DNA of 64,000 nt, taken from Thiocapsa rosea (GTDB taxonomy: Bacteria; Pseudomonadota; Gammaproteobacteria; Chromatiales; Chromatiaceae). Below, piece after piece: positions 1 to 64,000 of this stretch. The notes under the pieces are model-generated. The model made no database searches. It saw only the letters and a program-made list of their open reading frames with translations, and was not told the DNA's origin. Both the position numbers and the translations under genes were made by a program. The stretch covers positions 62,001 to 126,000 of the forward strand of contig NZ_RBXL01000001.1 in NCBI RefSeq assembly GCF_003634315.1. Direction: 5' to 3'. Position 1 is the stretch's first letter. Each line of letters starts with the position of its first letter.

Positions 1-228
1 CTGCCGGAGACCCTCTTCGGCCTCGGCAGCGTTTGGGTCGTCGCCATGACCCATGTCGTCGTCAGCTATCTTCTGGCCCTCTTCCTTTTGGTGCACATGT
101 ATATCATCACCACCGGCGATACGGTCTTTTCGAATCTCCGCGCCATGATCACCGGTTGGCATCGCGAATCCGACCCGCCCCGTACCGAGACTTCGACCCC
201 GGCTCCGGCCCCGCGTGAGACGCCATGA
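1..228 (+). CDS. C-terminal end of a b-type cytochrome membrane subunit (partial)
   Basis: The reading frame is open from base 1 and ends at 228, so only the last 75 residues are present. They contain one clear transmembrane helix with two histidines (in AMTHVVV and LLVHMYI) about 14 residues apart, the spacing expected for ligands of two haems on one helix. The helix is followed by a short polar, proline-rich tail. This resembles the last helix of the cytochrome b561-like subunits of hydrogenase, formate dehydrogenase and thiosulfate reductase systems (family knowledge). The stop codon overlaps the next start as ATGA, so it is translationally coupled to the octaheme cytochrome gene. By inference it is the quinone-facing partner of that cytochrome. 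The N-terminal part lies outside the window. Confidence 0.6.
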   Translation: MPETLFGLGSVWVVAMTHVVVSYLLALFLLVHMYIITTGDTVFSNLRAMITGWHRESDPPRTETSTPAPAPRETP

Positions 229-2417
229 ACGCATTCGCCAAAACCCTGCTGACACCCAAGAACGCACGTCGGCTTCTCATCACGTTCGCGGTGGGGCTGC
301 TCGTCCTCTTCGTCCTCTACAAGGTGGTCTATCCGATCGCTTTCGACGCTTACGTGGGGAAATCAAACGCGCCTTTGACCTATGCCAACAGTCGGCCGAT
401 CACGGAGCAGGAGCTCGAGGCGATGGCGACCGAGCTCTCGCTGAGTGCGCGCCGCACGGCCGCCGAGGCGATCGTCGGACCCGACGAGAATGCCTTCGCC
501 CGTCGGGTCAAGGTCGAAATGCTCATGAACACGCAGTCCTTCATGCGCAAGCACGAGCCGACGCATATCAAATATTTTCGTGATGCGAAGATCCTGCAGT
601 ACGAAGGCCCCAAGACCTGCCTGCAGTGTCACGCCACCATCCAAGTCCGGCATCACGACGGGCGTACCTCCGAGGTCGACACGCTCGACGACATCGTCAA
701 CTCGGTGCATTTCAAGTTCCAGAGCGATGCCGGAGGCGGCTTCTCGACCTACGGCTACGACGGACGCCAAGTGAACGCCGAGGGCAGCCGTCCGATCCCG
801 GTCGGCAAGATCAACCGGGCCTGCGGCATCCCCGGCAGCTTTTCCTGGACCGGCTGGGCAGCGCTGGTGGAGAGTCGACCTGAATCGACGCATGGCGAGG
901 TCGCGTTACGCAGCGAAGGCTGCGGCCAATGCCATATTGGCGGCAACTATCACCCGGCGACCGAAAAGATGATGCCGATCGGTGATGTGCCCGCTGTCGC
1001 CAAACAGGGCATCGACTGTCTGATCTGTCATTCCGCCGAATACGATATGAATCAGCGGTACGTGATCGAAGATCGTGTCGGGCTGCGCTGGAATCAGGAT
1101 CGCACGATGCGCGCCGCCCTCACCGTAGGGCGCTCGACGACCAAGAACTGCCTCAACTGCCATCAGCACAACATGGGCGGGGATGCCTATCTGCACAACG
1201 ACGCAGCAAAGGCGCTCGGGGAGAAGCACCAGCGCCTCCTCCATACCGGCGCCAAGCGCGGCAATCCTTTCAGCCCGCAGGACGACGTCCATGCCGCGGC
1301 GGGTCTGCAATGCACCGATTGTCATGTCCCGGAAGGCCACAAGATTCCGCGCGGTCGGATGGGTGTCGATCTCGTCGCCAACGATCTGCCGGATGTCGAG
1401 GTCTCGTGCGTGACCTGTCACAGCATCGCACCGCACAACCGCTCCGAGCACAAGGCGTTGCTCAACGGGCATCTCGATCGGATCGCCTGCGAGACTTGTC
1501 ATATTAGGGAGCTTCAGGACAACAACGTCGTGCTCCGCGATTGGGTTCACCCGACCTGGGATGCGGAGGAAGGCATTTTCACACCCACCGACATCTATCG
1601 CTCCGGCGAGGTCAACAAGGGGTTCACCTTCCTCTGGTTCAACGGCAACGGAACCTTCCTGGCAAACGCCTTGGGCAACAATCCGAACGGCTCGACCGAA
1701 TACGACCCGCTGATGCAGCAACTGGCCCGCATCGATGATCCGGAGATCGTCGCCGCCGTGCGCGAGAAGGCGATCGAGCTGAAAAAGACCTACCCCGACA
1801 TCGACGTGGATGCCTACGTCGAGGCCGCGACCGACCCGCTTTCCCAGCTCACGCCCGAGCAATTGGAGGAGCGGCGCCGGATGCTGGATCAAAACCTGCG
1901 TGCGCACATGAACGACGGGGAAAGCCGCATCTATCCCTTCAAGCTCTTCAACGCCATGATGTACGAAGACATGGGGAATCAAGGTCCGTTCGGCGCCATG
2001 ATCCTGCCGTTCGATTACGCGACCTACTACGAGACGGGAGACACGGCCGCCTCCGTCAAACAGGCGATCCGCGACCCCATCGTACGGCGCATGTATCAGG
2101 AGCCGTTCAAGCGCTATATGATGGACGAGTTCATGGCCTATTTCGGTGTCAGCGGTGGATGGAAGACCGATTATCCGCTGGTCGACGGGGAGCTTAAGAA
2201 CGTCGAGCCCAAGTGGATGCGTCAGATGGGGTCGCTGATGGTCAATCACGGCATTCAACCCGCGGGCCGCGACTGCGTCGAATGCCATGCCCCGAACGGG
2301 ATCCTGAACTATCGTGCCTTGGGCTATTCGGAGAAGCGCGCGGCGGAACTCGAGAACCTCGACATCGTCGAGAATCTCCGCCCCGCGGCAAGCGCCTCCG
2401 CACGAGACGGCAGCTGA
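225..2417 (+). CDS. Membrane-anchored octaheme c-type cytochrome
   Basis: A 730-residue protein with one N-terminal membrane segment (about residues 17-38) and eight CxxCH haem-binding motifs. The motif cysteines start near residues 132, 233, 265, 309, 363, 395, 422 and 684. Seven lie in the first 60% of the protein. The eighth follows a long helical section (residues about 500-660) with no haem motif. The signal anchor places the haems in the periplasm. Octaheme proteins of this broad type include the hydroxylamine-oxidoreductase and tetrathionate-reductase relatives (family knowledge). I cannot assign the substrate. The gene overlaps the preceding cytochrome b gene by four bases (ATGA), which suggests a quinol-linked pair that passes electrons to or from the periplasm. 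In a sulfur oxidiser a sulfur or nitrogen oxyanion is the likely substrate, but this is a guess. Confidence 0.8.
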   Translation: MNAFAKTLLTPKNARRLLITFAVGLLVLFVLYKVVYPIAFDAYVGKSNAPLTYANSRPITEQELEAMATELSLSARRTAAEAIVGPDENAFARRVKVEMLMNTQSFMRKHEPTHIKYFRDAKILQYEGPKTCLQCHATIQVRHHDGRTSEVDTLDDIVNSVHFKFQSDAGGGFSTYGYDGRQVNAEGSRPIPVGKINRACGIPGSFSWTGWAALVESRPESTHGEVALRSEGCGQCHIGGNYHPATEKMMPIGDVPAVAKQGIDCLICHSAEYDMNQRYVIEDRVGLRWNQDRTMRAALTVGRSTTKNCLNCHQHNMGGDAYLHNDAAKALGEKHQRLLHTGAKRGNPFSPQDDVHAAAGLQCTDCHVPEGHKIPRGRMGVDLVANDLPDVEVSCVTCHSIAPHNRSEHKALLNGHLDRIACETCHIRELQDNNVVLRDWVHPTWDAEEGIFTPTDIYRSGEVNKGFTFLWFNGNGTFLANALGNNPNGSTEYDPLMQQLARIDDPEIVAAVREKAIELKKTYPDIDVDAYVEAATDPLSQLTPEQLEERRRMLDQNLRAHMNDGESRIYPFKLFNAMMYEDMGNQGPFGAMILPFDYATYYETGDTAASVKQAIRDPIVRRMYQEPFKRYMMDEFMAYFGVSGGWKTDYPLVDGELKNVEPKWMRQMGSLMVNHGIQPAGRDCVECHAPNGILNYRALGYSEKRAAELENLDIVENLRPAASASARDGS

Positions 2418-2484
2418 GCAACGGCTTGTCCGGCCGACGCGTCAAGATGACGCCGACCGGGTCACCCGACATCGGGAGCACCGC

Positions 2485-2868
2485 ATGGGACTCGCCCTAA
2501 GACTCTATGAAAGCCTGACCGAGGCGCCGGACGATACAACCCGCTTTCGGCTCATCGTCGATACCATCGATGCCTTGGAGCAACAGTGGCCGCGCGCCGG
2601 CGATGTCGCCCTTCGGTCGGATGTCCGCGAATCCGAGCTGCGTCTCCAAAAGGAGATCGAGCAGATCAGAAGCGATCTCAAGAAAGACATCGCCGAGCTG
2701 CGCGCGGACATGCATAAGGAGATCGCCAAGCTACGGGGCGAGGTTCAGAAGGACATCGCCAATGTCCATGCCGCCATCGAGCGCACCAAGGTCGATCTGC
2801 TGAAGTGGATCGTTCCGCTGATGCTGGGCCAGGTTGCCGCACTTGCGGCCTTGGTCAAGCTCCTTTGA
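2485..2868 (+). CDS. Small coiled-coil protein with C-terminal membrane helix
   Basis: A 127-residue protein. I start it at the ATG at 2485 because GGGAG lies six bases upstream (2474-2478); the longer open frame upstream overlaps the cytochrome gene. Residues about 45-105 form a charged heptad-like coiled coil with repeated KDIA/KEIA segments, and the last about 20 residues are hydrophobic (membrane anchor). This organisation matches the DUF1640/CCDC90-like small proteins common in gammaproteobacteria, whose role is unknown. It lies 67 bases after the octaheme gene on the same strand and may be cotranscribed, but nothing in its sequence links it to electron transfer. Confidence 0.6.
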   Translation: MGLALRLYESLTEAPDDTTRFRLIVDTIDALEQQWPRAGDVALRSDVRESELRLQKEIEQIRSDLKKDIAELRADMHKEIAKLRGEVQKDIANVHAAIERTKVDLLKWIVPLMLGQVAALAALVKLL

Positions 2869-2908
2869 AGGGGCGACGCGAACCCGCGGCGCCCGCGCAG
2901 ATTGCAAC

Positions 2909-3101
2909 TAAACCGCGCCCGGTGTGGTAAGCGTCATTTGTCGGAGTGGCTTGGCTGCGCCGGCTCCGACGACTGTCGGAGCTGGCGCGGTTTAAAGTAT
3001 TAAAAACTCTTAAATTCTAAACCGCGTCTCGCTGGGATCGAGGATATCTCCGAAGCCAAACGCACAATGAAAACGACGCATGGCGCTCCGGACGCGGTTT
3101 A
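2909..3101 (+). repeat. Family 1 paired repeat (A unit then B unit)
   Basis: Two units in tandem: A (2909-2996) and B (3018-3101), each starting TAAACCGCG and ending CGCGGTTTA, joined by an AT-rich linker of about 21 bases. The same A-linker-B layout recurs at 39501-39695 and 46145-46335, and inverted at 3952-4142 and 18456-18646. Unit A contains an internal inverted repeat (CTCCGACGACTGTCGGAG). The right end supplies the TAA stop codon of the arsM-like gene on the minus strand (3099-3101). Confidence 0.85.
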
Positions 3102-3917
3102 GCCCGGCTTGATCGCCTCGATACTCGCAGAGACCAAATAGTCCGTGACCGGCGTTCCCGGGGCCCAGTCCCGGATGAATTCCCTGCTCTCGTCCTTGGG
3201 CGACACGCGCACCTGTTCGAATCCCGCCCCCTGCAGCATCTGCTCGAGCGCATCGATCCGGGCCGCCCCGGCCATGCAGCCCGTGTAGAGCGACAGATCA
3301 GACCTGAGATCGTCCGGAAGGTCCGCGGTCGCGACGATGTCCGAGATGGCCAATCGCCCGCCCGGCTTCAGCACCCGAAATGCCTCGGCGAAGACACGGG
3401 CCTTGTCCGGAGACAGGTTGATCACGCAGTTCGAGATGATGACGTCGACCGCGCCATCCGCCAGCGGCAGGTTCTCGATCTCGCCGAGTCGAAACTCGAC
3501 GTTGCGGTGCCCCACCGCCTCGGCGTGCACCTGCGCGTTGAGGCGCGCCTTGGTCAGCATCTCCGGCGTCATGTCGACGCCGATGACGCGACCGGTCTCG
3601 CCGACGTGTGTGGAGGCGAGGAAACAATCGAATCCGGCACCACTGCCCAGGTCCAGCACCGTCTCGCCCGGCTTCAGCGCCGCGATCGCTTGGGGATTGC
3701 CGCAACCCAAGCCGAGATTGGCACCCTCGGGTACGGCGGCGGCCTCCGCGGCGCTGTACCCGAGCAGGGTCGATTGGATCGGCACAGGCGCGCAACAACC
3801 GCCCGAGGAAGACGGGGCGCAGCAATCCGCTCCCTCGCCCGCCGTCGCCGCTCGTGCCGTCGCGCCGTAGCGATCGCGTACCGCTTGGCGAAGGCTGTCT
3901 TGCTCGCTATTTTTCAT
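3099..3917 (-). CDS. arsM: Arsenite S-adenosylmethionine methyltransferase-like
   Basis: A 272-residue class I SAM methyltransferase. The SAM-binding motif [10 protein letters not shown] is at residues 88-97 and an acidic strand end (GVDM) near 113-116. Cysteines at 72 (GLGCGNP), 164 (SNCVINL) and 214 (TGCMAG) match the arsenite-binding cysteines of ArsM. Two Cys pairs near residues 32-42 form an N-terminal Cys-rich stretch. ArsM methylates As(III) in the cytoplasm. I prefer the ATG at 3917 because GGGAG lies six bases upstream; an in-frame ATG at 3938 would add seven residues. No arsR or other ars gene is adjacent. The stop codon is the TAA of the family 1 repeat terminus. Confidence 0.85.
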
Positions 3918-3951
3918 TCTGTTCTCCCGTCGGGTCATGCCGAGAACGAAC

Positions 3952-4142
3952 TAAACCGCATCCAGAGCGAGATGCGTCATTTTCATTTTGCATTTGGCTT
4001 TGGAGATGCCCTCGATCTCGGTGAGACGCGGTTTAAATTTAATATTCTTTAATCTCTTAAACCGCGCCGACTCCAACACTCGTTACGTCTGCCGAAACTG
4101 ATCCCAACCAAAAACATCGCATACCGTGACGGGCGCGGTTTA
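3952..4142 (-). repeat. Family 1 paired repeat, inverted copy
   Basis: An inverted copy of the 2909-3101 element: B unit complement at 3952-4035, AT-rich linker, and A unit complement at 4058-4142. Outer ends read TAAACCGCA and CGCGGTTTA. It fills the gap between the arsM-like start and the end of the DUF1415 gene, and its right terminus is the TAA stop codon of that gene (complement of 4140-4142). Confidence 0.85.
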
Positions 4143-4682
4143 AAAACAGGCATCCCTCAGCGCTTTCATATGGTCAAGTCCCTTCTCGCGGGCAAATGCG
4201 ATGTTTCTTTCAGGGATAGCGTCCGCATCAGGATATCGCTCCAGCACATGTTCGATGCCCTCTTCGCGAAGCAGGTGCAACATCGGATAGAGCGACCTGT
4301 TCGTATAGTTTGCAGGATCAGCTTTGGGCGCATCGGCAAATCGGTAATCGGGATGGAAGCCGGCAACCTGATACTGACCTTCATAGCCTTCTGCTTCCAG
4401 AAGATCTTCCGCCATTTCGACCAAGTCCAAAAAATCATCGAAACCCGGAGATGCTGCAGGCAGGATGAGCAGCGTTGTCTCAATTGACGGAGTCATATCG
4501 AGACGGCGGCATTCCGAAAGAAACGCATGCAAACAGGATTCCGGATCGGAGGCGTCCTCCACCTGATAATGTATGGTACCGCGATTGAACTCTCGTGCCG
4601 CAAAGGGACACAACCGACATCCGATCACGATCTCGGATATCCATTTCTTGGTCTGCGCGACGACGTCGTCGGATTCAACCAT
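4140..4682 (-). CDS. DUF1415 family protein
   Basis: A 180-residue cytosolic protein. The N-terminal segment has a GCRLCPFA motif (residues about 21-28), the central part LLILP and FDDFLDLVEMAE, and the C-terminal half FHPDYRFAD and the RSLYPMLHLLRE segment. These are the hallmarks of the DUF1415 family, found widely in proteobacteria with no assigned function. The two close cysteines could bind metal or be redox active (inference). Its length is normal for the family. The last codon runs directly into the family 1 repeat, whose terminus is the TAA stop. It is transcribed away from the hydrogenase genes. Confidence 0.75.
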   Translation of the reverse strand: MVESDDVVAQTKKWISEIVIGCRLCPFAAREFNRGTIHYQVEDASDPESCLHAFLSECRRLDMTPSIETTLLILPAASPGFDDFLDLVEMAEDLLEAEGYEGQYQVAGFHPDYRFADAPKADPANYTNRSLYPMLHLLREEGIEHVLERYPDADAIPERNIAFAREKGLDHMKALRDACF

Positions 4683-5025
4683 GATTTATTTAGCTTATTC
4701 CGGCGAATGGAAAGGTGAATTCCGGGCGGTTCCGTAGCCACCCCCCGAAGCATGGGTGCAGTATACGCGTTCTCCCGGACAGCCGATGAACATCCGCCCG
4801 GTTCCGCCGAACGTCGAATCCGGCAAACCTGGCAACGTCCGCAACACGAGCGAAGGCCCAGAAGCCGGCAGCAGTCCGACGGCGTGACCTCGCTCGGCTG
4901 TGCCTGCTCGATTGCAAGGCGCCTTTACGCCCGGCCACCAGAATTGTCAGTCGTCTTTGCACTCCGGGCCGAGCACATTTCAGATAAATCACATAATCGA
5001 TTGTTATGTATTATTAAATTATTCA

Positions 5026-5041
5026 TGGCATCTCTTTTGCT
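5026..5041 (+). promoter_or_regulatory. Sigma-54-type -24/-12 promoter of hupSL
   Basis: TGGCATCTCTTTTGCT has the invariant GG and GC at the spacing of the sigma-54 consensus TGGCAC-N5-TTGCA. It lies 63 bases before the hupS start, with transcription expected near 5053. The preceding 35 bases (4986-5025) are strongly AT-rich, as an IHF-type bending region would be, although I see no perfect IHF consensus. HupR, encoded at the end of the cluster, is the expected activator. The rest of the 4683-5103 gap holds no gene that I can support. Confidence 0.8.
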
Positions 5042-5103
5042 TTTACGCTCCCCGACCGTCCGGCTCCATCCAGGCGCCGACGAACCGCGGGGACGACCAA
5101 CAG

Positions 5104-6186
5104 ATGCCAACCACCGAAACCTATTACGAGGTCATGCGGCGCCAGGGGATCACGCGCCGCAGCTTCCTCAAATTCTGTAGCCTGACGGCCACCGCGCTCG
5201 GGCTCGCGCCGGCCTTCGCCGGGAAGATCGCGCACGCGATGGAGACCAAGCCGCGGATCCCGGTCGTCTGGCTGCATGGGCTCGAATGCACCTGCTGCTC
5301 GGAGTCCTTCATCCGCTCGGCGCATCCGCTGGTGTCAGACGTGATCCTCTCGATGATCTCGCTGGATTACGACGATCTCATTATGGCGGCGGCCGGGCAT
5401 CAGGCGGAGGCAATCCTGGAGGAGGTTCGCCACAAGCACGCCGGGAATTACATCTTGGCTGTCGAGGGCAACCCGCCGCTCAATCAGGACGGGATGAGCT
5501 GCATTGTCGGCGGCCGTCCCTTCGTCGAGCAGCTTCTGGAGATGGCCGACAGTTGCAAGGCCGTCATCTCCTGGGGCTCCTGCGCCTCCTGGGGCTGCGT
5601 CCAGGCGGCACGGCCTAATCCGACACGTGCCACCCCGGTCCATGAGGTCATCCGCGACAAGCCGGTCATCAAGGTGCCGGGCTGTCCACCGATCGCGGAG
5701 GTCATGACCGGGGTCCTGACCTACATCCTGACCTTCGACCGTCTACCGGAGCTCGACCGCCAGGGTCGCCCGCTGATGTTCTACGGACAGCGCATCCACG
5801 ACAAGTGCTATCGCCGGCCGCACTTCGATGCCGGCCAGTTCGTCGAAGCCTGGGACGACGAGGGCGCGCGCCGCGGCTACTGTCTCTACAAGGTCGGCTG
5901 CAAGGGTCCGACCACCTACAACGCCTGCTCGACGATCCGCTGGAACGGGGGGGTCTCCTTCCCGATCCAGTCCGGACACGGCTGTATCGGCTGCTCCGAG
6001 GACGGCTTCTGGGACAAGGGCAGCTTCTATCAGCACGTCACCGATACCCACGCCTTCGGCATCGAGGCCAACGCGGATCGCACCGGCATCGCGGTTGCGA
6101 CCGGCGTGGGTGCGGCCATCGCCGCCCATGCGGCCGTCAGCGTCTACAAACACGCCCAAGACAAGAAGGGAGATGACCAAGCATGA
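5104..6186 (+). CDS. hupS: Uptake [NiFe]-hydrogenase small subunit HupS
   Basis: A 360-residue precursor of the iron-sulfur subunit of the membrane-bound uptake hydrogenase. The twin-arginine motif TRRSFLKF sits at residues 17-24, followed by a hydrophobic stretch and a likely cleavage after AHA near residue 45, so the folded heterodimer goes out by Tat. LECTCCSES (60-68) begins the proximal cluster ligands. Further Cys motifs ([43 protein letters not shown]) supply the proximal, medial and distal clusters. A C-terminal hydrophobic segment anchors it in the membrane. I start at 5104 because the longer upstream frame precedes the Tat signal and crosses the sigma-54 promoter. It overlaps hupL by ATGA. 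Confidence 0.96.
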
Positions 6187-7973
6187 GCGTCACGACGGCC
6201 AACGGCTTCGAGCTCGATACCGCCGGACGACGTCTCGTCGTCGATCCGGTCACCCGCATCGAGGGACACCTGCGCTGCGAGGTGAATCTCGACGAGAACA
6301 ACGTGATCCGCAACGCGGTCAGCACCGGGACCATGTGGCGCGGGCTCGAAGTCATCCTGCGCGGCCGCGATCCGCGCGACGCCTGGGCCTTCACGGAGCG
6401 GATCTGCGGCGTCTGCACCGGCACCCACGCCCTGACCTCGGTGCGCGCGGTCGAGGATGCGCTCGGGATCGCAATCCCGGAGAACGCCAACTCCATCCGC
6501 AACATCATGCAGCTCACGCTCCAGGCGCACGACCACCTGGTGCATTTCTATCATCTGCATGCGCTGGATTGGGTGGACGTGGTCTCCGCACTCGGAGCCG
6601 ATCCAAAAGCGACGAGCGCGCTCGCGCAAAGCATCAGTGACTGGCCCAAGTCCTCGCCGGGCTATTTCCGCGACGTGCAGAATCGGCTCAAGCGCTTCGT
6701 GGAGTCGGGCCAGCTCGGACCCTTCATGAACGGCTACTGGGGCAGTCCGGCCTACAAACTGCCGCCCGAGGCCAATCTGATGGCGGTCACCCACTATCTG
6801 GAGGCGCTCGACTTCCAGAAGGAGATCGTGAAGATCCACACCGTTTATGGCGGCAAGAACCCGCATCCGAACTGGCTGGTCGGCGGGATGCCCTGCGCCA
6901 TCAATGTCGGCGGCACGGGCGCGGTCGGCGCGATCAACATGGAGCGGCTGAATCTCGTCAGCAGCATCATCGACCAGACCATCGCGTTCATCGACAAGGT
7001 CTATATCCCGGACCTGATCGCGATCGCCTCCTTCTATAAGGACTGGACCTACGGCGGCGGGCTGAGCAGTCAGGCGGTGATGTCCTACGGCGACATCCCG
7101 GATCATGCGAACGACGACTCGGCCGATAATCTGCTCCTACCGCGCGGGGCCATCATCAACGGCAATCTCAACGAGATCCACGAGATCGACCTGCGCAACC
7201 CCGAGGAGATCCAGGAGTTCGTCGACCATTCCTGGTTCAGCTACAAGGACGAGACGCGCGGTCTGCATCCCTGGGACGGGGTAACCGAGCCCAACTTCGT
7301 GCTGGGACCCAACGCCGTCGGCACGCGCACCCGCATCGAGGCGGTCGACGAGCAGGCCAAATACTCGTGGGTCAAGGCTCCGCGGTGGCGCGGTCACGCG
7401 ATGGAGGTCGGTCCGCTGGCGCGCTATGTCATCGGCTACGCCCAGGGCAACCCTGAGTTTAAGGAGCCGGTCGACAAGCTGCTGACCGATCTCGGACTGC
7501 CGCTCGAGGCAATCTTCTCGACCCTGGGGCGCACCGCCGCACGCGGGCTCGAAGCCTCCTGGGCGGCCCACAAGATGCGCTATTTCCAGAACAAGCTGGT
7601 CGCCAACATCAAGGCCGGCGATACGGCGACGGCGAATGTCGACAACTGGGATCCCAAGACCTGGCCGAAGGAGGCACGCGGTGTGGGCACGACCGAGGCA
7701 CCGCGCGGAGCGCTCGGACACTGGATCGTTATCAAGCACGGCAAAATCGAGAACTACCAGGCGGTCGTGCCGACCACCTGGAACGGCTCGCCGCGCGACC
7801 CGGCGGGGAACATCGGGGCCTTCGAGGCGTCGCTGCTCAACACCCCGCTGGCCAAGGCGGACGAGCCTTTGGAGATCCTGCGCACGCTGCACAGCTTCGA
7901 TCCCTGTCTCGCCTGTGCAACGCACATCATGGGGCCGGACGGGGAGGAGCTCACCCGCGTCAAGGTCCGCTAA
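6183..7973 (+). CDS. hupL: Uptake [NiFe]-hydrogenase large subunit HupL
   Basis: A 596-residue catalytic subunit precursor. The NiFe site ligands are in [10 protein letters not shown] (residues 73-82; C75 and C78) and DPCLACATH (573-581; C575 and C578). The 15 residues after H581 are the C-terminal extension removed by the HupD protease once nickel is inserted. It oxidises H2 in the periplasm and passes electrons through HupS to HupC and the quinone pool. Length and motifs are normal for group 1 hydrogenases. Its TAA stop (7971-7973) is also the first three bases of a family 1-type repeat (TAAAACGCG). Confidence 0.97.
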
Positions 7974-8056
7974 AACGCGTCTTGGCGTCCTTTGATGGGG
8001 TCGAGGTGAACTCAGCCTCGCCGCCCCCTTGCGAACTTGGTGGGGACGCGTTTTAG
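7971..8056 (+). repeat. Family 1-like single repeat unit after hupL
   Basis: Bounded by TAAAACGCG (7971-7979) and ACGCGTTTTAG, a variant of the TAAACCGCG...CGCGGTTTA ends seen elsewhere. The ends are inverted repeats and could fold into a hairpin between hupL and hupC, possibly lowering read-through so that more HupSL than accessory protein is made (inference). It is followed directly by AGGTGATT, the first bases of the family 2 terminus, but no family 2 body follows. Confidence 0.7.
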
Positions 8057-8205
8057 GTGATTATTTTCGAGAGAGAAGAGGCTCGGCGGTGTTCGGATCG
8101 GCCGCTTATGCCCACGCTCGTGTGTGGGAATGCCGGCCGCCCGCTCAGGCGGGCCCTGAAGCGACGTCGGAACGTCGAGATCCGCCCACCCCGGGAAGTC
8201 AGGAA

Positions 8206-8275
8206 CTCGTGACATCCGCTCCGCGGTGTCACGCATGCCCCGTGGCGCTCTGCGCCACGTGACACGATGGCCGCA
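8206..8275 (+). repeat. Family 3 repeat (CGTGACA...GTGTCACGCATG...GGCGCTCTGCGCCAC)
   Basis: A segment of about 65 bases, nearly identical to 23310-23378. It combines an imperfect CGTGACA/TGTCACG palindrome with a GTGGCGC/GCGCCAC hairpin. A partial third copy lies at 12888-12920. It is in the 370-base hupL-hupC gap, which has no coding sequence I can support. Confidence 0.65.
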
Positions 8276-8343
8276 ATGACGAACGAGGCCCGGGGCTTTC
8301 CTCTGTGCACCCCGGATTCATCGCTCACACTCGGGACGACAAC

Positions 8344-9036
8344 ATGAACACCAGCCTTCCAGAGGTCAGACGAACCGCCGTCTATGTTTATCAGGCGCCC
8401 TTGCGGGCCTGGCATTGGATCAACGCACTCTCGATCACGATCCTGGCCATCAGCGGCTATCTGATCGGCAGCCCGCTGCCGACCTTGCCGGGCGAGGCCA
8501 GTGATCATTATGTGATGGGCTATATCCGCTTCGCGCATTTCGCCGCGGCCTATGTCTTCGTGATCGCCTTCCTCTTCCGGATCTATTGGGCCTTCGTGGG
8601 CAACCGCTATTCTCACCAATTGTTCACTCTGCCCTTCTGGCGCGCGAGCTTCTGGCACGAGCTGATTCACGAGGTCCGCTGGTATGCCTTCAAGGAGGTC
8701 GAGCCGGCCAAGTATATCGGTCACAATCCGCTGGCTCACCTCTTCATGGTGGTCATCATCACGGTCGGCGGTCTGGTGATGATCGTCACGGGATTTGCGC
8801 TCTATTCGGAGCAGACCGGGCTCGGGACTTGGCAAGACCAGCTGTTCGGCTGGGTCATCCCCTTCGTCGGCCAAAGCCAAGACGTGCGCATGTGGCACCA
8901 CTGGGGCATGTGGGTCATCGTCGTTTTCGTGATGCTGCACGTCTACACCGCCATTCGCGAGGACATCATGTCGCGCCAGAGCCTGATCAGCACCATGATC
9001 AGCGGCTGGCGGATGTTCAAGGATGACCGGCCATGA
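8344..9036 (+). CDS. hupC: Hydrogenase cytochrome b subunit HupC
   Basis: A 230-residue integral membrane protein with four hydrophobic segments (about residues 25-45, 65-85, 130-152 and 185-205). It is the dihaem cytochrome b that anchors HupSL and transfers electrons to quinone. Candidate haem ligands are the histidines in RAWHWIN, YIRFAHF, WHHWGMW and MLHVYTA. Length is typical of the HyaC/HupC family. I use the ATG at 8344; the frame is open further upstream but has no family match there. The gene overlaps hupD by ATGA and is separated from hupL by a repeat-bearing gap. Confidence 0.93.
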   Translation: MNTSLPEVRRTAVYVYQAPLRAWHWINALSITILAISGYLIGSPLPTLPGEASDHYVMGYIRFAHFAAAYVFVIAFLFRIYWAFVGNRYSHQLFTLPFWRASFWHELIHEVRWYAFKEVEPAKYIGHNPLAHLFMVVIITVGGLVMIVTGFALYSEQTGLGTWQDQLFGWVIPFVGQSQDVRMWHHWGMWVIVVFVMLHVYTAIREDIMSRQSLISTMISGWRMFKDDRP

Positions 9037-9701
9037 GCGATCGAACCATCGGGAACGACGCCGCCGTCCTGGTCCTGGGTATCGGCAACCTGCTCTGGGC
9101 CGACGAAGGCTTTGGCGTGCGGGCGGTGGAGGCGATGCAACGCGACTGGGTCATGCCGTCCAACGTCCAACTGCTGGATGGCGGAACCCAGGGCATCTAT
9201 CTGGTCGACCGGGTTCGCACGGCCGATGTGCTGGTGGTCTTCGATGCGGTCGACTACGGGCTGCCGCCGGGCACCATGAAGCGGGTCGAGGGCGACGAGG
9301 TGCCGCGCTTTCTCGGTGCCAAGAAGATGAGCCTGCACCAGACCGGGTTCCAGGAGGTGCTCGCGCTCGCGGCCATGCTCGGCGACTACCCGGAACATCT
9401 GCTCCTGATCGGCGTTCAGCCGGTCGAGCTGGATGACTTCGGCGGCAGCCTGGGCCCGCAGGTCAAGGCGCGGATCGCCCCGGCGATCGCGATGGCGTTG
9501 GAATACCTGGCACAGTTCGGCGTCGTGGCGCAGCGGCGCAGCGATTCGAGCAGCGACACCCATGATCTGCCCCATCCGTCGCTCGATCTGAACGCCTACG
9601 AAGCCGGTCGGCCGGCACCCGAGGTCGCCTGCCGGATCGCCGACGAGCGCGTCCTGGCGGGCCTGTCCGGCCCGGCGATCCACCTTGAAGATCGTCCCTG
9701 A
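9033..9701 (+). CDS. hupD: Hydrogenase maturation endopeptidase HupD
   Basis: A 222-residue cytosolic protease that removes the C-terminal extension of HupL after nickel insertion. The N-terminal GIGNLLWADEGFGVRAVE segment carries the conserved Gly-rich strand and the nickel-sensing acidic residue (E23 in the DEGFG motif). VVFDAVDYG supplies the second acidic ligand and SLHQTGFQEVL the histidine. The first about 165 residues match the HyaD/HupD family. About 45 further residues after FGVVAQRRS form a polar, low-complexity tail longer than usual. The start overlaps the hupC stop by ATGA. Confidence 0.92.
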   Translation: MSDRTIGNDAAVLVLGIGNLLWADEGFGVRAVEAMQRDWVMPSNVQLLDGGTQGIYLVDRVRTADVLVVFDAVDYGLPPGTMKRVEGDEVPRFLGAKKMSLHQTGFQEVLALAAMLGDYPEHLLLIGVQPVELDDFGGSLGPQVKARIAPAIAMALEYLAQFGVVAQRRSDSSSDTHDLPHPSLDLNAYEAGRPAPEVACRIADERVLAGLSGPAIHLEDRP

Positions 9702-9748
9702 CTTTGGTGCGTGGTAGATCATGTTGGCGCGCCGGCTTCGGCACGACT

Positions 9749-9852
9749 GTCTCTCACGGAGACACGGAGGCACGGAGAGGCAGAGATAGGGAACGCACCA
9801 GACGATGTCGATCACATGTCTGTTCATCCGTGTCTCCGTGTCTCCGTGAGAG
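9749..9852. repeat. Inverted repeat of CACGGAGACACGGAGGCACGG type
   Basis: The left arm (TCTCTCACGGAGACACGGAG, from 9752) is answered by CGTGTCTCCGTGTCTCCGTG at the right end (about 9828-9847), within the 181-base hupD-hupH gap. The arms could form a long hairpin inside the operon. Similar CACGGAGACACGGAG strings occur as intergenic repeats in many bacterial genomes (general knowledge). No coding sequence is supported here. Confidence 0.75.
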
Positions 9853-9882
9853 ATTCCGCAAATCGATAGAGATCAAACAAAT

Positions 9883-10743
9883 ATGACGACACCGATAGAC
9901 CTCACGACGACACGACGGATGCCGGGCACACCCTTAAGCGTGGTCGTCGACGAAGGCCCCGACTATCTCTTGATGCCAAAGGGCATGGCGACGTACCAAG
10001 CCCCTCTGCTACCCGAGCCGGAGACACTCGATGGCTGCGCGGCCGGACTGGATCAGTTGCGGCATCTGCATGCGATCCTGGCACGGCATTGCGTTGGCCA
10101 GCCTGCGGACGTCCTGGACCTGAACCCGCTCGATATCATCAATCTCCAGTTCGTCGACCAGACCCTCGGCGAGGGCGAGGTCAGCGTCATTCAACAGGGT
10201 CTGGACGAGACGCGTGCGCAGGAGACGCGGCTCGCCGGGATCTGGCGGCTGCGCGTCCCCGCCTCGGACGGCTCTGCGGGCCGCGAGCTGATCGAGGTGG
10301 CCGAGATCCCGAGCTTCGTGAGGGACAGCGCCTTTCTCGGGACGACCGAGACGATCGGACCCGTCGGAGACCTCCCGGACGGGGTCATGAACGCCCCGGC
10401 GCTGATCGCCGAGATCGAGGCCAAGGTCGCCGAATGGCGTCCCGGCACCGCGGCCCACATCATCAATCTGACCTTGCTCCCCATGACCGAGCAGGATCAC
10501 GCCTATCTCGACGAGCGCCTCGGCCGCGGACATGTGACCATCCTCTCGCGCGGCTACGGAAGCTGCCGGATCGTCGCCGGCGGCATTCGGCAGGTCTGGT
10601 GGGTGCAGCACTTCAACTCGGACGATCGTCTCATCCTGAGCACGCTCGAGGTCACGGATGTCCCCATCGCCGCTCTGGCCGCACAGGAAGACATCGACGA
10701 CAGCCGCGACCGGCTGGCTGAGATTCTGGAGGCATTGGGTTGA
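9883..10743 (+). CDS. hupH: Hydrogenase expression/formation protein HupH
   Basis: A 286-residue cytosolic accessory protein of the HupH/HyaF family. The C-terminal half contains the conserved segments VWWVQHFNSD, SRGYGSCRI and LEVTDVP, and the middle has NLTLLPMTEQD. The family acts in maturation of the small subunit or its iron-sulfur clusters in aerobic or microaerobic uptake hydrogenases (family knowledge). Length is normal. The TGA stop overlaps a TTG start of the rubredoxin gene, so the two are probably translationally coupled. Confidence 0.9.
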   Translation: MTTPIDLTTTRRMPGTPLSVVVDEGPDYLLMPKGMATYQAPLLPEPETLDGCAAGLDQLRHLHAILARHCVGQPADVLDLNPLDIINLQFVDQTLGEGEVSVIQQGLDETRAQETRLAGIWRLRVPASDGSAGRELIEVAEIPSFVRDSAFLGTTETIGPVGDLPDGVMNAPALIAEIEAKVAEWRPGTAAHIINLTLLPMTEQDHAYLDERLGRGHVTILSRGYGSCRIVAGGIRQVWWVQHFNSDDRLILSTLEVTDVPIAALAAQEDIDDSRDRLAEILEALG

Positions 10744-10967
10744 ACCCGGGTACGTGTGTCGGCGAGCCGGATGAGGACCCCGTCAATACCGGCGCACGGG
10801 GCACCGATTCACGCATGGAATGTCGGATCTGCTGGTACATCTACGACCCGGCCGAGGGAGATCCGGTCGGGCAGGTCCCACCCGATACCGCATTCGCCGA
10901 CCTCCCGGACCACTGGTGCTGTCCGCGTTGCGACAGCGACAAGTCCCATTTCTTGCCCGCCATGTAG
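10740..10967 (+). CDS. hupI: Rubredoxin HupI
   Basis: A 75-residue protein whose last 50 residues form a rubredoxin: CRIC (C28, C31) and CPRC (C61, C64) bind one iron. C60 is an extra cysteine beside the second knuckle. In hup clusters the rubredoxin assists hydrogenase maturation or protects it from oxygen (family knowledge). A TTG start at 10740 gives a TTGA overlap with hupH and a 25-residue N-terminal extension, as other HupI proteins have. The ATG at 10815 would give a 50-residue rubredoxin core only. I favour TTG but without proof. Confidence 0.88.
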   Translation: MNPGTCVGEPDEDPVNTGARGTDSRMECRICWYIYDPAEGDPVGQVPPDTAFADLPDHWCCPRCDSDKSHFLPAM

Positions 10968-11028
10968 GTTGGTTGAGCGCAGCGTCATCCGACAGGCGGC
11001 ATGTCAGCCTGAATCCGGCATTTGGAAA

Positions 11029-11151
11029 CGCAAAGGCGCAAAGGACGCAAAGGAAAACAAGAATTTGCAACACGAGGACGTTCACCCCCCGGGCGAGCAT
11101 CATCATTGAAGCAAGGCATTGAACGCCTTTGCGTTCTTTGCGGTTCAACTG
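11029..11151. repeat. Inverted repeat of CGCAAAGGACGCAAAG type, in the hupI-hupR gap
   Basis: Left arm CGCAAAGGCGCAAAGGACGC (11030-11049) is answered by GCCTTTGCGTTCTTTGCGG (about 11124-11142). The gap between hupI and hupR (10968-11372, about 400 bases) holds no supported gene apart from this repeat. A CCCTTTGCGGTTCAAAT string recurs at about 11285. The gap may carry a separate hupR promoter, but I found no clear -35/-10. Confidence 0.65.
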
Positions 11152-11372
11152 CTCTTTCCGGGTCACCGGTTGCGGACGTCGATGTCGAATGACGACGCGC
11201 AACACCCTCGACAGCACAGCCGAGTGGTGTACCGGGCGTGCGGAACCCGACCTGCCCGACACACGACAGACCTTGCGCGCCCCGCCCCTTTGCGGTTCAA
11301 ATCCGTGCAGAGTCCCTACTCGACCGCGACCGAATCCGCCGCCGAAACGATGCCCACACCCGAGCCCCCCGC

Positions 11373-12818
<1,446 letters not shown>

Positions 12819-12911
12819 ATCACACGCGGCGAGGGTCCGCCGTTCGCCAGGCATCGCTCACGAGACCGGCAAGCCAACCCTTCAGGTGCTCGTGACACCG
12901 CTCTGCGGTCG

Positions 12912-13082
12912 CTACGCCTTATGGACATGATGCGCTTTCATCATCAACTTCAGAATCTTCAAATTGATGATGACGAAGCGGATGAGCTGCCACAGGAGTG
13001 ATGTCCGCATATACCGCGTGAACCGTGTCGGCACAGGTGGATAATAGGCTTGCTGATAGGGTTCTCGATTCTTCGCGCCCAT
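12912..13082 (-). CDS. Small 56-residue protein with hydrophobic basic helix
   Basis: The ATG at 13082 is preceded by GGGAG eight bases upstream, and the frame runs 56 codons to TAG at 12914-12912. The N-terminal third is polar with tyrosines and prolines (EPYQQAYYPPVP). The rest is a hydrophobic, strongly basic helix (LLWQLIRFVIINLKILKLMM) ending in histidines. It looks like a peripheral or single-pass inner membrane protein. It follows the SQR-like gene by 65 bases on the same strand and may be cotranscribed. I do not recognise the family. The clean ribosome binding site and coherent protein-like composition are the grounds for calling it a gene. Confidence 0.6.
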   Translation of the reverse strand: MGAKNREPYQQAYYPPVPTRFTRYMRTSLLWQLIRFVIINLKILKLMMKAHHVHKA

Positions 13083-13147
13083 GGTCTTTTCTCCCGGATC
13101 TCTGATGACGGATATCGGATGACGGCTGTCGAATGTCTACTGGCGGA

Positions 13148-14605
13148 TCAATCGGGCAGAAGCGACCAACCGGGTCGCAGTTTGGCCTGATAGATGAATA
13201 CATGGTGCAGGATGTATTTCATCCAATGCCCCGCCAATCCGACCTCGCCGAAGGTGAGATCCATATCCCGGCCGTATTCGGGATAGGTGTCGTAATCCGG
13301 CACAACCGGGAAGACGGTCATGGTGGCCGCGGTCCCTTTGAAGATGTCGGACCCGGTCGAGGCGACACAGGCCGCGCCGATCTCGGCCAAGGACGCCGTG
13401 TGGGTCGGCCCCGCGGCGCCTTGGATCATGTCGCGGATACTCATCGCCACGGCCTTGCCGATCGCCGCCGACGGCATGCCGGTGCGCGGCGGTGTGGGGT
13501 TGATCGGGGTGCCGTTGGTGCTCTTCATCGGCTTGCTGATGAGATGCGGCGGCGCGAATGCGATCCCGACGGCGAAGATGTTCTTGTAGCCGGGGGTCTG
13601 ATAGGTCTTCGGCCAATCCTCCGGACCCCAATCCTCGTAAGGCTTGACAGCATAATCCGCGTCCACCTTCATAAAGCCGTTGGGCGCGAAGATCTGCGGC
13701 GTGATGTCGGCGCCGGACTTGTCGAAGGCCTGCAAGGGCACGCCGGCGAACGGCGGGATCAGCATGGCGAAATCAAAATCCATCTCGTGGAAACTGCCGT
13801 CGAGCAACTCGTAGTGGATCTTGCCCGGCTCCACCTTCGTCACATGCGCGCGCGTAACCCAGCCGATTCCGCGCTCGACCATCATGGACTCGGCAAAGAC
13901 CTTGCCGTTCGTGACATAGCCGCCGCGTTTGATATGCACGCCGCCCATACCGAAGTCGCCGAGCTCGTATTCGTTGCTGATCCACACGAGCTTCGCCTTG
14001 TCGCGGACGCCGGCCTCGCGCAGGCTGTGGTCGATGTTGTAGATGTACTCGAATGCGGCACCCTGACAGGTGCACATGCCATGACCCGTACCGACGACGA
14101 AGGTCTTGGTCGCACCCGCCTTCATGGCGGCGATCATCTCCTGCAGATGTGCGTTCGCCTCCAAGGCATGCGACGGGGTGCAGACCGAAAGGCTGTGCCC
14201 GCCCTCCGGGCCGAGACCCGGGGTCGCGCCGAAGTTCAGCTTGGGGCCGGTTGCGTTGACCAGATAGTCGTATTCGAGCGTTTCGGTCTGCCCGACGCGG
14301 GCCGGGTCCGTATACTCGACGGTCACGTAAGGCGATGTCCGATCCGCACCGCCCTCGGGATGAATGGATATGGCCCGCGCCTGACGAAAGTCGACACCGA
14401 GCTTCTTGTAGATGGGCGCAAGCGGAAAGGTCACCTGCTTCTCGGTCATCTCGCCGACGCCGACCCAGATGTTGGACGGGATCCAGTTCCACTTCGGGTT
14501 CGGCGAAACCACGGTGATCGGATGCGCTCGACCGAGCCATTTGCCGAGATATCGCGCAACCGTGTGCCCGGAAATGCCGGCTCCAAGGATAAGGATTCGT
14601 GCCAT
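13148..14605 (-). CDS. Sulfide:quinone oxidoreductase-like flavoprotein
   Basis: A 485-residue FAD-dependent pyridine nucleotide-disulfide family protein. The N-terminal GAGISGHTVARYL (residues 8-20) is the FAD ADP-binding motif. VNATGPKLNFG is the second nucleotide-type motif, and YKNIFAVGIAF near the C terminus matches the GD-like FAD motif region of SQR. Candidate catalytic cysteines lie in SVCTPSHA and GMCTCQGAAF. The C-terminal region ends in a hydrophobic, basic stretch that could attach to the membrane. SQR oxidises sulfide at the periplasmic face and reduces quinone, a key photolithotrophic step. At 485 residues it is longer than most SQRs (about 400-430), and I do not assign a subtype. 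The start is the ATG directly before the FAD motif. Confidence 0.78.
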   Translation of the reverse strand: MARILILGAGISGHTVARYLGKWLGRAHPITVVSPNPKWNWIPSNIWVGVGEMTEKQVTFPLAPIYKKLGVDFRQARAISIHPEGGADRTSPYVTVEYTDPARVGQTETLEYDYLVNATGPKLNFGATPGLGPEGGHSLSVCTPSHALEANAHLQEMIAAMKAGATKTFVVGTGHGMCTCQGAAFEYIYNIDHSLREAGVRDKAKLVWISNEYELGDFGMGGVHIKRGGYVTNGKVFAESMMVERGIGWVTRAHVTKVEPGKIHYELLDGSFHEMDFDFAMLIPPFAGVPLQAFDKSGADITPQIFAPNGFMKVDADYAVKPYEDWGPEDWPKTYQTPGYKNIFAVGIAFAPPHLISKPMKSTNGTPINPTPPRTGMPSAAIGKAVAMSIRDMIQGAAGPTHTASLAEIGAACVASTGSDIFKGTAATMTVFPVVPDYDTYPEYGRDMDLTFGEVGLAGHWMKYILHHVFIYQAKLRPGWSLLPD

Positions 14606-14694
14606 CTGTTGAGTCTCGCGGTAGGTGCAGTGACCAGACGCTAACAAGTTGCTCGGCGCCTGACAAAGACATGGATCAATGGATTCGACATCCG

Positions 14695-16476
14695 TCAGGG
14701 GGTCGCCGGCAGCTTCGACCGACCCGACCCGCACTCCGTGAAGATCGGCTTCGGACAGGTCGCGCAGACGGATTTGTCCAGCTTTTGGTAAATCGCGCGA
14801 ATCGCGGCGTTCTTGGCCTGAAAGACATTGCGTCCGCCGGTCGCGTCGATGCAACCGCAGCGTTCGAGCGCCTCCCAGAGCCCGGCTTTGACGTTGATGA
14901 GATAAAGCCCCCCGCCCTCGGCCTGGCGCCGCTTGGCCTCGCGCACCAACGTCTCGCCGCCCTGCAGATCGACAAAGTTGATGCCGTCGGCGAGGATCGC
15001 GAGATGCTTCTGTCCCGGATGCGTCGCGCGTAGCCGGTCGAAGGCGCTCTCCACATGCGCGACCGAGCCGAAGAAAAGCGAGCCGTCAATCCGCATGATG
15101 TTCAGCTGCGGGCATTGCGCGACGTCCGGCTCGCAGGAGAAGGCCCGATTGGGCAGGCGCGGATCCGGTGCCAGATTGACGATGCGCGGCTTGGAGGTGC
15201 GATCCAGATAGAGCACCAGCGAGAGCAAAACACCGGCGAAGATGGCGAACTCGAGCTCGAGGAAGAGCGCGGAGAAGAAGGTCACCGCCAACACCGAGGT
15301 CTCGCGTTTGGACGCCTTGAGGATGTGCCCGATTTCCTCGAAATCGATCAGCCCCCAAGCGACCAAAAAGAGCAGTCCGGCCATCGCGGCGTTCGGTAGA
15401 TAACTGGCGTAGGGCGCGACCAAGGGTACGATCCCGATCAGCAGCACGCCCGCGAAGATCGCCGCCAAGGGCGTGCGTGCACCGGCGGCATAGTTCACGC
15501 CGCTGCGGTTGAAGGAACCGGTCGCCACGTAGGCCGAGAAGAAGGAGCCGGCGATGTTCGACAAGCCTTGACCGATAAACTCCTGGTTGCCGTCGATGCG
15601 ATAGCCCCCGCGTGCCGCCAGCGAGCGGCCGATCGACACCGCCTCGGTAAGCGCAAACAGGGTCACCGCCAAGGCGGTCGGAGCCAGCTCCTTGATGTGA
15701 TCGAAGGTCAGATCCGGGGCCGACAGCGGGGGAAAACCCGTCGGCAAGGCCCCGACGGTCGCGATCCCGGTCACCTCGTTGCCGAGCCAGGCATCGAGTC
15801 CGACGGCGATCAGACTGCCGCCGAGCATGGCGGCGATCATGTAGGGGATCTTCGGCAGCCAACGCTTGAAGAGGATACCGATCAGCAAGGTCGAGACCGC
15901 CACCAGCGTGGTCGCCGGGTTGATCTCGAGCAGATGATGACCGAACTGGATCAGGATGTCGTGCAGGTGCCCCCCGCTGTCCATCTCGATGCCGAAGAAA
16001 TGCTTGAGCTGCTTGGCGGCAATCAAGAGCGCCGCGCCTGCGGTAAAGCCCACGACCACCGAGTGCGAGATGAAGTTCACCAGGGTCCCCATGCGCGCGA
16101 GACCGAGTGCAAGCTCCATGAGCCCGACCATAAAGGTCAGGGTTAGTGCAAGGGCCACATAGTCCGGCGATCCCGGCAGCGCCATCACCGACAAGGCGGA
16201 AAACAAGACGACCGAGGCCGCCGTCGTCGGTCCCGAAACCAGGTGACGCGAAGACCCGAACAGTGCCGCGATGATGGCGGGCACCATCCCGGCATAGAGC
16301 CCGTATTCGGGCGGCATGCCGGCGATCGTCGCGAAGGCGACGGCCTGCGGCAGCACGACCAGCGCCCCGATGATGGCGGCGAGCGCATCCGCCTTGATCT
16401 CCGTGCGCCCGACCCCGGGCAGCCACGACATGAATGGAATCAACCAGGACCAGCGTTGGGAGATCGGAGACTGCAT
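14695..16476 (-). CDS. SulP-family anion transporter with STAS domain
   Basis: A 593-residue membrane protein. Ten or more hydrophobic segments fill residues about 30-430, with the family signature LPQAVAFATIAGMPPEYGLY near residues 42-61. The C-terminal STAS domain (about 455-560) contains LNIMRIDGSLFFGS and LADGINFVDLQGGETL. The tail has a CATCPKPIFTEC cysteine cluster. SulP proteins move sulfate, bicarbonate or other anions with protons or sodium. Next to a sulfide oxidation gene sulfate is attractive, but direction and substrate cannot be read. I start at the ATG at 16476, just before the first helix; the longer frame to 16770 lacks family character. Confidence 0.85.
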   Translation of the reverse strand: MQSPISQRWSWLIPFMSWLPGVGRTEIKADALAAIIGALVVLPQAVAFATIAGMPPEYGLYAGMVPAIIAALFGSSRHLVSGPTTAASVVLFSALSVMALPGSPDYVALALTLTFMVGLMELALGLARMGTLVNFISHSVVVGFTAGAALLIAAKQLKHFFGIEMDSGGHLHDILIQFGHHLLEINPATTLVAVSTLLIGILFKRWLPKIPYMIAAMLGGSLIAVGLDAWLGNEVTGIATVGALPTGFPPLSAPDLTFDHIKELAPTALAVTLFALTEAVSIGRSLAARGGYRIDGNQEFIGQGLSNIAGSFFSAYVATGSFNRSGVNYAAGARTPLAAIFAGVLLIGIVPLVAPYASYLPNAAMAGLLFLVAWGLIDFEEIGHILKASKRETSVLAVTFFSALFLELEFAIFAGVLLSLVLYLDRTSKPRIVNLAPDPRLPNRAFSCEPDVAQCPQLNIMRIDGSLFFGSVAHVESAFDRLRATHPGQKHLAILADGINFVDLQGGETLVREAKRRQAEGGGLYLINVKAGLWEALERCGCIDATGGRNVFQAKNAAIRAIYQKLDKSVCATCPKPIFTECGSGRSKLPATP

Positions 16477-16850
16477 CTGGGATGGATCTCGTCGAAGGTA
16501 TCCAAGACGATCGCGCTGGATGCGCGCGACGCCCGGTCGGCCGGTTCGCGGCAAAGCAAATTGCCCGGGGTCCGTGGAAAGCACCATCAAGTATACTCGA
16601 CACCCCTCCGGAGCAAGCATGGTCGCCGCGGCGGCGCGGCGGCGACCCAGTCGTTTGCCCTTCGCAGCCGACGCGGCATCCAAAATGAGCAAGACCCCGC
16701 GGAGAGCGCACATTGCCCTCTCGTTTCCTGCGGCCAGTCTTCCTACGGTGACTCCTGATCGACTCTGCAATCTGCGTAATCGAATGGTCTAAAGTTAAGT
16801 CAGCAGGATGTCGTGCGCAGCACGACGCCCGATGCACGAGGAACCGTCCG
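16477..16850. other. Intergenic region without supported gene
   Basis: A divergent promoter region between the SulP gene (minus) and the lipoprotein gene (plus). No protein with recognisable composition, RNA gene or strong repeat was seen. Confidence 0.5.
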
Positions 16851-17204
16851 ATGAGACACATCACAATTGCAGTTGCAGTTGCACTCTCCTCCGCACTCGC
16901 CCTGAGCGCCTGCGGAAGCACAACCACTTCGCGGACCGGAACCGGCGCGATGCTGGGTGCCGGAACCGGCGCAGCAATCGGCTCCATGAGCGGAAACGCC
17001 GGCAAGGGAGCATTGATCGGCGCAGGCGCCGGTGCCCTGGGCGGCTACATTTACGACCAGAACCAAAGGGCAGACCGCGAGCAGTATCAAAGGCAAAACC
17101 GCAGCGACTATGGTTACGACCGGGGTTATGACCAGGGCTATGACCAGGGTCGACAAGACAGACGTTATCAGAGTGACAGGCAGAACAGTCCGTTTTGGTA
17201 CTAA
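16851..17204 (+). CDS. Glycine-zipper outer membrane lipoprotein
   Basis: A 117-residue precursor. A signal peptide ends in the lipobox LSAC (Cys 21), so the mature protein is lipid-anchored. Residues 30-68 form a glycine zipper (GTGAMLGAGTGAAIG, GALIGAGAGALGG) like the Rick_17kDa/OmpA-like 2TM family. The tail is a tyrosine- and arginine-rich repeat (YDRGYDQGYDQGRQDRRY). Such proteins usually sit in the outer membrane and affect envelope stability. The TAA stop (17202-17204) is the first codon of a family 1 repeat, TAAACCGAG. Confidence 0.8.
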   Translation: MRHITIAVAVALSSALALSACGSTTTSRTGTGAMLGAGTGAAIGSMSGNAGKGALIGAGAGALGGYIYDQNQRADREQYQRQNRSDYGYDRGYDQGYDQGRQDRRYQSDRQNSPFWY

Positions 17205-17294
17205 ACCGAGCCGGCCCGGCAGACTTGACGACTGTTGGCGCCGGCGCGGTCAAGCCGATCCAACACACGACGCATATCGCACCGGGCGCGGTTT

Positions 17295-17295
<1 letters not shown>
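17202..17295 (-). repeat. Family 1 single unit (A type, inverted)
   Basis: Bounded by TAAACCGAG and CGCGGTTTA. The internal CGCATATCGCACCGGGCGCGG matches the complement of the A unit at 39501 and 46145. It begins at the lipoprotein stop codon and its right end abuts a family 2 element without a gap. Confidence 0.75.
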
Positions 17296-17776
<481 letters not shown>

Positions 17777-17777
<1 letters not shown>

Positions 17778-18458
17778 ACTCGACATCCTGATCTGCACCT
17801 ACAACAACCCCGCCTTCCGGAGCTGACCCTTGAGGCCCTGAAGCCGCAAGCCCGCCATCGATGGATCGGGGAATCCTGGTGGTGGACAAGACTCGGGGAC
17901 CGAGCGCTGCGCCGGGATTGGCTGGCCGGCGCCGGAATCGTCCTGCGTCGCACCACGCTGGAGCACCGCGGATGGATCGAGCAGCAGCTTCTCGATGACC
18001 GGATCGGCAAACGCTTGATCTCGGACGGAGACGTGGAGATCGGCCTGCGCGCATCGCGCGCGTCGCCGAGGTCTGATACAACCCGGCATGCAGGCTGCGA
18101 CATATAATCCTTGATCATCCCGGCTCACCGCACCTCGCGGCCGTACCTGCGCCTGAGGATGGTCTTCGGCGTGGGTGCGAGCGGCCACAATACCGGGGCA
18201 CCGACCTGCACCGGCACATACCCGGCCTGGCTTTTGCACGCCGCAGGCCAATCCATGCGACTCTTACAGCAGGGACTGCGACGCACCGTCGGCGACCACG
18301 ATCACCGCCGACCCGACCGCGACATCGGGATTGCCCTCGGTTTGGTCATGGACTGGTGGTCGGCCGCGTGGCAGATGCTCCGCATGCGCCGGGCTTCGCG
18401 TCGTCGGCTGCTCGGCGGCAACCTCGCGACCCGCCGAAAACATGCGATGCGGGGCTAA
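17777..18458 (+). pseudogene. Decayed family 2-type glycosyltransferase
   Basis: Pieces of one glycosyltransferase are readable in more than one frame. The GT2 start signature DILICTYNN is at about 17784. The central block from AGAGIVLRRTTLEHRGW through IGKRLISDGDVEIGLR lies at about 17928-18048. The C-terminal block from IIPAHRTSRPYLRLRMVFG to the end is at 18111-18458 in another frame. The stretch between the start signature and the central block is far too short, so there is an internal deletion as well as a frameshift. The 5' side is abutted by a family 2 repeat, and the TAA stop at 18456 is the terminus of a family 1 repeat. It is clearly non-functional as it stands. Confidence 0.65.
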
Positions 18459-18646
18459 ACCGCGTCCAGAGCGAGAGGCTCACTTTCGAGTGCGTTCGAC
18501 GTCTGGTGCATCCACGGCCCCTAGCGGAGGCGTGATTTAAAATGATATATTTTTTAGTATCTTAAACCGCGCCGCCTCCAGCGGTCGTCTAATCCGCCGG
18601 GACCGATCCCATCCAAGAACATCGCATACCGCGCTCGGTGCGGTTG
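18456..18646 (-). repeat. Family 1 paired repeat, inverted, partly degenerate
   Basis: B unit complement (18456-about 18540) begins TAAACCGCG and ends in the degenerate CGTGATTTAA. After an AT-rich linker, the A unit complement runs from 18563 to a degenerate end (GTGCGGTT) near 18646. The remaining 175 bases before cvrA hold nothing I recognise. Confidence 0.75.
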
Positions 18647-18821
18647 ATCACCCGACCGATGCGCTGAGGAGGCTGGCGATTCGCCACCCTCGGCAACAAT
18701 CAGCACACATCCATGTGCCGCGGAAGACGCTGATGTGATCAGAGTTTCCCAACCGGCCACGTGACCGGCCTCGCGCAGCGCTTGAAGCCGCGCAGGCAAA
18801 CCGCTTTGGACGAGAGACCCG

Positions 18822-20549
18822 ATGGACCTGACCAACCAAATCATCCTGGTCGTCTCGCTGGTGTTCCTTGCGAGCATCCTGGCGAGCGTCGTGACCAGCC
18901 GGTTCGGCGTGCCGCTGCTGCTGGTCTTCCTGTTCATCGGGATGCTGCTCGGCGAAGAGGGACCCGGCGGGATCCAGTTCGACGACGTCCAGATGGCGCA
19001 CCTGTTCGGCAGTTTGGCGCTGGCGATCATCCTCTTCGACGGCGGGCTGGTGACGCCGTTTCGGAACTTTCGCGTCGGGCTCAAGCCCGCGGTGGGTCTC
19101 GCCACCGTCGGCGTCCTGATCACGGCGGGGGTGACGGGGCTCTTCGCGGCCTGGTGGCTCGGCCTGCACTGGATGGAAGGGCTATTGTTGGGCGCGATCG
19201 TCGGCTCGACCGATGCGGCGGCGGTGTTTTCCTTGCTTCGCTCCCAGGGGCTCGAGCTCAAGCAACGGGTCGGCGCCACACTCGAGATCGAGTCCGGCAG
19301 CAACGACCCCATGGCCATCTTTCTGACGATCGTGCTGATCGAGTTGATCATCAGCGGCAGCGACGATATCGGCCTGGTGCTGCTGTTGGAATTCGTGCGC
19401 CAGATGGGGCTCGGCGCCCTGTTCGGGATCCTCGGCGGCTTGGGCCTGGTGCGGATGATCAATCGCCTGGAGATGTCGCCCGGGCTTTACCCCTTGGCGG
19501 TTATGGCCGGCGGCCTGAGCATCTTCGGGATCACTTCGGTGATGCAGGGCAGCGGTTTCCTGGCCATCTATCTTGCCGGACTCGTGGTCGGCAATCGCCC
19601 CCTGCAGTCGAGCCAGTACATCAAGCGCTTCCACGACGGCATCGCTCGGCTGTCGCAGATCGGGATGTTTCTCATGCTCGGGCTGCTGGTGACGCCCTCG
19701 GAGCTGTTGCCGGTCGCGTCGGATGCCTTGTTGTTCGCTGCGGTCCTGACCCTGTTCGCCCGCCCGATCGCGGTCTGGCTTTGCCTGCTGCCCTTCCGCT
19801 TTCCTTGGCGTGAGCAGGTCTTCGTCGGCTGGGTCGGGCTGCGCGGGGCCGTGCCCATCATCCTGGCGCTCTTCCCGCTGCTGGCCGGAATGGATCAGGC
19901 GTCGATGTACTTCAATATCGTCTTCTTCGTGGTGCTGGTGTCGCTGCTGATCCAGGGGTGGACGGTTGCCTCCTCGGCCCGACGGTTGGGGCTGGAGGTC
20001 CCGCCGACGAGTCATCAGGTGCAGCGTGTCGAGCTGGATATCCCCGGTCAGCGCGAACTCGAGCTGGTCGGCTATCGCCTGGCCAAAGACACGCCCGTCG
20101 TGGTCGAGCGGCGTGGCGCTTTGCGGCTCCCCAAGGGCGCGCGCATCGTGGCGGTTCTGCGCGGGAAACACCTGGTCGATGTCCTCGACCTGTCCGATCT
20201 GAAGCCCGACGACTATCTGTATCTCATCGCCGATCCGGCCGACCTTCTGGAGCTCGATCGGCTCTTCGTCGCAAGCGCGGCGCCCGAGCGCTTGTCCGAA
20301 CAGGTGTTTTTCGGGGAGTTCGTGCTCAACGGAGAGGCGCGGGTCGGCGATCTGGCGGCCGCCTACGGGCTGGATCTACCCGCGTCGGACCATGCCCTGA
20401 CCCTGGACGCATTCATCAGGCGCGACCTGCACACGGCTCACCCGGTGGTCGGCGACAGACTCCAAATCAAGTCGGTCGATCTCGTGGTCCGCGAGGTCGA
20501 AGGCGACCGCATCCTGAAGGTCGGCTTAAAGCTGATGCGCAGCGTCTGA
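18822..20549 (+). CDS. cvrA: CvrA/NhaP2-type potassium/proton antiporter
   Basis: A 575-residue CPA1-family antiporter. The membrane domain (residues about 5-385) has 12 or so helices. The ion-site helix appears as SGSNDPMAIFLT and the family arginine region as GLRGAVPIILA. A cytosolic TrkA-C-like domain (about 405-480, ELELVGYRLAKD) and a CorC/HlyC-like C-terminal domain (LRVGDLAAAYG-type segment) follow, as in NhaP2/CvrA. These proteins extrude K+ (or Na+) and help with pH and volume control. Length matches the family. It is a single transcription unit with no obvious partner. Confidence 0.9.
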   Translation: MDLTNQIILVVSLVFLASILASVVTSRFGVPLLLVFLFIGMLLGEEGPGGIQFDDVQMAHLFGSLALAIILFDGGLVTPFRNFRVGLKPAVGLATVGVLITAGVTGLFAAWWLGLHWMEGLLLGAIVGSTDAAAVFSLLRSQGLELKQRVGATLEIESGSNDPMAIFLTIVLIELIISGSDDIGLVLLLEFVRQMGLGALFGILGGLGLVRMINRLEMSPGLYPLAVMAGGLSIFGITSVMQGSGFLAIYLAGLVVGNRPLQSSQYIKRFHDGIARLSQIGMFLMLGLLVTPSELLPVASDALLFAAVLTLFARPIAVWLCLLPFRFPWREQVFVGWVGLRGAVPIILALFPLLAGMDQASMYFNIVFFVVLVSLLIQGWTVASSARRLGLEVPPTSHQVQRVELDIPGQRELELVGYRLAKDTPVVVERRGALRLPKGARIVAVLRGKHLVDVLDLSDLKPDDYLYLIADPADLLELDRLFVASAAPERLSEQVFFGEFVLNGEARVGDLAAAYGLDLPASDHALTLDAFIRRDLHTAHPVVGDRLQIKSVDLVVREVEGDRILKVGLKLMRSV

Positions 20550-20631
20550 GTCAAGCATCGCGCAAGCAGAAGCGCCGGATTGACCTACGCGGCACGGCCG
20601 AGCGGTTCGCGGCATCGGGCGCCGCGTGACC

Positions 20632-20895
20632 TCACCAGTCGGTCGATGCTCTCAGTGCGGCCCTGGCCTCCTCGCTCGGAAACAGGACCACGCCCGCCTC
20701 GTCGAGCAGCGAGATCGCCAGGGTAGGACAACCCTCTGCAGCGGCTCGCATGATGTGCTCGTCCCCCAGCCCGCCTGTCGGCAGTGCCTTGAGGTCGTCC
20801 CCGATATCGTGCTCTTTAAAGGCTTGAGGGCAGGCAACCCAGCAGGTGCCGCAGCCGATACAGGCGACGTCGATAACCTCGATTTTACTGATCAT
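20632..20895 (-). CDS. [4Fe-4S] ferredoxin
   Basis: An 87-residue ferredoxin. CIGCGTCWVACP (residues about 12-23) gives the four-cysteine motif. A distal EGCPTLAI cysteine is placed as in single-cluster [4Fe-4S] ferredoxins, so one cluster is most likely. I start at the ATG at 20895 because the fold begins at MISKIEV; the longer open frame upstream has no ferredoxin character. It is a soluble cytosolic electron carrier of unknown partner and stands alone between cvrA (convergent) and a divergent hypothetical gene. Confidence 0.85.
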   Translation of the reverse strand: MISKIEVIDVACIGCGTCWVACPQAFKEHDIGDDLKALPTGGLGDEHIMRAAAEGCPTLAISLLDEAGVVLFPSEEARAALRASTDW

Positions 20896-21077
20896 AAGTG
20901 CGAGCAATCCGTATTCAGAGTCGTTGGGCGGCCCGGGCCGCGCGCGTCGGTCGGAAAGATTACGCCGCACGCCGCCATGGCGCAATGATACGGACATCGA
21001 CGCCAGCCTGACGAATCACGCCCGTCGGTGTACCTTACGCGGTCCTCAAGATTCAGGCGACACGCAGGAGACACTTC

Positions 21078-21563
21078 ATGTCCGACGCCCCGTTCGAGCT
21101 CGTCGATGCCAAAGACAGCTTCATCGACAGCGACTGGTTCCACCATTGCCGCGAGACGCACACCCCCTTCGTCGTGGTGCGCAGCGGCGAGCACTCGGCG
21201 GATGTTCTCTGGGATTACATCACCTTGCCGCCGGAGTGCGACGCCGGGCTGCGCGAGAACCTGTCCGCCTTGGAGCAGGATGCGCGCGCCATCTTCGATC
21301 GCTACGCGATTCCCGAGTCCTATCTCCGGGTCAAAGCGACCCTGATCGGCTTCGATCGTCTACCCTTCGATCGCGCCAAGAGTGCCGCGGCGGAGCTCTA
21401 CCATCTGATCGCAGCCTACCTTCCGGACGCCGAGGCCGAGGACGTTCCTTCGGGCGGTACGGCGCACGAGCGGCTCACGCAAACCGATGCGCGCAGCGAC
21501 CCTGCAACGTCGGCCCCGCTCCAACTCTGGGTCGAAGCGGCCAGCACCTCGTCCGCGGCCTGA
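21078..21563 (+). CDS. Hypothetical protein, 161 residues
   Basis: An acidic soluble protein with no signal or membrane segment. The N-terminal 120 residues look folded (DSDWFHHCRE, PFVVVRSGEHSADVLWDYITLP, LYHLIAAYLPDAEAED). The last about 40 residues are low-complexity and rich in Thr, Ser and Ala. AGGAGA lies before the start. I do not recognise the family. Its neighbours are a divergent ferredoxin gene and nrdB 210 bases downstream. Confidence 0.6.
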   Translation: MSDAPFELVDAKDSFIDSDWFHHCRETHTPFVVVRSGEHSADVLWDYITLPPECDAGLRENLSALEQDARAIFDRYAIPESYLRVKATLIGFDRLPFDRAKSAAAELYHLIAAYLPDAEAEDVPSGGTAHERLTQTDARSDPATSAPLQLWVEAASTSSAA

Positions 21564-21773
21564 GATCCTCCGGTGCGAACCGACACAACATAAGGGATTG
21601 AGCTGACAGATCGCCCACAATATCTTGTGTCCCGGTACTGGACATCCGTGACAAAAGCCCTAAACTCCCAGGTCACGCGCCGACCAGACCGACCACCGAC
21701 ATTTTGGCTGACAGCCCTCGTCAACCGACCGCACGCCGAAGCCGTCAACCGAATCCCATCGAGGAGACACACG

Positions 21774-23177
21774 ATGCTGAACTGGGACGATCCACTCGCC
21801 ACGACCGGACCCGCCGCCCGCGCGCCCCGAGGGACCTTTGTCGTTGATCCGACCGACGCCGCCGAGGATTGGTCCGACGGCCCCACGCCCGACGCTCGGA
21901 CGACGAGCGCACCCCGACCAACCAGCGCCACCGCGCAGGTGCGCCCCGGCCACGGCCTGGTCAACAATACCGACCTGATGGCGACCGCCGGCGCGGCCCC
22001 CGTCGTCGACCCCAACCCCTTCCCCGCATACGCCGCGCATCAAAGCGAGCTGCCGATCACCGACACCCTGCTGCCGGACGAGCCGCGGACGCAGACGCAG
22101 CACCCGGACGACGGCATCGTCGGCGGCGCCACCGGTCTCGAGTCGCTCGAGATGGGCGCCGGGCGCGTGCGCGTCGACGACAAAAAGATCATCAATTGCC
22201 ACGCCGATCTCAATCAGCTCGTCCCCTTCAAATACGAGTGGGCCTGGCAGAAGTACCTCGACGCCTGCGCCAACCACTGGATGCCGCAAGAGATCAACAT
22301 GAACGCGGACATCGCGCTCTGGAAGGATCCCAACGGGCTGACCGACGACGAGCGCACCATCATCAAGCGCAATCTCGGCTTCTTCTCCACTGCCGATTCC
22401 TTGGTCGCCAACAACCTGGTGCTGGCCGTCTATCGCCACATCTCCAACCCCGAGTGCCGCCAATACCTGCTGCGCCAGGCCTTCGAGGAGGCCCTGCACA
22501 CCCACGCCTATCAGTACGTGGTCGAGAGCCTCGGACTGGACGAGGGCGAGATCTTCAACATGTATCGCGAGGTCCCTTCGGTCGCGCGCAAGGCCGAATG
22601 GGCCCTGCCCTACACCCAGCACCTGGCCGACCCGCACTTCAAGACCGGCACACCCGAGAACGACCGCAAGCTGCTGCGCGAGCTGGTCGCCTTTTATGTC
22701 ATCTTCGAAGGCATCTTCTTCTATGTCGGTTTCGTGCAGATCCTGAGCATGGGCCGGCGCAACAAGATGACCGGCACCGCCGAGCAGTTTCAATACATCC
22801 TGCGCGACGAGTCCATGCACATGAACTTCGGCATCGACGTGATCAACCAGATCAAGATCGAAAACCCGCATCTGTGGAGCCCGGAATTCAAGCAAGAGCT
22901 GGTCACCATGATCCGCGATGCCGTGACCATGGAATCGCGCTACGCCCACGACACCATGCCGCGCGGCGTGCTCGGGCTCAACGCGCCCATGTTCGAGGAA
23001 TATCTCCAGTTCATCGCCAACCGGCGCTGCGCACAAATCGGCCTGCCCGAGCAGTACCCGGGCGCAACCAACCCCTTCCCCTGGATGTCCGAGGTGCTCG
23101 ATCTGAAGAAGGAGAAGAACTTCTTCGAGACGCGGGTCACGGAGTATCAGACGGGTGGTGCGCTGAATTGGGATTAA
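21774..23177 (+). CDS. nrdB: Class I ribonucleotide reductase small subunit
   Basis: A 467-residue R2 protein that makes the radical used by NrdA to reduce ribonucleotides. GAGGAG precedes the ATG at 21774. The core starts near residue 135; the first 130 residues are a Pro/Thr/Asp-rich extension absent from most R2 proteins. Diiron ligands can be aligned as D208 (TADSL), E239 and H242 (FEEALH), and the radical tyrosine as Y246. The overall sequence is of the Chlamydia-like type ([29 protein letters not shown]). It keeps Asp and Tyr where chlamydial class Ic R2 has Glu and Phe. NrdA is not adjacent. The TAA stop is the first codon of a family 1 repeat. Confidence 0.93.
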
Positions 23178-23251
23178 ACCGCGTTTTGGCGGTTTTTTGC
23201 GGGGATTGAGCGGACGCCAGCTTCAGATGGTTCAATGCGTCACGCGGTTTA
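23175..23251 (+). repeat. Family 1 single unit after nrdB
   Basis: Bounded by TAAACCGCG (whose TAA is the nrdB stop) and ACGCGGTTTA. At 77 bases it is shorter than the A and B units, and its interior (TTTTGGCGGTTTTTTGCGG) differs from them. Confidence 0.7.
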
Positions 23252-23309
23252 AGGTTTTCGAGTCCATTGATGGGCTACGCGCATTTAGACCGGCCACCCA
23301 AAACTTAAA

Positions 23310-23378
23310 GAACTCGTGACACCCGTTCCGCGGTGTCACGCATGCTCGTGGCGCTCTGCGCCACGGACCATAATGGCC
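23310..23378 (+). repeat. Family 3 repeat, second copy
   Basis: CTCGTGACACCCGTTCCGCG, then GTGTCACGCATG and the GTGGCGC/GCGCCAC hairpin, closely matching 8206-8275. Confidence 0.65.
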
Positions 23379-23409
23379 GGACTTGCGGACAAGGCATCAT
23401 TGATGACCT

Positions 23410-23491
23410 AAACCGTGTCCGCTCGGAGACTGGCTGATTTCTCCGACACCCAAGCAGCGCGCAGAGCGCACATCACAGGGAGACGCGGTTT
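23410..23491 (+). repeat. Family 1 single unit upstream of the NADAR gene
   Basis: Begins TAAACCGTG and ends GACGCGGTTTA. The following TAATG places its end directly against the ATG of the NADAR gene at 23493, so here the element borders a start rather than a stop codon. Confidence 0.65.
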
Positions 23492-23492
23492 A

Positions 23493-23990
23493 ATGCGCAC
23501 TGAAACGAGCGTTTATGTCTCGATGACGGACGAAGAGAATCCGCTCTCCACAGTCTCGCCTCAACCATTCTCCCTCGACGACGGCGAATGGCCGACCGCC
23601 GAGCATTATGTGCTGGCCATGCAGTTCGAGGATCCCGCACTCAGGGCCGAGATCCGATCCGTCCTCGACCCGCAGCAAGCCCGCAAGCTCGCCAAGCGAC
23701 ATAAACGCCACCTCCGCAGCGACTGGGAGTCGGTGCGGCGCGTCTACATGACCCGCGCCATCTACACCCGTTGCCTCAGCCACCCCGCATCCGCACGCGC
23801 ACTCCTCGAAACCGGCGACAAACGCATCGTCGAGAGCAGCCTCTATGATTACTACTGGGGCTGCGGCCGCGACGGGCGTGGAGTCAACACCTATGGAGAG
23901 GTGCTCATGGATATTCGGGAGAAGCTTAGGTCGGCGGGGGCGGTCTCTCCGGTTCCGCCGGCCAGCCAAACTCATGCCCCACCAGACTGA
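23493..23990 (+). CDS. NADAR-domain protein (YbiA-like N-glycosidase)
   Basis: A 165-residue single-domain protein. PFSLDDGEWPTAEHYVLAMQF (residues about 26-46) and YDYYWGCGRDGRGVNTYGEV near residues 117-136 are the two signature blocks of the NADAR/YbiA family. The family includes enzymes that hydrolyse N-glycosidic bonds of riboflavin intermediates or remove ADP-ribose-type modifications (family knowledge). The acidic and tryptophan residues of these blocks are intact, so activity is plausible. I start at ATG 23493; an in-frame GTG-less extension to 23415 would lie inside the repeat. The ribosome binding site would therefore come from the repeat end (GGGAGACG). Confidence 0.8.
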   Translation: MRTETSVYVSMTDEENPLSTVSPQPFSLDDGEWPTAEHYVLAMQFEDPALRAEIRSVLDPQQARKLAKRHKRHLRSDWESVRRVYMTRAIYTRCLSHPASARALLETGDKRIVESSLYDYYWGCGRDGRGVNTYGEVLMDIREKLRSAGAVSPVPPASQTHAPPD

Positions 23991-24195
23991 GTTCGACGCA
24001 ACCGATTCGAAAGCAGATCCATTTCAACCCGAAGAAACTGCAGCAATGCCGAATGCCAACGAAAGGCGTCTAGATTTCGTCAAGTTCACCGACGGTGATC
24101 TACTCCCGCTTATCCTGGCTATTAAGTCCTATCTTATGGCGAGAGAAAAGCACCCTATCCTTGACTGCCGAAGACTCATTGATCTTCTAAGGTGA
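23974..24195 (+). CDS. Hypothetical protein truncated by a family 2 repeat
   Basis: A 73-codon frame overlapping the end of the NADAR gene. From the inner ATG at 24046 it reads as a plausible helical protein (LDFVKFTDGDLLPLILAIK, ILDCRRLIDLL) with base composition lower in GC than its neighbours. The TGA stop at 24193 lies inside AGGTGATTTCC, the left terminus of the family 2 element, so the original 3' end was probably cut off by insertion. I recognise no family. Confidence 0.4.
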   Translation: MPHQTEFDATDSKADPFQPEETAAMPNANERRLDFVKFTDGDLLPLILAIKSYLMAREKHPILDCRRLIDLLR

Positions 24196-24638
24196 TTTCC
24201 GGAAAAGGATCTACCGGAAGCGCCGCAACCAGGAAAAGTGGTCGAACGCTCTACTCGCTGTCGTTGTCAGCCTCGATCGTCGTTTCGGCCACATCGGCAG
24301 TGTCCAGGTCGCCGACCGCGACCGCCCGGGTACGCCGACTTCAGTCGGCCCCCCCGGAGCACGCCCGCACGGCGGACTGAAGTCCGCCTCCCCGGGGGCC
24401 GACTAAAGTCGGCGTACCCGGGTGTGGGGCCGACGTTTTGCGTCCGGTTGGGGAACCCAAGAGGCATGGACGAGAGGATGACCACAGCGTCGTTGTCGTC
24501 ATCGGGTTCCGGACGAACACGACAACGACAACGACAACGAAAAATTCTGCCACGATTTGCTCAAGACTGACCGCATCCGGGAGTTCGATGCCTTCCAGGC
24601 ACTCGCTGTCGGGATGACTATTCCCGGAAATCACCTTA
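24189..24638 (+). repeat. Family 2 repeat with inserted palindromes
   Basis: Terminal inverted repeats AAGGTGATTTCCGG (24189-24202) and CCGGAAATCACCTT (about 24624-24637). The left body (AAGGATCTACCGGAAG, CGCTGTCGTTGTC) and right body (GACAACGACAACG, TGCTCAAGACTGACCGCATC, GCACTCGCTGTCGGGATGAC) match 39694-39918. The centre contains three short palindromes with a GACTNNAGTC-like core between 24333 and 24416. Confidence 0.8.
24333..24416. repeat. Cluster of three GACTTCAGTC-type palindromes
   Basis: GCCGACTTCAGTCGGC, GGCGGACTGAAGTCCGCC and GCCGACTAAAGTCGGC occur in quick succession, bordered by GGTACGCCGAC and its complement GTCGGCGTACC. A related palindrome GGGCGACTGAAGTCGCCC lies at 45249-45266. 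The nested position inside a family 2 element suggests later insertion. Confidence 0.7.
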
Positions 24639-25443
24639 TGCGACAGCTCGCTGCACGCGCAGGGCCTCTGGTGCGACCGCTAACAGGAGTAAACGCGCTC
24701 CTTCTCGAAAAAAGGCATTCAAGGTGCTCATGACGGACCTTATGGCCGCTGAAGTCGTTGCACACCGCGCCGAGGTAGGATTTCGGAGTCGGGTACAGCA
24801 GGAACAATCGATCGCAGCAACAAACCGGAGCGACTTTGCCGAGGCTCGCGGCGGATTTGTGCGGGCTTCCGTCGCTAAGGCTGCTTGCGGATCCCAAGCT
24901 TGCGGCGCCGGGCCGGCGCAGACGGGTGGTTTGCGCGTCGTGAACCCTGGCGGAACATGGCCGGGCGAGAGATCCACGATGATGGCTCACTCGGGTAGGG
25001 AATTGGAATATCAGCTCGATGCGGAAGAGGACGACTGCAAATCGTCATCTGGACGATGGTCCCGTCCGGCCAGACCCTCTTGCTGTTGATGATTGGCACC
25101 GCCGGCATCTATTGCATACTAGGGCAAATCGGTGGGTGCAACGTCGGGCGACGCGCTCGCGGGCGGCGCCCGGTCCGGCATGGATATCGAGGCACCTAGC
25201 CGATTGGCTTCTCCCCCATGTCGCCGGGAGGGACGCCGGCTGTTCGATCAGGCCCGCGAGCAACAGGCGAAGAGAACCCTCTGCTCGGCGGGCGTCATGC
25301 CTTCAACGTCGGCCCGCTTCGGTGGCCGCCCGTTTCGAATCGCTGCACCGGGTTGACGTGGGTACGTCGATCATCACGTATGTCGAAATTCGCGCCGGCA
25401 TCGAGACGTGTTCCAGACCGCCTGTCTCCAAGCCTCACGGCAG
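24639..25443. other. Gap with no intact gene; possible gene remnants
   Basis: About 800 bases without a convincing gene. On the minus strand near 25050-25108 a short stretch (NSKRVWPDGTIVQM) resembles the start of TumE-type toxin proteins but breaks down at a GACGA/TCGTC palindrome (25029-25045). A Cys-rich minus-strand frame at 24720-24850 has no recognisable family. I read the region as decayed sequence with repeat insertions. Confidence 0.4.
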
Positions 25444-25908
25444 TCAAGTCGCGTCGGAGTCCCGATTCCGTGTCGCACCCTCGGTGCGGAGTCGCTGGCG
25501 CAGGCGCCGAAGCTGCTCGGGATCGAGCGCGTCGGCGAAGACCGGGAGTGTGCGGCGGTTTAGGAGGCCGAATCTGAAGTTGAGCACGACGAGCGGGAGG
25601 GTGATGAAGGTGGCTGGACTGAGGCGTGCCTCGCGCTCGACACCGGAGACGAAATGAATCCGCCAAGTCCCGTCCGACTCCCAGATGACCGAACGGATGG
25701 ACCAGGAAGCGCGCCGCAAGACCTCGACATAGCCCACGTAGAGCGCGCTGAGGGCGACGGGGATCAGCAGAAGCAACGACAAGGGGCCGGCTTGGAGTGC
25801 CGGTATCACCGCAGCCGCAGCGAGATGGGTCAGCCCGACAAACCAGGCAAACCGCAGGGAAAAACCGGGGCGGATCAGGAGCGGCGGACGTTCCCGGTGT
25901 GTGCCCAT
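25444..25908 (-). CDS. ygfX: YgfX/CptA-like inner membrane protein
   Basis: A 154-residue protein with two adjacent hydrophobic segments near residues 21-62 and a cytosolic part. The cytosolic part has the family pattern of a short beta domain (GTWRIHFVSGVER, PLVVLNFRFGLLNRR) ending in an Arg-rich FADALDPEQLRRLRQRLR helix. In many proteobacteria ygfX is cotranscribed with sdhE. YgfX has been described as a toxin-like partner acting on cell division or cytoskeletal proteins, though that role is debated (family knowledge). Here it lies two genes after sdhE, with a cytochrome peroxidase gene in between. Confidence 0.65.
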   Translation of the reverse strand: MGTHRERPPLLIRPGFSLRFAWFVGLTHLAAAAVIPALQAGPLSLLLLIPVALSALYVGYVEVLRRASWSIRSVIWESDGTWRIHFVSGVEREARLSPATFITLPLVVLNFRFGLLNRRTLPVFADALDPEQLRRLRQRLRTEGATRNRDSDAT

Positions 25909-25990
25909 TGCACGATCGGATTATGGTCAATCCTTCGGTCGATCGCGCTGCGTGAAATCGGCCGTGTTCCCGCAGCGCGACCGAAGCAGA

Positions 25991-27073
25991 TCACGGAATC
26001 TCGGGCATGTCCCAGGTCTCCCGGCTCGTGAGCGCGCGCAGGAAGGCGCCGAGCTGGAAGATCTCGGCGTCGGTCAGGCCGCGGTCGACCAGCAGCTCGG
26101 ACTTGTTCGGGTCCGGATTACCGCCGGAGGCCATATAACGGATCGCCAGCTCTAGGGTCGGCGCACTGCCGTCGTGGAAATAAGGTGCGCTCAAGGCCAC
26201 GGAGCGCAGCGAGGGCGTCTTGAATGCGCTGCGGTCCGCCTCGTTCTCGGTGACGTTGAAACGCCCCGGGTCGGGGGTTTCCTTTCCGTACTCCAAGCCG
26301 ATGTTGTAGAAGGTGCTGTTGCCGTAATAAGGCGGCGAATGACAGGCCACGCATCCGGCCTTGCCGACAAACAGCGCCTGTCCGGCGATGGCGTCCGGCG
26401 TGACCGCGCCCGTTTGACCCGCCTCATAGCGGTCCCAAGGCGAATCGTCGCTGTTTTTGGTGCGCAGATAGGCGGCAAGCGCCTTGACGATCGTCTCCGG
26501 TGTGGCCGGGCCGCCGAAGACGGTCTCGAACTGGTCGGCGTATCCGGGGACCGCCTGAATGAGCGGCGCGACCTGCTCCGGGTCGGCATTGATCTGGGCC
26601 TTCCAGGCCGCCAACACCTGGCCTTCGAGGCTGGTCGCACGGCCGTCCCAGTACCAGGCGCTCTGATAACCCGTGTTGTACAGCGACGGGGTATGCCGTG
26701 TGTTCAGCTCCCCGTTGTCCTTCGGCGAGAGCGTCCGCCCGTCGGTCCAGCCGAGATGGCGATAGTGACAGCCTTGGCACGCCATCGTGCCGCTGCCCGA
26801 CAGACGCGGATCGACGAAGAGTTGTTTTCCGAGCGCGATCTTCTCCGGCGTGGCGGGGTTGTCGTCCGGATGGAGCATCGGGGGCAAGGCGGAGGGACGA
26901 AGCGGCGCGAGATCGGGAGCGGCTGCAATCGCGGGAGCGTCGGCCTCGGATACCGCAATCGGCGGCTGTCCAGGCTCGAGACTCGACTCGACGGCCTGGT
27001 TGCTGCGGTCGTGGACGATCCACAAGGACGTGGCCACAATGAGCCCGGCTATGGGATAGCGGATATCGATCAT
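25991..27073 (-). CDS. Dihaem cytochrome c peroxidase
   Basis: A 360-residue periplasmic enzyme of the CcpA/MauG family. An N-terminal hydrophobic segment (residues 8-22) acts as signal or anchor. Two haem motifs are visible: CQGCH (about 99-103) and CVACH (about 241-245). Family blocks GKQLFVDPRLSGSGTMAC, NTRHTPSLYN, WYWDGRATSLEGQ, FKTPSLRSVALSAPYFHDGS and LGAFLRALTS are intact. It reduces H2O2 with electrons from small c-type cytochromes. It is 131 bases downstream of sdhE on the same strand, an unusual place that suggests coregulation with respiration. Confidence 0.9.
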   Translation of the reverse strand: MIDIRYPIAGLIVATSLWIVHDRSNQAVESSLEPGQPPIAVSEADAPAIAAAPDLAPLRPSALPPMLHPDDNPATPEKIALGKQLFVDPRLSGSGTMACQGCHYRHLGWTDGRTLSPKDNGELNTRHTPSLYNTGYQSAWYWDGRATSLEGQVLAAWKAQINADPEQVAPLIQAVPGYADQFETVFGGPATPETIVKALAAYLRTKNSDDSPWDRYEAGQTGAVTPDAIAGQALFVGKAGCVACHSPPYYGNSTFYNIGLEYGKETPDPGRFNVTENEADRSAFKTPSLRSVALSAPYFHDGSAPTLELAIRYMASGGNPDPNKSELLVDRGLTDAEIFQLGAFLRALTSRETWDMPEIP

Positions 27074-27204
27074 GCAGTGTCTCCTCCAATGATAGTCGGC
27101 CTTGCGTGCGGCTCTTGGCCCGTCGCGCGGGATGATACCGGGCCCAGCTTCTGGCCCTGAGTTGTCGCGCCGTTGACGAGCGTGGAGATGATGCGACCGA
27201 TCAG

Positions 27205-27558
27205 CTACCCCTGCAAGTCGATCGACCCGCTGCGTCGTTCACGCACCACCTCGACGATGTGCCGCACGAGTTCGCGCAGATCGGCGTCCGGCGGTTCGGC
27301 GCGGGACATAAACCAGTCGCTGAGCCGTTGATCCTGCTCGCCGAGCAGCCGCACGAACGCGAGGCGCTGGGTCGGACTCAACCCTCGGTAGCCGAGATCG
27401 AGGAAGCGGTCCAAGAGATGATCGAGTTCCAACATGCCGCGCCGGCATTGCCAGCGCAACCGTCGGATCTCCAGCTCGGTCTCCGACGCATGCCCGGAGG
27501 CATCCGTCGGCGAGGTGCGATCGGCTGTCGAGTCGGTCGCCACGGGCGGACTAAACAC
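27205..27558 (-). CDS. sdhE: Succinate dehydrogenase assembly factor SdhE
   Basis: A 117-residue protein whose core (residues about 28-110) is the SdhE/Sdh5 fold, with RRGMLELDHLL carrying the RGxxE-type motif needed for covalent FAD attachment to SdhA. LGYRGLSPTQRLAFVRLL and DQRLSDWFM are further family blocks. The start is a GTG at 27558 that overlaps the sdhB end by eight bases. It leaves a 27-residue polar N-terminal extension that is not conserved in the family, so a shorter form is possible. Its position directly after sdhB fits its role. Confidence 0.87.
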   Translation of the reverse strand: MFSPPVATDSTADRTSPTDASGHASETELEIRRLRWQCRRGMLELDHLLDRFLDLGYRGLSPTQRLAFVRLLGEQDQRLSDWFMSRAEPPDADLRELVRHIVEVVRERRSGSIDLQG

Positions 27559-28243
27559 CCTTGTCCAGCATCAGATCCTTGATCTTGCCGATGGCCCGGG
27601 TGGGGTTCAGACCCTTCGGGCAAACCTCGACACAGTTCATGATACTGTGACAGCGGAAGAGCTTGTAGGGGCCATCCAAGGCGTCGAGCCGCTCCTCCGT
27701 CGCCTGGTCGCGGCTGTCGGCCAGGAAGCGCCAGGATTGCAGCAGGGCCGCGGGGCCGTGGAACTTTTCCGGATTCCACCAGAACGATGGGCAAGCGGTC
27801 GAGCAGCAGCCGCAGAGGATGCACTCGTAGAGTCCGTCGAGCTTGTCGCGCTCCTCGGGCGACTGGAGGATCTCCTGCTCCGGGAGCGGATCCTTGCGCA
27901 CCAAGTAGGGTTTGACGGCGCGATACTGCTCGTAGAACTGGGTCATGTCGACGACCAGGTCGCGGATCACCGGGCGACCCGGGAAGGGGCGGACCTGGAT
28001 CGGCTCCTTCAGTTCGGTGATGGGCGTGACGCAGGCGAGCACGTTGCGTCCGTTCACGTTGACCCCGTCGGAACCGCAGACGCCTTCACCGCAGGAGTGG
28101 CGAAAACTGAAGCTCTCGTCTTGCTTTTTCACTTCGAGCAAGGCATCGCGCAGCATCATGCCTTGAAAGGTCTTGACCTCGTAGTCCTGCATCCGGGGCT
28201 TGGTATCGGTGTCCGGATTGTAGCGGTAGACGCTGATCTTCAT
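27551..28243 (-). CDS. sdhB: Succinate dehydrogenase iron-sulfur subunit
   Basis: A 230-residue subunit. The plant-type [2Fe-2S] ligands lie in HSCGEGVCGSDGVN and a later LACVTP. The two C-terminal clusters use CILCGCCSTACPS and CHSIMNCVEVCPKGLNP. It carries electrons from FAD in SdhA to quinone at SdhCD. The start at 28243 (MKISVYRY) matches the family. The gene is separated from sdhA by 183 bases that contain part of a family 2 repeat, so the usual tight sdhAB coupling is broken. Confidence 0.95.
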   Translation of the reverse strand: MKISVYRYNPDTDTKPRMQDYEVKTFQGMMLRDALLEVKKQDESFSFRHSCGEGVCGSDGVNVNGRNVLACVTPITELKEPIQVRPFPGRPVIRDLVVDMTQFYEQYRAVKPYLVRKDPLPEQEILQSPEERDKLDGLYECILCGCCSTACPSFWWNPEKFHGPAALLQSWRFLADSRDQATEERLDALDGPYKLFRCHSIMNCVEVCPKGLNPTRAIGKIKDLMLDKGV

Positions 28244-28298
28244 AACGCACCTGAATTCGTTGTTTTTAAGCCCTGTAATCCTGAACCCTAACCCGTCA

Positions 28299-28425
28299 GA
28301 GCCGGAACCAAGCAACGCGGTCGAAGGCTCTGGTCGTTGTCCTTGTCGTCCGGAATGCGATTACGACAACGACAACGACGATGAGAGGTTCTGTGAGGGG
28401 TTGTTCAAGACTTGCTGCGTAAGGG
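28299..28425 (-). repeat. Partial family 2 repeat between sdhA and sdhB
   Basis: AGAGCCGGAACCAAGCAACG, GTCGAAGGCTCTGGTCGTTG, then GACAACGACAACGACGATGA and TTGTTCAAGACTTGCTGC match the inner parts of the elements at 24189 and 39694. The GGTGATTTCCGG ends are missing. It has been carried inside the sdh operon without separating the genes onto different strands. Confidence 0.65.
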
Positions 28426-28426
28426 G

Positions 28427-30190
28427 CTAATACACCCGTTCCTTCGGCGGGAACGACTCGACCGTCAAGGGCTTGGTCCGCACCGGTTTGTAGTCCATGC
28501 GGTCGCCGTCCCGGTAGTAGAGGCTGTGCTTGAGCCAGCTCTGGTCGTCGCGCTCGGGATAATCCGGCCGCGAGTGGGCGCCTCGACTCTCTTGGCGATA
28601 CAGCGCGGAGACCGCGATCGACATGCCCACATCGATCATGTTCTCCAGCTCCAACGCCTCGATCCGCGCGGTGTTGAAGACCTTGGACTGATCCGTCAGG
28701 CGCACCTCGGGGAGTCGGTCGCGCAGCTCGCAGAGCTTGTTGTAGCCCTCGGTCATGATCTCCTCGGTCCGGAAGACCCCGGCGTGATCTTCCATACACT
28801 TGCGGAAATCGGCACGCAGCTGCTGCACCGTGGGGCCGTCGCCCTGTTGATCCCACCGCCCCAGACGGCCCATGGCCTGCTCCAGGCTCGCGGAGTCCAC
28901 TGTGCGTTGGTAGGGGTTTTCGCGGACGTACTCGATGATGTCCTTGCCCGCCAGACGCCCGAACACCAGGATGTCGAGCAGCGAGTTTCCGCCCAGTCGA
29001 TTGGCCCCGTGCACCGAGGCACAGGCGCACTCCCCGGCTGCGTAGAGCCCGACCACGACCTCTTCGGAGCCGTGACCCGCCGGCATGGCGACACGACCGA
29101 AGCGGTCGGTCGGGATTCCGCCCATCGCATAGTGCGCTGTCGGAAAGACCGGGATCGGCTCGATGACCGGGTCGCAGCCGGCGAAGATCTGGCTCGACTC
29201 GCGGATACCGGGCAGACGCTTGGAGATGACCGCCTCGCCGAGATGGTCGAGCTTGAGCATCACATAGTCGCCGTTCTCGCCGCAGCCGCGCCCTTCCTTG
29301 ACCTCGGTGACGATCGCGCGCGAGACCACGTCGCGGCTGGCCAGATCCTTGGCGCGCGGGGCATAGCGCTCCATAAAGCGCTCGCCGTCCTTGTTGACGA
29401 GATAACCGCCTTCGCCGCGCGTCCCCTCGGTGATCAGCATCCCCTTGCCGGCGATGCCGGTCGGGTGGAACTGAAAGAACTCCATATCCATCAGCGGGAT
29501 GCCGGCGCGCAGGGCCATCGCCGCACCGTCGCCGGTGTTGATGTGCGCGTTGGATGTCGTGCGGAAGACCTGACCCCACCCGCCGGTGGCGAGCAGGGTC
29601 GCTTTGGACTCGATCAGGAGCGGCTCGCCGGTCTCGATCTCCAGCACCAGTGCGCCGCAGATGATGCCTTCGGCGTCGCGGACCAGATCGATGGCGAAGA
29701 ACTCGTCGAAAAAGTGGGTACGCGCGCGAATGTTCTGCTGATAGAGGGTATGCAGGATTGCATGACCGGTGCGGTCGGCTGCGGCACAGGTACGCGCCGC
29801 CTGATCGCCGCCGAAGTTCTGGCTCTGGCCGCCGAAGGGGCGCTGGTAGATCTTGCCGTTATCCAGGCGCGAGAAGGGCACGCCGGCGTGCTCGAGCTCA
29901 TAGACCGTCGGGATCGCCTCGCGGCACATGAACTCGATGGCGTCCTGGTCGCCCAGGTAGTCCGAGCCCTTGACGGTGTCGAACATGTGCCAGTGCCAGG
30001 AGTCCGGCATCATGTTGGCGAGCGCGGCGTTCACTCCGCCTTGTGCGGCGACCGTGTGCGAGCGTGTCGGAAAGACCTTGGAGACGACGGCGACGCGCAG
30101 ATCCGCGCCGGCCAATTGCAGCGCGGCGTTCAGGCCCGCACCGCCGGCGCCGATGATGAGTGCGTCGAAATGACGAGTTGGAATTCCCAT
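28427..30190 (-). CDS. sdhA: Succinate dehydrogenase flavoprotein subunit
   Basis: A 587-residue FAD subunit. The N-terminal IIGAGGAGLNAALQL is the FAD motif. SHTVAAQGGVNAAL carries the histidine region for covalent flavin. Active-site blocks FFQFHPTGIAGKGMLITEG, RGEGGYLVN and GECACASVHGANRLGGNSLL are complete. It oxidises succinate to fumarate in the cytosol and feeds the quinone pool through SdhB and SdhCD. The start is seven bases from the sdhD stop. The length matches the family. Confidence 0.96.
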   Translation of the reverse strand: MGIPTRHFDALIIGAGGAGLNAALQLAGADLRVAVVSKVFPTRSHTVAAQGGVNAALANMMPDSWHWHMFDTVKGSDYLGDQDAIEFMCREAIPTVYELEHAGVPFSRLDNGKIYQRPFGGQSQNFGGDQAARTCAAADRTGHAILHTLYQQNIRARTHFFDEFFAIDLVRDAEGIICGALVLEIETGEPLLIESKATLLATGGWGQVFRTTSNAHINTGDGAAMALRAGIPLMDMEFFQFHPTGIAGKGMLITEGTRGEGGYLVNKDGERFMERYAPRAKDLASRDVVSRAIVTEVKEGRGCGENGDYVMLKLDHLGEAVISKRLPGIRESSQIFAGCDPVIEPIPVFPTAHYAMGGIPTDRFGRVAMPAGHGSEEVVVGLYAAGECACASVHGANRLGGNSLLDILVFGRLAGKDIIEYVRENPYQRTVDSASLEQAMGRLGRWDQQGDGPTVQQLRADFRKCMEDHAGVFRTEEIMTEGYNKLCELRDRLPEVRLTDQSKVFNTARIEALELENMIDVGMSIAVSALYRQESRGAHSRPDYPERDDQSWLKHSLYYRDGDRMDYKPVRTKPLTVESFPPKERVY

Positions 30191-30197
30191 GCCTGGA

Positions 30198-30542
30198 TTA
30201 CCCCTGCAGACCCGCGGTGATGATGGCCTTGAAGGCCCAGAGGCCCGAGGCGATGAAGACGAAGGCGAAGAGGGTCAGCAGACCGATCCGCAGGCCGAGC
30301 ACATGCACGTAGTCGATCAGGGCATCGCGGATGCCGACCCAGGCGTGGATCAGCACGAGCGGCACGAGGAGCACGAGACCCAACCCGACGACCGGATGGG
30401 CAACCCAAGCGACCAAGGCGGCATGGTCCGCCGGGGCGTTGAAGGTGAACTGGATCAGGAGATAGGTCAGGAAGAGCGCCAGATAGACGGCCGTGGCGCG
30501 TTGAATGACCCAGGCCATGAGACCGGATGCTTGTCGGCTCAT
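30198..30542 (-). CDS. sdhD: Succinate dehydrogenase membrane anchor SdhD
   Basis: A 114-residue protein with three transmembrane helices. HAWVGIRDALIDYV carries the histidine and aspartate-tyrosine of the haem and quinone region typical of SdhD. The ATG at 30542 overlaps the sdhC stop by four bases. Order sdhC-D-A-B is the standard one. Confidence 0.9.
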   Translation of the reverse strand: MSRQASGLMAWVIQRATAVYLALFLTYLLIQFTFNAPADHAALVAWVAHPVVGLGLVLLVPLVLIHAWVGIRDALIDYVHVLGLRIGLLTLFAFVFIASGLWAFKAIITAGLQG

Positions 30543-30913
30543 AACGCCAGCCCTCCGCCGATGATCAAGACGACGATCGCCGCGATCAGCGCCGTCCACG
30601 CGCTTTGCCGGGCTGCCGGGCGGTCCAACCCGAGCCCCAGATCGAGCAGCAAGTAGCGGATCCCTGCGAAGAGGTGATGCAGCAGGCTCCAGGCCAGCAC
30701 CAGCAGGATCAGCTTCACCAGCCAAAAGTCCAGGATTCCGGCGACCTGTGCGAACCCCGCGGGTCCCGAGAGCGCTTGGTGGAAGAGGATGGCCGCGAGC
30801 GGGATCGCGAGGACCATCAGGACACCGCTGATGCGATGAAGGATGGAAACGACACCCGGAATCGGCAGCTTGATCCGCCACAGATCCAGGAATACAGGTC
30901 TTGTTGTTTGCAT
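30539..30913 (-). CDS. sdhC: Succinate dehydrogenase cytochrome b556 subunit SdhC
   Basis: A 124-residue protein with three transmembrane helices. The N-terminal SILHRISGVLM is the Ser/Arg-containing quinone-site signature, and LLHHLFAGIRYLLLD contains the haem histidine. It is the first gene of the sdh operon, which begins at about 30913. Confidence 0.92.
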   Translation of the reverse strand: MQTTRPVFLDLWRIKLPIPGVVSILHRISGVLMVLAIPLAAILFHQALSGPAGFAQVAGILDFWLVKLILLVLAWSLLHHLFAGIRYLLLDLGLGLDRPAARQSAWTALIAAIVVLIIGGGLAL

Positions 30914-31239
30914 TCGTTAACCTTTGGTGATGCGCCTACGATGATGCGCCGGCCGCGGTCCGACCCGACCCGACCCACCCGAGTCCGGCCGAGCCCGGCC
31001 GAGCCCGGCCGCTTCGACACCTGATTCGCCCCGGTGTTTTGCGCTCACCGGGATGCGGCAGCCTTGCATCGACCATGGACTTCTGTCGTGTGCAGAGGTG
31101 CGGGACTGTCGCCGAACTGTCAAATCGGGTCATTATTGTGCACTGCAACAGGGGGCGATTCAATCTTGAGAATATCCAAGGGTCTTGCGGTTTGCCCCTC
31201 GACTCCGTCGGCTCGACGGGCGTCGTACGCTCGCCCGGG
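30914..31239. other. Upstream region of sdhC; no gene
   Basis: This region separates sdhC from the YbhN-like gene, both on the minus strand, and presumably carries the sdh promoter. It contains short GGCCGAGCCC direct repeats at about 30983-31010. I see no coding sequence or confident promoter. Confidence 0.5.
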
Positions 31240-32256
31240 TCAGCTCCCGCAAAGCGGTTTGCCTGCGGCGCCGACCGAGGTCTTGGGCAGCAGTAATGCC
31301 AAGGCTCCGAGCACCAAGGTCGACCCGAGCAGAAAGAGGTGGAGATTGACCGCACCAGCCAACGCCAGTTTCGGGTCCACGCCCAGCGGCGCGAGAGCGG
31401 CCACCACCGCCAACTCGTAGCTGCCGCTGCCGGCGATGCCGTGGAAGGGCAGCACGGTCGAAAGCTCCGCCCCCATCACACCCGTGAGCAGACGCCAGAA
31501 TTCGACCGGCAGAAAGTGCTCGAGCAGCACGGCGAAGGCGGTGAACTTGAGGGTCCAGGTCAGTGCCGTCCAGAGATAGACGCGTGCGATGATCCCGGGC
31601 TGCGCGGGGGCTGCGCTCAGGACGCGTCGAACGAGCCGGATCAGCTTCGCCGCAAGACCGCTTTCGGACTGTCCGCTCCACTCCGACACCAGACCGCGCA
31701 GCGGCAGAAAGAGCAGGAGTCCGCCGAGCCAGAGCAGCGCCGCCCACCACCAGATCGGTGATGGGTCACGCAGGTAGAGGATCAGGATGCCGATCAAGGC
31801 CAGAAAATGCAGATCCAGGATGCGGATCCAGAGCAAGGCCGCGGCGGCATCGAGAAACCCGTGACCGAAGTAACGCCGCATCAACCAGGGAAAGACCATC
31901 TCCCCGGCGCGCATCGGCAAGAGGTTGTTCGCCGTGTTGTGCAGCATGCTCAGACGCAGGACGATCGGGAAGCAACCGCGAAACCGAGACCCGAAATAGT
32001 CGTAAACCCGCACCGCCCGCAGCACGTAGCTGAGCGCGGTCAGGCCGAAGAGCGCGAGCACGAGCAGCGGCGACAGCGTGCGCCAAGGCGAGAGGACCAG
32101 CCCCCAACCGACCGTCCATTTGACGGCGATCACCAGCGCCGCCAGAAGCGCACCGCCGATTGCCCAGTCACGCGCGCGACCGAAGCGCAGGGCGCCGCCA
32201 CCGCCGGTCGCCTGAAGGCCCTTGCTGCGGGGATCCATGTCCGGGCCGAGGCTCAT
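31240..32256 (-). CDS. YbhN/UPF0104-like flippase-type membrane protein
   Basis: A 338-residue protein with about eight hydrophobic segments. The LPMRAGEMVFPWLMRR block near residues 108-123 and the FHGIAGSGSYEL block near 268-279 are typical of the lysylphosphatidylglycerol synthase TM region (UPF0104/YbhN). Members include lipid flippases and relatives of unknown substrate. The start overlaps the acyltransferase stop by ATGA. Being the last gene of the tamA-tamB-acyltransferase run suggests an envelope lipid role (inference). Confidence 0.75.
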   Translation of the reverse strand: MSLGPDMDPRSKGLQATGGGGALRFGRARDWAIGGALLAALVIAVKWTVGWGLVLSPWRTLSPLLVLALFGLTALSYVLRAVRVYDYFGSRFRGCFPIVLRLSMLHNTANNLLPMRAGEMVFPWLMRRYFGHGFLDAAAALLWIRILDLHFLALIGILILYLRDPSPIWWWAALLWLGGLLLFLPLRGLVSEWSGQSESGLAAKLIRLVRRVLSAAPAQPGIIARVYLWTALTWTLKFTAFAVLLEHFLPVEFWRLLTGVMGAELSTVLPFHGIAGSGSYELAVVAALAPLGVDPKLALAGAVNLHLFLLGSTLVLGALALLLPKTSVGAAGKPLCGS

Positions 32257-33170
32257 CGCCGACCCCGCTTTGGCGGATAGATGGACGCCTCGCCGGGCGG
32301 ACGTGTCTTGAAGCGGCGATGAACCCAGAAATATTGCTCGGGCATGGTGTGGATGCGCGCTTCGATGACCTGGTTCATCCGCGCGGTATCCGCCGTCCGA
32401 TCCCCGCTGGGAAAGTCGTCCAACGGCGGATCGAAGATCAGCTCCAAGCCGCGTCCCCACGGCAGGAAACGGGCGAAGGTCGGGATGACGACTGCGCCGG
32501 TCATGGCCGCGAACCGTCCGAGCATGGGCACGGTCGAGGCCGCGACCCCGCAGAAGGGCACGAAGAGACCGCGCCGTCCGCCGTCCTGATCGGGCAGATA
32601 AAAGAAGGGCGTGCCCTTCTTCATCTCGCGCACCAGGCCGCGCAGATCGTCGTGGCGCTCGATGGAGACGCTGCCGTATTGCTGACGCGCACGCCGCACC
32701 TGGCGATCGACCACCGGATTGCGGATGCGCTGATACATGTAGACGCCCGAGTGGACCAGCGCGGTAAAGGCGGCACCGCCGAGCTCGAGTCCGACGAAAT
32801 GCGGCACCAAGACGATGACAGGACGCCCGTCGGCGATGTAGCCATCGATGCGCTCGCGGTTGCGGATCTTCACCACGCGCGCCAGGCGCGCACGCGACGC
32901 ACCCCAGCCTACGCCCTGGCAGAAGGCCGCCACCCCGAGCCAGCCGAACTGGGCACGCAGGATACGCTCGCGCTCGCGCGGCGTCGCCTCGGGCAGACAG
33001 ATCTCGAGGTTGCGCCGACCGACGAGGCGCCGCGACCCGGCAAGCAGATAGGTCAGGCGCCCCACGCCGGTGCCGAGCGCCCAAATCAGCGGGAAGGGCA
33101 GTCGGCCGAGTCCGTAGACCAGACCGACGACGAACCAGCTCGGCCAATATTTCGGATGCGAGAGGCTCAT
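32253..33170 (-). CDS. Lauroyl/lysophospholipid acyltransferase (LpxL/HtrB family)
   Basis: A 305-residue inner membrane acyltransferase. One N-terminal hydrophobic segment is followed by the catalytic H-x4-E type motif in VPHFVGLELGG (residues about 121-131). FYLPDQDGGRRGLFVPFCG and EQYFWVHRRFKTRP are the other conserved blocks. Family members add the late acyl chains to lipid A with acyl-ACP. It overlaps tamB (ATGA at 33167-33170) and the next gene, so all four are probably one transcript. Whether it is LpxL-, LpxM- or LpxP-like cannot be read. Confidence 0.88.
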   Translation of the reverse strand: MSLSHPKYWPSWFVVGLVYGLGRLPFPLIWALGTGVGRLTYLLAGSRRLVGRRNLEICLPEATPRERERILRAQFGWLGVAAFCQGVGWGASRARLARVVKIRNRERIDGYIADGRPVIVLVPHFVGLELGGAAFTALVHSGVYMYQRIRNPVVDRQVRRARQQYGSVSIERHDDLRGLVREMKKGTPFFYLPDQDGGRRGLFVPFCGVAASTVPMLGRFAAMTGAVVIPTFARFLPWGRGLELIFDPPLDDFPSGDRTADTARMNQVIEARIHTMPEQYFWVHRRFKTRPPGEASIYPPKRGRR

Positions 33171-36100
33171 CGCTCGAAGGTGAAAAAGATATCGGCGCCC
33201 TGATTGCCGCCGGTTTCGGTCTGAATCTCGATCCGGTCGGTCAGGTCATATCGCATCCGCACACCGCCCGCTTCGTTGCCGATGCCGCTCTCGTATTCCA
33301 CGAAGATCTTCGGCGCGATATAGGTCCCGACCGCAAGGCCTGCGTTCGACGCATCGCCGCTTGCACTCGGGGCCACACCGGTCAGGAGAAACTTCATGAC
33401 CTCGGCCTGGGTCATCCCCGGATCCGTCTCCGAGAAGAAGGCCAGCTTGGGATCGCGCAAGGTTCCGAGCACCTGGACACCGGCAACGGTCGCGCCGCCG
33501 TCACGCTCGGCTTGGATCACGAGACCGGGGTTGTCGATCGGACTGCGCGCATAAATCATGCGGCCTTGGACAATGTTCAGCGGCGCGCCGATCTCCGCGG
33601 CAATCCCGAACCCGGTCGTCAACCGATACTGGCCGTCGATGATCTGCAACTGACCGCTGCCCAGCATGTCGCGCCCGGGCGTTTGCAGCAGCGCCAGCTC
33701 CCCGGCCAAGCTTCCACGCACGCCGAAGGCGTCGATACTCACCTGATCCCCGAGGATCAACCGCAGATCGATGGCGAGCGGAAACGCCTCCGTCTGCTCC
33801 TGATCCAAGAGGACGACGTCGCTCGACGGCGTCTGTGCCCCGGCCGGGAGGGAACGGGGTCGAATCCGTGCCTCGGGGATCGTGATCTCGCCGCTCAGAC
33901 GCGCGCCCTTCGGATTGGCCTCGAAATCGATGTCGGGCGAGACCAGGGCGAAATACTCGCGCGTATCCGCGACCCTGAGATTCGTGCCCGACGCCCGTGC
34001 CTGCGCGGCGAATCCGCCGCCGCCGAAGCGCGCCTCGCCCGTCAGGTCAAGTCGGCCGCCGCCGACGTTCGCAGCACCTTGCAGCTCCATCCGGTCGACC
34101 GCCGGGGCGCTGACCGTGATGTTGAGGTCGGCCACGTTGAGCCCGACCAAGGGCACCGTAAAGCCGACCTCCCGGATGCGCGCATTGCCCCGCAGCGCCG
34201 GTGCGCCGAAGGTGCCGCCCAACCCCAGGTCCAGTTCGATACCGCCGGTCATCCCGGTGATGTCGGGCACCAAATCGGCGACCCGATCAAGTCCCCGGAT
34301 CTCGCCGCGCAGGGTGCCGGCGAGCGGCTGCCCGGGTCGCGTCGGGGCGTCGAGACGCCAACCGGTGAGATCAAGCGTTCCGTCGACCCGCCCGAGCCCT
34401 TCGAGCGGGACACCGAGTCGGGCGGAGAGAGCGCGTGCACCGGCCTCCACACCGAGACGGGTCCCGGAGAAATCGATGGTCTCGTTCCGACCGCCGCCCA
34501 TCAGCACCTGGATCGCGCCTTGCGGGATCTCGGCGGTCGCGCTCCCGCTCAGGACGTTGCCGGCGATCTCGAAGCGTCCCCTGATGCCGGCATTGCCGCT
34601 CAGGGCGAGATTGCTCGGCATCACGGATCCGAGGAGTGCGAAATCGGCCAACGTGAAGTCCAGGCTCGCGACCGCGCGCTCGGCCGAGCTGCGGTTGAGC
34701 TCGGCACAGCCGCCGGAGCCGTTCGGCCCGCGGAGGCAGAAAGGGCCGACGGCGATCTTGGGGCCGGCGATCGAGACCGGACTGGGTTGCCGCAAGGCCC
34801 AGTTGCCGAAGGTCGCCGTGTCGAGATCCAGGCGCGCAACCCGCCCGCTGTAGGCACCGTCGCTCGCAAGCCCGCCGGAGCCCTCGAAGGTCACCGAGAC
34901 GGGCTCGCCCTTGAGCGCCAGCTCAAGCCGGTGATCGGGAATTCGGCCCGAGCCGCGCACCGAGAGTGTCTCCCAGGTCATATCCCCGGCGACGAGCCGC
35001 GTGCCGTCGAGCCGAATCTCGAAAGGATCGTCCGGCGACAACCCGAGATCCAAGGTCCCCGTCAGACCGGCGATCCCCTGCCCTGCCCACTCGGCATCGC
35101 GCGCCGAGAGATCGAGCAGGACACGCGGCGCCTCGCGCGGTCCCGAGACCGTGCCGCGGGCGGTGAGACTGCCGCGCGCTTCGGGAGCCACGCTGGCGAG
35201 GTCGGAGGATTCCAGATCGAAGCTCACATCCAGCGTCGTATCGATCTGTCCCGAGACCTGCACGGAGCTGGGGCCGGATGCGGCGTTGAGCGCCTCGATC
35301 CGGATGGTCTCGCCGACCATGGTGATCGAACCCGAGGCAACGACGGGATATCCGCGCAGGATGCCCTCGAACCGCTCGATGGCGGCGACCAGGTTGGGTC
35401 CCGCGGGCTCCAGCGACCCGCGGCTGGTCAGGCGCCCGCCGAGGTTGCCCGGCCACTCGGAGGCAACGCTGCCCGGATCAAGACCCGCGGCATCCAAGGT
35501 CGCCTCCCAGGTCACCACGGGGTCCCAACCGACCGTGGCGAGACCGGTGATGCGCCCGTTGAGCATGTCGAGCGTCAGGGTCTCGATCCGCGTCTCGCGA
35601 CGATCGCCCCGCCCACCGAGACGCAGCTGCGAGGGCGGCAGAGCGGGGCCGACCGAGCGGGCGGCGAGATCGTACTCAAACCCGTCCAACCCGCCCGTGC
35701 TCGAGAGCTGAAACGAGAGCCGATCGTCGAGACCCTCGACCAGTGCCGCCGGGTTCAGATCCTTGCCGTTGAGGCTCAGCGTCCAGCTCAGGTCGGGCGA
35801 CCAGGCCACCTCGCCTTCGCCGAGCAGCTCGCCGTCGAGCAGGGCGAGCTTCAGGGCCTCGATGCGGGTTCCCGTTTCAGAGCCGGTGCCGTTCAGATCC
35901 AGGGCCAGCTCCGGGATGTCCGGACCCCGGGCCGCGAGCGAGAGGACATAGTCGAAGGCGTCGAAGGCCCCCGAGGCATCGAGCGTCCCGCGGGGCGACT
36001 CGGCCAGCAGATCGCCGGTCAGAGGCCAACGCAGGCGCTCCCATCGACCGGCGAGCGCAAAGCGACCGGGCGTCGCACCGGTATCGACCTGGCCGCTGAG

Positions 36101-37216
36101 ATTCAGCAGGGCATCGGAGATTTGCTCGGTCAGCGCGAGGCTGCGGATCTCAAGGACTTGGTTGGCCCAGACGACATCCAGCACTGCGGCGAGATGTCCG
36201 AAATCCGGCAGTTGCGGGGCACGGGCGTCGAGCTGTCCCGCAACCGACGCGGTGACGAGATCGCCATGCGTCTCCAGGCTGCCGGTCACCGTCACCTCGG
36301 GAAGATCCGATCCAAAGTCCGGCAGATCCACGCCGAGGATCTCCAGCCGACCGTCCCAAGCCGGCTCGCCGAGCGGGTCGTCGACCCGGACATCCATGTC
36401 CGCCTGCGCCGAGCCGCTCAAACGGTGTCGGACCTGCAAGGATGCTAGATCGCCCTTGAGCTGCGCCGAGCCCTGCAGGGCGATCGCGGGGGCCTGCGTC
36501 ATCTCCCAATCGAGATCGAGATCCAGCGGATAGTCGCCGCTGAGCTCGACCCGGCCGAAGGCGCGCGCGGCGAGCCGCGGGGTCGGCAGCACCACCTCCA
36601 GACGCGTGACATCGAGTTCGCTGCCCCGCAGGCTCGCGGACAGAATCACGTCCTCGATCACGAAGAAGGGCTCGGCCTCGCCGTGCTTGAAGAGACGCAG
36701 CCGCTCGACTTGGGCCTCGTGCAGCTCCATGCGAAGGGGCAAGGCCACGTGAGGCAACTCGAACGGCTTGGGCTCTTCCGGACTCGGCGGCAATACCAGA
36801 TCCAGATCGTGTATTCGCAGCACCTGGATCGGCAGATCTCCGCGAAGGGCAGCGACAGGCGACCAGTTCAGGCCGATGCTGCCGGCACGCATCTCGAAGT
36901 CCGCAACCTGTATCGCGAGCCGATCGAGTGTCAACCGGCCCGTGATGCGCCCCTCGACACGCTCGACGCTCAGGACACCGGGTGCCAAGTCTTCCACCAC
37001 ACCGATCGCAAAGCGCAGTCCGGTCTGGGTCCCGAGCACCAGCCCCAGCATCAGGACCAACAGGAGCGCGGAGGACACGAGCAGCCCGAGCATCAGACGC
37101 AGCGGCCGCACACGCCGACGCCGCCGCGTCTGCGCGGGTGCGGGTGCGACGGCCGTCGGCTCAGCCGGCTTGGACCCCTCGGGGGGTGTTGTCGCAGCCG
37201 TGTCGATCTCGCTCAT
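33167..37216 (-). CDS. tamB: Translocation and assembly module subunit TamB
   Basis: A 1349-residue AsmA-like bridge protein. The N terminus is cytosolic and Pro/Arg-rich, then one membrane helix (residues about 41-64) and a very long periplasmic beta-rich repeat domain. The C-terminal TamB/DUF490 domain contains LGDQVSIDAFGVRGSLAGEL, QIIDGQYRL, ARSPIDNPGL and the ending FFTFER. With TamA it helps insert outer membrane proteins or move phospholipids between membranes. It overlaps tamA upstream and the acyltransferase downstream by ATGA. Its length is normal. Confidence 0.92.
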   Translation of the reverse strand: MSEIDTAATTPPEGSKPAEPTAVAPAPAQTRRRRRVRPLRLMLGLLVSSALLLVLMLGLVLGTQTGLRFAIGVVEDLAPGVLSVERVEGRITGRLTLDRLAIQVADFEMRAGSIGLNWSPVAALRGDLPIQVLRIHDLDLVLPPSPEEPKPFELPHVALPLRMELHEAQVERLRLFKHGEAEPFFVIEDVILSASLRGSELDVTRLEVVLPTPRLAARAFGRVELSGDYPLDLDLDWEMTQAPAIALQGSAQLKGDLASLQVRHRLSGSAQADMDVRVDDPLGEPAWDGRLEILGVDLPDFGSDLPEVTVTGSLETHGDLVTASVAGQLDARAPQLPDFGHLAAVLDVVWANQVLEIRSLALTEQISDALLNLSGQVDTGATPGRFALAGRWERLRWPLTGDLLAESPRGTLDASGAFDAFDYVLSLAARGPDIPELALDLNGTGSETGTRIEALKLALLDGELLGEGEVAWSPDLSWTLSLNGKDLNPAALVEGLDDRLSFQLSSTGGLDGFEYDLAARSVGPALPPSQLRLGGRGDRRETRIETLTLDMLNGRITGLATVGWDPVVTWEATLDAAGLDPGSVASEWPGNLGGRLTSRGSLEPAGPNLVAAIERFEGILRGYPVVASGSITMVGETIRIEALNAASGPSSVQVSGQIDTTLDVSFDLESSDLASVAPEARGSLTARGTVSGPREAPRVLLDLSARDAEWAGQGIAGLTGTLDLGLSPDDPFEIRLDGTRLVAGDMTWETLSVRGSGRIPDHRLELALKGEPVSVTFEGSGGLASDGAYSGRVARLDLDTATFGNWALRQPSPVSIAGPKIAVGPFCLRGPNGSGGCAELNRSSAERAVASLDFTLADFALLGSVMPSNLALSGNAGIRGRFEIAGNVLSGSATAEIPQGAIQVLMGGGRNETIDFSGTRLGVEAGARALSARLGVPLEGLGRVDGTLDLTGWRLDAPTRPGQPLAGTLRGEIRGLDRVADLVPDITGMTGGIELDLGLGGTFGAPALRGNARIREVGFTVPLVGLNVADLNITVSAPAVDRMELQGAANVGGGRLDLTGEARFGGGGFAAQARASGTNLRVADTREYFALVSPDIDFEANPKGARLSGEITIPEARIRPRSLPAGAQTPSSDVVLLDQEQTEAFPLAIDLRLILGDQVSIDAFGVRGSLAGELALLQTPGRDMLGSGQLQIIDGQYRLTTGFGIAAEIGAPLNIVQGRMIYARSPIDNPGLVIQAERDGGATVAGVQVLGTLRDPKLAFFSETDPGMTQAEVMKFLLTGVAPSASGDASNAGLAVGTYIAPKIFVEYESGIGNEAGGVRMRYDLTDRIEIQTETGGNQGADIFFTFER

Positions 37217-39129
37217 AGATCAGGTCCGATGACGAAGACAAGGCGTGCCGGGGGCCAGCCGTCGCCGAACTCGTAGTTGTCTTGGGTGTAAGGCAAGGCG
37301 AGATCCACACGCACCTGGCCGATGGGCGAGGCCCAGCGCACGCCGAAGCCGACGCTCTGCTGAAATTTGTTCTCGTAGTCCGGATCGAAGGCGTTTCCGA
37401 AATCGGTGAAGACGGCCGCACTCCAAGGACCACGGATGGTGCGCTCGAGCTCAAGGCTGCCGACCCCCAGAAAACGTCCGCCGACGGTGTCGTCGTTGAA
37501 GGGCTCGGTCGGTCCCAGTGTGTTGTAGCCCCAACCGCGGATGGTGTTGTCGCCGCCGGTAAAGAAGCGGCGGCTCGCCGGGAGCTCGGTCAGGTCGTCC
37601 GCCAGGGTCGCACCCAGATCGGCTCGGGTGATAAAGCGATACTTCTCCGCAAAACCGTGGATCCACTTGAACTGCAAGGCTGCGCTCAGATAGGTGGCAT
37701 TCGATACGACGCCCTCGACCGCCCCCAGGAGACCGTAGCGGATTCGGTATCCGCGCTTGGTGTTGATCGGGTCGTCCGCGACGGTCTTCGACCAGGAAAT
37801 GTTCGGCGCCAGCTCCGAGGTGATGCCGGTCTGGATGTCACTGATCTCGTAATCCTCGTAGAGATAGTCGATACCGACGGTGCGGCGCCAGTTGCTCGGC
37901 GTGAGCGTGGAGTGCGCAACCTGAAGCGAATTGAGCCAGCCTTTCTGCGTCTTGACGTTGGACCAGGTCGACTGGGGTTTGATGATGATGTAGTCGCGCG
38001 TCGGATCCTGAATCGGGATCCGGTAATCGAAGCTCCATTGGGAGAGCACGGGCGAGAGCTGCAGCTCGGTTCGGAAATTGTGCCCCCACTGATTGACATA
38101 GCGACGACGCCAATCCGCACTCACCCGCGGCCCCGTATCGGTCGTGAAGCCCGCACCGATACGGTACTTATCGCGTTTGTTGCGGGTCGCGACGATCTCG
38201 ATCGGCACCAGCGTGTCGTCGCCGGTCGCATCCTTGCGGGGCACGATCTCCACGTCGCTGAAGTACTCGGTACCGAGCAGCCGCCCTTGGAGCGACAGAA
38301 GGAGATTCGGGTCGTAGACGACCCCGGGCTCGAAATTCACGAAGGAGCGCAGGAACTTGTCGTTTAGAAGATCCTGCTTGAAGCTCACCTTGCCGAGATA
38401 ATAGCGGGGTCCGGTTTCCAACTCGAACTCGACGATCGCCTCGTAGGCCACCAGGTCGACGAGGACACGGTGGCGCACGAGGGTGTAGTCCAGGTAGCCA
38501 CCCGAAGAGGCGCGCGAGCGCAGATCCGACTTGGCCGCCTCGTACTTGGCGTGGAGCAGGACGTCGCCGACCTGCATCGGAAAGGTCTTCGGAAAGGCAG
38601 GGTCATCGGCCCCCTCGCCGATGACCGCGTAGTCGACGCGACCGATCTTCACCGCCGGTCCGGGCACCACCGCGTAGGTCGCGATCCAGGTCCCGTTGGG
38701 ATCCGTGGGCACTTCCAGCCGATCCGTGACCTCGACCTGATAGAGGCCGAAGGGCGCCAAGGCATCGCGGATCTGGTCCGGCGCCAATCTGTGCAGCGCC
38801 TCGACACGGGCGGGCGTGAGATCCGCCTCCGTGCGCTCCTGATGGATCGACAGCAAGGCGAGGACGTTCGTCTCCTGCTCGCCCGCAAGCCCGGTCACCT
38901 TCACATCGAGCTTCATGGCGGCTGCGTTGCCGGACACGAGGAGCAGCGCAAAAAGGAGCAGGCATGCACCCGGACTCGTGAACACGGCACCGGTCCGAGT
39001 CGCCGTCCTCGATTGCACCGCCCGACCTCTCCGCGCTCGATCCAAGCTCGACCTCTCGACACTGGGAGACGACCGGACGCGCGGTTTCGAATCCGCAACC
39101 GCAAGATCGAGACCCCGGGGCGCCGGCAC
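37213..39129 (-). CDS. tamA: Translocation and assembly module subunit TamA
   Basis: An Omp85-family outer membrane protein. It has a signal peptide (LLLFALLLVSGNAAA), about three POTRA domains (to about residue 290) and a C-terminal 16-strand barrel with the RGWGYNTLGP motif and terminal strand ending LVFVIGPDL. The ATG at 39129 gives 638 residues with an Arg-rich 48-residue leader before the signal core. A GTG at 38985 would give a shorter leader (590 residues) but few basic residues. The start is therefore uncertain. It is the first gene of the tamAB-acyltransferase-YbhN run. Confidence 0.9.
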   Translation of the reverse strand: MPAPRGLDLAVADSKPRVRSSPSVERSSLDRARRGRAVQSRTATRTGAVFTSPGACLLLFALLLVSGNAAAMKLDVKVTGLAGEQETNVLALLSIHQERTEADLTPARVEALHRLAPDQIRDALAPFGLYQVEVTDRLEVPTDPNGTWIATYAVVPGPAVKIGRVDYAVIGEGADDPAFPKTFPMQVGDVLLHAKYEAAKSDLRSRASSGGYLDYTLVRHRVLVDLVAYEAIVEFELETGPRYYLGKVSFKQDLLNDKFLRSFVNFEPGVVYDPNLLLSLQGRLLGTEYFSDVEIVPRKDATGDDTLVPIEIVATRNKRDKYRIGAGFTTDTGPRVSADWRRRYVNQWGHNFRTELQLSPVLSQWSFDYRIPIQDPTRDYIIIKPQSTWSNVKTQKGWLNSLQVAHSTLTPSNWRRTVGIDYLYEDYEISDIQTGITSELAPNISWSKTVADDPINTKRGYRIRYGLLGAVEGVVSNATYLSAALQFKWIHGFAEKYRFITRADLGATLADDLTELPASRRFFTGGDNTIRGWGYNTLGPTEPFNDDTVGGRFLGVGSLELERTIRGPWSAAVFTDFGNAFDPDYENKFQQSVGFGVRWASPIGQVRVDLALPYTQDNYEFGDGWPPARLVFVIGPDL

Positions 39130-39274
39130 TCCGATGTTTAAAAATTACAACACATCGCATCTCAAAAGAGACAATACGTATCATAGTACCAAAACGGCCT
39201 CGCGGGCGAACGGACAGTCGGGACGCGATCTGCGCGGGGAACATGTCATCTCCCGGGTCGACTCGATTTCAGGG

Positions 39275-39484
39275 TCATTCGAGAGGCGCCGGCTCCGCGC
39301 CGTAACCCTCGGCCACGACGGCCGCGATCAAGGCATCGGCATCGGCCCGACCCTCGACGCCGGCACGACCGGACTCCAGGTCAACCGCAACGGATTCCAC
39401 CCCGTCAACAGACTCGAGTGCGGCGGTTACGGCGCGAACGCAGTGGCCGCAGGTCATTCCGGTAATGCGGAGTGTTTGTGTCAT
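39275..39484 (-). CDS. Heavy-metal-associated (CopZ-like) chaperone
   Basis: A 69-residue single HMA domain. ITGMTCGHCVRAV (residues 7-19) has the MxCxxC metal site, and the ferredoxin-like fold is complete. It likely binds Cu(I) or a similar soft metal in the cytosol. No copper P-type ATPase is in the window. A paired family 1 repeat begins 16 bases upstream of its start. Confidence 0.88.
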   Translation of the reverse strand: MTQTLRITGMTCGHCVRAVTAALESVDGVESVAVDLESGRAGVEGRADADALIAAVVAEGYGAEPAPLE

Positions 39485-39500
39485 AGGGTTCCTCGTTGGT

Positions 39501-39695
39501 TTAAACCGCGCCCAGTGCGGTATGCGATGTTTTTGGATGGGATCGGCCCCGGCGGATTTCAGAACCGCTGGAGCCGGCGCGGTTTAAAGTATTAAAAAAT
39601 ATAAAATTTTAAACCGCACCCCTCGCCAAGGGTCGTGGATTCACCAAACTTCGAACTCACTCGAAAGTTAGCATCTCGCTCTGGACGCGGTTTAG
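39501..39695 (+). repeat. Family 1 paired repeat (A then B), best-preserved copy
   Basis: A unit 39501-39588 (TAAACCGCGCCCAGTGCGGT ... GGCGCGGTTTAAA), AT-rich linker, and B unit 39610-39695 (TAAACCGCACC ... GGACGCGGTTTAG). Its right end overlaps the left terminus of a family 2 element (TTTAGGTGATTTCC). Confidence 0.85.
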
Positions 39696-39918
39696 GTGAT
39701 TTCCGGAAAAGGATCTCCCGGGAGAGCCGCAACCAGGACAAGTGGTCGAGGGCTCTTCTCGTTGTCGTTGTCGTTGTCGTTGTCGGATTCCGGACGAATA
39801 CGACAACGACAACGACAACGACAAATACTGCGGCGGTTTGCTCAAGACTGACGGCATCAGGGCCTCAATGCCTTCCAGGCACTCGCTGTCGGGATGACTA
39901 TTCCCGGAAATCGCCTTA
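39694..39918 (+). repeat. Family 2 repeat, compact intact copy (about 225 bp)
   Basis: Terminal inverted repeats AGGTGATTTCCGGAAAAG and TTCCCGGAAATCGCCTT. Inside, a run of CGTTGTC (39757-39785) faces CGACAAC repeats (39801-39825) across the GATTCCGGACGAATA spacer, so the whole could fold as a long hairpin. There is no coding capacity. The size and structure resemble a MITE. Confidence 0.85.
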
Positions 39919-39955
39919 TCACTGAGAGCCGGAGGCTGGCCGCTGGCGGCTCCCC

Positions 39956-40930
39956 CTACTGCGACTCCAGAAACAGCGCAGCCCCCATCAGCGGCGCGTT
40001 CGGCTGCACGATGACCCGAACCGGCATCGCGCGCATCAGGGGCTCCAGCCGACCTTTGTCGAAGAATCCGTCCAGGAAGGCGCTTCGGCTCAGGGCGTCC
40101 AGGTTCTTCGGCGCGATGCCGCCGCCCAAAAAGACGCCGCCGAGCGCCATCTGCTTGAGCGCCATGTTCCCGGCCTCGCGGCCGTACAGCCGAAAGAACA
40201 GCTCCATCGTCTCGGTGCAGACCGGGCAGGCGTTGTCCGAAGCGGCCGCAGCGATGACCGCAGCGGCGTCGCCGGTCTCGATCGCCTCGCGCAATGGCGG
40301 GGGCGACGCGATACCGCGCCATTCGGACAGGAAATCGTAGAGATTCCGGATCCCGAGCCCGGAGACCACGCGCTCCCAACTGACGTGCGCGAACCGCTGC
40401 TTCAGGAAGGCGTGGAGAGCGCACTCGCGCTCGTCGGTCGGCGCAAAGTCCGCGTGACCGCCTTCGGTCGCGAAGGGGTGATGACGCAGGCCGTCCCAGA
40501 ACAAACCGGCCTCGCCGAGCCCTGTGCCTGCGGCCACGACACAGGCGTTGCCGTGGACCGACTCGCCCGGATGGATCTCGGCCAGATCCTCCGGCCCCAA
40601 AGCCGCAAGCCCCCAAGCCGTCGCCTCGAGATCATTGAGCAAGGCCACTCCGGCAAATCCGAGCGCCTGCTCCATGGCGTCGGCATCCAACGTCCAGGGC
40701 AGATTCGTCGCCTGGCTGCGCCGATCCCGAACGGGTCCGGCGATCGCGAAGGCCGCGAACCGACAGCCCACGGCCGTGTCCTCCAAATAGCGTCGTACGA
40801 TGTCGTCGAGCGAGGCGAAATCCGCACTCGGATACTGCCTCGTCTGCTCGAGATCGACCTGGTCTCGATGCGTCTTCGCAAGACCCAGAGCGGTCTTGGT
40901 TCCCCCAATATCGCCAACGAGTACACGCAT
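39956..40930 (-). CDS. glk: Glucokinase
   Basis: A 324-residue enzyme of the bacterial Glk family. The N-terminal VGDIGGTKTALGLA is the ATP phosphate 1 motif, and LLNDLEATAWGL contains the catalytic Asp. GTGLGEAGLFW and the EGGHADFAPTDERE segment follow, and GGVFLGGGIAPKNL is near the C terminus. It phosphorylates glucose with ATP. It is a monocistronic gene preceded on its 3' side by repeats. Confidence 0.92.
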   Translation of the reverse strand: MRVLVGDIGGTKTALGLAKTHRDQVDLEQTRQYPSADFASLDDIVRRYLEDTAVGCRFAAFAIAGPVRDRRSQATNLPWTLDADAMEQALGFAGVALLNDLEATAWGLAALGPEDLAEIHPGESVHGNACVVAAGTGLGEAGLFWDGLRHHPFATEGGHADFAPTDERECALHAFLKQRFAHVSWERVVSGLGIRNLYDFLSEWRGIASPPPLREAIETGDAAAVIAAAASDNACPVCTETMELFFRLYGREAGNMALKQMALGGVFLGGGIAPKNLDALSRSAFLDGFFDKGRLEPLMRAMPVRVIVQPNAPLMGAALFLESQ

Positions 40931-41228
40931 GTCGCTTCTCCGGTCACGTGGCTACCGGGGCGCGTATCCGCTCGCGACCCCCTGCCGACCCCGTGTCGGC
41001 CGGCCAACCGAGGCGGATCATAGCAGGCGGGGGACGCTGCCGGGGCAACAGCGGCGGAGGTTCAACGGAGCGACCATCTCATACGGCGACCGAGGTTGCC
41101 GTGAACGGCGCCGCCGGCGATCGGATGATGCGAGCGCCTGTCTCGGACACCGAGATAGATGCTCGCCCGGACGCCGAGCGGCGTCGGGGCGAGGATCCTC
41201 AGGGACTCAACCGGGTGGATTGGGGGCT
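40931..41228. other. Gap between sgp and glk; no gene
   Basis: About 300 bases between the ends of two regions. A short GACGCCGAGCGGCGTC hairpin (41170-41185) lies just past the sulfur globule gene and could end its transcript, though no T run follows. Nothing else was recognised. Confidence 0.4.
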
Positions 41229-41558
41229 TTACTTGCTGGTACTTGGGCTTGAGGTGGTGGTCGTCGGGTAGCTATAGGCCGGATAAGCATAGGCCGGATA
41301 GCCGTACAGAGGTGCGCCCCATCCGTAAGGAGCACCGACCCCGTAAGGTGCACCGTAGAGGCCGTAGGGATGATATCCGTAACCACCGTAGGGATAGCCG
41401 CCGTAAGGTCCGTACCAAGGCGAGTTCCAGGGTCCCCCCCAACCGCCGGGGAACATCCCGAAGGGGCCGGAACCCCAGAAGGCGTTCGCGGACATGGAGC
41501 CGAACGCCGAAACAGCGGCGACCGCCGCAGCAAGCACAACGCGTTTTGTTGTCGTCAT
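41229..41558 (-). CDS. Sulfur globule protein (Sgp)
   Basis: A 109-residue precursor. Residues 1-26 form a signal peptide ending SANA before FWGSGPFG. The mature part is almost entirely Gly, Pro, Tyr, Ala and Trp in short repeats (GGYPYGGYGYHPYGLYGAPY), like the structural envelope proteins of periplasmic sulfur globules in Allochromatium (family knowledge). The ATG at 41558 has GGGAG seven bases upstream. The protein forms the shell around stored sulfur during sulfide or thiosulfate oxidation. An FNR-type box lies about 100 bases upstream. Confidence 0.88.
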   Translation of the reverse strand: MTTTKRVVLAAAVAAVSAFGSMSANAFWGSGPFGMFPGGWGGPWNSPWYGPYGGYPYGGYGYHPYGLYGAPYGVGAPYGWGAPLYGYPAYAYPAYSYPTTTTSSPSTSK

Positions 41559-41619
41559 CACATTTCTCCCGTCTCGAGAAACCTGTTGAGCACGCCGTGA
41601 GCACGATTCGCCCCGACGT

Positions 41620-41668
41620 GGGGCCAAGATTAGGACAGAATCCCGGATAGAGGGTTGATCTTGATCAA
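41620..41668 (-). promoter_or_regulatory. FNR-type box and -10 for the sulfur globule gene
   Basis: TTGATCTTGATCAA at 41655-41668 is a perfect match to the FNR/Anr consensus TTGAT-N4-ATCAA. On the minus strand a TAATCT hexamer (complement of 41627-41632) lies where a -10 would be if transcription starts at 41620. That puts the FNR box centre at -41.5, the classic class II activator position. The hexamer itself is weak, so the start is an inference. Confidence 0.65.
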
Positions 41669-41776
41669 GAATTGCTAATATTAGCGATCACTTCAAGTGC
41701 CCTTGAAACCGACGCGACGAGCGGACGGACGGACGGGGTACCGGAAACGATGAGGCACCAACACCCAAATCAGGAC

Positions 41777-41804
41777 TTGATTAATTAGAGTATGCTTATA
41801 TAAT
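41777..41804 (+). promoter_or_regulatory. Sigma-70-type promoter
   Basis: TTGATT (41777-41782), 16-base spacer, TATAAT (41799-41804). Transcription would start near 41811, downstream of the ATG at 41803. This excludes that ATG and supports the ATG at 41845. Confidence 0.6.
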
Positions 41805-41844
41805 GATAAACATATCAGCAACCACGCGAAATCGGAGATGTACC

Positions 41845-42018
41845 ATGGGTGCCTTAGGTGTTCTTGCCGCAGTCGCTCTGCTCGTCGGCGGAGTTCAGAC
41901 CACGATGGTCATGCCGGAGTCGGAGCGTCTCGCAAACGAAGCGTCGAAAGAGCCGGTCGTCGAAGTGCAGGCGGTTTCCGCCGACTCGACCCAAACCGTG
42001 AGCTTCCTCGACTTCTAA
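41845..42018 (+). CDS. Small exported or membrane protein, 57 residues
   Basis: The ATG at 41845 is preceded by GGAG seven bases upstream. The alternative ATG at 41803 overlaps a TATAAT box. The N-terminal GALGVLAAVALLVGGVQ is a membrane or signal segment, followed by an acidic tail (ESERLANEASKEPVVEVQ) ending SFLDF. A strong terminator follows. It is divergent from the sulfur globule gene and could share its regulatory region. I recognise no family. Confidence 0.6.
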   Translation: MGALGVLAAVALLVGGVQTTMVMPESERLANEASKEPVVEVQAVSADSTQTVSFLDF

Positions 42019-42036
42019 TCGAGTCCAGCCTCGGCA

Positions 42037-42076
42037 AATCAGGCCCGGGACGCTTGCGTCCCGGGCCTGATTGTTT
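42037..42076 (+). terminator. Intrinsic terminator
   Basis: A near-perfect 17-bp stem (AATCAGGCCCGGGACGC with GCGTCCCGGGCCTGATT) and a two-base loop, followed by TGTTTTC. It lies 18 bases after the small protein stop. It can also act on the minus strand, where mlaD ends at 42129. Confidence 0.85.
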
Positions 42077-42128
42077 TCAGGGCCGCCGAGATCCGCCATC
42101 GGCGGCGCCGGCTGCAAGCGTCTCGGCG

Positions 42129-43154
42129 CTACCGCTTACCGCGCACCAGCGCCTCGGGATGCCGCTCCAGATAGTCGGCAAGAACCCGGAGTGATCGGGC
42201 CGCAGCCGATGCCTCGACGAGAAACCGCTCGAACTGAATCCGAGACCCGGTCGCATCGCCAGCCAACGACCCCAGCGCGCGCATCGCAGTCTCCATCTCG
42301 GCGAGCGCCGCCTGTGTCGAGCCCGAGATCGGGACCACCTGCTCGTCGACTCGGCGCACCAATACGGCCAACGATGCTGTGACCGCCTCGAGGTTCTCCG
42401 CGATCGGAACCACGCCGGACTGCACCGCTCGCGCCATCGCGCTGTACTCCTCGAGGGTTGAATCCAAGCGTCGAGCGAGCGGCTGCACCTCCCGATCGAG
42501 ATCCCCCAACAGGATCCGGGCCTCGTCCAGGGTCCCGTTCAGGGTCTCGAGCAACCTCAGCACCTCCCCGGAGCCGATCAACTGCCGAATGGAGGCCAGG
42601 GTCAGCGATGCCTCGTTGACCAGATCATCGAGCCGCAGGTTCTCGAGCATCTCGGACATGCGGTCGCGCGTTGCCTCGAGCGCAGGAACCTCGACGACGT
42701 CATCGGGATCCTTGATCAGCCGCGGCGGGCGGTCGCGAACCAGTTGCAGGGCGATCATGTATTGACCGGTCACGAAGCTCACCGACTCGAGCCGGGCGTG
42801 CAGACCGCGCTCCGTGACCAAGCGCCGCAGGATCTGCGCCGGCGAATCATCCGACCCGGCTCCGAGGATGCTCACGCTGTCGGGCCAGACCTCGTAGGTC
42901 ACGGGCACGCTGAAGACCCCGGTTTCCGGCGAGAAACGCAGCTCGATCCCCGTCACACGCCCAACCGTCACCCCCTCGAACTGAACACCGGCGCCGACGC
43001 TCAGCCCCTGCACCGATCCCGGAAAATAGGTCACCATCGGCACCCGCTCGCGAAAGAGTGCACCGCTGCCGAACACCAGGATCGCGATCACGACCAGCGT
43101 CAAAGCCCCGAGCACGAAGCCGCCGATCACGGTCGGATTGGCCTGTTTGCTCAT
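42129..43154 (-). CDS. mlaD: MCE-domain lipid-binding protein (MlaD-like)
   Basis: A 341-residue protein with an N-terminal membrane helix (residues about 10-31) and one MCE domain (about 38-118, FPGSVQGLSVGAGVQFEGVTVG). A long helical C-terminal region makes it nearly twice the size of the E. coli MlaD. It would form the periplasmic ring that shuttles lipids between MlaFE and the outer membrane. It overlaps mlaF by ATGA. No mlaC or auxiliary lipoprotein gene follows. Confidence 0.83.
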   Translation of the reverse strand: MSKQANPTVIGGFVLGALTLVVIAILVFGSGALFRERVPMVTYFPGSVQGLSVGAGVQFEGVTVGRVTGIELRFSPETGVFSVPVTYEVWPDSVSILGAGSDDSPAQILRRLVTERGLHARLESVSFVTGQYMIALQLVRDRPPRLIKDPDDVVEVPALEATRDRMSEMLENLRLDDLVNEASLTLASIRQLIGSGEVLRLLETLNGTLDEARILLGDLDREVQPLARRLDSTLEEYSAMARAVQSGVVPIAENLEAVTASLAVLVRRVDEQVVPISGSTQAALAEMETAMRALGSLAGDATGSRIQFERFLVEASAAARSLRVLADYLERHPEALVRGKR

Positions 43155-43987
43155 TCGCCTCCTCGGCTCAAGAAATCACGGACGAGCTTGATCTCGCAAT
43201 GCTCGCGCAGATCGCGGGGGTTGCCCGTGGTCAGCATGGTCTGCGTGGCGGCGTCGAGGAACACCGAGTCGTCCGCGATGGCAAAGATGCTGGCCAGATC
43301 GTGTGTGACGACGACCATGGTTGTCCCCAGACTCTCGCGCAGCTCCAGGATCAAGTCATCGAGCAGACGCGCGCTCAGCGGATCCAAACCCGCGGAAGGC
43401 TCGTCGAAGAAGAGGATATCCGGATCCAGCGCCATCGCACGGGCGACCCCGACGCGTTTACGCATCCCCCCGCTGATCTCGGAGGGATAGTAGTCGCAAT
43501 AGGCCGCAAGCCCGACCAAGGCCAGCTTGTAGACCGCGATGTCGTGGATTTGACTGCGCCGCAGGTCGGTGTATTGCTCGAGCGGCAGGGCAACGTTCTC
43601 TTCGAGTGTCATGGAGCTCCAGAGGGCGCCGCTTTGATACATCACCCCGTTGCGACGCATCCGTCGGGTGCGCTCGCGTAGGGGCGCGTCCCAGAAGCTC
43701 TCGCCATCGAACAGGATTCGCCCGGCCTGCGGTGCCAGGAGTCCGCTCAAGCTGCGCATGAGGGTACTCTTGCCGCTGCCGCTGCCGCCCATGATGATGA
43801 AGACATCGCCGCGCCGGACACCAAAGCTCAGATCGTGCTGGATCACCGTCTCGCCGTAGCCGACCGACACGGTATCGAGCAGGATATGTGCATCCGCCGG
43901 CGGGGATGTCGCCGCGGCGCTCGGCAGCGTTGTCGGAGCCTCGGCAGACATGCGGTCGGTCGTGTCCTCTGCGGCTGGGGTCGACAT
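43151..43987 (-). CDS. mlaF: ABC transporter ATPase (MlaF-like)
   Basis: A 278-residue ATPase. Walker A is GGSGSGKST (residues about 71-79), the signature EISGGMRKRVGVARAMALDP, Walker B DILFFDEPSAGLDP, and the switch histidine VVVTHDL. The first 30 residues are a Pro/Ala/Thr-rich extension. It powers the MlaE permease in phospholipid transport. The start is 15 bases past the mlaE stop. Confidence 0.88.
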   Translation of the reverse strand: MSTPAAEDTTDRMSAEAPTTLPSAAATSPPADAHILLDTVSVGYGETVIQHDLSFGVRRGDVFIIMGGSGSGKSTLMRSLSGLLAPQAGRILFDGESFWDAPLRERTRRMRRNGVMYQSGALWSSMTLEENVALPLEQYTDLRRSQIHDIAVYKLALVGLAAYCDYYPSEISGGMRKRVGVARAMALDPDILFFDEPSAGLDPLSARLLDDLILELRESLGTTMVVVTHDLASIFAIADDSVFLDAATQTMLTTGNPRDLREHCEIKLVRDFLSRGGE

Positions 43988-44002
43988 CGGCGGGGCAGCG
44001 GG

Positions 44003-45190
44003 TTACGACAGCCCGATCGCGTCGAAGACGATGGTGAGGCCCGCCGAGGCGATCACGATGAAGACGATCGAAGTGACCACGGCCGAGGTCGTCGCCTCGC
44101 CGACCGCGGCAGCGCTGCGTCCGCTCTGCATCCCGCGCAGGCACCCCGACACCGCGACGATCGCCCCGAAGACGGTCGCGCTGATCAAGCCTTGCGTGAT
44201 GTGGTTCCAGCCGATCGCCGCAACCGTCTGAGTGAAGTACTCGGTCGGGCTGAGACCACCCACCACAGTGCCGGCGAAGGCACCGCCCAGAAGCCCCATG
44301 AGGTTTGCATAGATCGCCAAGAGGGGCGTCATGGCCACCAAGGCAATCAGTCGCGGCAAGACCAAGAACTCGACCGGCGAGATCCCCATGGTGCGCAGGG
44401 CATCGATCTCTTCGTTCACCTGCATGCTCCCGAGTTGGGCCGCAAAGGCCGCCCCGGTCCGCCCGGCGAGCACGATCGCCGTGATGAGCGCGCCCATCTG
44501 GATGACGATGGCCAGCCCGACCAGGTCGGCCACGAAGATCCGTGCACCGAATTGGGCCAACTGCTGGTCACCGATATAGCCCAGGATGAGTCCGACCAGA
44601 AAGCTGACGAGACTGATGATCGGCAGGGCATCGGCACCGACCTCCTCGACCAGCAGCCACAGCTCGGAGCGCCGGAAACGCGCGCGCCCCGACAGCATCG
44701 AGCGCAGTGCCAGTGCGACCTCGCCGATGAAGGCGAGGATCTCGCCGGTGGAGCGGGCCAGATCAATAAAGTCCTGACCGAAACGCATCAGAAAGGGATC
44801 GGCATGCTCGTCGCGACCCTCGGCGCGACGCTCCGGCACGGTCGATGCCAAACGCAACAGGGCCTGAATCCCGCCGGGCAGTCCATCCTCCTGCACCTCG
44901 ATGCCGCGTTCCCGGCATCGCCATGCCAGGGACGCCAGATAGCTCACAAGGCCGGAGTCCCAAGCGACCAGATCGGAGGTCTCGAAGGCGATAGCCGTGG
45001 GTACCGGCTCGGCGAACAGCTCGGCATCGATCCGATCCAGGTCCGGCAGAGCCGCGTCGAGCTGCCAAGCGCCGCCGATCGCCACACACACACGGCCGGC
45101 CTGGTCGCGCGCAAGCGCGATCCGCGCGGCGGGCTGCGGCTTGACGGGATTGGAGACGACGTCGGTCATGGCACCGACAAGGATGCGCAT
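44003..45190 (-). CDS. mlaE: MlaE-like permease with N-terminal STAS-like domain
   Basis: A 395-residue protein, longer than the usual 260. The first about 120 residues resemble a STAS (MlaB-like) domain (VCVAIGGAWQLDA, AWDSGLVSYLASLAWRCRERGI). The rest is the MlaE permease with five or so hydrophobic segments and the conserved EIDALRTMGISPVEFLVLPR loop near residues 258-277, which contacts the ATPase. Fusion of MlaB and MlaE functions explains the absence of a separate mlaB. ATG 45190 or the in-frame ATG at 45169 could be the start. Confidence 0.85.
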   Translation of the reverse strand: MRILVGAMTDVVSNPVKPQPAARIALARDQAGRVCVAIGGAWQLDAALPDLDRIDAELFAEPVPTAIAFETSDLVAWDSGLVSYLASLAWRCRERGIEVQEDGLPGGIQALLRLASTVPERRAEGRDEHADPFLMRFGQDFIDLARSTGEILAFIGEVALALRSMLSGRARFRRSELWLLVEEVGADALPIISLVSFLVGLILGYIGDQQLAQFGARIFVADLVGLAIVIQMGALITAIVLAGRTGAAFAAQLGSMQVNEEIDALRTMGISPVEFLVLPRLIALVAMTPLLAIYANLMGLLGGAFAGTVVGGLSPTEYFTQTVAAIGWNHITQGLISATVFGAIVAVSGCLRGMQSGRSAAAVGEATTSAVVTSIVFIVIASAGLTIVFDAIGLS

Positions 45191-45260
45191 GCAGGGCCAT
45201 GCAGCGCAAGCGCCGGAACGCGGGGTTCAGGCCGGATTTGATCGCGGTGGGCGACTGAAG

Positions 45261-45326
45261 TCGCCCCTACGTCGCCCCTACGTCGCCCCTACGTCGCCCC
45301 TACGTCGCCCCTACATCGCCCCTACA
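45261..45326. repeat. Tandem repeat, 11-bp unit, six copies
   Basis: TCGCCCCTACG repeated six times (last two end in ACA/CA), preceded by the palindrome GGGCGACTGAAGTCGCCC (45249-45266). The last unit contains the TAG stop codon of cbiM (complement of 45322-45324). The array fills the gap between cbiM and mlaE. Confidence 0.9.
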
Positions 45327-45975
45327 CGGTCGTACGCTCGACCGTCAAAAGGCGATCGCTTGCAACGACCGGGAGCAGCTCGGGACGCACGGTCAAGAGA
45401 AGACGCAAGGTCGCAGCGGTCATCGCACCTTCCACGAGCATGACCGGGATCTGAACGATCAGGATCAATTTGGCCGCCACCAGGAATTCGCTTCCGCTCA
45501 GCGCAAGGACGCCGGCCACCGACACGGCGGACACGCCGAACGACAAGGCACCGACGAGGAAACCAATGACGAGCACCGTCGCCGAGCGAGGAGAGACGTC
45601 CGAGCGCACCAAGAACCGATGCGCGAGCAAGCCGATCACGACCGCCGGAAGGGCTAGATTGAGTGTATTGACCCCGATCACGGTCAGACCGCCGAACCCG
45701 AAAAAGACCGCCTGCAGCAGCAACCCGACCAGGATCGCCGGAAAGGCGGCCCAGCCGAGCAGCAAGCCCATCAGTCCGGTCAGCATCAGATGGGCGCTCG
45801 ACGGACCGACCGGTACATGGATGAGAGATGCGATGAAAAAGACGGCCGTCAGAAGCCCGGCACGCGGGATGGACTCGGTATCGAGCGCGCTCAACCCCCG
45901 AGCGACGCCGGCAACCGCAAGCATGGATGCGCCGATCAAGACCGGCGCACCGAGAACACCGTCGACGATGTGCAT
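45322..45975 (-). CDS. CbiM/NikM-like cobalt or nickel transporter component
   Basis: A 217-residue membrane protein of ECF-type metal importers. I start at the ATG at 45975 because the family begins Met-His (MHIVDGVLG), where the N-terminal amine and His2 bind the metal; a frame to 46005 would add ten residues. A second histidine block (HVPVGPSSAHLM) completes the metal site, followed by several hydrophobic helices. Nickel is more likely than cobalt because nikR is nearby and the hydrogenase needs it (inference). No CbiQ/CbiO partners are adjacent, which is odd for an ECF transporter. The stop lies in an 11-bp tandem repeat. Confidence 0.75.
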   Translation of the reverse strand: MHIVDGVLGAPVLIGASMLAVAGVARGLSALDTESIPRAGLLTAVFFIASLIHVPVGPSSAHLMLTGLMGLLLGWAAFPAILVGLLLQAVFFGFGGLTVIGVNTLNLALPAVVIGLLAHRFLVRSDVSPRSATVLVIGFLVGALSFGVSAVSVAGVLALSGSEFLVAAKLILIVQIPVMLVEGAMTAATLRLLLTVRPELLPVVASDRLLTVERTTV

Positions 45976-46010
45976 GACTGTTGTCGCTGTTTGAATCATG
46001 GCCAAGGCGC

Positions 46011-46037
46011 GTAGTACCTTGGCGCAAGTGGTAATAC
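46011..46037 (-). promoter_or_regulatory. Candidate NikR operator
   Basis: GTAGTAC-N13-GTAATAC is an imperfect inverted repeat (one mismatch between arms) lying 36 bases upstream of the cbiM start. Its 7-13/14-7 layout resembles GTGTTAC-N13/14-GTAACAC motifs proposed for some NikR regulators (established knowledge, approximate). NikR is encoded 1 kb away. Confidence 0.45.
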
Positions 46038-46144
46038 CCGCGAAGGTAGCACTCGGCCTTGCATGCGTCTACCGGGGGCGACGGCGAGTCCCTCGGCGGG
46101 ACTCACCATTGGAGTCTCGGTGTCCGACCGGATATCTTTGGTGT

Positions 46145-46335
46145 TAAACCGCGCCCGGTGCGATATGCGTCATGTGTTGGAATGGCTTGGCCGCGCCAGC
46201 CCCGACGACTGTCGGAGCTGGCGCGGTTTAAAGTCTTAAAAAATATTAAACTCTAAACCGCGTCTCACCGGGGTCGAGGACATCTCCGAAGCCATACGAA
46301 ATGAAAACGACGCATCTCGCTCCGGACGCGGTTTA
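46145..46335 (+). repeat. Family 1 paired repeat (A then B)
   Basis: A unit 46145-46231 closely matches 2909-2996 (including the CCCCGACGACTGTCGGAG region), AT-rich linker, and B unit 46254-46335 matching 3018-3101. It lies between the divergent cbiM and DUF2076 genes and borders no stop codon. Confidence 0.85.
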
Positions 46336-46373
46336 GGAGCAAGTCGACCTGATTCATCCATCGGAGGCGAGCC

Positions 46374-46979
46374 ATGGGCCAGAACGAGCACAGCCAAGAC
46401 GAGCAGAGACTCAACGAGCAGCGGATCATCGACGACCTGTTCGGCAAGCTGAGGCAGGCCGAGCATCAGACCGGAGCGCGCGATCCGGCCGCAGAGCAGC
46501 AAATCGCCGCGGCGGTCGAGCATCAGCCGGCGGCGCCCTATTACATGGCCCAAGCGATCCTGGTCCAGGAACGTGCCCTCGAGACGCTTGGTCAACGGGT
46601 ACAGGAGCTCGAGCAGGAGCTGGCGAGCCGACCGGCCGGGGGCGGCTTCCTCGACAGCCTGTTCGGAGCCCCGAATCCGCGTGCGGGTGCCCCGGGGATT
46701 CCGGCCGGCCGATCCTTGGGGCGTGCGTTTCAGACGAGCGGCATGCAGCCCGGCCAAGCCAACCGTGCGGGCGGCGGTTTCCTGGGATCGGCTCTCCAGA
46801 CCGCGGTTGCGGTCGCCGGAGGCGTCATGATGGCCAACCTACTGACCGGCCTCTTCACCGCCGAGGAGGCGCAGGCAGCTGAGGGGGCTGTCGAGGACCC
46901 AGGGCTGGATTCGGAATACGACCAACAGATGCTGGACGACGGCGATATGGGCGACTTCGACGGCTTCGATGACTTCTGA
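46374..46979 (+). CDS. DUF2076 family protein
   Basis: A 201-residue protein. The N-terminal [20 protein letters not shown] region, the [20 protein letters not shown] helix (residues about 55-75) and a [21 protein letters not shown] hydrophobic segment near 140-160 followed by LLTGLF are hallmarks of DUF2076. An acidic tail ([21 protein letters not shown]) ends it. The function is unknown, and some members are predicted periplasmic or membrane associated. It is 11 bases upstream of nikR, so the two are cotranscribed. Confidence 0.75.
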
Positions 46980-46989
46980 GAGGCCCGAC

Positions 46990-47427
46990 ATGTCTACTGT
47001 CGAGGAAACCGATCGCGAGGAGACCATCCGCTTCAGTGTCTCCCTGCCCCGCGCCCTGCTGGACGAGCTTGATCGACGCGTCGTCAAGAAGGGTTACGCC
47101 TCGCGCTCCGAGCTGGTGCGCGACCTGATCCGGGAGCGGATCGTGGAAGAGACCTGGGAGCGCGGCGACGTGGAGGTCGCGGGCGTGCTCACCATCGTCT
47201 ACGACCATCATCAACGCGAGCTCACCCAGCACATTCTGGACATCCAGCATCGCCAGTACATCCACGTGGTCGCGACAACCCATGTCCACATGGACCATCA
47301 CAACTGTCTGGAGACCATCATCATCCGCGGCATGCCAGCCGAGATCGAGCGGATGAGTCTGGAGATCGGGGGGTTGCGGGGGGTGCGGTTCTCGGAGTTG
47401 ACGCGGGCCTCGCGCATCCAGAACTGA
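46990..47427 (+). CDS. nikR: Nickel-responsive regulator NikR
   Basis: A 145-residue ribbon-helix-helix repressor. [22 protein letters not shown] (within residues 13-34) is the DNA-binding domain. [17 protein letters not shown] (residues about 96-112) contains the His and Cys nickel ligands of the ACT-like domain, and the upstream H78-type histidine lies in the YDHHQRELT segment. GAGAGG precedes the ATG at 46990, an alternative being 46969. It likely represses nickel uptake when nickel is plentiful. The TGA stop falls in TGAACCGCG, a degenerate family 1 terminus. Confidence 0.9.
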
Positions 47428-47631
47428 ACCGCGCTAAACCGCGTCCGGTGTTATCGGAGATCGCCGAGTCGATAGAGATGCTGAAATAACCTTGATGCGC
47501 TTGAGCCGACGCGGTTTAGGATAAGAAAAGCAATATCTTATAATTCTTGAACCGCGTCGACTCCGGCGTCTTTTAGTCGGAACAAGAGCGACCCTATCCG
47601 AGATGTCCAAAGGTCATGACGGACGCGGTTC
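47425..47631 (+). repeat. Family 1 paired repeat, divergent
   Basis: TGAACCGCG (47425-47433) is followed at once by TAAACCGCG (47435), so a nested or double terminus is present. The first unit ends GACGCGGTTTA at 47518. The second begins TGAACCGCG (47548) and ends GGACGCGGTTCA at 47631. The right end lies inside the coding end of the transglutaminase gene. Confidence 0.7.
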
Positions 47632-48516
47632 AATCGGCGTGACGGCTAGGGTTTCTTCGAGCTCCGGCACCGATCCGTCGCTGCGGCAGGTCTGCCGCAG
47701 CGGTTGCACGTCGCCTGCATCGCGCCCGACGGCTACCCGCATGTAGGTCGCGTCGGCGAGCAGGCCCATCGACGGGTCGACGCCCCGCCAGCCGCCACCC
47801 GGGATCAGCACCTCGGCCCAGTGATGGAGCCTCTGCTCGCGGGGTTCCGTGCCCGGCGGATCTTCGTCGTCCGGGTCGAAATAGCTTGCGTCCAGATACC
47901 CGGAGACGAATCGCGCCGGGATGGACCACTGTCGCATCAGGGCAATCAAGAGGTGCGCCAGATCGGCGGCGCAGCCGCGCCCGGCATCGAACAGCGCCGG
48001 CAGTGCCCTCACCGGCCGCTCGACCTCCGGGTCGAACGGCGTCACCGACTGAATCCATGCGCTCGCCTCCTGCACCTGGTCCAGGAGTGGTCGATCATCA
48101 CGCAGGATCGGCACCCGGTGTCCGCAGATCTGATCGGGCAGCGCGGGGGTCAGTGGCCCTTGATGCAGGACGAAGTCCCACAGGCGCGGCGCCTGATGGA
48201 GGGCGTCGTCGATCCAGGCGCGTTCGCGTGCCTGCGCAATCACCGGGAAATCGAAAGGATTGCTGCGCAGGGTCTCCACCTCCGCCCGCATGGTGAAGGC
48301 AAGCTCCCGGTGCGCCCCCATCACCGCGAAATGATGCGAGAGGTTGCCAAACCCGTCCCGGCAGGCGGCAACGCCGGCGTCGGGTGCCACCGAGAGCTGG
48401 ATCTGCAGGAGCGACTGACTCTCGTCGTCCCATGGCGCCAGTCGGATCTGGACGTGGTGCTCGCGTGCAGGGGCCGCGAAGTGGATCCGACAAACCCGCT
48501 CGATCTGATATCTCAC
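47614..48516 (-). CDS. Transglutaminase-like domain protein
   Basis: A 300-residue protein. An N-terminal beta-rich domain precedes a transglutaminase/papain-like core with the Cys motif in GRGCAADLAHLLIALMR (residues about 173-189), His in LHHWAEVLIPGGGW and Asp in GVDPSMGL. It belongs with the alpha-E and ATP-grasp genes in one operon that recurs in many bacteria and is thought to form or modify peptides (family knowledge). The start is GTG, overlapping alpha-E (GTGA). The last residues (EPRPS) are encoded by a family 1 repeat. Confidence 0.85.
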   Translation of the reverse strand: MRYQIERVCRIHFAAPAREHHVQIRLAPWDDESQSLLQIQLSVAPDAGVAACRDGFGNLSHHFAVMGAHRELAFTMRAEVETLRSNPFDFPVIAQARERAWIDDALHQAPRLWDFVLHQGPLTPALPDQICGHRVPILRDDRPLLDQVQEASAWIQSVTPFDPEVERPVRALPALFDAGRGCAADLAHLLIALMRQWSIPARFVSGYLDASYFDPDDEDPPGTEPREQRLHHWAEVLIPGGGWRGVDPSMGLLADATYMRVAVGRDAGDVQPLRQTCRSDGSVPELEETLAVTPIEPRPS

Positions 48517-49478
48517 TGAGCATCATCCCCGAGGTGCGCCTCGAAATAGTCACTCTGCAACGCCGCGCCGAGATCGGCCAAGAGCCCCAGGAAGTCATCG
48601 AGATACTCGTGCAGACCGAGATCGAGAATCCCTTGAGGGGTTGCGCCGTCGAGATGACGACGCAGCGCCGCGAGACGCTCGGGTACCGCTCCGTCCGGTA
48701 GGTTCCCGATGCGCTCGAGCGCGCGTTCCATACCGTCCACACAGTAGGCGAGCGAACGTGGGAAATCCGTGTCGAGCACCACGAATTCAACCACGTCGAT
48801 CGGGCGGATGCCGCCCTGATATTTTCTGCGATACGCCTCGAAACCGGAGAGCGACTTGAGCAGCGCGCCCCACTGGTAGTAGTCCAACGGCGAGCCGACG
48901 AGCTTCAGATCCGGCAGCAGCAGGTGGTAACGCGTATCCAGGATACGCGCGGTCATGTCCGCGCGCTCCTGGAGGCTGCCGAGCGCCATGAAGCCATAGG
49001 CTTGGCCGCGCATCATGGTGCTCTGGGTCAGACCGAAGAAGGCCGCGACCTGGCGATGGATGAAGGCGTAGAACTCGGCCGCACGCCAAGGCTGCAGCGT
49101 CGTCTTCAGATGCTTGTCGGCGGAGAGCCACAGCTCGTTGAGCGCCTCCCACATCTCGCTCGAGATGCGATCGCGCACCACCCGCGCGTTCTCGCGCGCG
49201 AGCTTCAGACTGAGCAGGAGCGAACCCGGATTGTTGCGGTCCTGGGTAAGCAGATGGATGACGCGCTGCACCGTCACGCGCCCGTCAGGATGCAGCTCCT
49301 CGTAGAGTTCGTCGGCACCCATGATGGTGAGCAAGGGACGCCATTGCATCTCCTCGGTCGCACCCTCGTCGGCCTCGAGCATGTAAACGACATTGATGTC
49401 CAGCACGCGCGCGGTGTTGTCCGCGCGCTCCAGGTGCCGGGTCATCCAGTACAGCGACTCCGCAATACGACTCAACAT
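48513..49478 (-). CDS. Alpha-E domain protein
   Basis: A 321-residue, largely helical protein. The N-terminal MLSRIAESLYWMTRHLERAD and later QERADMTARILDTRYH are the repeated Glu-Arg-Ala-Asp motifs that define the alpha-E family. The family is always found near ATP-grasp or transglutaminase genes; no enzymatic role is proven. It overlaps the ATP-grasp stop by TAATG and the transglutaminase start by GTGA. Confidence 0.88.
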   Translation of the reverse strand: MLSRIAESLYWMTRHLERADNTARVLDINVVYMLEADEGATEEMQWRPLLTIMGADELYEELHPDGRVTVQRVIHLLTQDRNNPGSLLLSLKLARENARVVRDRISSEMWEALNELWLSADKHLKTTLQPWRAAEFYAFIHRQVAAFFGLTQSTMMRGQAYGFMALGSLQERADMTARILDTRYHLLLPDLKLVGSPLDYYQWGALLKSLSGFEAYRRKYQGGIRPIDVVEFVVLDTDFPRSLAYCVDGMERALERIGNLPDGAVPERLAALRRHLDGATPQGILDLGLHEYLDDFLGLLADLGAALQSDYFEAHLGDDAQ

Positions 49479-50950
49479 TAGTCGGCCAGCACCCAGGTGT
49501 CTTTACTGCCCCCGCCCTGCGAGGAGTTTACGACCAAGGATCCCTTAGTCATGGCGACCCGGGTCAAGCCCCCCGGGACCACCTCGATATCGCTGCCGTA
49601 GATGCTGAAGGGACGCAGATCCAGATGACGCGACTCCAGCTCGCCGTCGAGATAGCAGATATGGCGCGAGAGCTGGATCACCGGCTGGGCGATGTAGTTG
49701 CGCGGGTTCTCCTCGATCTTGCGGGCAAACTCCGCGCGCTGCGCCGTCGTGGACGAGGGTCCCATCAGCATCCCGTAGCCGCCGGATTCGGCGACCGCCT
49801 TGATGACCATCTTCTCCATATTGTCGAGCACATACATCCGGTCCTGGTGATCGGTCATCTGATAGGTCGGCACGCTCGGCAGGATGGGTGACTCGCCGAG
49901 GTAGTAGCGGATGATGTCCGGGACATAGGCATAGACTGCCTTGTCGTCGGCGATGCCCGCCCCCGGTGCATTGGCCAAGGCGACGTTGCCGGCCCGCCAG
50001 GCGTTGATGATCCCGGCCACGCCCAGCTCGGAGTCCGAGCGGAACACCAGCGGGTCGAGGAAGTCGTCGTCGACCCGCCGATACACGACATCGACCTGAC
50101 GCAGGCCCTGCGTGGTCTTGAGATAGACCTTGTCGTTCTTGCAGACCAGATCGCGCCCCTCGGCCAGCTCCACACCCATCTCCTTGGCGAGAAAGGTGTG
50201 CTCGAAATAGGCCGAGTTGAAGATCCCGGGCGTGAGGACCACGATGGTCGCGTCCTCCGCACCGCGCGGCGAGAGATGACGCAGGGCCTGCAGCAACAGC
50301 GCCGGATAGTGCTCGACGCGGCGGACCCGATAGCGCGCGAAGAACTCGGGCAGGATGCGCCGCTCCACGATCCGGTTCTCGATCATGTAGGACACACCGG
50401 ACGGGGTGCGCAGGTTGTCCTCGAGCACCAGATAGCGACCGTCCTCGTCGCGGATCAGATCGACCCCGCTGATGTGGGTGTAGATGTCGTGCGGCGGGGT
50501 GATGTCCATGATCTCGCGCCGAAAGTCCTTGCCACGGTAGATCAGCTCGGGCGGCACGACGCCGTCCTTGAGGATCCGCTGACCGTGATAGAGATCCTTC
50601 AGGAAGAGATTCAAGGCGCGGATACGCTGTTTGAGTCCGGCCTCGATCTGCGCCCACTCGATGGCGGTGATGATGCGCGGGAGGATGTCGAAGGGCCAGA
50701 CGCGCTCGATCCCCTCCTCGTCGTTGGAGTAAACGGTGAAGGTCACCCCTTCGGTGTGCAGCGTCAGATGGGCATCGCGTGCCTTGGCCCCGAGGATCTG
50801 CTGGCCGGTGGTCTGGATGTGCTCCCACATCGGCAGGTAGTGTTCGCGCGGACGAAAGTCGTCCTGATAGAACTCGTGGTAGGCCATCGATTGTCCCGCG
50901 CGTTGCATCTGGATCTGGCCGGCACCGCCGGATTGGAATTGTCTAAGCAT
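49478..50950 (-). CDS. Circularly permuted ATP-grasp protein (type 2)
   Basis: A 490-residue cytosolic enzyme. Nucleotide- and metal-binding blocks are visible: YLVLEDNLRTPSGVSYMIEN, VVLTPGIFNSAYFEH, GRDLVCKNDKVYLKT, VIKAVAESGGYGMLMG and IAQPVIQLSRH. The family is predicted to form peptide-like amide bonds with ATP, with alpha-E and transglutaminase partners. I use the ATG at 50950 with GGGG nine bases upstream; ATG 50977 would add nine residues and has no ribosome binding site. It is the first gene of the three. Confidence 0.88.
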   Translation of the reverse strand: MLRQFQSGGAGQIQMQRAGQSMAYHEFYQDDFRPREHYLPMWEHIQTTGQQILGAKARDAHLTLHTEGVTFTVYSNDEEGIERVWPFDILPRIITAIEWAQIEAGLKQRIRALNLFLKDLYHGQRILKDGVVPPELIYRGKDFRREIMDITPPHDIYTHISGVDLIRDEDGRYLVLEDNLRTPSGVSYMIENRIVERRILPEFFARYRVRRVEHYPALLLQALRHLSPRGAEDATIVVLTPGIFNSAYFEHTFLAKEMGVELAEGRDLVCKNDKVYLKTTQGLRQVDVVYRRVDDDFLDPLVFRSDSELGVAGIINAWRAGNVALANAPGAGIADDKAVYAYVPDIIRYYLGESPILPSVPTYQMTDHQDRMYVLDNMEKMVIKAVAESGGYGMLMGPSSTTAQRAEFARKIEENPRNYIAQPVIQLSRHICYLDGELESRHLDLRPFSIYGSDIEVVPGGLTRVAMTKGSLVVNSSQGGGSKDTWVLAD

Positions 50951-51165
50951 CTCCGTGAACCCCACAACATGGCCCATAACGGACGAAACCAGTCAAGAAA
51001 CGCGCCAACAGTGCATTCGTCACGATCCGACGCCAACCCCTTTATTCATATGGGACTTCTCCGTTGGAGCGCTGGCGTCGCAACAGAGCCCCGCACCATC
51101 CGGGTGCGCCCATACAGGAAAGAACCACAAAATCGGACCACCACGCACGAAGATCGAGCAAGGCC

Positions 51166-51810
51166 CTACCCGAACCGCTGACGGAGTGCTTTCAGACTCC
51201 GCGCCCGCGTCAACAACACCACTTCGTCCCCGACATGGAGACGCATCTGGGGATCGGCGAACTTGAGCTCCTCGCCGTTGCGATAGATGCAGATGGCGCG
51301 CGCGACATCCGGGATGGACAGCTTCTCCAGCGCCGTCGCCGACGCCTCGTCGACCTTGAAGGAAAAGATCCGGGTGTCGCCGCGCAGGATGTCGGAGATG
51401 GCGATGATGTCCTGACCCTCGGCCATGTCGGCGAGATAACGGCCGACGGTGTGCATCGGCACCAGCGAGTCGGCGAGACCCAGCTCGGAGCAGATATGCT
51501 CCAGGTCCGGATCCTCGATCTTGGTCACGACCCGTCGGTAGCCGAGGGAGCGCGCCACCAAGCTGGCGATGATGTTGGACTGATCGTCGTGGGTCAGGCA
51601 GAAGAGCAGATCGGTATTCTCGGGATCGGCCTCGCGCAGGATCGCCGGCCGAGTCCCGTCGCCGTGAATGAAACCCACGTCGAGCTCGTCACGAAGCCGC
51701 TCGATCGTCTCCGGATCGCGCTCGACGATAACGACCTCGTGACCGCGCTCCACGAGCATCCGGCCGGTGAGCACCGCGAGGGTTCCGCTGCCGATGAAGA
51801 CGAATCGCAT
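51166..51810 (-). CDS. TrkA-type potassium regulator, single RCK unit
   Basis: A 214-residue cytosolic protein with one RCK_N domain (FIGSGTLAVLTGRMLVERG, then VVIVERDPETI, HGDGTRP) and one RCK_C domain (residues about 140-214, with LHVGDEVVLL). The E. coli TrkA has two of each (458 residues), so this half-size form must work as a dimer or ring, as KtrA does. It binds nucleotides and gates the TrkH channel. The trkH gene is on the same strand 279 bases away, separated by repeats. Confidence 0.87.
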   Translation of the reverse strand: MRFVFIGSGTLAVLTGRMLVERGHEVVIVERDPETIERLRDELDVGFIHGDGTRPAILREADPENTDLLFCLTHDDQSNIIASLVARSLGYRRVVTKIEDPDLEHICSELGLADSLVPMHTVGRYLADMAEGQDIIAISDILRGDTRIFSFKVDEASATALEKLSIPDVARAICIYRNGEELKFADPQMRLHVGDEVVLLTRARSLKALRQRFG

Positions 51811-51834
51811 GTCGAGTCTCTCATTGGGGGAAAG

Positions 51835-51964
51835 CTTCCAGCTTCCAGCTTCCAGCCTCCAGCCTCCAGCTTTCAGCTTTCAGCTTTCAGCTTTCAGCTT
51901 TCAGCTTCCAGCTTCCAGCCTCCAGCGCCCAGCCGTTAGCCGTTAGCCGTTAGCCTTTAGGCGT
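51835..51964. repeat. Heptanucleotide minisatellite between trkH and trkA-like
   Basis: CTTCCAG, CCTCCAG and CTTTCAG units in tandem (about 51836-51932), then CCGTTAG units (about 51933-51955). There are about 17-18 seven-base units in all. The array lies just upstream of the trkA-like start on the minus strand. It has no coding capacity and length variation is expected. Confidence 0.9.
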
Positions 51965-51966
51965 TA

Positions 51967-52040
51967 CTTTAGGTGATTTCCGGGAATCAGCATCCCGACT
52001 GCGCAGACGATTCGGCCGGAAGTGATGCCAACGGTCGTCG
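51967..52040 (+). repeat. Family 2 left-end fragment
   Basis: TTTAGGTGATTTCCGGGAAT matches the family 2 left terminus. The following bases (CAGCATCCCGACTGCGCAG) differ, so this is a truncated or recombined copy. The rest of the gap to trkH contains TCGTCGCGAAGCGGCGCTCC with its near complement GTCGTCGCTTCGCGACGA, a hairpin-like pair also present at about 17450 and 17705. Confidence 0.55.
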
Positions 52041-52088
52041 CGAAGCGGCGCTCCCCGGGAGGTGTCGTCGCTTCGCGACGAACGCCGA

Positions 52089-53522
52089 TCAAGGCTTATA
52101 CCAAGTCCCTGGAAACAGCAGGACCAGCAAGGCGATGATCTCCAGGCGCCCCGCCAACATGTTCAGGCTCAGCAGCAGCTTGAGTCCGGGCTCGAGATCG
52201 GGATCTGTGATCCCCACCGACAGGCCGACCGTCGCCGTAGCCGACACCACTTCGAAGAGTGCATCCAGCGCCGGATAGCCGGCGACGAGAAAGGCCATCC
52301 ATGACCCGAGCACCAGCAATACGAACAGCAGGATCAGCACCAGGGCATGCTCGATCTGGAGACCGTCGAGGGTTCGGCCGCCGATCGCCGGCTGGATCAC
52401 GGCATGACGCGGCAGTTGAGCACGCATCACGGCGAGCTGGATCATACGAATCAGGATCAGCAGGCGGAGGAGCTTGATGCCGCCGGCGGTCGAGCCGACA
52501 CCGCCGCCGGTGGCCATCGAGAAGATCAGGACACCTTTGGCGGCCGGATCCATCGCGCTCAGATCCAGCGTCGCAAATCCGGTCGTGGTCTGGGCGGAGC
52601 CGGCCTGGAGCAGCGCGTCCGCGGGCGACAGGCCCCCGAGCCACCAGAGCAGAACCGCCACCAGTACGACGGCGATGATCAGTGCCCGAAGCTCGGGATC
52701 GGACCGCAGAGAGACGACACCGGACCTCCAAGCCCTGTAATACAAAAAGAGCGGCAAGGCGCCGAGCAGCGACACGGCAAAGAGCGCGAAATGAGCGCCT
52801 CGGCCGAAGCCGGCCAAACTGTCGGAGACACCGCCGAACCCCCCGGTCGAGATCGCGGCCAGCGTATGGATGAGTGCGTCGAAGGGCGGCAGATCCGTCG
52901 GCTGGACCAGCAGCAAGCCGGCGACCGTGAGCAGCACATAGATCGCAAAGGCACGCCGGGCATGGATCCGCGTCCCTTGAGCTAGACTGTCCTCGTCCGC
53001 CCCGGCGTCGGCCAGGCGACGCATGTCCTCGGTCCTCCCGAAGGCCAGGGCGAGGGACAAGACGACGATGCCCAAGCCGCCGAACCACTGCATCCAAGCG
53101 CGCGTGAAGAGGAAGGCATCGGAGCGCAGCTCGGGATCCGGCACCAGACTAAGACCAGTGGTCGTCACGCCCGAGACCGACTCGAACCAGGCATCCAAAG
53201 GCGACAGACCCTCCGCGGCGAGAGGATAGGTCATGAGCGCCGCCGCGATGATGAAGGTCAAGGCCGTGATCACCAGCGCCTCGTTGGCCTGCAGGGGCCG
53301 GTCGCTCGGGCGGATCCGAGCACAGGCGCCGAGCGCCAAGGCCGGCAGCAGCGCCGCGATCAGGAGGCGCCGCGCCAACTCCCAGTCACCGGTCGCCGCC
53401 GCGAAGGCCAACGGCACCGAAAAGAGCACCGCCAGAATCAACGCAATCTGACCCAGGTGATGCAGCACCATCGCCGGACGAACCGGCTGCATGAGCGGCT
53501 TAACTGCGGGGTGGAAGGACAT
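52089..53522 (-). CDS. trkH: Potassium uptake channel TrkH
   Basis: A 477-residue integral membrane protein of the Trk/Ktr/HKT superfamily with four pore repeats. Filter-like segments are visible as ESVSGVTTTGLS, AAISTGGFGGVS, GSAQTTTGFATL and SATATVGLSVG, each with the glycine of the K+ filter. WMQWFGGLGIVVLSLALA is the typical TrkH first-pore helix. With the RCK protein it imports K+. Confidence 0.92.
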   Translation of the reverse strand: MSFHPAVKPLMQPVRPAMVLHHLGQIALILAVLFSVPLAFAAATGDWELARRLLIAALLPALALGACARIRPSDRPLQANEALVITALTFIIAAALMTYPLAAEGLSPLDAWFESVSGVTTTGLSLVPDPELRSDAFLFTRAWMQWFGGLGIVVLSLALAFGRTEDMRRLADAGADEDSLAQGTRIHARRAFAIYVLLTVAGLLLVQPTDLPPFDALIHTLAAISTGGFGGVSDSLAGFGRGAHFALFAVSLLGALPLFLYYRAWRSGVVSLRSDPELRALIIAVVLVAVLLWWLGGLSPADALLQAGSAQTTTGFATLDLSAMDPAAKGVLIFSMATGGGVGSTAGGIKLLRLLILIRMIQLAVMRAQLPRHAVIQPAIGGRTLDGLQIEHALVLILLFVLLVLGSWMAFLVAGYPALDALFEVVSATATVGLSVGITDPDLEPGLKLLLSLNMLAGRLEIIALLVLLFPGTWYKP

Positions 53523-53525
53523 GCC

Positions 53526-53958
53526 TCAGTCCCCCTCCCGATCCGATCCGCAGCAGGACCCCGACTCCTCCGGCGTGGGGGCTTCGCGATCGTGGCTCAG
53601 AATCTCGCCGGTCACCGGGTTGGGCCTGAAGGTCGTGCAGCTCTTCAGTCCAGATCGTAGGCACGCCAATGGAGCCGCTCGGAAGTAGTAGTCGCGCTCC
53701 TGGATCTCAATGCTGTCGGTCGTGCACTCGACCACCATCACCGGCACGCGGTTGGCCGCTTTGTCCGCAGCTGACTCCCAGATCACGATGTCGGCACGCC
53801 GGTTCTTGTGCCCGTGCTGGGTCCGGCGCGCCTGATCCAACTGATCCAGGCTGTAACCGTAGTGCTCGACCAGGATGCGGTGAAGGGCTGCCGCACGACC
53901 TCCTCGGCGTTGAAGGCTAGCTTGACGCGTCCGGAGCACTGAAATTGACGGCGACCAT
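53526..53958 (-). pseudogene. Frameshifted type I restriction HsdR N-terminal-like protein
   Basis: The longer frame (to 53939) contains RILVEHYGYSLDQLDQARRTQ, RRADIVIWE and VPVMVVECTTDSI, i.e. the PD-(D/E)XK-like nuclease N domain of HsdR (HSDR_N_2 type). The preceding conserved piece, CSGRVKLAFNAEEVVRQPF, is in a different frame on the same strand (about 53891-53950), so one frameshift near 53890 splits the gene. A Cys-rich tail follows. It has no modification or specificity partner nearby. Confidence 0.65.
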
Positions 53959-53960
53959 GA

Positions 53961-54758
53961 TTAGAAGACCAGTAGCTTGTGGGGGTGGGCTCCTCGTTCC
54001 CGAAGTCCGGGAAAGGTCGCGATGACTCGTTTGCGCTCAGCGGGTGTCTTGTAACCGATTTTTGCGAGGGCTTGTCCAACATCCGTTGCGCTGTATCCGC
54101 CTCCAGGCTGTTGTTTACACATGCCTCGCACCTGAGCGATCACCTTTGCAACCTCTGCTTTCGGTGCGGATGGTTCCGCAGGTGCTTTAGGCACGAACGT
54201 AACCAGCGGCGGCTTCTCTGCTTGTGCGCCCGAGGCAGAAAGTGCCGGGAGCAAAAAGGTCGTGAGCCCAGGATCTCGCGCGGTTAGGCTTCCGGAGTCG
54301 CTGTAAGCCACATAGATCCGGCACCCGGCCGATCTGGCACGCTCAGCTGCGGCAAGGAGTAATGCATCGCGAGAGACCAACACGACACGGGTGCCGAGCC
54401 GAAGGTGGTCGGCAATATCAGCCCCCAGAGCCAGAATCAGAGCGGCGTCCGCCGCATCCTTGCGGCAGGGCACAACAATCATACTAATCGGCAGGGCGGG
54501 AATCTGCTCGCGCAGGTTTGCCGACCAGCCCGCGCTGACTTTTCCGTCGGAGTTCCCCGCAATCGTCGCATGAACGATGCGTGCGCCCAGTCCAGCGCAC
54601 AGCAAATCAACAAGCGAGGATGCAGTCTGCGGCGATTGATTATCCGCGTCGATATAGAGGGCGACCCGGATCGGTCCTGATGAGGCAGGCTCGGCGACCC
54701 TGAGCATTGAACCTTGCTCCGGGAGTGGCCCGGGCGCCATTTGTATCGCGTTGTCCAT
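53961..54758 (-). CDS. NYN-domain (PIN-like RNase) protein
   Basis: A 265-residue protein. The N-terminal domain (residues about 30-165) has the NYN pattern: VALYIDADNQSP, a KDAADAALILALGADIADH helix with acidic metal ligands, and VVLVSRDALLLAAAERARSAGC. The C-terminal about 65 residues (VRGMCKQQPGGGYSATDVGQ to the end) resemble an OST-HTH/LOTUS-type RNA-binding segment. Such proteins are predicted metal-dependent RNases. The start could be 54758 or the inner ATG 17 codons later. Next to a decayed HsdR-like gene it may be part of an accessory patch. Confidence 0.7.
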   Translation of the reverse strand: MDNAIQMAPGPLPEQGSMLRVAEPASSGPIRVALYIDADNQSPQTASSLVDLLCAGLGARIVHATIAGNSDGKVSAGWSANLREQIPALPISMIVVPCRKDAADAALILALGADIADHLRLGTRVVLVSRDALLLAAAERARSAGCRIYVAYSDSGSLTARDPGLTTFLLPALSASGAQAEKPPLVTFVPKAPAEPSAPKAEVAKVIAQVRGMCKQQPGGGYSATDVGQALAKIGYKTPAERKRVIATFPGLRERGAHPHKLLVF

Positions 54759-55153
54759 GGTTTTTTACCGGCGATCGGGTGACGGAATCCGGATTGTAGT
54801 CAAATGATGACGAGCGGCCTACGGATGCAGGCCATGTCGAACGACCGGCTTCGGAGGGGGTAACACGGGTTCGATTTCAGCGCGTCTGCCGCGAGCTATG
54901 GGGGCGCGATCGCCCATCGCTTCAACCGCCGCTTCGATCTTTACAGTGGCTGCGGCTACCGTGGCGCCATGCCGTGGACCCGGCGAGCGGCTGATGTTCT
55001 GAACTAAGCCTGAGGCTCTTTCAGTCAGTGGCCGCATGGGCGCGCAATATGCCGATGGCCACTTGCACTGCGTGTCTCTGGACTCCGCCCGTCCGAATGC
55101 GTCGACGGACGGAGTCGTGGAACCGCAACCGGCCTTCTGGGCCGTCTCTCGGC
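54759..55153. other. Gap with no supported gene
   Basis: About 395 bases. Frames are short and lack protein-like composition or ribosome binding sites. No repeat of the described families was seen. Confidence 0.4.
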
Positions 55154-55405
55154 CTATTTCTTCTCGTCCATGGCCTTCAGGTGCTCTTCGGATTTCTCAT
55201 GGGCCGCCTCGAGCTTCTTTTCTCCCTTAGCGTCCATGTTCTTCAGATCAGCTTCCGCCTTCGCGTGCGCGGGGTCGAGCGTCAGGTCCGATTCAGCCTT
55301 CTCATGTGCCTTCTCGAGTGCCTTTGCGCTCTCGGCGGCGACGCCGGTCGACAGGACCAAGGCCAAGGCCGAAGCCGCAATGGTGATCGTCTCTTTTACG
55401 TTCAT
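55154..55405 (-). CDS. Small exported charged helical protein
   Basis: An 83-residue precursor. A signal peptide (MNVKETITIAASALALVLST) ends near AAES. The mature part is a Lys/Glu/Ala/His-rich helix with internally repeated AHEKAESDL, AHAKAEADL and AHEKSEEHL segments. GGAG lies nine bases before the ATG at 55405; a frame to 55486 exists but has no such site. It is a likely periplasmic helical protein of unknown role. Confidence 0.65.
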   Translation of the reverse strand: MNVKETITIAASALALVLSTGVAAESAKALEKAHEKAESDLTLDPAHAKAEADLKNMDAKGEKKLEAAHEKSEEHLKAMDEKK

Positions 55406-55866
55406 TTTAGATCGCTCCGATTGATTTCCATTAACACCAGACGTTGTGTTTACCGCGTTTTCCGGTCTCCTGTGCTTCGGTGTCACGACGTCTCATGACC
55501 CCGGCGCACCTGGCGATAATACGTCGCCGCAGCCGCAAGGGCCAGCGGCCGCTCGAGGGGTTCCATCGGCGGAGCAACAAGGATCTCGCCGCATCGCGCA
55601 CAAGCAGAGCGGTACATGCCTTTTACCGGTGACACGCATTTTCGACCTCCTCCGTATCTTCAATGTCGATACATTCTGCCGCCATCGAGGACCTGACAAG
55701 ATGGCCTATATCCCGCCCCCACCCGCTTCGGGACATCGCGGGACGGATGCCGCGGCGCGATCGGGGCAGGACCGAGCACGTTGGATGGCCCCGACCTTCA
55801 CTGAAACATTCCCGGCCCGGCAAGGGTCTGAGTGATTAACTCAGCTCGCTTGTCGGGTAACTCGCC
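55406..55866. other. Divergent gap with no supported gene
   Basis: About 460 bases between the minus-strand small protein and the plus-strand peptidase gene. It must hold promoters for both, but I found no clear -35/-10, RNA gene or repeat. Confidence 0.4.
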
Positions 55867-56865
55867 ATGACACGACTCCGCGCTCCCATCGGGGGATGGA
55901 TGATCGGCTGGCTGACCAAGGAAGGAGAGCCGCACGAGGTTCCCTTGTGCGATTTCAAGCGCCTGAGCGAGGAGCTTCAGCCCGGCGACGTGGTGCTGGT
56001 CGAGGGGCGCACGCGTGTGGGCGGCATCATCAAGCTGATCACCCAAAGCGCCTGGACACATGCGGCGCTCTACCTCGGGCGCCTACACGATATCGAAGAC
56101 CGCACCCTGCGCAACCTCGTCGTGCAGCACTATCAGCGCGACCACAGCGAGCAACTGCTCCTCGAGGCGCTGGTCGGCCAAGGGACACGCATCACCCCGC
56201 TGACCCGCTATGCCAACGATCATCTGCGGATCTGTCGGCCGCACGGTCTCTCCCGAGGGGACGCGCAACAGGTGATCGGGTACGCCATTCGCCGACTCGG
56301 CAGCGACTACGACGTGCGCCAGTTGCTCGACCTCGCCCGGTTCTTCCTGCCTTGGGGTATCGTTCCGCGGCGCTGGCGCTCGAGCCTCTTCCAGGTCAAC
56401 GCGGGCGGCGTGACCCGCACGGTCTGCGCCGGATTGATCGCTGAGTCCTTCGCCGCGGTCGATTTTCCGATTTTGCCCTTCATCGATCGGCACGCCGACG
56501 GCACCCTGCGTTTCTTCAAGCGCAATCCGCGTCTCTTCACGCCGCGTGACTTCGACTACTCGCCCTACTTCGACATCATCAAATATCCATTCCTCGGGAT
56601 CGACGAGATCGGCCTCTATCGCCGCTTGCCCTGGTGCAGAACACAGGTGCTCCTGAGCGACCGAAGCCGTTCCTATCGCGCCGCCGCGAGTGCCGCCCGG
56701 ATGACCGATCATGCGGGTCGAGCATCGACCGGCGCTCTGCCTTGCGGGTGCTCGGAAACGGCCCCGTCGCATGCCGACATCCCTTACAGACTCCAAACCG
56801 ACCACACCGCGCTTCGGAATGGCGCAGCCCAAGAAGGCCGTCTCGACCGAGGGCTCCTGACATGA
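55867..56865 (+). CDS. YiiX-like permuted NlpC/P60 peptidase-family protein
   Basis: A 332-residue protein. LQPGDVVLVEGRTRVGGIIK and SAWTHAALYLG (residues about 62-72, with the catalytic His) are followed by VCAGLIAESFAAV (about 187-199) carrying the Cys. This is the permuted order of the YiiX/YebB papain-like family, whose members act on lipids or peptides. The C-terminal 80 residues are low-complexity and probably flexible. The stop overlaps the fadE start (ATGA), which places it in the beta-oxidation operon. Confidence 0.75.
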   Translation: MTRLRAPIGGWMIGWLTKEGEPHEVPLCDFKRLSEELQPGDVVLVEGRTRVGGIIKLITQSAWTHAALYLGRLHDIEDRTLRNLVVQHYQRDHSEQLLLEALVGQGTRITPLTRYANDHLRICRPHGLSRGDAQQVIGYAIRRLGSDYDVRQLLDLARFFLPWGIVPRRWRSSLFQVNAGGVTRTVCAGLIAESFAAVDFPILPFIDRHADGTLRFFKRNPRLFTPRDFDYSPYFDIIKYPFLGIDEIGLYRRLPWCRTQVLLSDRSRSYRAAASAARMTDHAGRASTGALPCGCSETAPSHADIPYRLQTDHTALRNGAAQEGRLDRGLLT

Positions 56866-59192
56866 CCATCACTCTCATTGCACTCGGCACCATTGCCGCG
56901 GCGATCGCGGCGGTCACCTTCATCGGCCCGCTCCGGCAGGGTCTGGTGACCCGACACCTGCTGGAACAGTTCCGGCGCGTCATGCCGGCGATGTCGCGCA
57001 CCGAACAGGAGGCGTTGGAGGCCGGCGACACCTGGTGGGATGCGGAGCTCTTTTCGGGCCGTCCCGCGTGGTCGCGCTTGCGCAACCTGCCACCGGCCCG
57101 TCTGAGCCCCGCCGAGCAGGCCTTCCTGGACGGCCCGGTGGAGCAGCTCTGTCGGATGCTCGACGACTGGCGGATCACGCACGCGGACATGGACCTGCCG
57201 CCCGAGGTCTGGTCCTTCATCCGGCGCGAGCGTCTCTTCGGACTCGTCATCCCGGCCCGCTACGGCGGACTCGGCTTCTCGCCGGCGGCCCATTCCGAGA
57301 TCGTCATGAAGCTCGCCAGCCGCAGCATTACCGCTGCGGTGACCGTGATGGTGCCCAACAGCCTGGGGCCGGCGGAGCTGCTGCTGCGCTACGGCACCCA
57401 GGCCCAGCGCGACCGCTGGCTCCCGCGCCTGGCGAGCGGCGAGGAGATTCCCTGCTTCGCATTGACCGGCCCAAAGGCCGGGAGCGACGCGGCCTCGACA
57501 CCTGACATCGGGATCGCGTGTCAGGGCGTCTTCAAAGGCCGTCCGACACTCGGCATCCGAATCGATTTCGACAAGCGCTACATCACCTTGGGACCGGTCG
57601 CGACTCTGATCGGACTGGCCTTCCGCTTGACCGACCCGAACCGGCTACTCGGCGACGACCCGCGGCCCGGCCTCACCCTCGCCCTGATCCCGGCCGACAC
57701 ACCCGGCATCGAGCGCGGGCGCCGTCACCTGCCGCTCGGCATCCCTTTCCAGAACGGACCGCTGGTCGGGCGCGGCGTCTTCATCCCGGTGGAATGGGTC
57801 ATCGGCGGCCAAGACGGGATCGGCAAGGGCTGGCGGATGCTGATGGAGTCGCTCTCGGAGGGTCGCGGCATCTCGCTGCCAGCGCTTTCCACCGGTGGCG
57901 GCAAGCTGGCCGCACGCTACACCGGGGCCTATGCGCGGATCCGCACGCAGTTCGGCCGACCGATCGGGGATTTCGAAGGGGTTGAGGCAGCACTCGCGCG
58001 CATCGCCGGTCGCACCTACCAGATGGACGCCGCGCGCCGGGTCTTTCTTGCCGCGCTGCAGGCCGGCGAGCATCCGGCCGTACTCTCCGCCGTGCTCAAG
58101 TACCAGCTCACCGAAGGTTTTCGGCAGGTCATCAACGACGCCATGGACGTGCAAGGCGGCAGCGGGATCTGTCTCGGACCGGCCAATCCGCTGGGGCGGG
58201 TCTATCAGGCGATCCCGATCGCCATCACGGTCGAGGGCGCGAACATCCTGACCCGCAATCTGATTGTCTTCGGCCAAGGTGCCTTGCGGTGTCATCCGCA
58301 TGTGCTCGAGGAGTTTCGTGCCGCGGAAGATCCGGATCCGAAGCGCGCGTTGGAACGCTTCGATGGAGCCATCGCCGGACATATCGGTTTCCTGATCCGC
58401 AACCTCTTGCGGACCCTGCGGGGTGGACTTTCCGGCGGGCGTCTCGCCGCACGGCCGGCCGAAAGCTGGCTGGGTCGCCATTATCAGCGCCTGGACTGGC
58501 TGAGCAGCGTCTTCGCCCTCAACGCGGACCTCGCCATGATGACCTTGGGCGGTAGCCTGAAACGGCGCGAACGTCTCTCCGCGCGGCTCGGCGACATCCT
58601 GAGCCTGCTGTTCATGGCCTCCTGCACGCTCAAACACTACGAGGATCAGGGCCGACCGGAGGCCGACCGGGATCTGGTCGAGTGGGCCATGGCGGACCAC
58701 CTGATCCGCATCCAGGAGGCGCTGGTCGCGCTCTGGCCGAATTTCCCCCGGCGCGGGATCGCGCGACTCCTGAGGATCGTCACCTTCCCGACCGGCCTGC
58801 CATTCGAGGGGCCGAGCGATGCGCTGGATCACCGTGTCGCCCGCCTGATCATGGAGCCGGGCGCGGCGCGCGATCGCCTGACGGCGGGCATCTTCGACAG
58901 CCGCGATCCGAGCTTGGCCGTCGGCCGCATCGAGCTGGCCTTCGCGGCCGCAACGCACGCGGACGAGGTCCAGGGCGTGCTGCGTGCGGCCGTTCGACAG
59001 GGCCGCTTAGCCGATCACGACGCCGCGACGCGACTGCGCGACGCGGTCGCGGCCCGGCTCATCACTGCAGAAGACGCGGCAGCGGTTCGCGAGGCGGAGC
59101 AGCTTCGCGATGCCGTCATCGGGGTCGACAGCTTTGTCGAGCTCCGGCCACGGCAGCGGCGGATTCAGGATGAGTCGAGAGCAGCGGCCTAA
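56862..59192 (+). CDS. fadE: Acyl-CoA dehydrogenase FadE
   Basis: A 776-residue enzyme that makes the first oxidation step of fatty acid breakdown. A hydrophobic N-terminal helix (residues 3-22) matches FadE proteins. The FAD/substrate blocks IPARYGGLGFSPAAHSEIVM, PCFALTGPKAGSD, FGRPIGDFEGVEAALARIAG and DAMDVQGGSGICLGP are intact. The C-terminal about 300 residues are the FadE-specific domain (DUF1974). It is longer than ordinary acyl-CoA dehydrogenases (about 380) and close to E. coli FadE (814). The start is ATG 56862, overlapping the previous stop. Confidence 0.92.
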   Translation: MTITLIALGTIAAAIAAVTFIGPLRQGLVTRHLLEQFRRVMPAMSRTEQEALEAGDTWWDAELFSGRPAWSRLRNLPPARLSPAEQAFLDGPVEQLCRMLDDWRITHADMDLPPEVWSFIRRERLFGLVIPARYGGLGFSPAAHSEIVMKLASRSITAAVTVMVPNSLGPAELLLRYGTQAQRDRWLPRLASGEEIPCFALTGPKAGSDAASTPDIGIACQGVFKGRPTLGIRIDFDKRYITLGPVATLIGLAFRLTDPNRLLGDDPRPGLTLALIPADTPGIERGRRHLPLGIPFQNGPLVGRGVFIPVEWVIGGQDGIGKGWRMLMESLSEGRGISLPALSTGGGKLAARYTGAYARIRTQFGRPIGDFEGVEAALARIAGRTYQMDAARRVFLAALQAGEHPAVLSAVLKYQLTEGFRQVINDAMDVQGGSGICLGPANPLGRVYQAIPIAITVEGANILTRNLIVFGQGALRCHPHVLEEFRAAEDPDPKRALERFDGAIAGHIGFLIRNLLRTLRGGLSGGRLAARPAESWLGRHYQRLDWLSSVFALNADLAMMTLGGSLKRRERLSARLGDILSLLFMASCTLKHYEDQGRPEADRDLVEWAMADHLIRIQEALVALWPNFPRRGIARLLRIVTFPTGLPFEGPSDALDHRVARLIMEPGAARDRLTAGIFDSRDPSLAVGRIELAFAAATHADEVQGVLRAAVRQGRLADHDAATRLRDAVAARLITAEDAAAVREAEQLRDAVIGVDSFVELRPRQRRIQDESRAAA

Positions 59193-59211
59193 ACTCCGAC
59201 TGGAGGACGCG

Positions 59212-60525
59212 ATGAACCAACACACACGCCCGAACACCCGGCCGGTCTATCTGGTCGACGGCTGCCGGACACCCTTTCTGAAGGCGCGCGGTACCCCCGG
59301 CCCCTTCACGGCGGCGGATCTCGCCGTCGGCGCCGGCCGTGCACTCCTGCTGCGCCAGCCCTTCCCGGCGGAGGCGATCGACGAGGTCATCCTGGGATGC
59401 GTGGTGCCGAGCCCGGAGGAGATGAACGTCGCCCGAATCGCTGCACTTCGGCTCGGTTGCAGCGAGCGCACCCCGGCCTGGACGGTCCAGCGCAACTGCG
59501 CCTCCGGGCTTCAGGCCCTGGACAGCGCGGCGCAGTCGATCGGTTCCGGCCGAGCCGATCTGGTCCTCGCCGGCGGCACCGAGGCCATGAGCCAGGCCCC
59601 GGTCTTGTTCGGGCGTGCCTTCGTCGAATGGCTGGGGCGCTGGTCGCGTGCGCGCAGCCTGACGGCCCGCGGGCGCCTGCTCGCGCATCTGCGGCCGCAC
59701 GATCTGACCCCGGTGATCGGCCTGCTCAAGGGCCTCATCGACCCCATCGTCGGGCTTTCGATGGGGCAGACCGCCGAGCATCTCGCGTGGCGGTTCGGGA
59801 TCGATCGCCAGGCGATGGATCGGTTCGCGCTGCGCAGCCACCACCGCCTGGGGACCGCGATCTCCGACCATGTCTTCTCCGCCGAGATCACGCCGCTCAT
59901 CGCGTCCGACGGGACTGCCTATACTCAAGACGAAGGCTATCGCGCCGATACGGATCTCGCGCAGCTCGGCGCACTGCGCCCGGTCTTCGACCGACCCACG
60001 GGCGCAGTCACCGCCGGCAACAGCGCACAGGTCACCGACGGCGCCGCGCTGCTCCTGCTGGCCTCCGAGGAGGCGGTCGCGCGGTGGGATCTGACCGTGA
60101 TCGCGCAGCTCGTCGATATCCAGTGGGCGGCGCTCGACCCGACCGAGATGGGTCTCGGGCCGGTCCACGCCATGGCCCCGCTGCTGCATCGCCAGGGACT
60201 CGCGACCGGCGACATCGACGTCTTCGAGATCAACGAGGCTTTCGCCGCGCAGATCCTCGCCTGCCAGGAGGCTTGGTCGGATCGCCACTATCGCGAAGAG
60301 GTGCTCGGCGACGAGCCGGACCAAGCGATCCCGGACGATGCCCTGAACCCGGAGGGCGGCGCCATCGCCATCGGTCACCCGGTCGGTGCGAGCGGCGCTC
60401 GTCTGGCCCTGCATCTGGCGCTGTCCATGAAGCGTCGAGGGCTGGCCCTGGGCGTTGCAAGCCTCTGTATCGGAGGCGGTCAGGGCGGCGCCCTGTTGCT
60501 TCGAGCCGAAGGAGGTATCTCATGA
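59212..60525 (+). CDS. fadI: Acetyl-CoA acyltransferase (thiolase, FadI-like)
   Basis: A 437-residue thiolase that cleaves 3-ketoacyl-CoA. RNCASGLQALDSAA (residues about 92-105) carries the nucleophilic Cys, EINEAFAAQILA the NEAF motif, GGAIAIGHPVGASGAR the His, and SLCIGGGQGGA the second Cys. The length is like FadI (436) rather than FadA (387). GGAGG precedes the ATG at 59212. It overlaps fadJ by ATGA. Confidence 0.92.
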   Translation: MNQHTRPNTRPVYLVDGCRTPFLKARGTPGPFTAADLAVGAGRALLLRQPFPAEAIDEVILGCVVPSPEEMNVARIAALRLGCSERTPAWTVQRNCASGLQALDSAAQSIGSGRADLVLAGGTEAMSQAPVLFGRAFVEWLGRWSRARSLTARGRLLAHLRPHDLTPVIGLLKGLIDPIVGLSMGQTAEHLAWRFGIDRQAMDRFALRSHHRLGTAISDHVFSAEITPLIASDGTAYTQDEGYRADTDLAQLGALRPVFDRPTGAVTAGNSAQVTDGAALLLLASEEAVARWDLTVIAQLVDIQWAALDPTEMGLGPVHAMAPLLHRQGLATGDIDVFEINEAFAAQILACQEAWSDRHYREEVLGDEPDQAIPDDALNPEGGAIAIGHPVGASGARLALHLALSMKRRGLALGVASLCIGGGQGGALLLRAEGGIS

Positions 60526-62648
60526 AGACACTCTGGACGATCGAACAAGACGCCACCGACGGACTCTGCAGACTCGGGATCGACGACCCGTCGCACGCCG
60601 TCAACCTGCTCTCGGTCGCCGCACTCGATGCGTTGGACGCCTGCATCGACCGAGTCGAGAACGGGCTCGAAACCGGGCTCGAAACCGGCCTGGAAACCGA
60701 GCTGGAACCAGGCATCGAGACGGGACCGCACCCGCACCCGATTAAGGGCCTGATCATCTATTCGCGCAAACCCAAGGGATTCATTGCCGGTGCGGATGTC
60801 GGCGAGTTCGATCGGCTCGCAAATCCCGCAGAGGCCGAGCGCCACATCCGCCGGGTCCATGCCCTGCTCGCACGCATCGAGGATCTGCCGATCCCGACGC
60901 TGGCGCTGATCAATGGCATCTGTCTCGGAGGCGGTTTGGAGCTGGCGCTCGCGTGCCGCTACCGCATCGCAAGCGATGACCCCGCGACCAAGCTTGGCTT
61001 CCCCGAGGTGCGGCTCGGGATCTTTCCGGGCTACGGCGGCACCTGGCGCGCCATCCGCACGCTTGGCCCCATCCCGGCCATGCAGGCCATGTTGACCGGG
61101 AAAACCTACTCGGCCCGCCAAGCCCAACGGATGGGTCTGGTCGATAGAGTCCTACCGCAACGTCAGTTGGAGGCAGGCGCTCGCGATCTGATTCGCGCCG
61201 CACCCGTACCAAGCCGGGCGAACTTTTCGCAGCGTCTGCCCAATCTCCCTCCGGTGCGCGGCTGGGTCGCGCGCCGGATGACCCGCCGCACGGCGGCCAA
61301 GGTCAGGCAGGAGCACTACCCTGCCCCCTTCGCTCTGATCGAGCACTGGCGCGCCAACGGCGAGAACGCACGAGGTCTGCTCGACGGCGAGGCCCGACGC
61401 GTACCCGAGCTGCTGCTCGGCGAGACCTCGACGAATCTTCGCCGCGTCTTCCGTCTCCAAGAACGGCTCAAGGCCCTGTCCGACGTCGAGGTCCCGCGTC
61501 CGCAGCGGATCCACGTGGTCGGGGCCGGCGTGATGGGCGGAGACATCGCGGCCTGGTGCGCACTCAGCGGTCTGACAGTGACCCTGCAGGACCTCTCGCT
61601 CGATCAGATCGGACAAGCCATGAAGCGCGCCCATCGCCTCTTCGAGCAACGCCTGCGTGACCCCCGGATGGTCCGCGCGGCCTGGGACCGCCTGATCCCG
61701 GACCCCGACGGCGAGGGGCTGCGACGCACCGACCTGGTCATCGAGGCGGTCGCGGAGCAGGCGGAGCTCAAGCAGAGTCTGTTCTCCGAGATGGAGGAGC
61801 GCGTCTCCGAGCATGCCTTGCTCGCCACCAATACCTCGAGCATCCCGCTCGAGCGCATCGGCGAGGGTCTCCGGGATCCGGGACGCCTCATCGGCCTGCA
61901 TTTCTTCAACCCGGTCGCGCGGATGCAGCTCGTCGAGGTCGTCCACGGCACCTCGACACGACCCGAGTCGCTTCAGCGCGGACTCGCGGCGGTCCGCGCA
62001 CTCGACCGGCTCCCGCTGCCGGTGCGCAGCAGTCCGGGATTTCTGGTCAACCGAGTCCTCATGCCCTATCTGCTCGAGGCCGTCGATCTGCTCGACGAGG
62101 GCGTCTCCATTGCCGCCATCGACAAGGCCGCGCTCGACTACGGGATGCCCATGGGTCCGCTGGCGCTCGCCGATACGGTCGGGCTCGACATCTGTCTGGC
62201 CGTCGCCGACACGCTCGGACCCGCCTTGACCGCCCCGGAAGAGACGCCCGAGCGGCTGCGTCGAATGGTCGCGGACGGACGGCTCGGGAAGAAGAGCGGA
62301 CAAGGGTTCTATCGTTACCGCGATGGACAGGCCATGCGCGAGCCCATCCCGCGCGGCGCCCGACCGGCGGATGATCTCACCGAGCGGCTGATCTTCCGCC
62401 TGCTCAACGAGTGTGTCGCCTGCCTGCGCGAGGGCATCGTCGAGGATCCTGACCTGCTCGACGCAGGCGTCGTCTTCGGCACCGGCTTCGCCCCGCATCG
62501 CGGCGGCCCGCTTCACGAGATCGCCCAAGGCGGCTGGAACCGCATGCGCGAGCGTCTCGATACACTCCAACGCGACCATGGCCGCCACTTCAGACCGGAC
62601 CGGGGATGGAAGTTGACACCGGCCGGGCTCTATCGAGGAGGACACTGA
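60522..62648 (+). CDS. fadJ: Fatty acid oxidation complex alpha subunit (FadJ-like)
   Basis: A 708-residue bifunctional enzyme. The enoyl-CoA hydratase half (residues about 1-290) contains KGFIAGADVGEFDRL, NGICLGGGLELALACRYRI and GFPEVRLGIFPGYGGTWRAI with both catalytic Glu. The 3-hydroxyacyl-CoA dehydrogenase half (about 315-700) has the NAD motif HVVGAGVMGGDIAAWCA, NTSSIP and GLHFFNPVARMQLVEVV. An unusual repeat ETGLETGLETELEPGIETG (residues about 50-68) interrupts the N-terminal domain and is encoded by 12-bp tandem repeats. AGGAGG lies before the start. Confidence 0.93.
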   Translation: MKTLWTIEQDATDGLCRLGIDDPSHAVNLLSVAALDALDACIDRVENGLETGLETGLETELEPGIETGPHPHPIKGLIIYSRKPKGFIAGADVGEFDRLANPAEAERHIRRVHALLARIEDLPIPTLALINGICLGGGLELALACRYRIASDDPATKLGFPEVRLGIFPGYGGTWRAIRTLGPIPAMQAMLTGKTYSARQAQRMGLVDRVLPQRQLEAGARDLIRAAPVPSRANFSQRLPNLPPVRGWVARRMTRRTAAKVRQEHYPAPFALIEHWRANGENARGLLDGEARRVPELLLGETSTNLRRVFRLQERLKALSDVEVPRPQRIHVVGAGVMGGDIAAWCALSGLTVTLQDLSLDQIGQAMKRAHRLFEQRLRDPRMVRAAWDRLIPDPDGEGLRRTDLVIEAVAEQAELKQSLFSEMEERVSEHALLATNTSSIPLERIGEGLRDPGRLIGLHFFNPVARMQLVEVVHGTSTRPESLQRGLAAVRALDRLPLPVRSSPGFLVNRVLMPYLLEAVDLLDEGVSIAAIDKAALDYGMPMGPLALADTVGLDICLAVADTLGPALTAPEETPERLRRMVADGRLGKKSGQGFYRYRDGQAMREPIPRGARPADDLTERLIFRLLNECVACLREGIVEDPDLLDAGVVFGTGFAPHRGGPLHEIAQGGWNRMRERLDTLQRDHGRHFRPDRGWKLTPAGLYRGGH
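60662..60722 (+). repeat. In-gene 12-bp tandem repeat in fadJ
   Basis: CTCGAAACCGGG units in about four partly diverged copies encode the ETGL repeats. Frame is kept because the unit is a multiple of three. It lies between the first beta strands of the hydratase domain, where an added surface loop could be tolerated. Confidence 0.75.
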
Positions 62649-62649
62649 C

Positions 62650-64000
62650 ATGCTGCTGTTCGAACAAACCGCAACGACAGGCGTCTCGACCCGCCTGCTC
62701 GATCTCATCTCGGCCGAGGCGGCAGGCAGCCTCTGCGGCCTCTTGCTTGAACGCGTCGCGCGCACCCCGGATGCGGTGGCCTACCTTCAATTCGACGCGA
62801 AAACCCAGACCTGGATCGAGACCACCTGGCGCGACACCGCCCGGGCGGTCGCGCATTGGCAGGCCGCCTTCACGCGCGAAGGTCTCTCCCCCGGCGACCG
62901 TGTGGCCGTCATGATGCGCAATCGGCGCGAATGGATCGCCTTCGACCTGGCCGCGCTCGGTTTGGGCCTGGTCACGGTGCCGCTCTATCCCGACGACCGC
63001 GCAGAGGCGGTCCGGCACATCCTGGAGGATGCCGGCGTTCGCCTCCTGCTGCTCGGGAGCGCCGAGCAACGTGCCCGGTTGTCCGCAATCGATCCGACGC
63101 TCGCCGAGCTCAAGCGTCTGCTGGTGCTCGAACCGGGCGAAGCGGCACTGCCCGAGGGCACCCGCGCCGTAAGCGAGTGGCTCGACGAGGCGCTGCCCCC
63201 CGCCGATCATCGGCCCATCGATCGGGCCGACAACCCCGACGCCTTGGCAACCATCGTCTACACCTCGGGCACGACCGGACATCCGAAAGGCGTGATGCTC
63301 AGTCATCGCAACATCCTCTGGAACGCCGAGGCATCGCTCAAGCTCATTCCGGCACGACCCGATGATCGCTTCCTGTCCTTCCTCCCGCTTTCGCATACCC
63401 TCGAACGCACCGGCGGCTGTGTTCTACCCATCATGGCCGGCTGCAGCGTTGCCTTTGCCCGGTCGATCCCGCAATTGGCCGAGGATCTGCTGCAGATCCA
63501 ACCGACCGTGATGATTGCGGTCCCGCGCATCTTCGAGCGGGTCCATGCAAAACTGCGCGAACGGCTCGACGGCGAGTCCCCGTTGAAGCGCCGGCTCTTC
63601 GAGCACGCCGTCAGCTCGGGTTGGGCTCGCTTCGAGCACAGCCAAGGCCGCGCGAAGGGGCACCCGAGTCTGCTCCTCGCAGCACCGCTGCTCGATGCGC
63701 TGGTCGGCGCCAAGATTCGCGCGCGTTTCGGCGGACGACTGCGGGTTGCCGTCTGCGGCGGCGCCCCCTTGGCACCGGACATCGCGCGCGTCTTCATCGC
63801 GCTCGGCGTCCCGCTCGTCCAGGGTTACGGCCTCACCGAGACCAGCCCCGTCATCAGCGTCAGCCCCCTCGAAGACAACATCCCCGAGAGCGTCGGCCGG
63901 CCGCTGCCCGGACTCGAGTACCGGATCGGAGACCTCGACGAGCTGATCGTGCGCTCGCCCGGCGTGATGTCGGGCTACTGGAAACAGCCACAAGCGACCG
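62650..64000 (+). CDS. Long-chain acyl-CoA synthetase (AMP-binding), partial
   Basis: The first 450 residues of an adenylate-forming enzyme cut by the window end. The P-loop-like TSGTTGHPKGVMLSH, LSFLPLSHTLERTGG, IAVPRIFERVHAKL, VAVCGGAPLAPDIARVF and VQGYGLTETSPVIS are the FACS/AMP-binding motifs. It activates fatty acids to acyl-CoA for the enzymes encoded just upstream. It starts immediately after fadJ, with GAGGA upstream. FadD-like by context. Confidence 0.9.
   Translation, partial: MLLFEQTATTGVSTRLLDLISAEAAGSLCGLLLERVARTPDAVAYLQFDAKTQTWIETTWRDTARAVAHWQAAFTREGLSPGDRVAVMMRNRREWIAFDLAALGLGLVTVPLYPDDRAEAVRHILEDAGVRLLLLGSAEQRARLSAIDPTLAELKRLLVLEPGEAALPEGTRAVSEWLDEALPPADHRPIDRADNPDALATIVYTSGTTGHPKGVMLSHRNILWNAEASLKLIPARPDDRFLSFLPLSHTLERTGGCVLPIMAGCSVAFARSIPQLAEDLLQIQPTVMIAVPRIFERVHAKLRERLDGESPLKRRLFEHAVSSGWARFEHSQGRAKGHPSLLLAAPLLDALVGAKIRARFGGRLRVAVCGGAPLAPDIARVFIALGVPLVQGYGLTETSPVISVSPLEDNIPESVGRPLPGLEYRIGDLDELIVRSPGVMSGYWKQPQAT

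Follow-up and report, generated by a model that had tools for sequence, protein, structure and literature searches.

A MITE-like repeat of Thiocapsa rosea whose ends coincide with stop codons, probably through a YTAR target preference

The 64,000 nucleotides of the Thiocapsa rosea genome analysed here (contig NZ_RBXL01000001.1 of assembly GCF_003634315.1, positions 62,001 to 126,000; hereafter the window) contain a short repeat whose ends fall exactly on the stop codons of several genes. It is likely that this repeat is a non-autonomous MITE-like element which targets the tetramer YTAR, and that its accumulation at stop codons is the outcome of target preference and purging.

Structure, copy number and distribution of the repeat

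The repeat is 84–86 bp long in 126 of the 138 copies sampled, rounded to about 84 bp below. It starts with TAAACCGCG(C/T)C and ends with the reverse complement of this start, giving an 11-bp terminal inverted repeat, TAAACCGCGYC, around a GC-rich interior that is variable in sequence at a nearly fixed length. In the whole genome (6.1 Mb, 64% G+C) 570 copies with exact termini at the right spacing were found, and none in the reversed control. The repeat occurs singly or as tail-to-tail pairs of about 193 bp with an AT-rich linker of about 22 bp; 41 of the sampled units are pairs, and their AT-rich linkers measure 22–23 bp in 33 of 45 joins. Head and tail can be told apart in the element, and 38 of the 41 pairs were scored as head-tail/tail-head, a figure that is partly circular because the scoring profile was trained on those pairs. 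It shares its small size, its repetition and its terminal inverted repeats with TA-duplicating bacterial MITEs, and the best reading is that it represents a new MITE-like family of the Chromatiaceae.

The element was found in eight out of 11 genomes of the genus, the genome of the window included. At the family level it is present in 28 of 194 sampled genomes, belonging to 10 of 61 genera, and from its presence and absence between species it is presumably mobile. Exact-match copy numbers are high in a patchy manner, in genera g19 (80), g33 (269), g35 (46, 30 and 29) and g57 (94, 76 and 35), and the exact match is absent from 166 of the 194 sampled family genomes. This patchy distribution suggests transfer or repeated loss.

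Coincidence of repeat ends with stop codons

The sample used for counting consisted of the window and 40 × 20 kb (864 kb in total), in which our own codon-usage caller predicted 737 genes that were not curated. Detection allowed at most two mismatches over both 9-bp termini and gave 138 elements, against one in the reversed-sequence control. There are 186 outer ends, 185 of them scorable, and for 96 of the 185 the stop of a convergent gene lies between −400 and +85 bp. The end is placed exactly on the stop (distance 0) in 46 of the 185, and every other distance was seen at most three times. The coincidence with stop codons, which the first-pass annotation had noticed in the window, is therefore real and genome-wide, the tabulated distances showing a sharp peak at zero over the 864 kb.

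The elements form 91 insertion units, with a stop at one end in 36, at both ends in five (41 of 91), and at neither end in 49 intergenic units; a single unit is located inside a gene. Units between convergent genes make up 26 of the 91, compared to 115 of 696 among all adjacent gene pairs. The repeat may end the transcription of such genes, as the first-pass annotation had suggested, but the base-pair test of the stem gave no strand signal. The genes ending in an element (46 of the 737 called) use TAA in 43 cases and TGA in three; in the other genes TGA is the most common stop (467), followed by TAA (124) and TAG (100).

Gene families in the window were assigned from Pfam, and stops were taken from the codon-usage caller with a frame check. 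Seven sites had been listed at first, and for five of them the stop codon does coincide, to the exact position, with the three bases that open an element end. One is the TAA of nrdB (21774..23177, + strand), encoding the small subunit of ribonucleotide reductase (PF00268, E 4.8e-92), which opens a single element of 77 bp at 23175..23251 (+); the best named relatives of NrdB are from Thiohalocapsa halophila (80%) and Imhoffiella purpurea (79%), the window genome's own records possibly being excluded. The paired units at 2909..3101 (halves 2909–2994 and 3018–3101, with an AT-rich linker) and 3952..4142 (halves 3952–4035 and 4058–4142) carry at their right ends the minus-strand stops of a methyltransferase gene (3099–3101) and a DUF1415 gene (4140–4142), respectively. 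A single element with variant termini, TAAAACGCG, at 7971..8055 (+) begins with the stop codon of the gene for the large subunit of a NiFe hydrogenase (7971–7973), and a degraded element of 94 bp with the left end TAAACCGAG at 17202..17295 (+) begins with that of a glycine-zipper protein gene (17202–17204). The latter was left out of the genome counts because its length of 94 bp and its mismatched end are beyond the detection limits.

The two other sites need qualification. The first three bases of the paired unit at 18456..18647, whose right end reads CGGTTGA, close an open frame of 116 codons that was first described as a glycosyltransferase remnant; it does end on the element's TAA, but it is unconfirmed as a gene because its coding score is weakly positive and the frame has no Pfam match. 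The stop of nikR is the TGA at 47425–47427 as originally written, but it lies within an extra 10-mer, TGAACCGCGC (47425..47434, +), which is a tandem extra copy directly before the element. The element proper, a paired unit at 47435..47632 whose second half ends in CGCGGTTCA, starts 10 bp past the start of the nikR stop, and the stop of a transglutaminase-like gene (47614–47616, −) is found 16 bp inside this unit. The same arrangement with an extra 10-mer is present at positions 12116–12125 of locus L032 in the host genome (G000) and in G001, G003, G004 and G008, and in G009 as TGAAGCGCGC, and G006 has one copy of the 10-mer only. Elements away from stops also occur in the window, namely a single element at 23409..23492 (+) with no stop codon at the element, and paired units at 39502..39694 and 46145..46335 with neither end on a stop.

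Other repeats were seen as well. A second family, (T)TAGGTGATTTCCGG or TTAAGGTGATTTCCGG with GTCGTT arrays, is located at 17287–17387, 24187–24281, 39686–39785 and 51971–52010, and adjoins the right end of the element directly at 17287 and 39686. Tandem arrays are formed by an 11-bp unit, GTCGCCCCTAC, at 45249–45336 and by the 7-bp unit AGCTTCC/AGCTTTC at 51819–51972. A stretch of about 1.3 kb at L036 10486–11804 has two further copies in the genome at 100% identity and is probably a recent IS.

Target sequence and empty sites

The insertion target is YTAR, as the left-hand flanking base is Y and the right-hand one R in 86 of 93 units. Among the units with one end at a stop, A or G follows the far end in 35 of 36, and in 20 of 21 after removal of 15 single units with a linker-like far flank; the rejoined stop would therefore be TAA or TAG. 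R beyond the end is usual away from stops too (49 of 52).

Synteny was read in ten genomes of the same genus for 26 units in five regions. Both flanks could be mapped in at least one relative for 18 of the 26, resulting in 72 cases, of which 41 have a filled length, 16 are short but not clean and 15 are clean empty sites (seven sites). A single TA in the empty site as opposed to two in the host genome was observed in 10 of the 15 clean cases, and duplication of the TA target on insertion is thereby shown at five of the seven clean sites. The remaining five cases come from two sites, the methyltransferase end and the unit at 18456, where the relatives have TGA and a junction without TA.

The DUF1415 site is clean and empty with a single TA in G004, G005, G006 and G008, where the gene ends with TAG or TAA at the same codon. 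Here, G005 reads C-TA-CAAACAGG and the host genome C-TA[element]TA-AAAACAGG, and the base after TA in the empty site is C and not R. At L032 13953–14143, G005 has a single TA and a single element is present in G008; in four relatives the gene on the minus strand ends with TAG at an unchanged codon position. The methyltransferase-end unit is absent in G005 and G009, with TGA at the same codon, and the unit at 18456 is missing in G003, G004 and G005. At nrdB the site is filled also in G001, G003, G004, G005 and G008, where the terminal 10 bp match and the interior has diverged; a decayed element is found in G006 and G009, and in G002, G007 and G010 the element is absent and TGA occupies the same codon. 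TGA at the same codon and absence of the element is likewise seen for the glycine-zipper orthologues in G005 and G008.

At the six clean empty sites located at confirmed gene ends, the relatives already stop at the codon in question, with TAG or TAA at five and TGA at one. The original wording, that the repeat termini supply the stop codons, was thus overstated: a stop is in place without the element at all six readable gene-end sites.

These observations can be accommodated by a simple mechanism. The element would enter YTAR at its TA dinucleotide, which would be duplicated. YTAR is rare at 64% G+C, and an insertion inside a gene would break the gene and then presumably be lost. A stop of the form Y-TAA or Y-TAG would itself be a target, and since insertion would leave TA followed by the first A of the element, the stop would stay at the same codon. 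Where the stops of convergent genes overlap in one YTAR, both would be kept, one per end. With a YTAR target and loss from gene interiors, the peak at stop codons would reflect target preference together with purging; any additional preference for 3′ ends would be modest at most. Points against this explanation include the two of seven clean sites with TGA and no TA, the C after TA at the empty DUF1415 site, and the conserved ends and fixed length at old sites, which go beyond insertion alone.

The same stop can be occupied by different units in different species, as seen at L041 5636–5828, L041 19010–19092 and L032 13953–14143; at L041 19010 a single element is found in the host genome and G004, and another pair in G009. 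This suggests repeated insertion or exchange at one site.

Conservation and co-variation of the ends

Six shared sites are occupied in three or more genomes and show no sign that one unit replaced another; in these, the terminal 11 + 11 positions are 96% identical (1342 compared) and the interiors 74% (3828 compared). The corresponding values for all nine sites are 92% and 71%; these mix in three sites with different units between species, which the six-site figures separate. The identity of the ends is inflated because the ends had passed a mismatch filter (at most three mismatches at the far end), and decayed copies exist, as those of nrdB in G006 and G009.

The two ends also change together. 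Among 60 stop-linked copies at 19 sites, position 2 of the ends is A/A in 46, G/G in 11 and mixed in three. In the copies at the hydrogenase stop, position 2 of both ends is A in the host genome, G004 and G005 and G in G001 and G003, and the far end is unrecognised in G009. The site at L041 18368–19012 shares the pattern of the hydrogenase gene, with A/A in the host genome and G004 and G/G in G001 and G003. The changes are coupled, TAA..TTA becoming TGA..TCA, the stop going from TAA to TGA with the far arm following. Since TA duplication cannot yield TG..CA, they look like changes made in place, and since the switch is found in the same two species at either site, they may go back to one ancestor. 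Position 10 pairs in 88% of 145 copies compared to 48% after shuffling.

As the ends change together, the stop codon may sit in the base of a conserved hairpin. It is possible, though less likely than not, that an inserted element is retained at the 3′ end of the gene because it works as a hairpin (a terminator, a 3′-end stabiliser or a DNA cruciform) with the stop in the stem base. Such retention is compatible with insertion at YTAR as a second step, and is consistent with the six-site contrast between ends and interiors, the coupled changes at position 2 and the pairing at position 10. Orientation points the same way, the head being at the stop in all 17 single elements that could be oriented with confidence and have a stop at exactly one end, but this polarity was downgraded because most of them look like degraded pairs, in which the head-outward arrangement is built in, and about six are clean. 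Moreover, single elements 1–200 bp from a stop face it with the head in five cases and with the tail in eight, and low-confidence single elements at stops are evenly divided (head three, tail three).

The folding data also speak against such a hairpin. In the transcript sense, the stem has as many G-U as A-C mispairs (17:17), which does not single out RNA. Interiors fold little better than shuffled sequence (mean z −0.5; 60 of 76 elements). The sense strand at stops folds better (−36.3 vs −32.7, 28 elements), but this lower energy goes with the orientation of the head and disappears when expressed as a z-score. Rfam gave no match above the gathering score in the window. A terminator scan of 22900–23600 returned one terminator-like site, at 23340–23315 (−), outside the element and at the chance rate. 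The more specific proposal that the stop codon forms the base of a paired hairpin, that stop and far arm co-evolve in place (UAA..UUA to UGA..UCA) and that the paired form serves two convergent genes, one with each end, is tentative and rather unlikely. Any function at the 3′ end would be a later addition to insertion.

Template switching between inverted repeats is a mutational mechanism that copies changes from one arm to the other. Arms kept matched in this way would show coordinated changes without strand preference, as seen here; however, template switching homogenises arms and would not hold them near one sequence while the interiors drift, and we consider it doubtful as the explanation. 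Both selection acting on a hairpin and template switching are possible sources of the coupled changes.

Target availability and effect on the genes

Returning to insertion at YTAR, we asked how far the availability of this target accounts for the peak. Outside elements, non-coding YTAR occurs 107 times at stops and 686 times elsewhere (13.5% at stops), whereas 41 of 90 units are at stops, which are thus over-used. A local comparison was made downstream of 652 element-free genes, where YTAR lies on the stop in 104 and occurs 34, 69, 96 and 160 times in the next 20, 40, 60 and 100 bp. The corresponding numbers for element ends are 46 on the stop vs 12, 17, 23 and 29. The resulting odds ratio is not significant within 20 bp downstream (1.25, p 0.59) and rises to 1.80 within 40 bp (p 0.09), 1.85 within 60 bp (p 0.04) and 2.44 within 100 bp (p 0.0009). 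Most of the peak at stops is thus explained by target availability together with the presumed loss of harmful insertions, and the modest residual excess could be due to avoidance of promoters or to a true preference for 3′ ends.

The first-pass annotation had proposed, as one of two options, that the element inserts at stop codons. The placement is exact, but recognition of stop codons is not needed because the target is YTAR and the commonest tolerated YTAR in this 64% G+C genome is a stop codon; a 2.4-fold excess within 100 bp remains. That the mobilising enzyme specifically recognises stop codons or gene 3′ ends is improbable. This would fit the over-use of stops relative to non-coding YTAR, the excess within 100 bp, the occupation of one stop by different units across species and the TGA at two of seven clean empty sites, but no excess is seen within 20 bp, 49 of the 91 units lie between genes with neither end on a stop, and a clear YTAR context is found away from stops too.

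The effect on the proteins was followed in 20 genes, 19 of them with orthologues and two with the stop in the extra 10-mer. Of 76 comparisons with element-free orthologues, 56 show the stop at an unchanged codon position, similar to the control (214 of 284 for 36 genes of the same regions), and all 52 comparisons with an element end at the stop keep the stop position. Element ends were scored here with two mismatches allowed, so that a few chance or decayed ends are counted, namely those of G003 at L039 5904, G008 at L039 14519, G006 and G009 at nrdB and G010 at L041 18368. The earlier suggestion that the protein is left intact agrees with this for most genes, and the repeat appears to land in existing stops and rarely to move them. 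The 56 same-position orthologues use TGA in 28, TAG in 17 and TAA in 11 cases; for comparison, TGA makes up 7 of 67 where the control gene of the host genome ends in TAA or TAG. The surplus indicates that some targets were maybe not TAA or TAG, or that stop types changed around insertion.

Ten of the 20 differing comparisons come from one gene, L032 13125–13955, where the frame of the host genome differs near the end and runs to the element's TAA, and nine of ten relatives stop five codons earlier with TGA. This gene favours the reading that the element creates new stops, truncating or extending genes, which is very improbable given that element-free orthologues stop at the same codon at the control rate and half of the exceptions stem from this gene.

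Mobilisation and relation to known elements

A TA-duplicating IS630-type transposase would be the likeliest mobiliser. IS630-type and Y1 transposases were considered as the autonomous partner and rejected, as the element ends did not match at the loci searched: seven PF13358 loci are without bracketing element ends, and nine PF01797 loci (1.5-kb flanks) showed no flanking set of elements. One PF01797 locus (L248) is accompanied by a related element at a distance of 1.3 kb, on a single side, and another (L253) has one-mismatch 9-mers on both sides without the YC extension, taken as chance. Twelve long intervals (300–3500 bp) between orphan ends were found in the host genome and its relatives; two of the four long intervals of the host genome were inspected by eye (L046 and L061), and their products include no obvious transposase. 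The repeat shares the tested characters of TA-duplicating MITEs, except that no autonomous partner was found among the PF13358 and PF01797 loci and the orphan-end intervals inspected.

TA-duplicating bacterial MITEs such as Correia/NEMIS, ERIC/RU-1 and RUP are described as shorter than about 200 bp, often intergenic and present in many copies (PMC2229807). The repeat resembles them in its terminal inverted repeats, TA at the ends, target duplication and high copy number, and differs from the elements of that review in its GC-rich, variable interior of near-fixed length, the AT-rich linker of the pairs and the terminal sequence TAAACCGCGYC; placement at stop codons is not mentioned in the portion of the review available to us. 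MITEPlu5 of Photorhabdus, with 552 complete copies mostly of one length (123 bp), also duplicates a TA target and has ends similar to those of IS630-type elements and a strong predicted fold, but its sequence is well conserved, and the accessible part of that paper does not mention stop codons as sites (PMC6267812).

Of 58 genes that overlap BOX repeats of Streptococcus pneumoniae, 36 have their stop encoded by the repeat, and comparison with orthologues gave no strong evidence of truncation in the sections consulted (PMC3049150). BOX is modular (boxA/B/C), whereas the stop of the present repeat is exactly the first codon of the terminus and comes from the TA target. REP/BIME and CGTC-tagged repeats are likewise inverted dimers with a head and a tail at high copy number, but they are palindromes of 20–40 bp with an unpaired GTAG or CGTC tag, and the repeat has 84 bp, paired 11-bp termini and TA duplication (PMC3733652). 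A REP-type hairpin of 20–40 bp with GTAG was rejected as a classification, as the repeat measures 84–86 bp and its end consensus lacks GTAG; no RAYT (Y1 transposase) flanked by the repeat was found at the nine PF01797 loci. The excerpts of PMC2759123, PMC6382973 and PMC4853749 describe MITE-like elements that interrupt genes or are fused to them, rather than elements placed on stop codons, and the term "stop codon" is absent from PMC10969869. No report of this repeat family was found among the matches listed in open-licence papers. What appears new is that the exact placement at stops is explained by the target and was checked on empty sites, and that stop and far arm change in a coupled manner.

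Implications

The case illustrates how a parasite whose target is very short can settle on the stop codons of a GC-rich genome and leave the proteins mostly intact. In the 864-kb sample, the 3′ end of about one gene in sixteen (46 of 737) has been rewritten in this way, and annotators should be aware that conserved motifs at gene ends can be insertions. The coupled changes of the ends offer a testable case of a mobile element turning into a 3′-end structure, with hundreds of natural replicates and with element-free relatives for comparison. If the stop codon does form the base of a hairpin, a single module would combine the stop of translation with a structure at the 3′ end.
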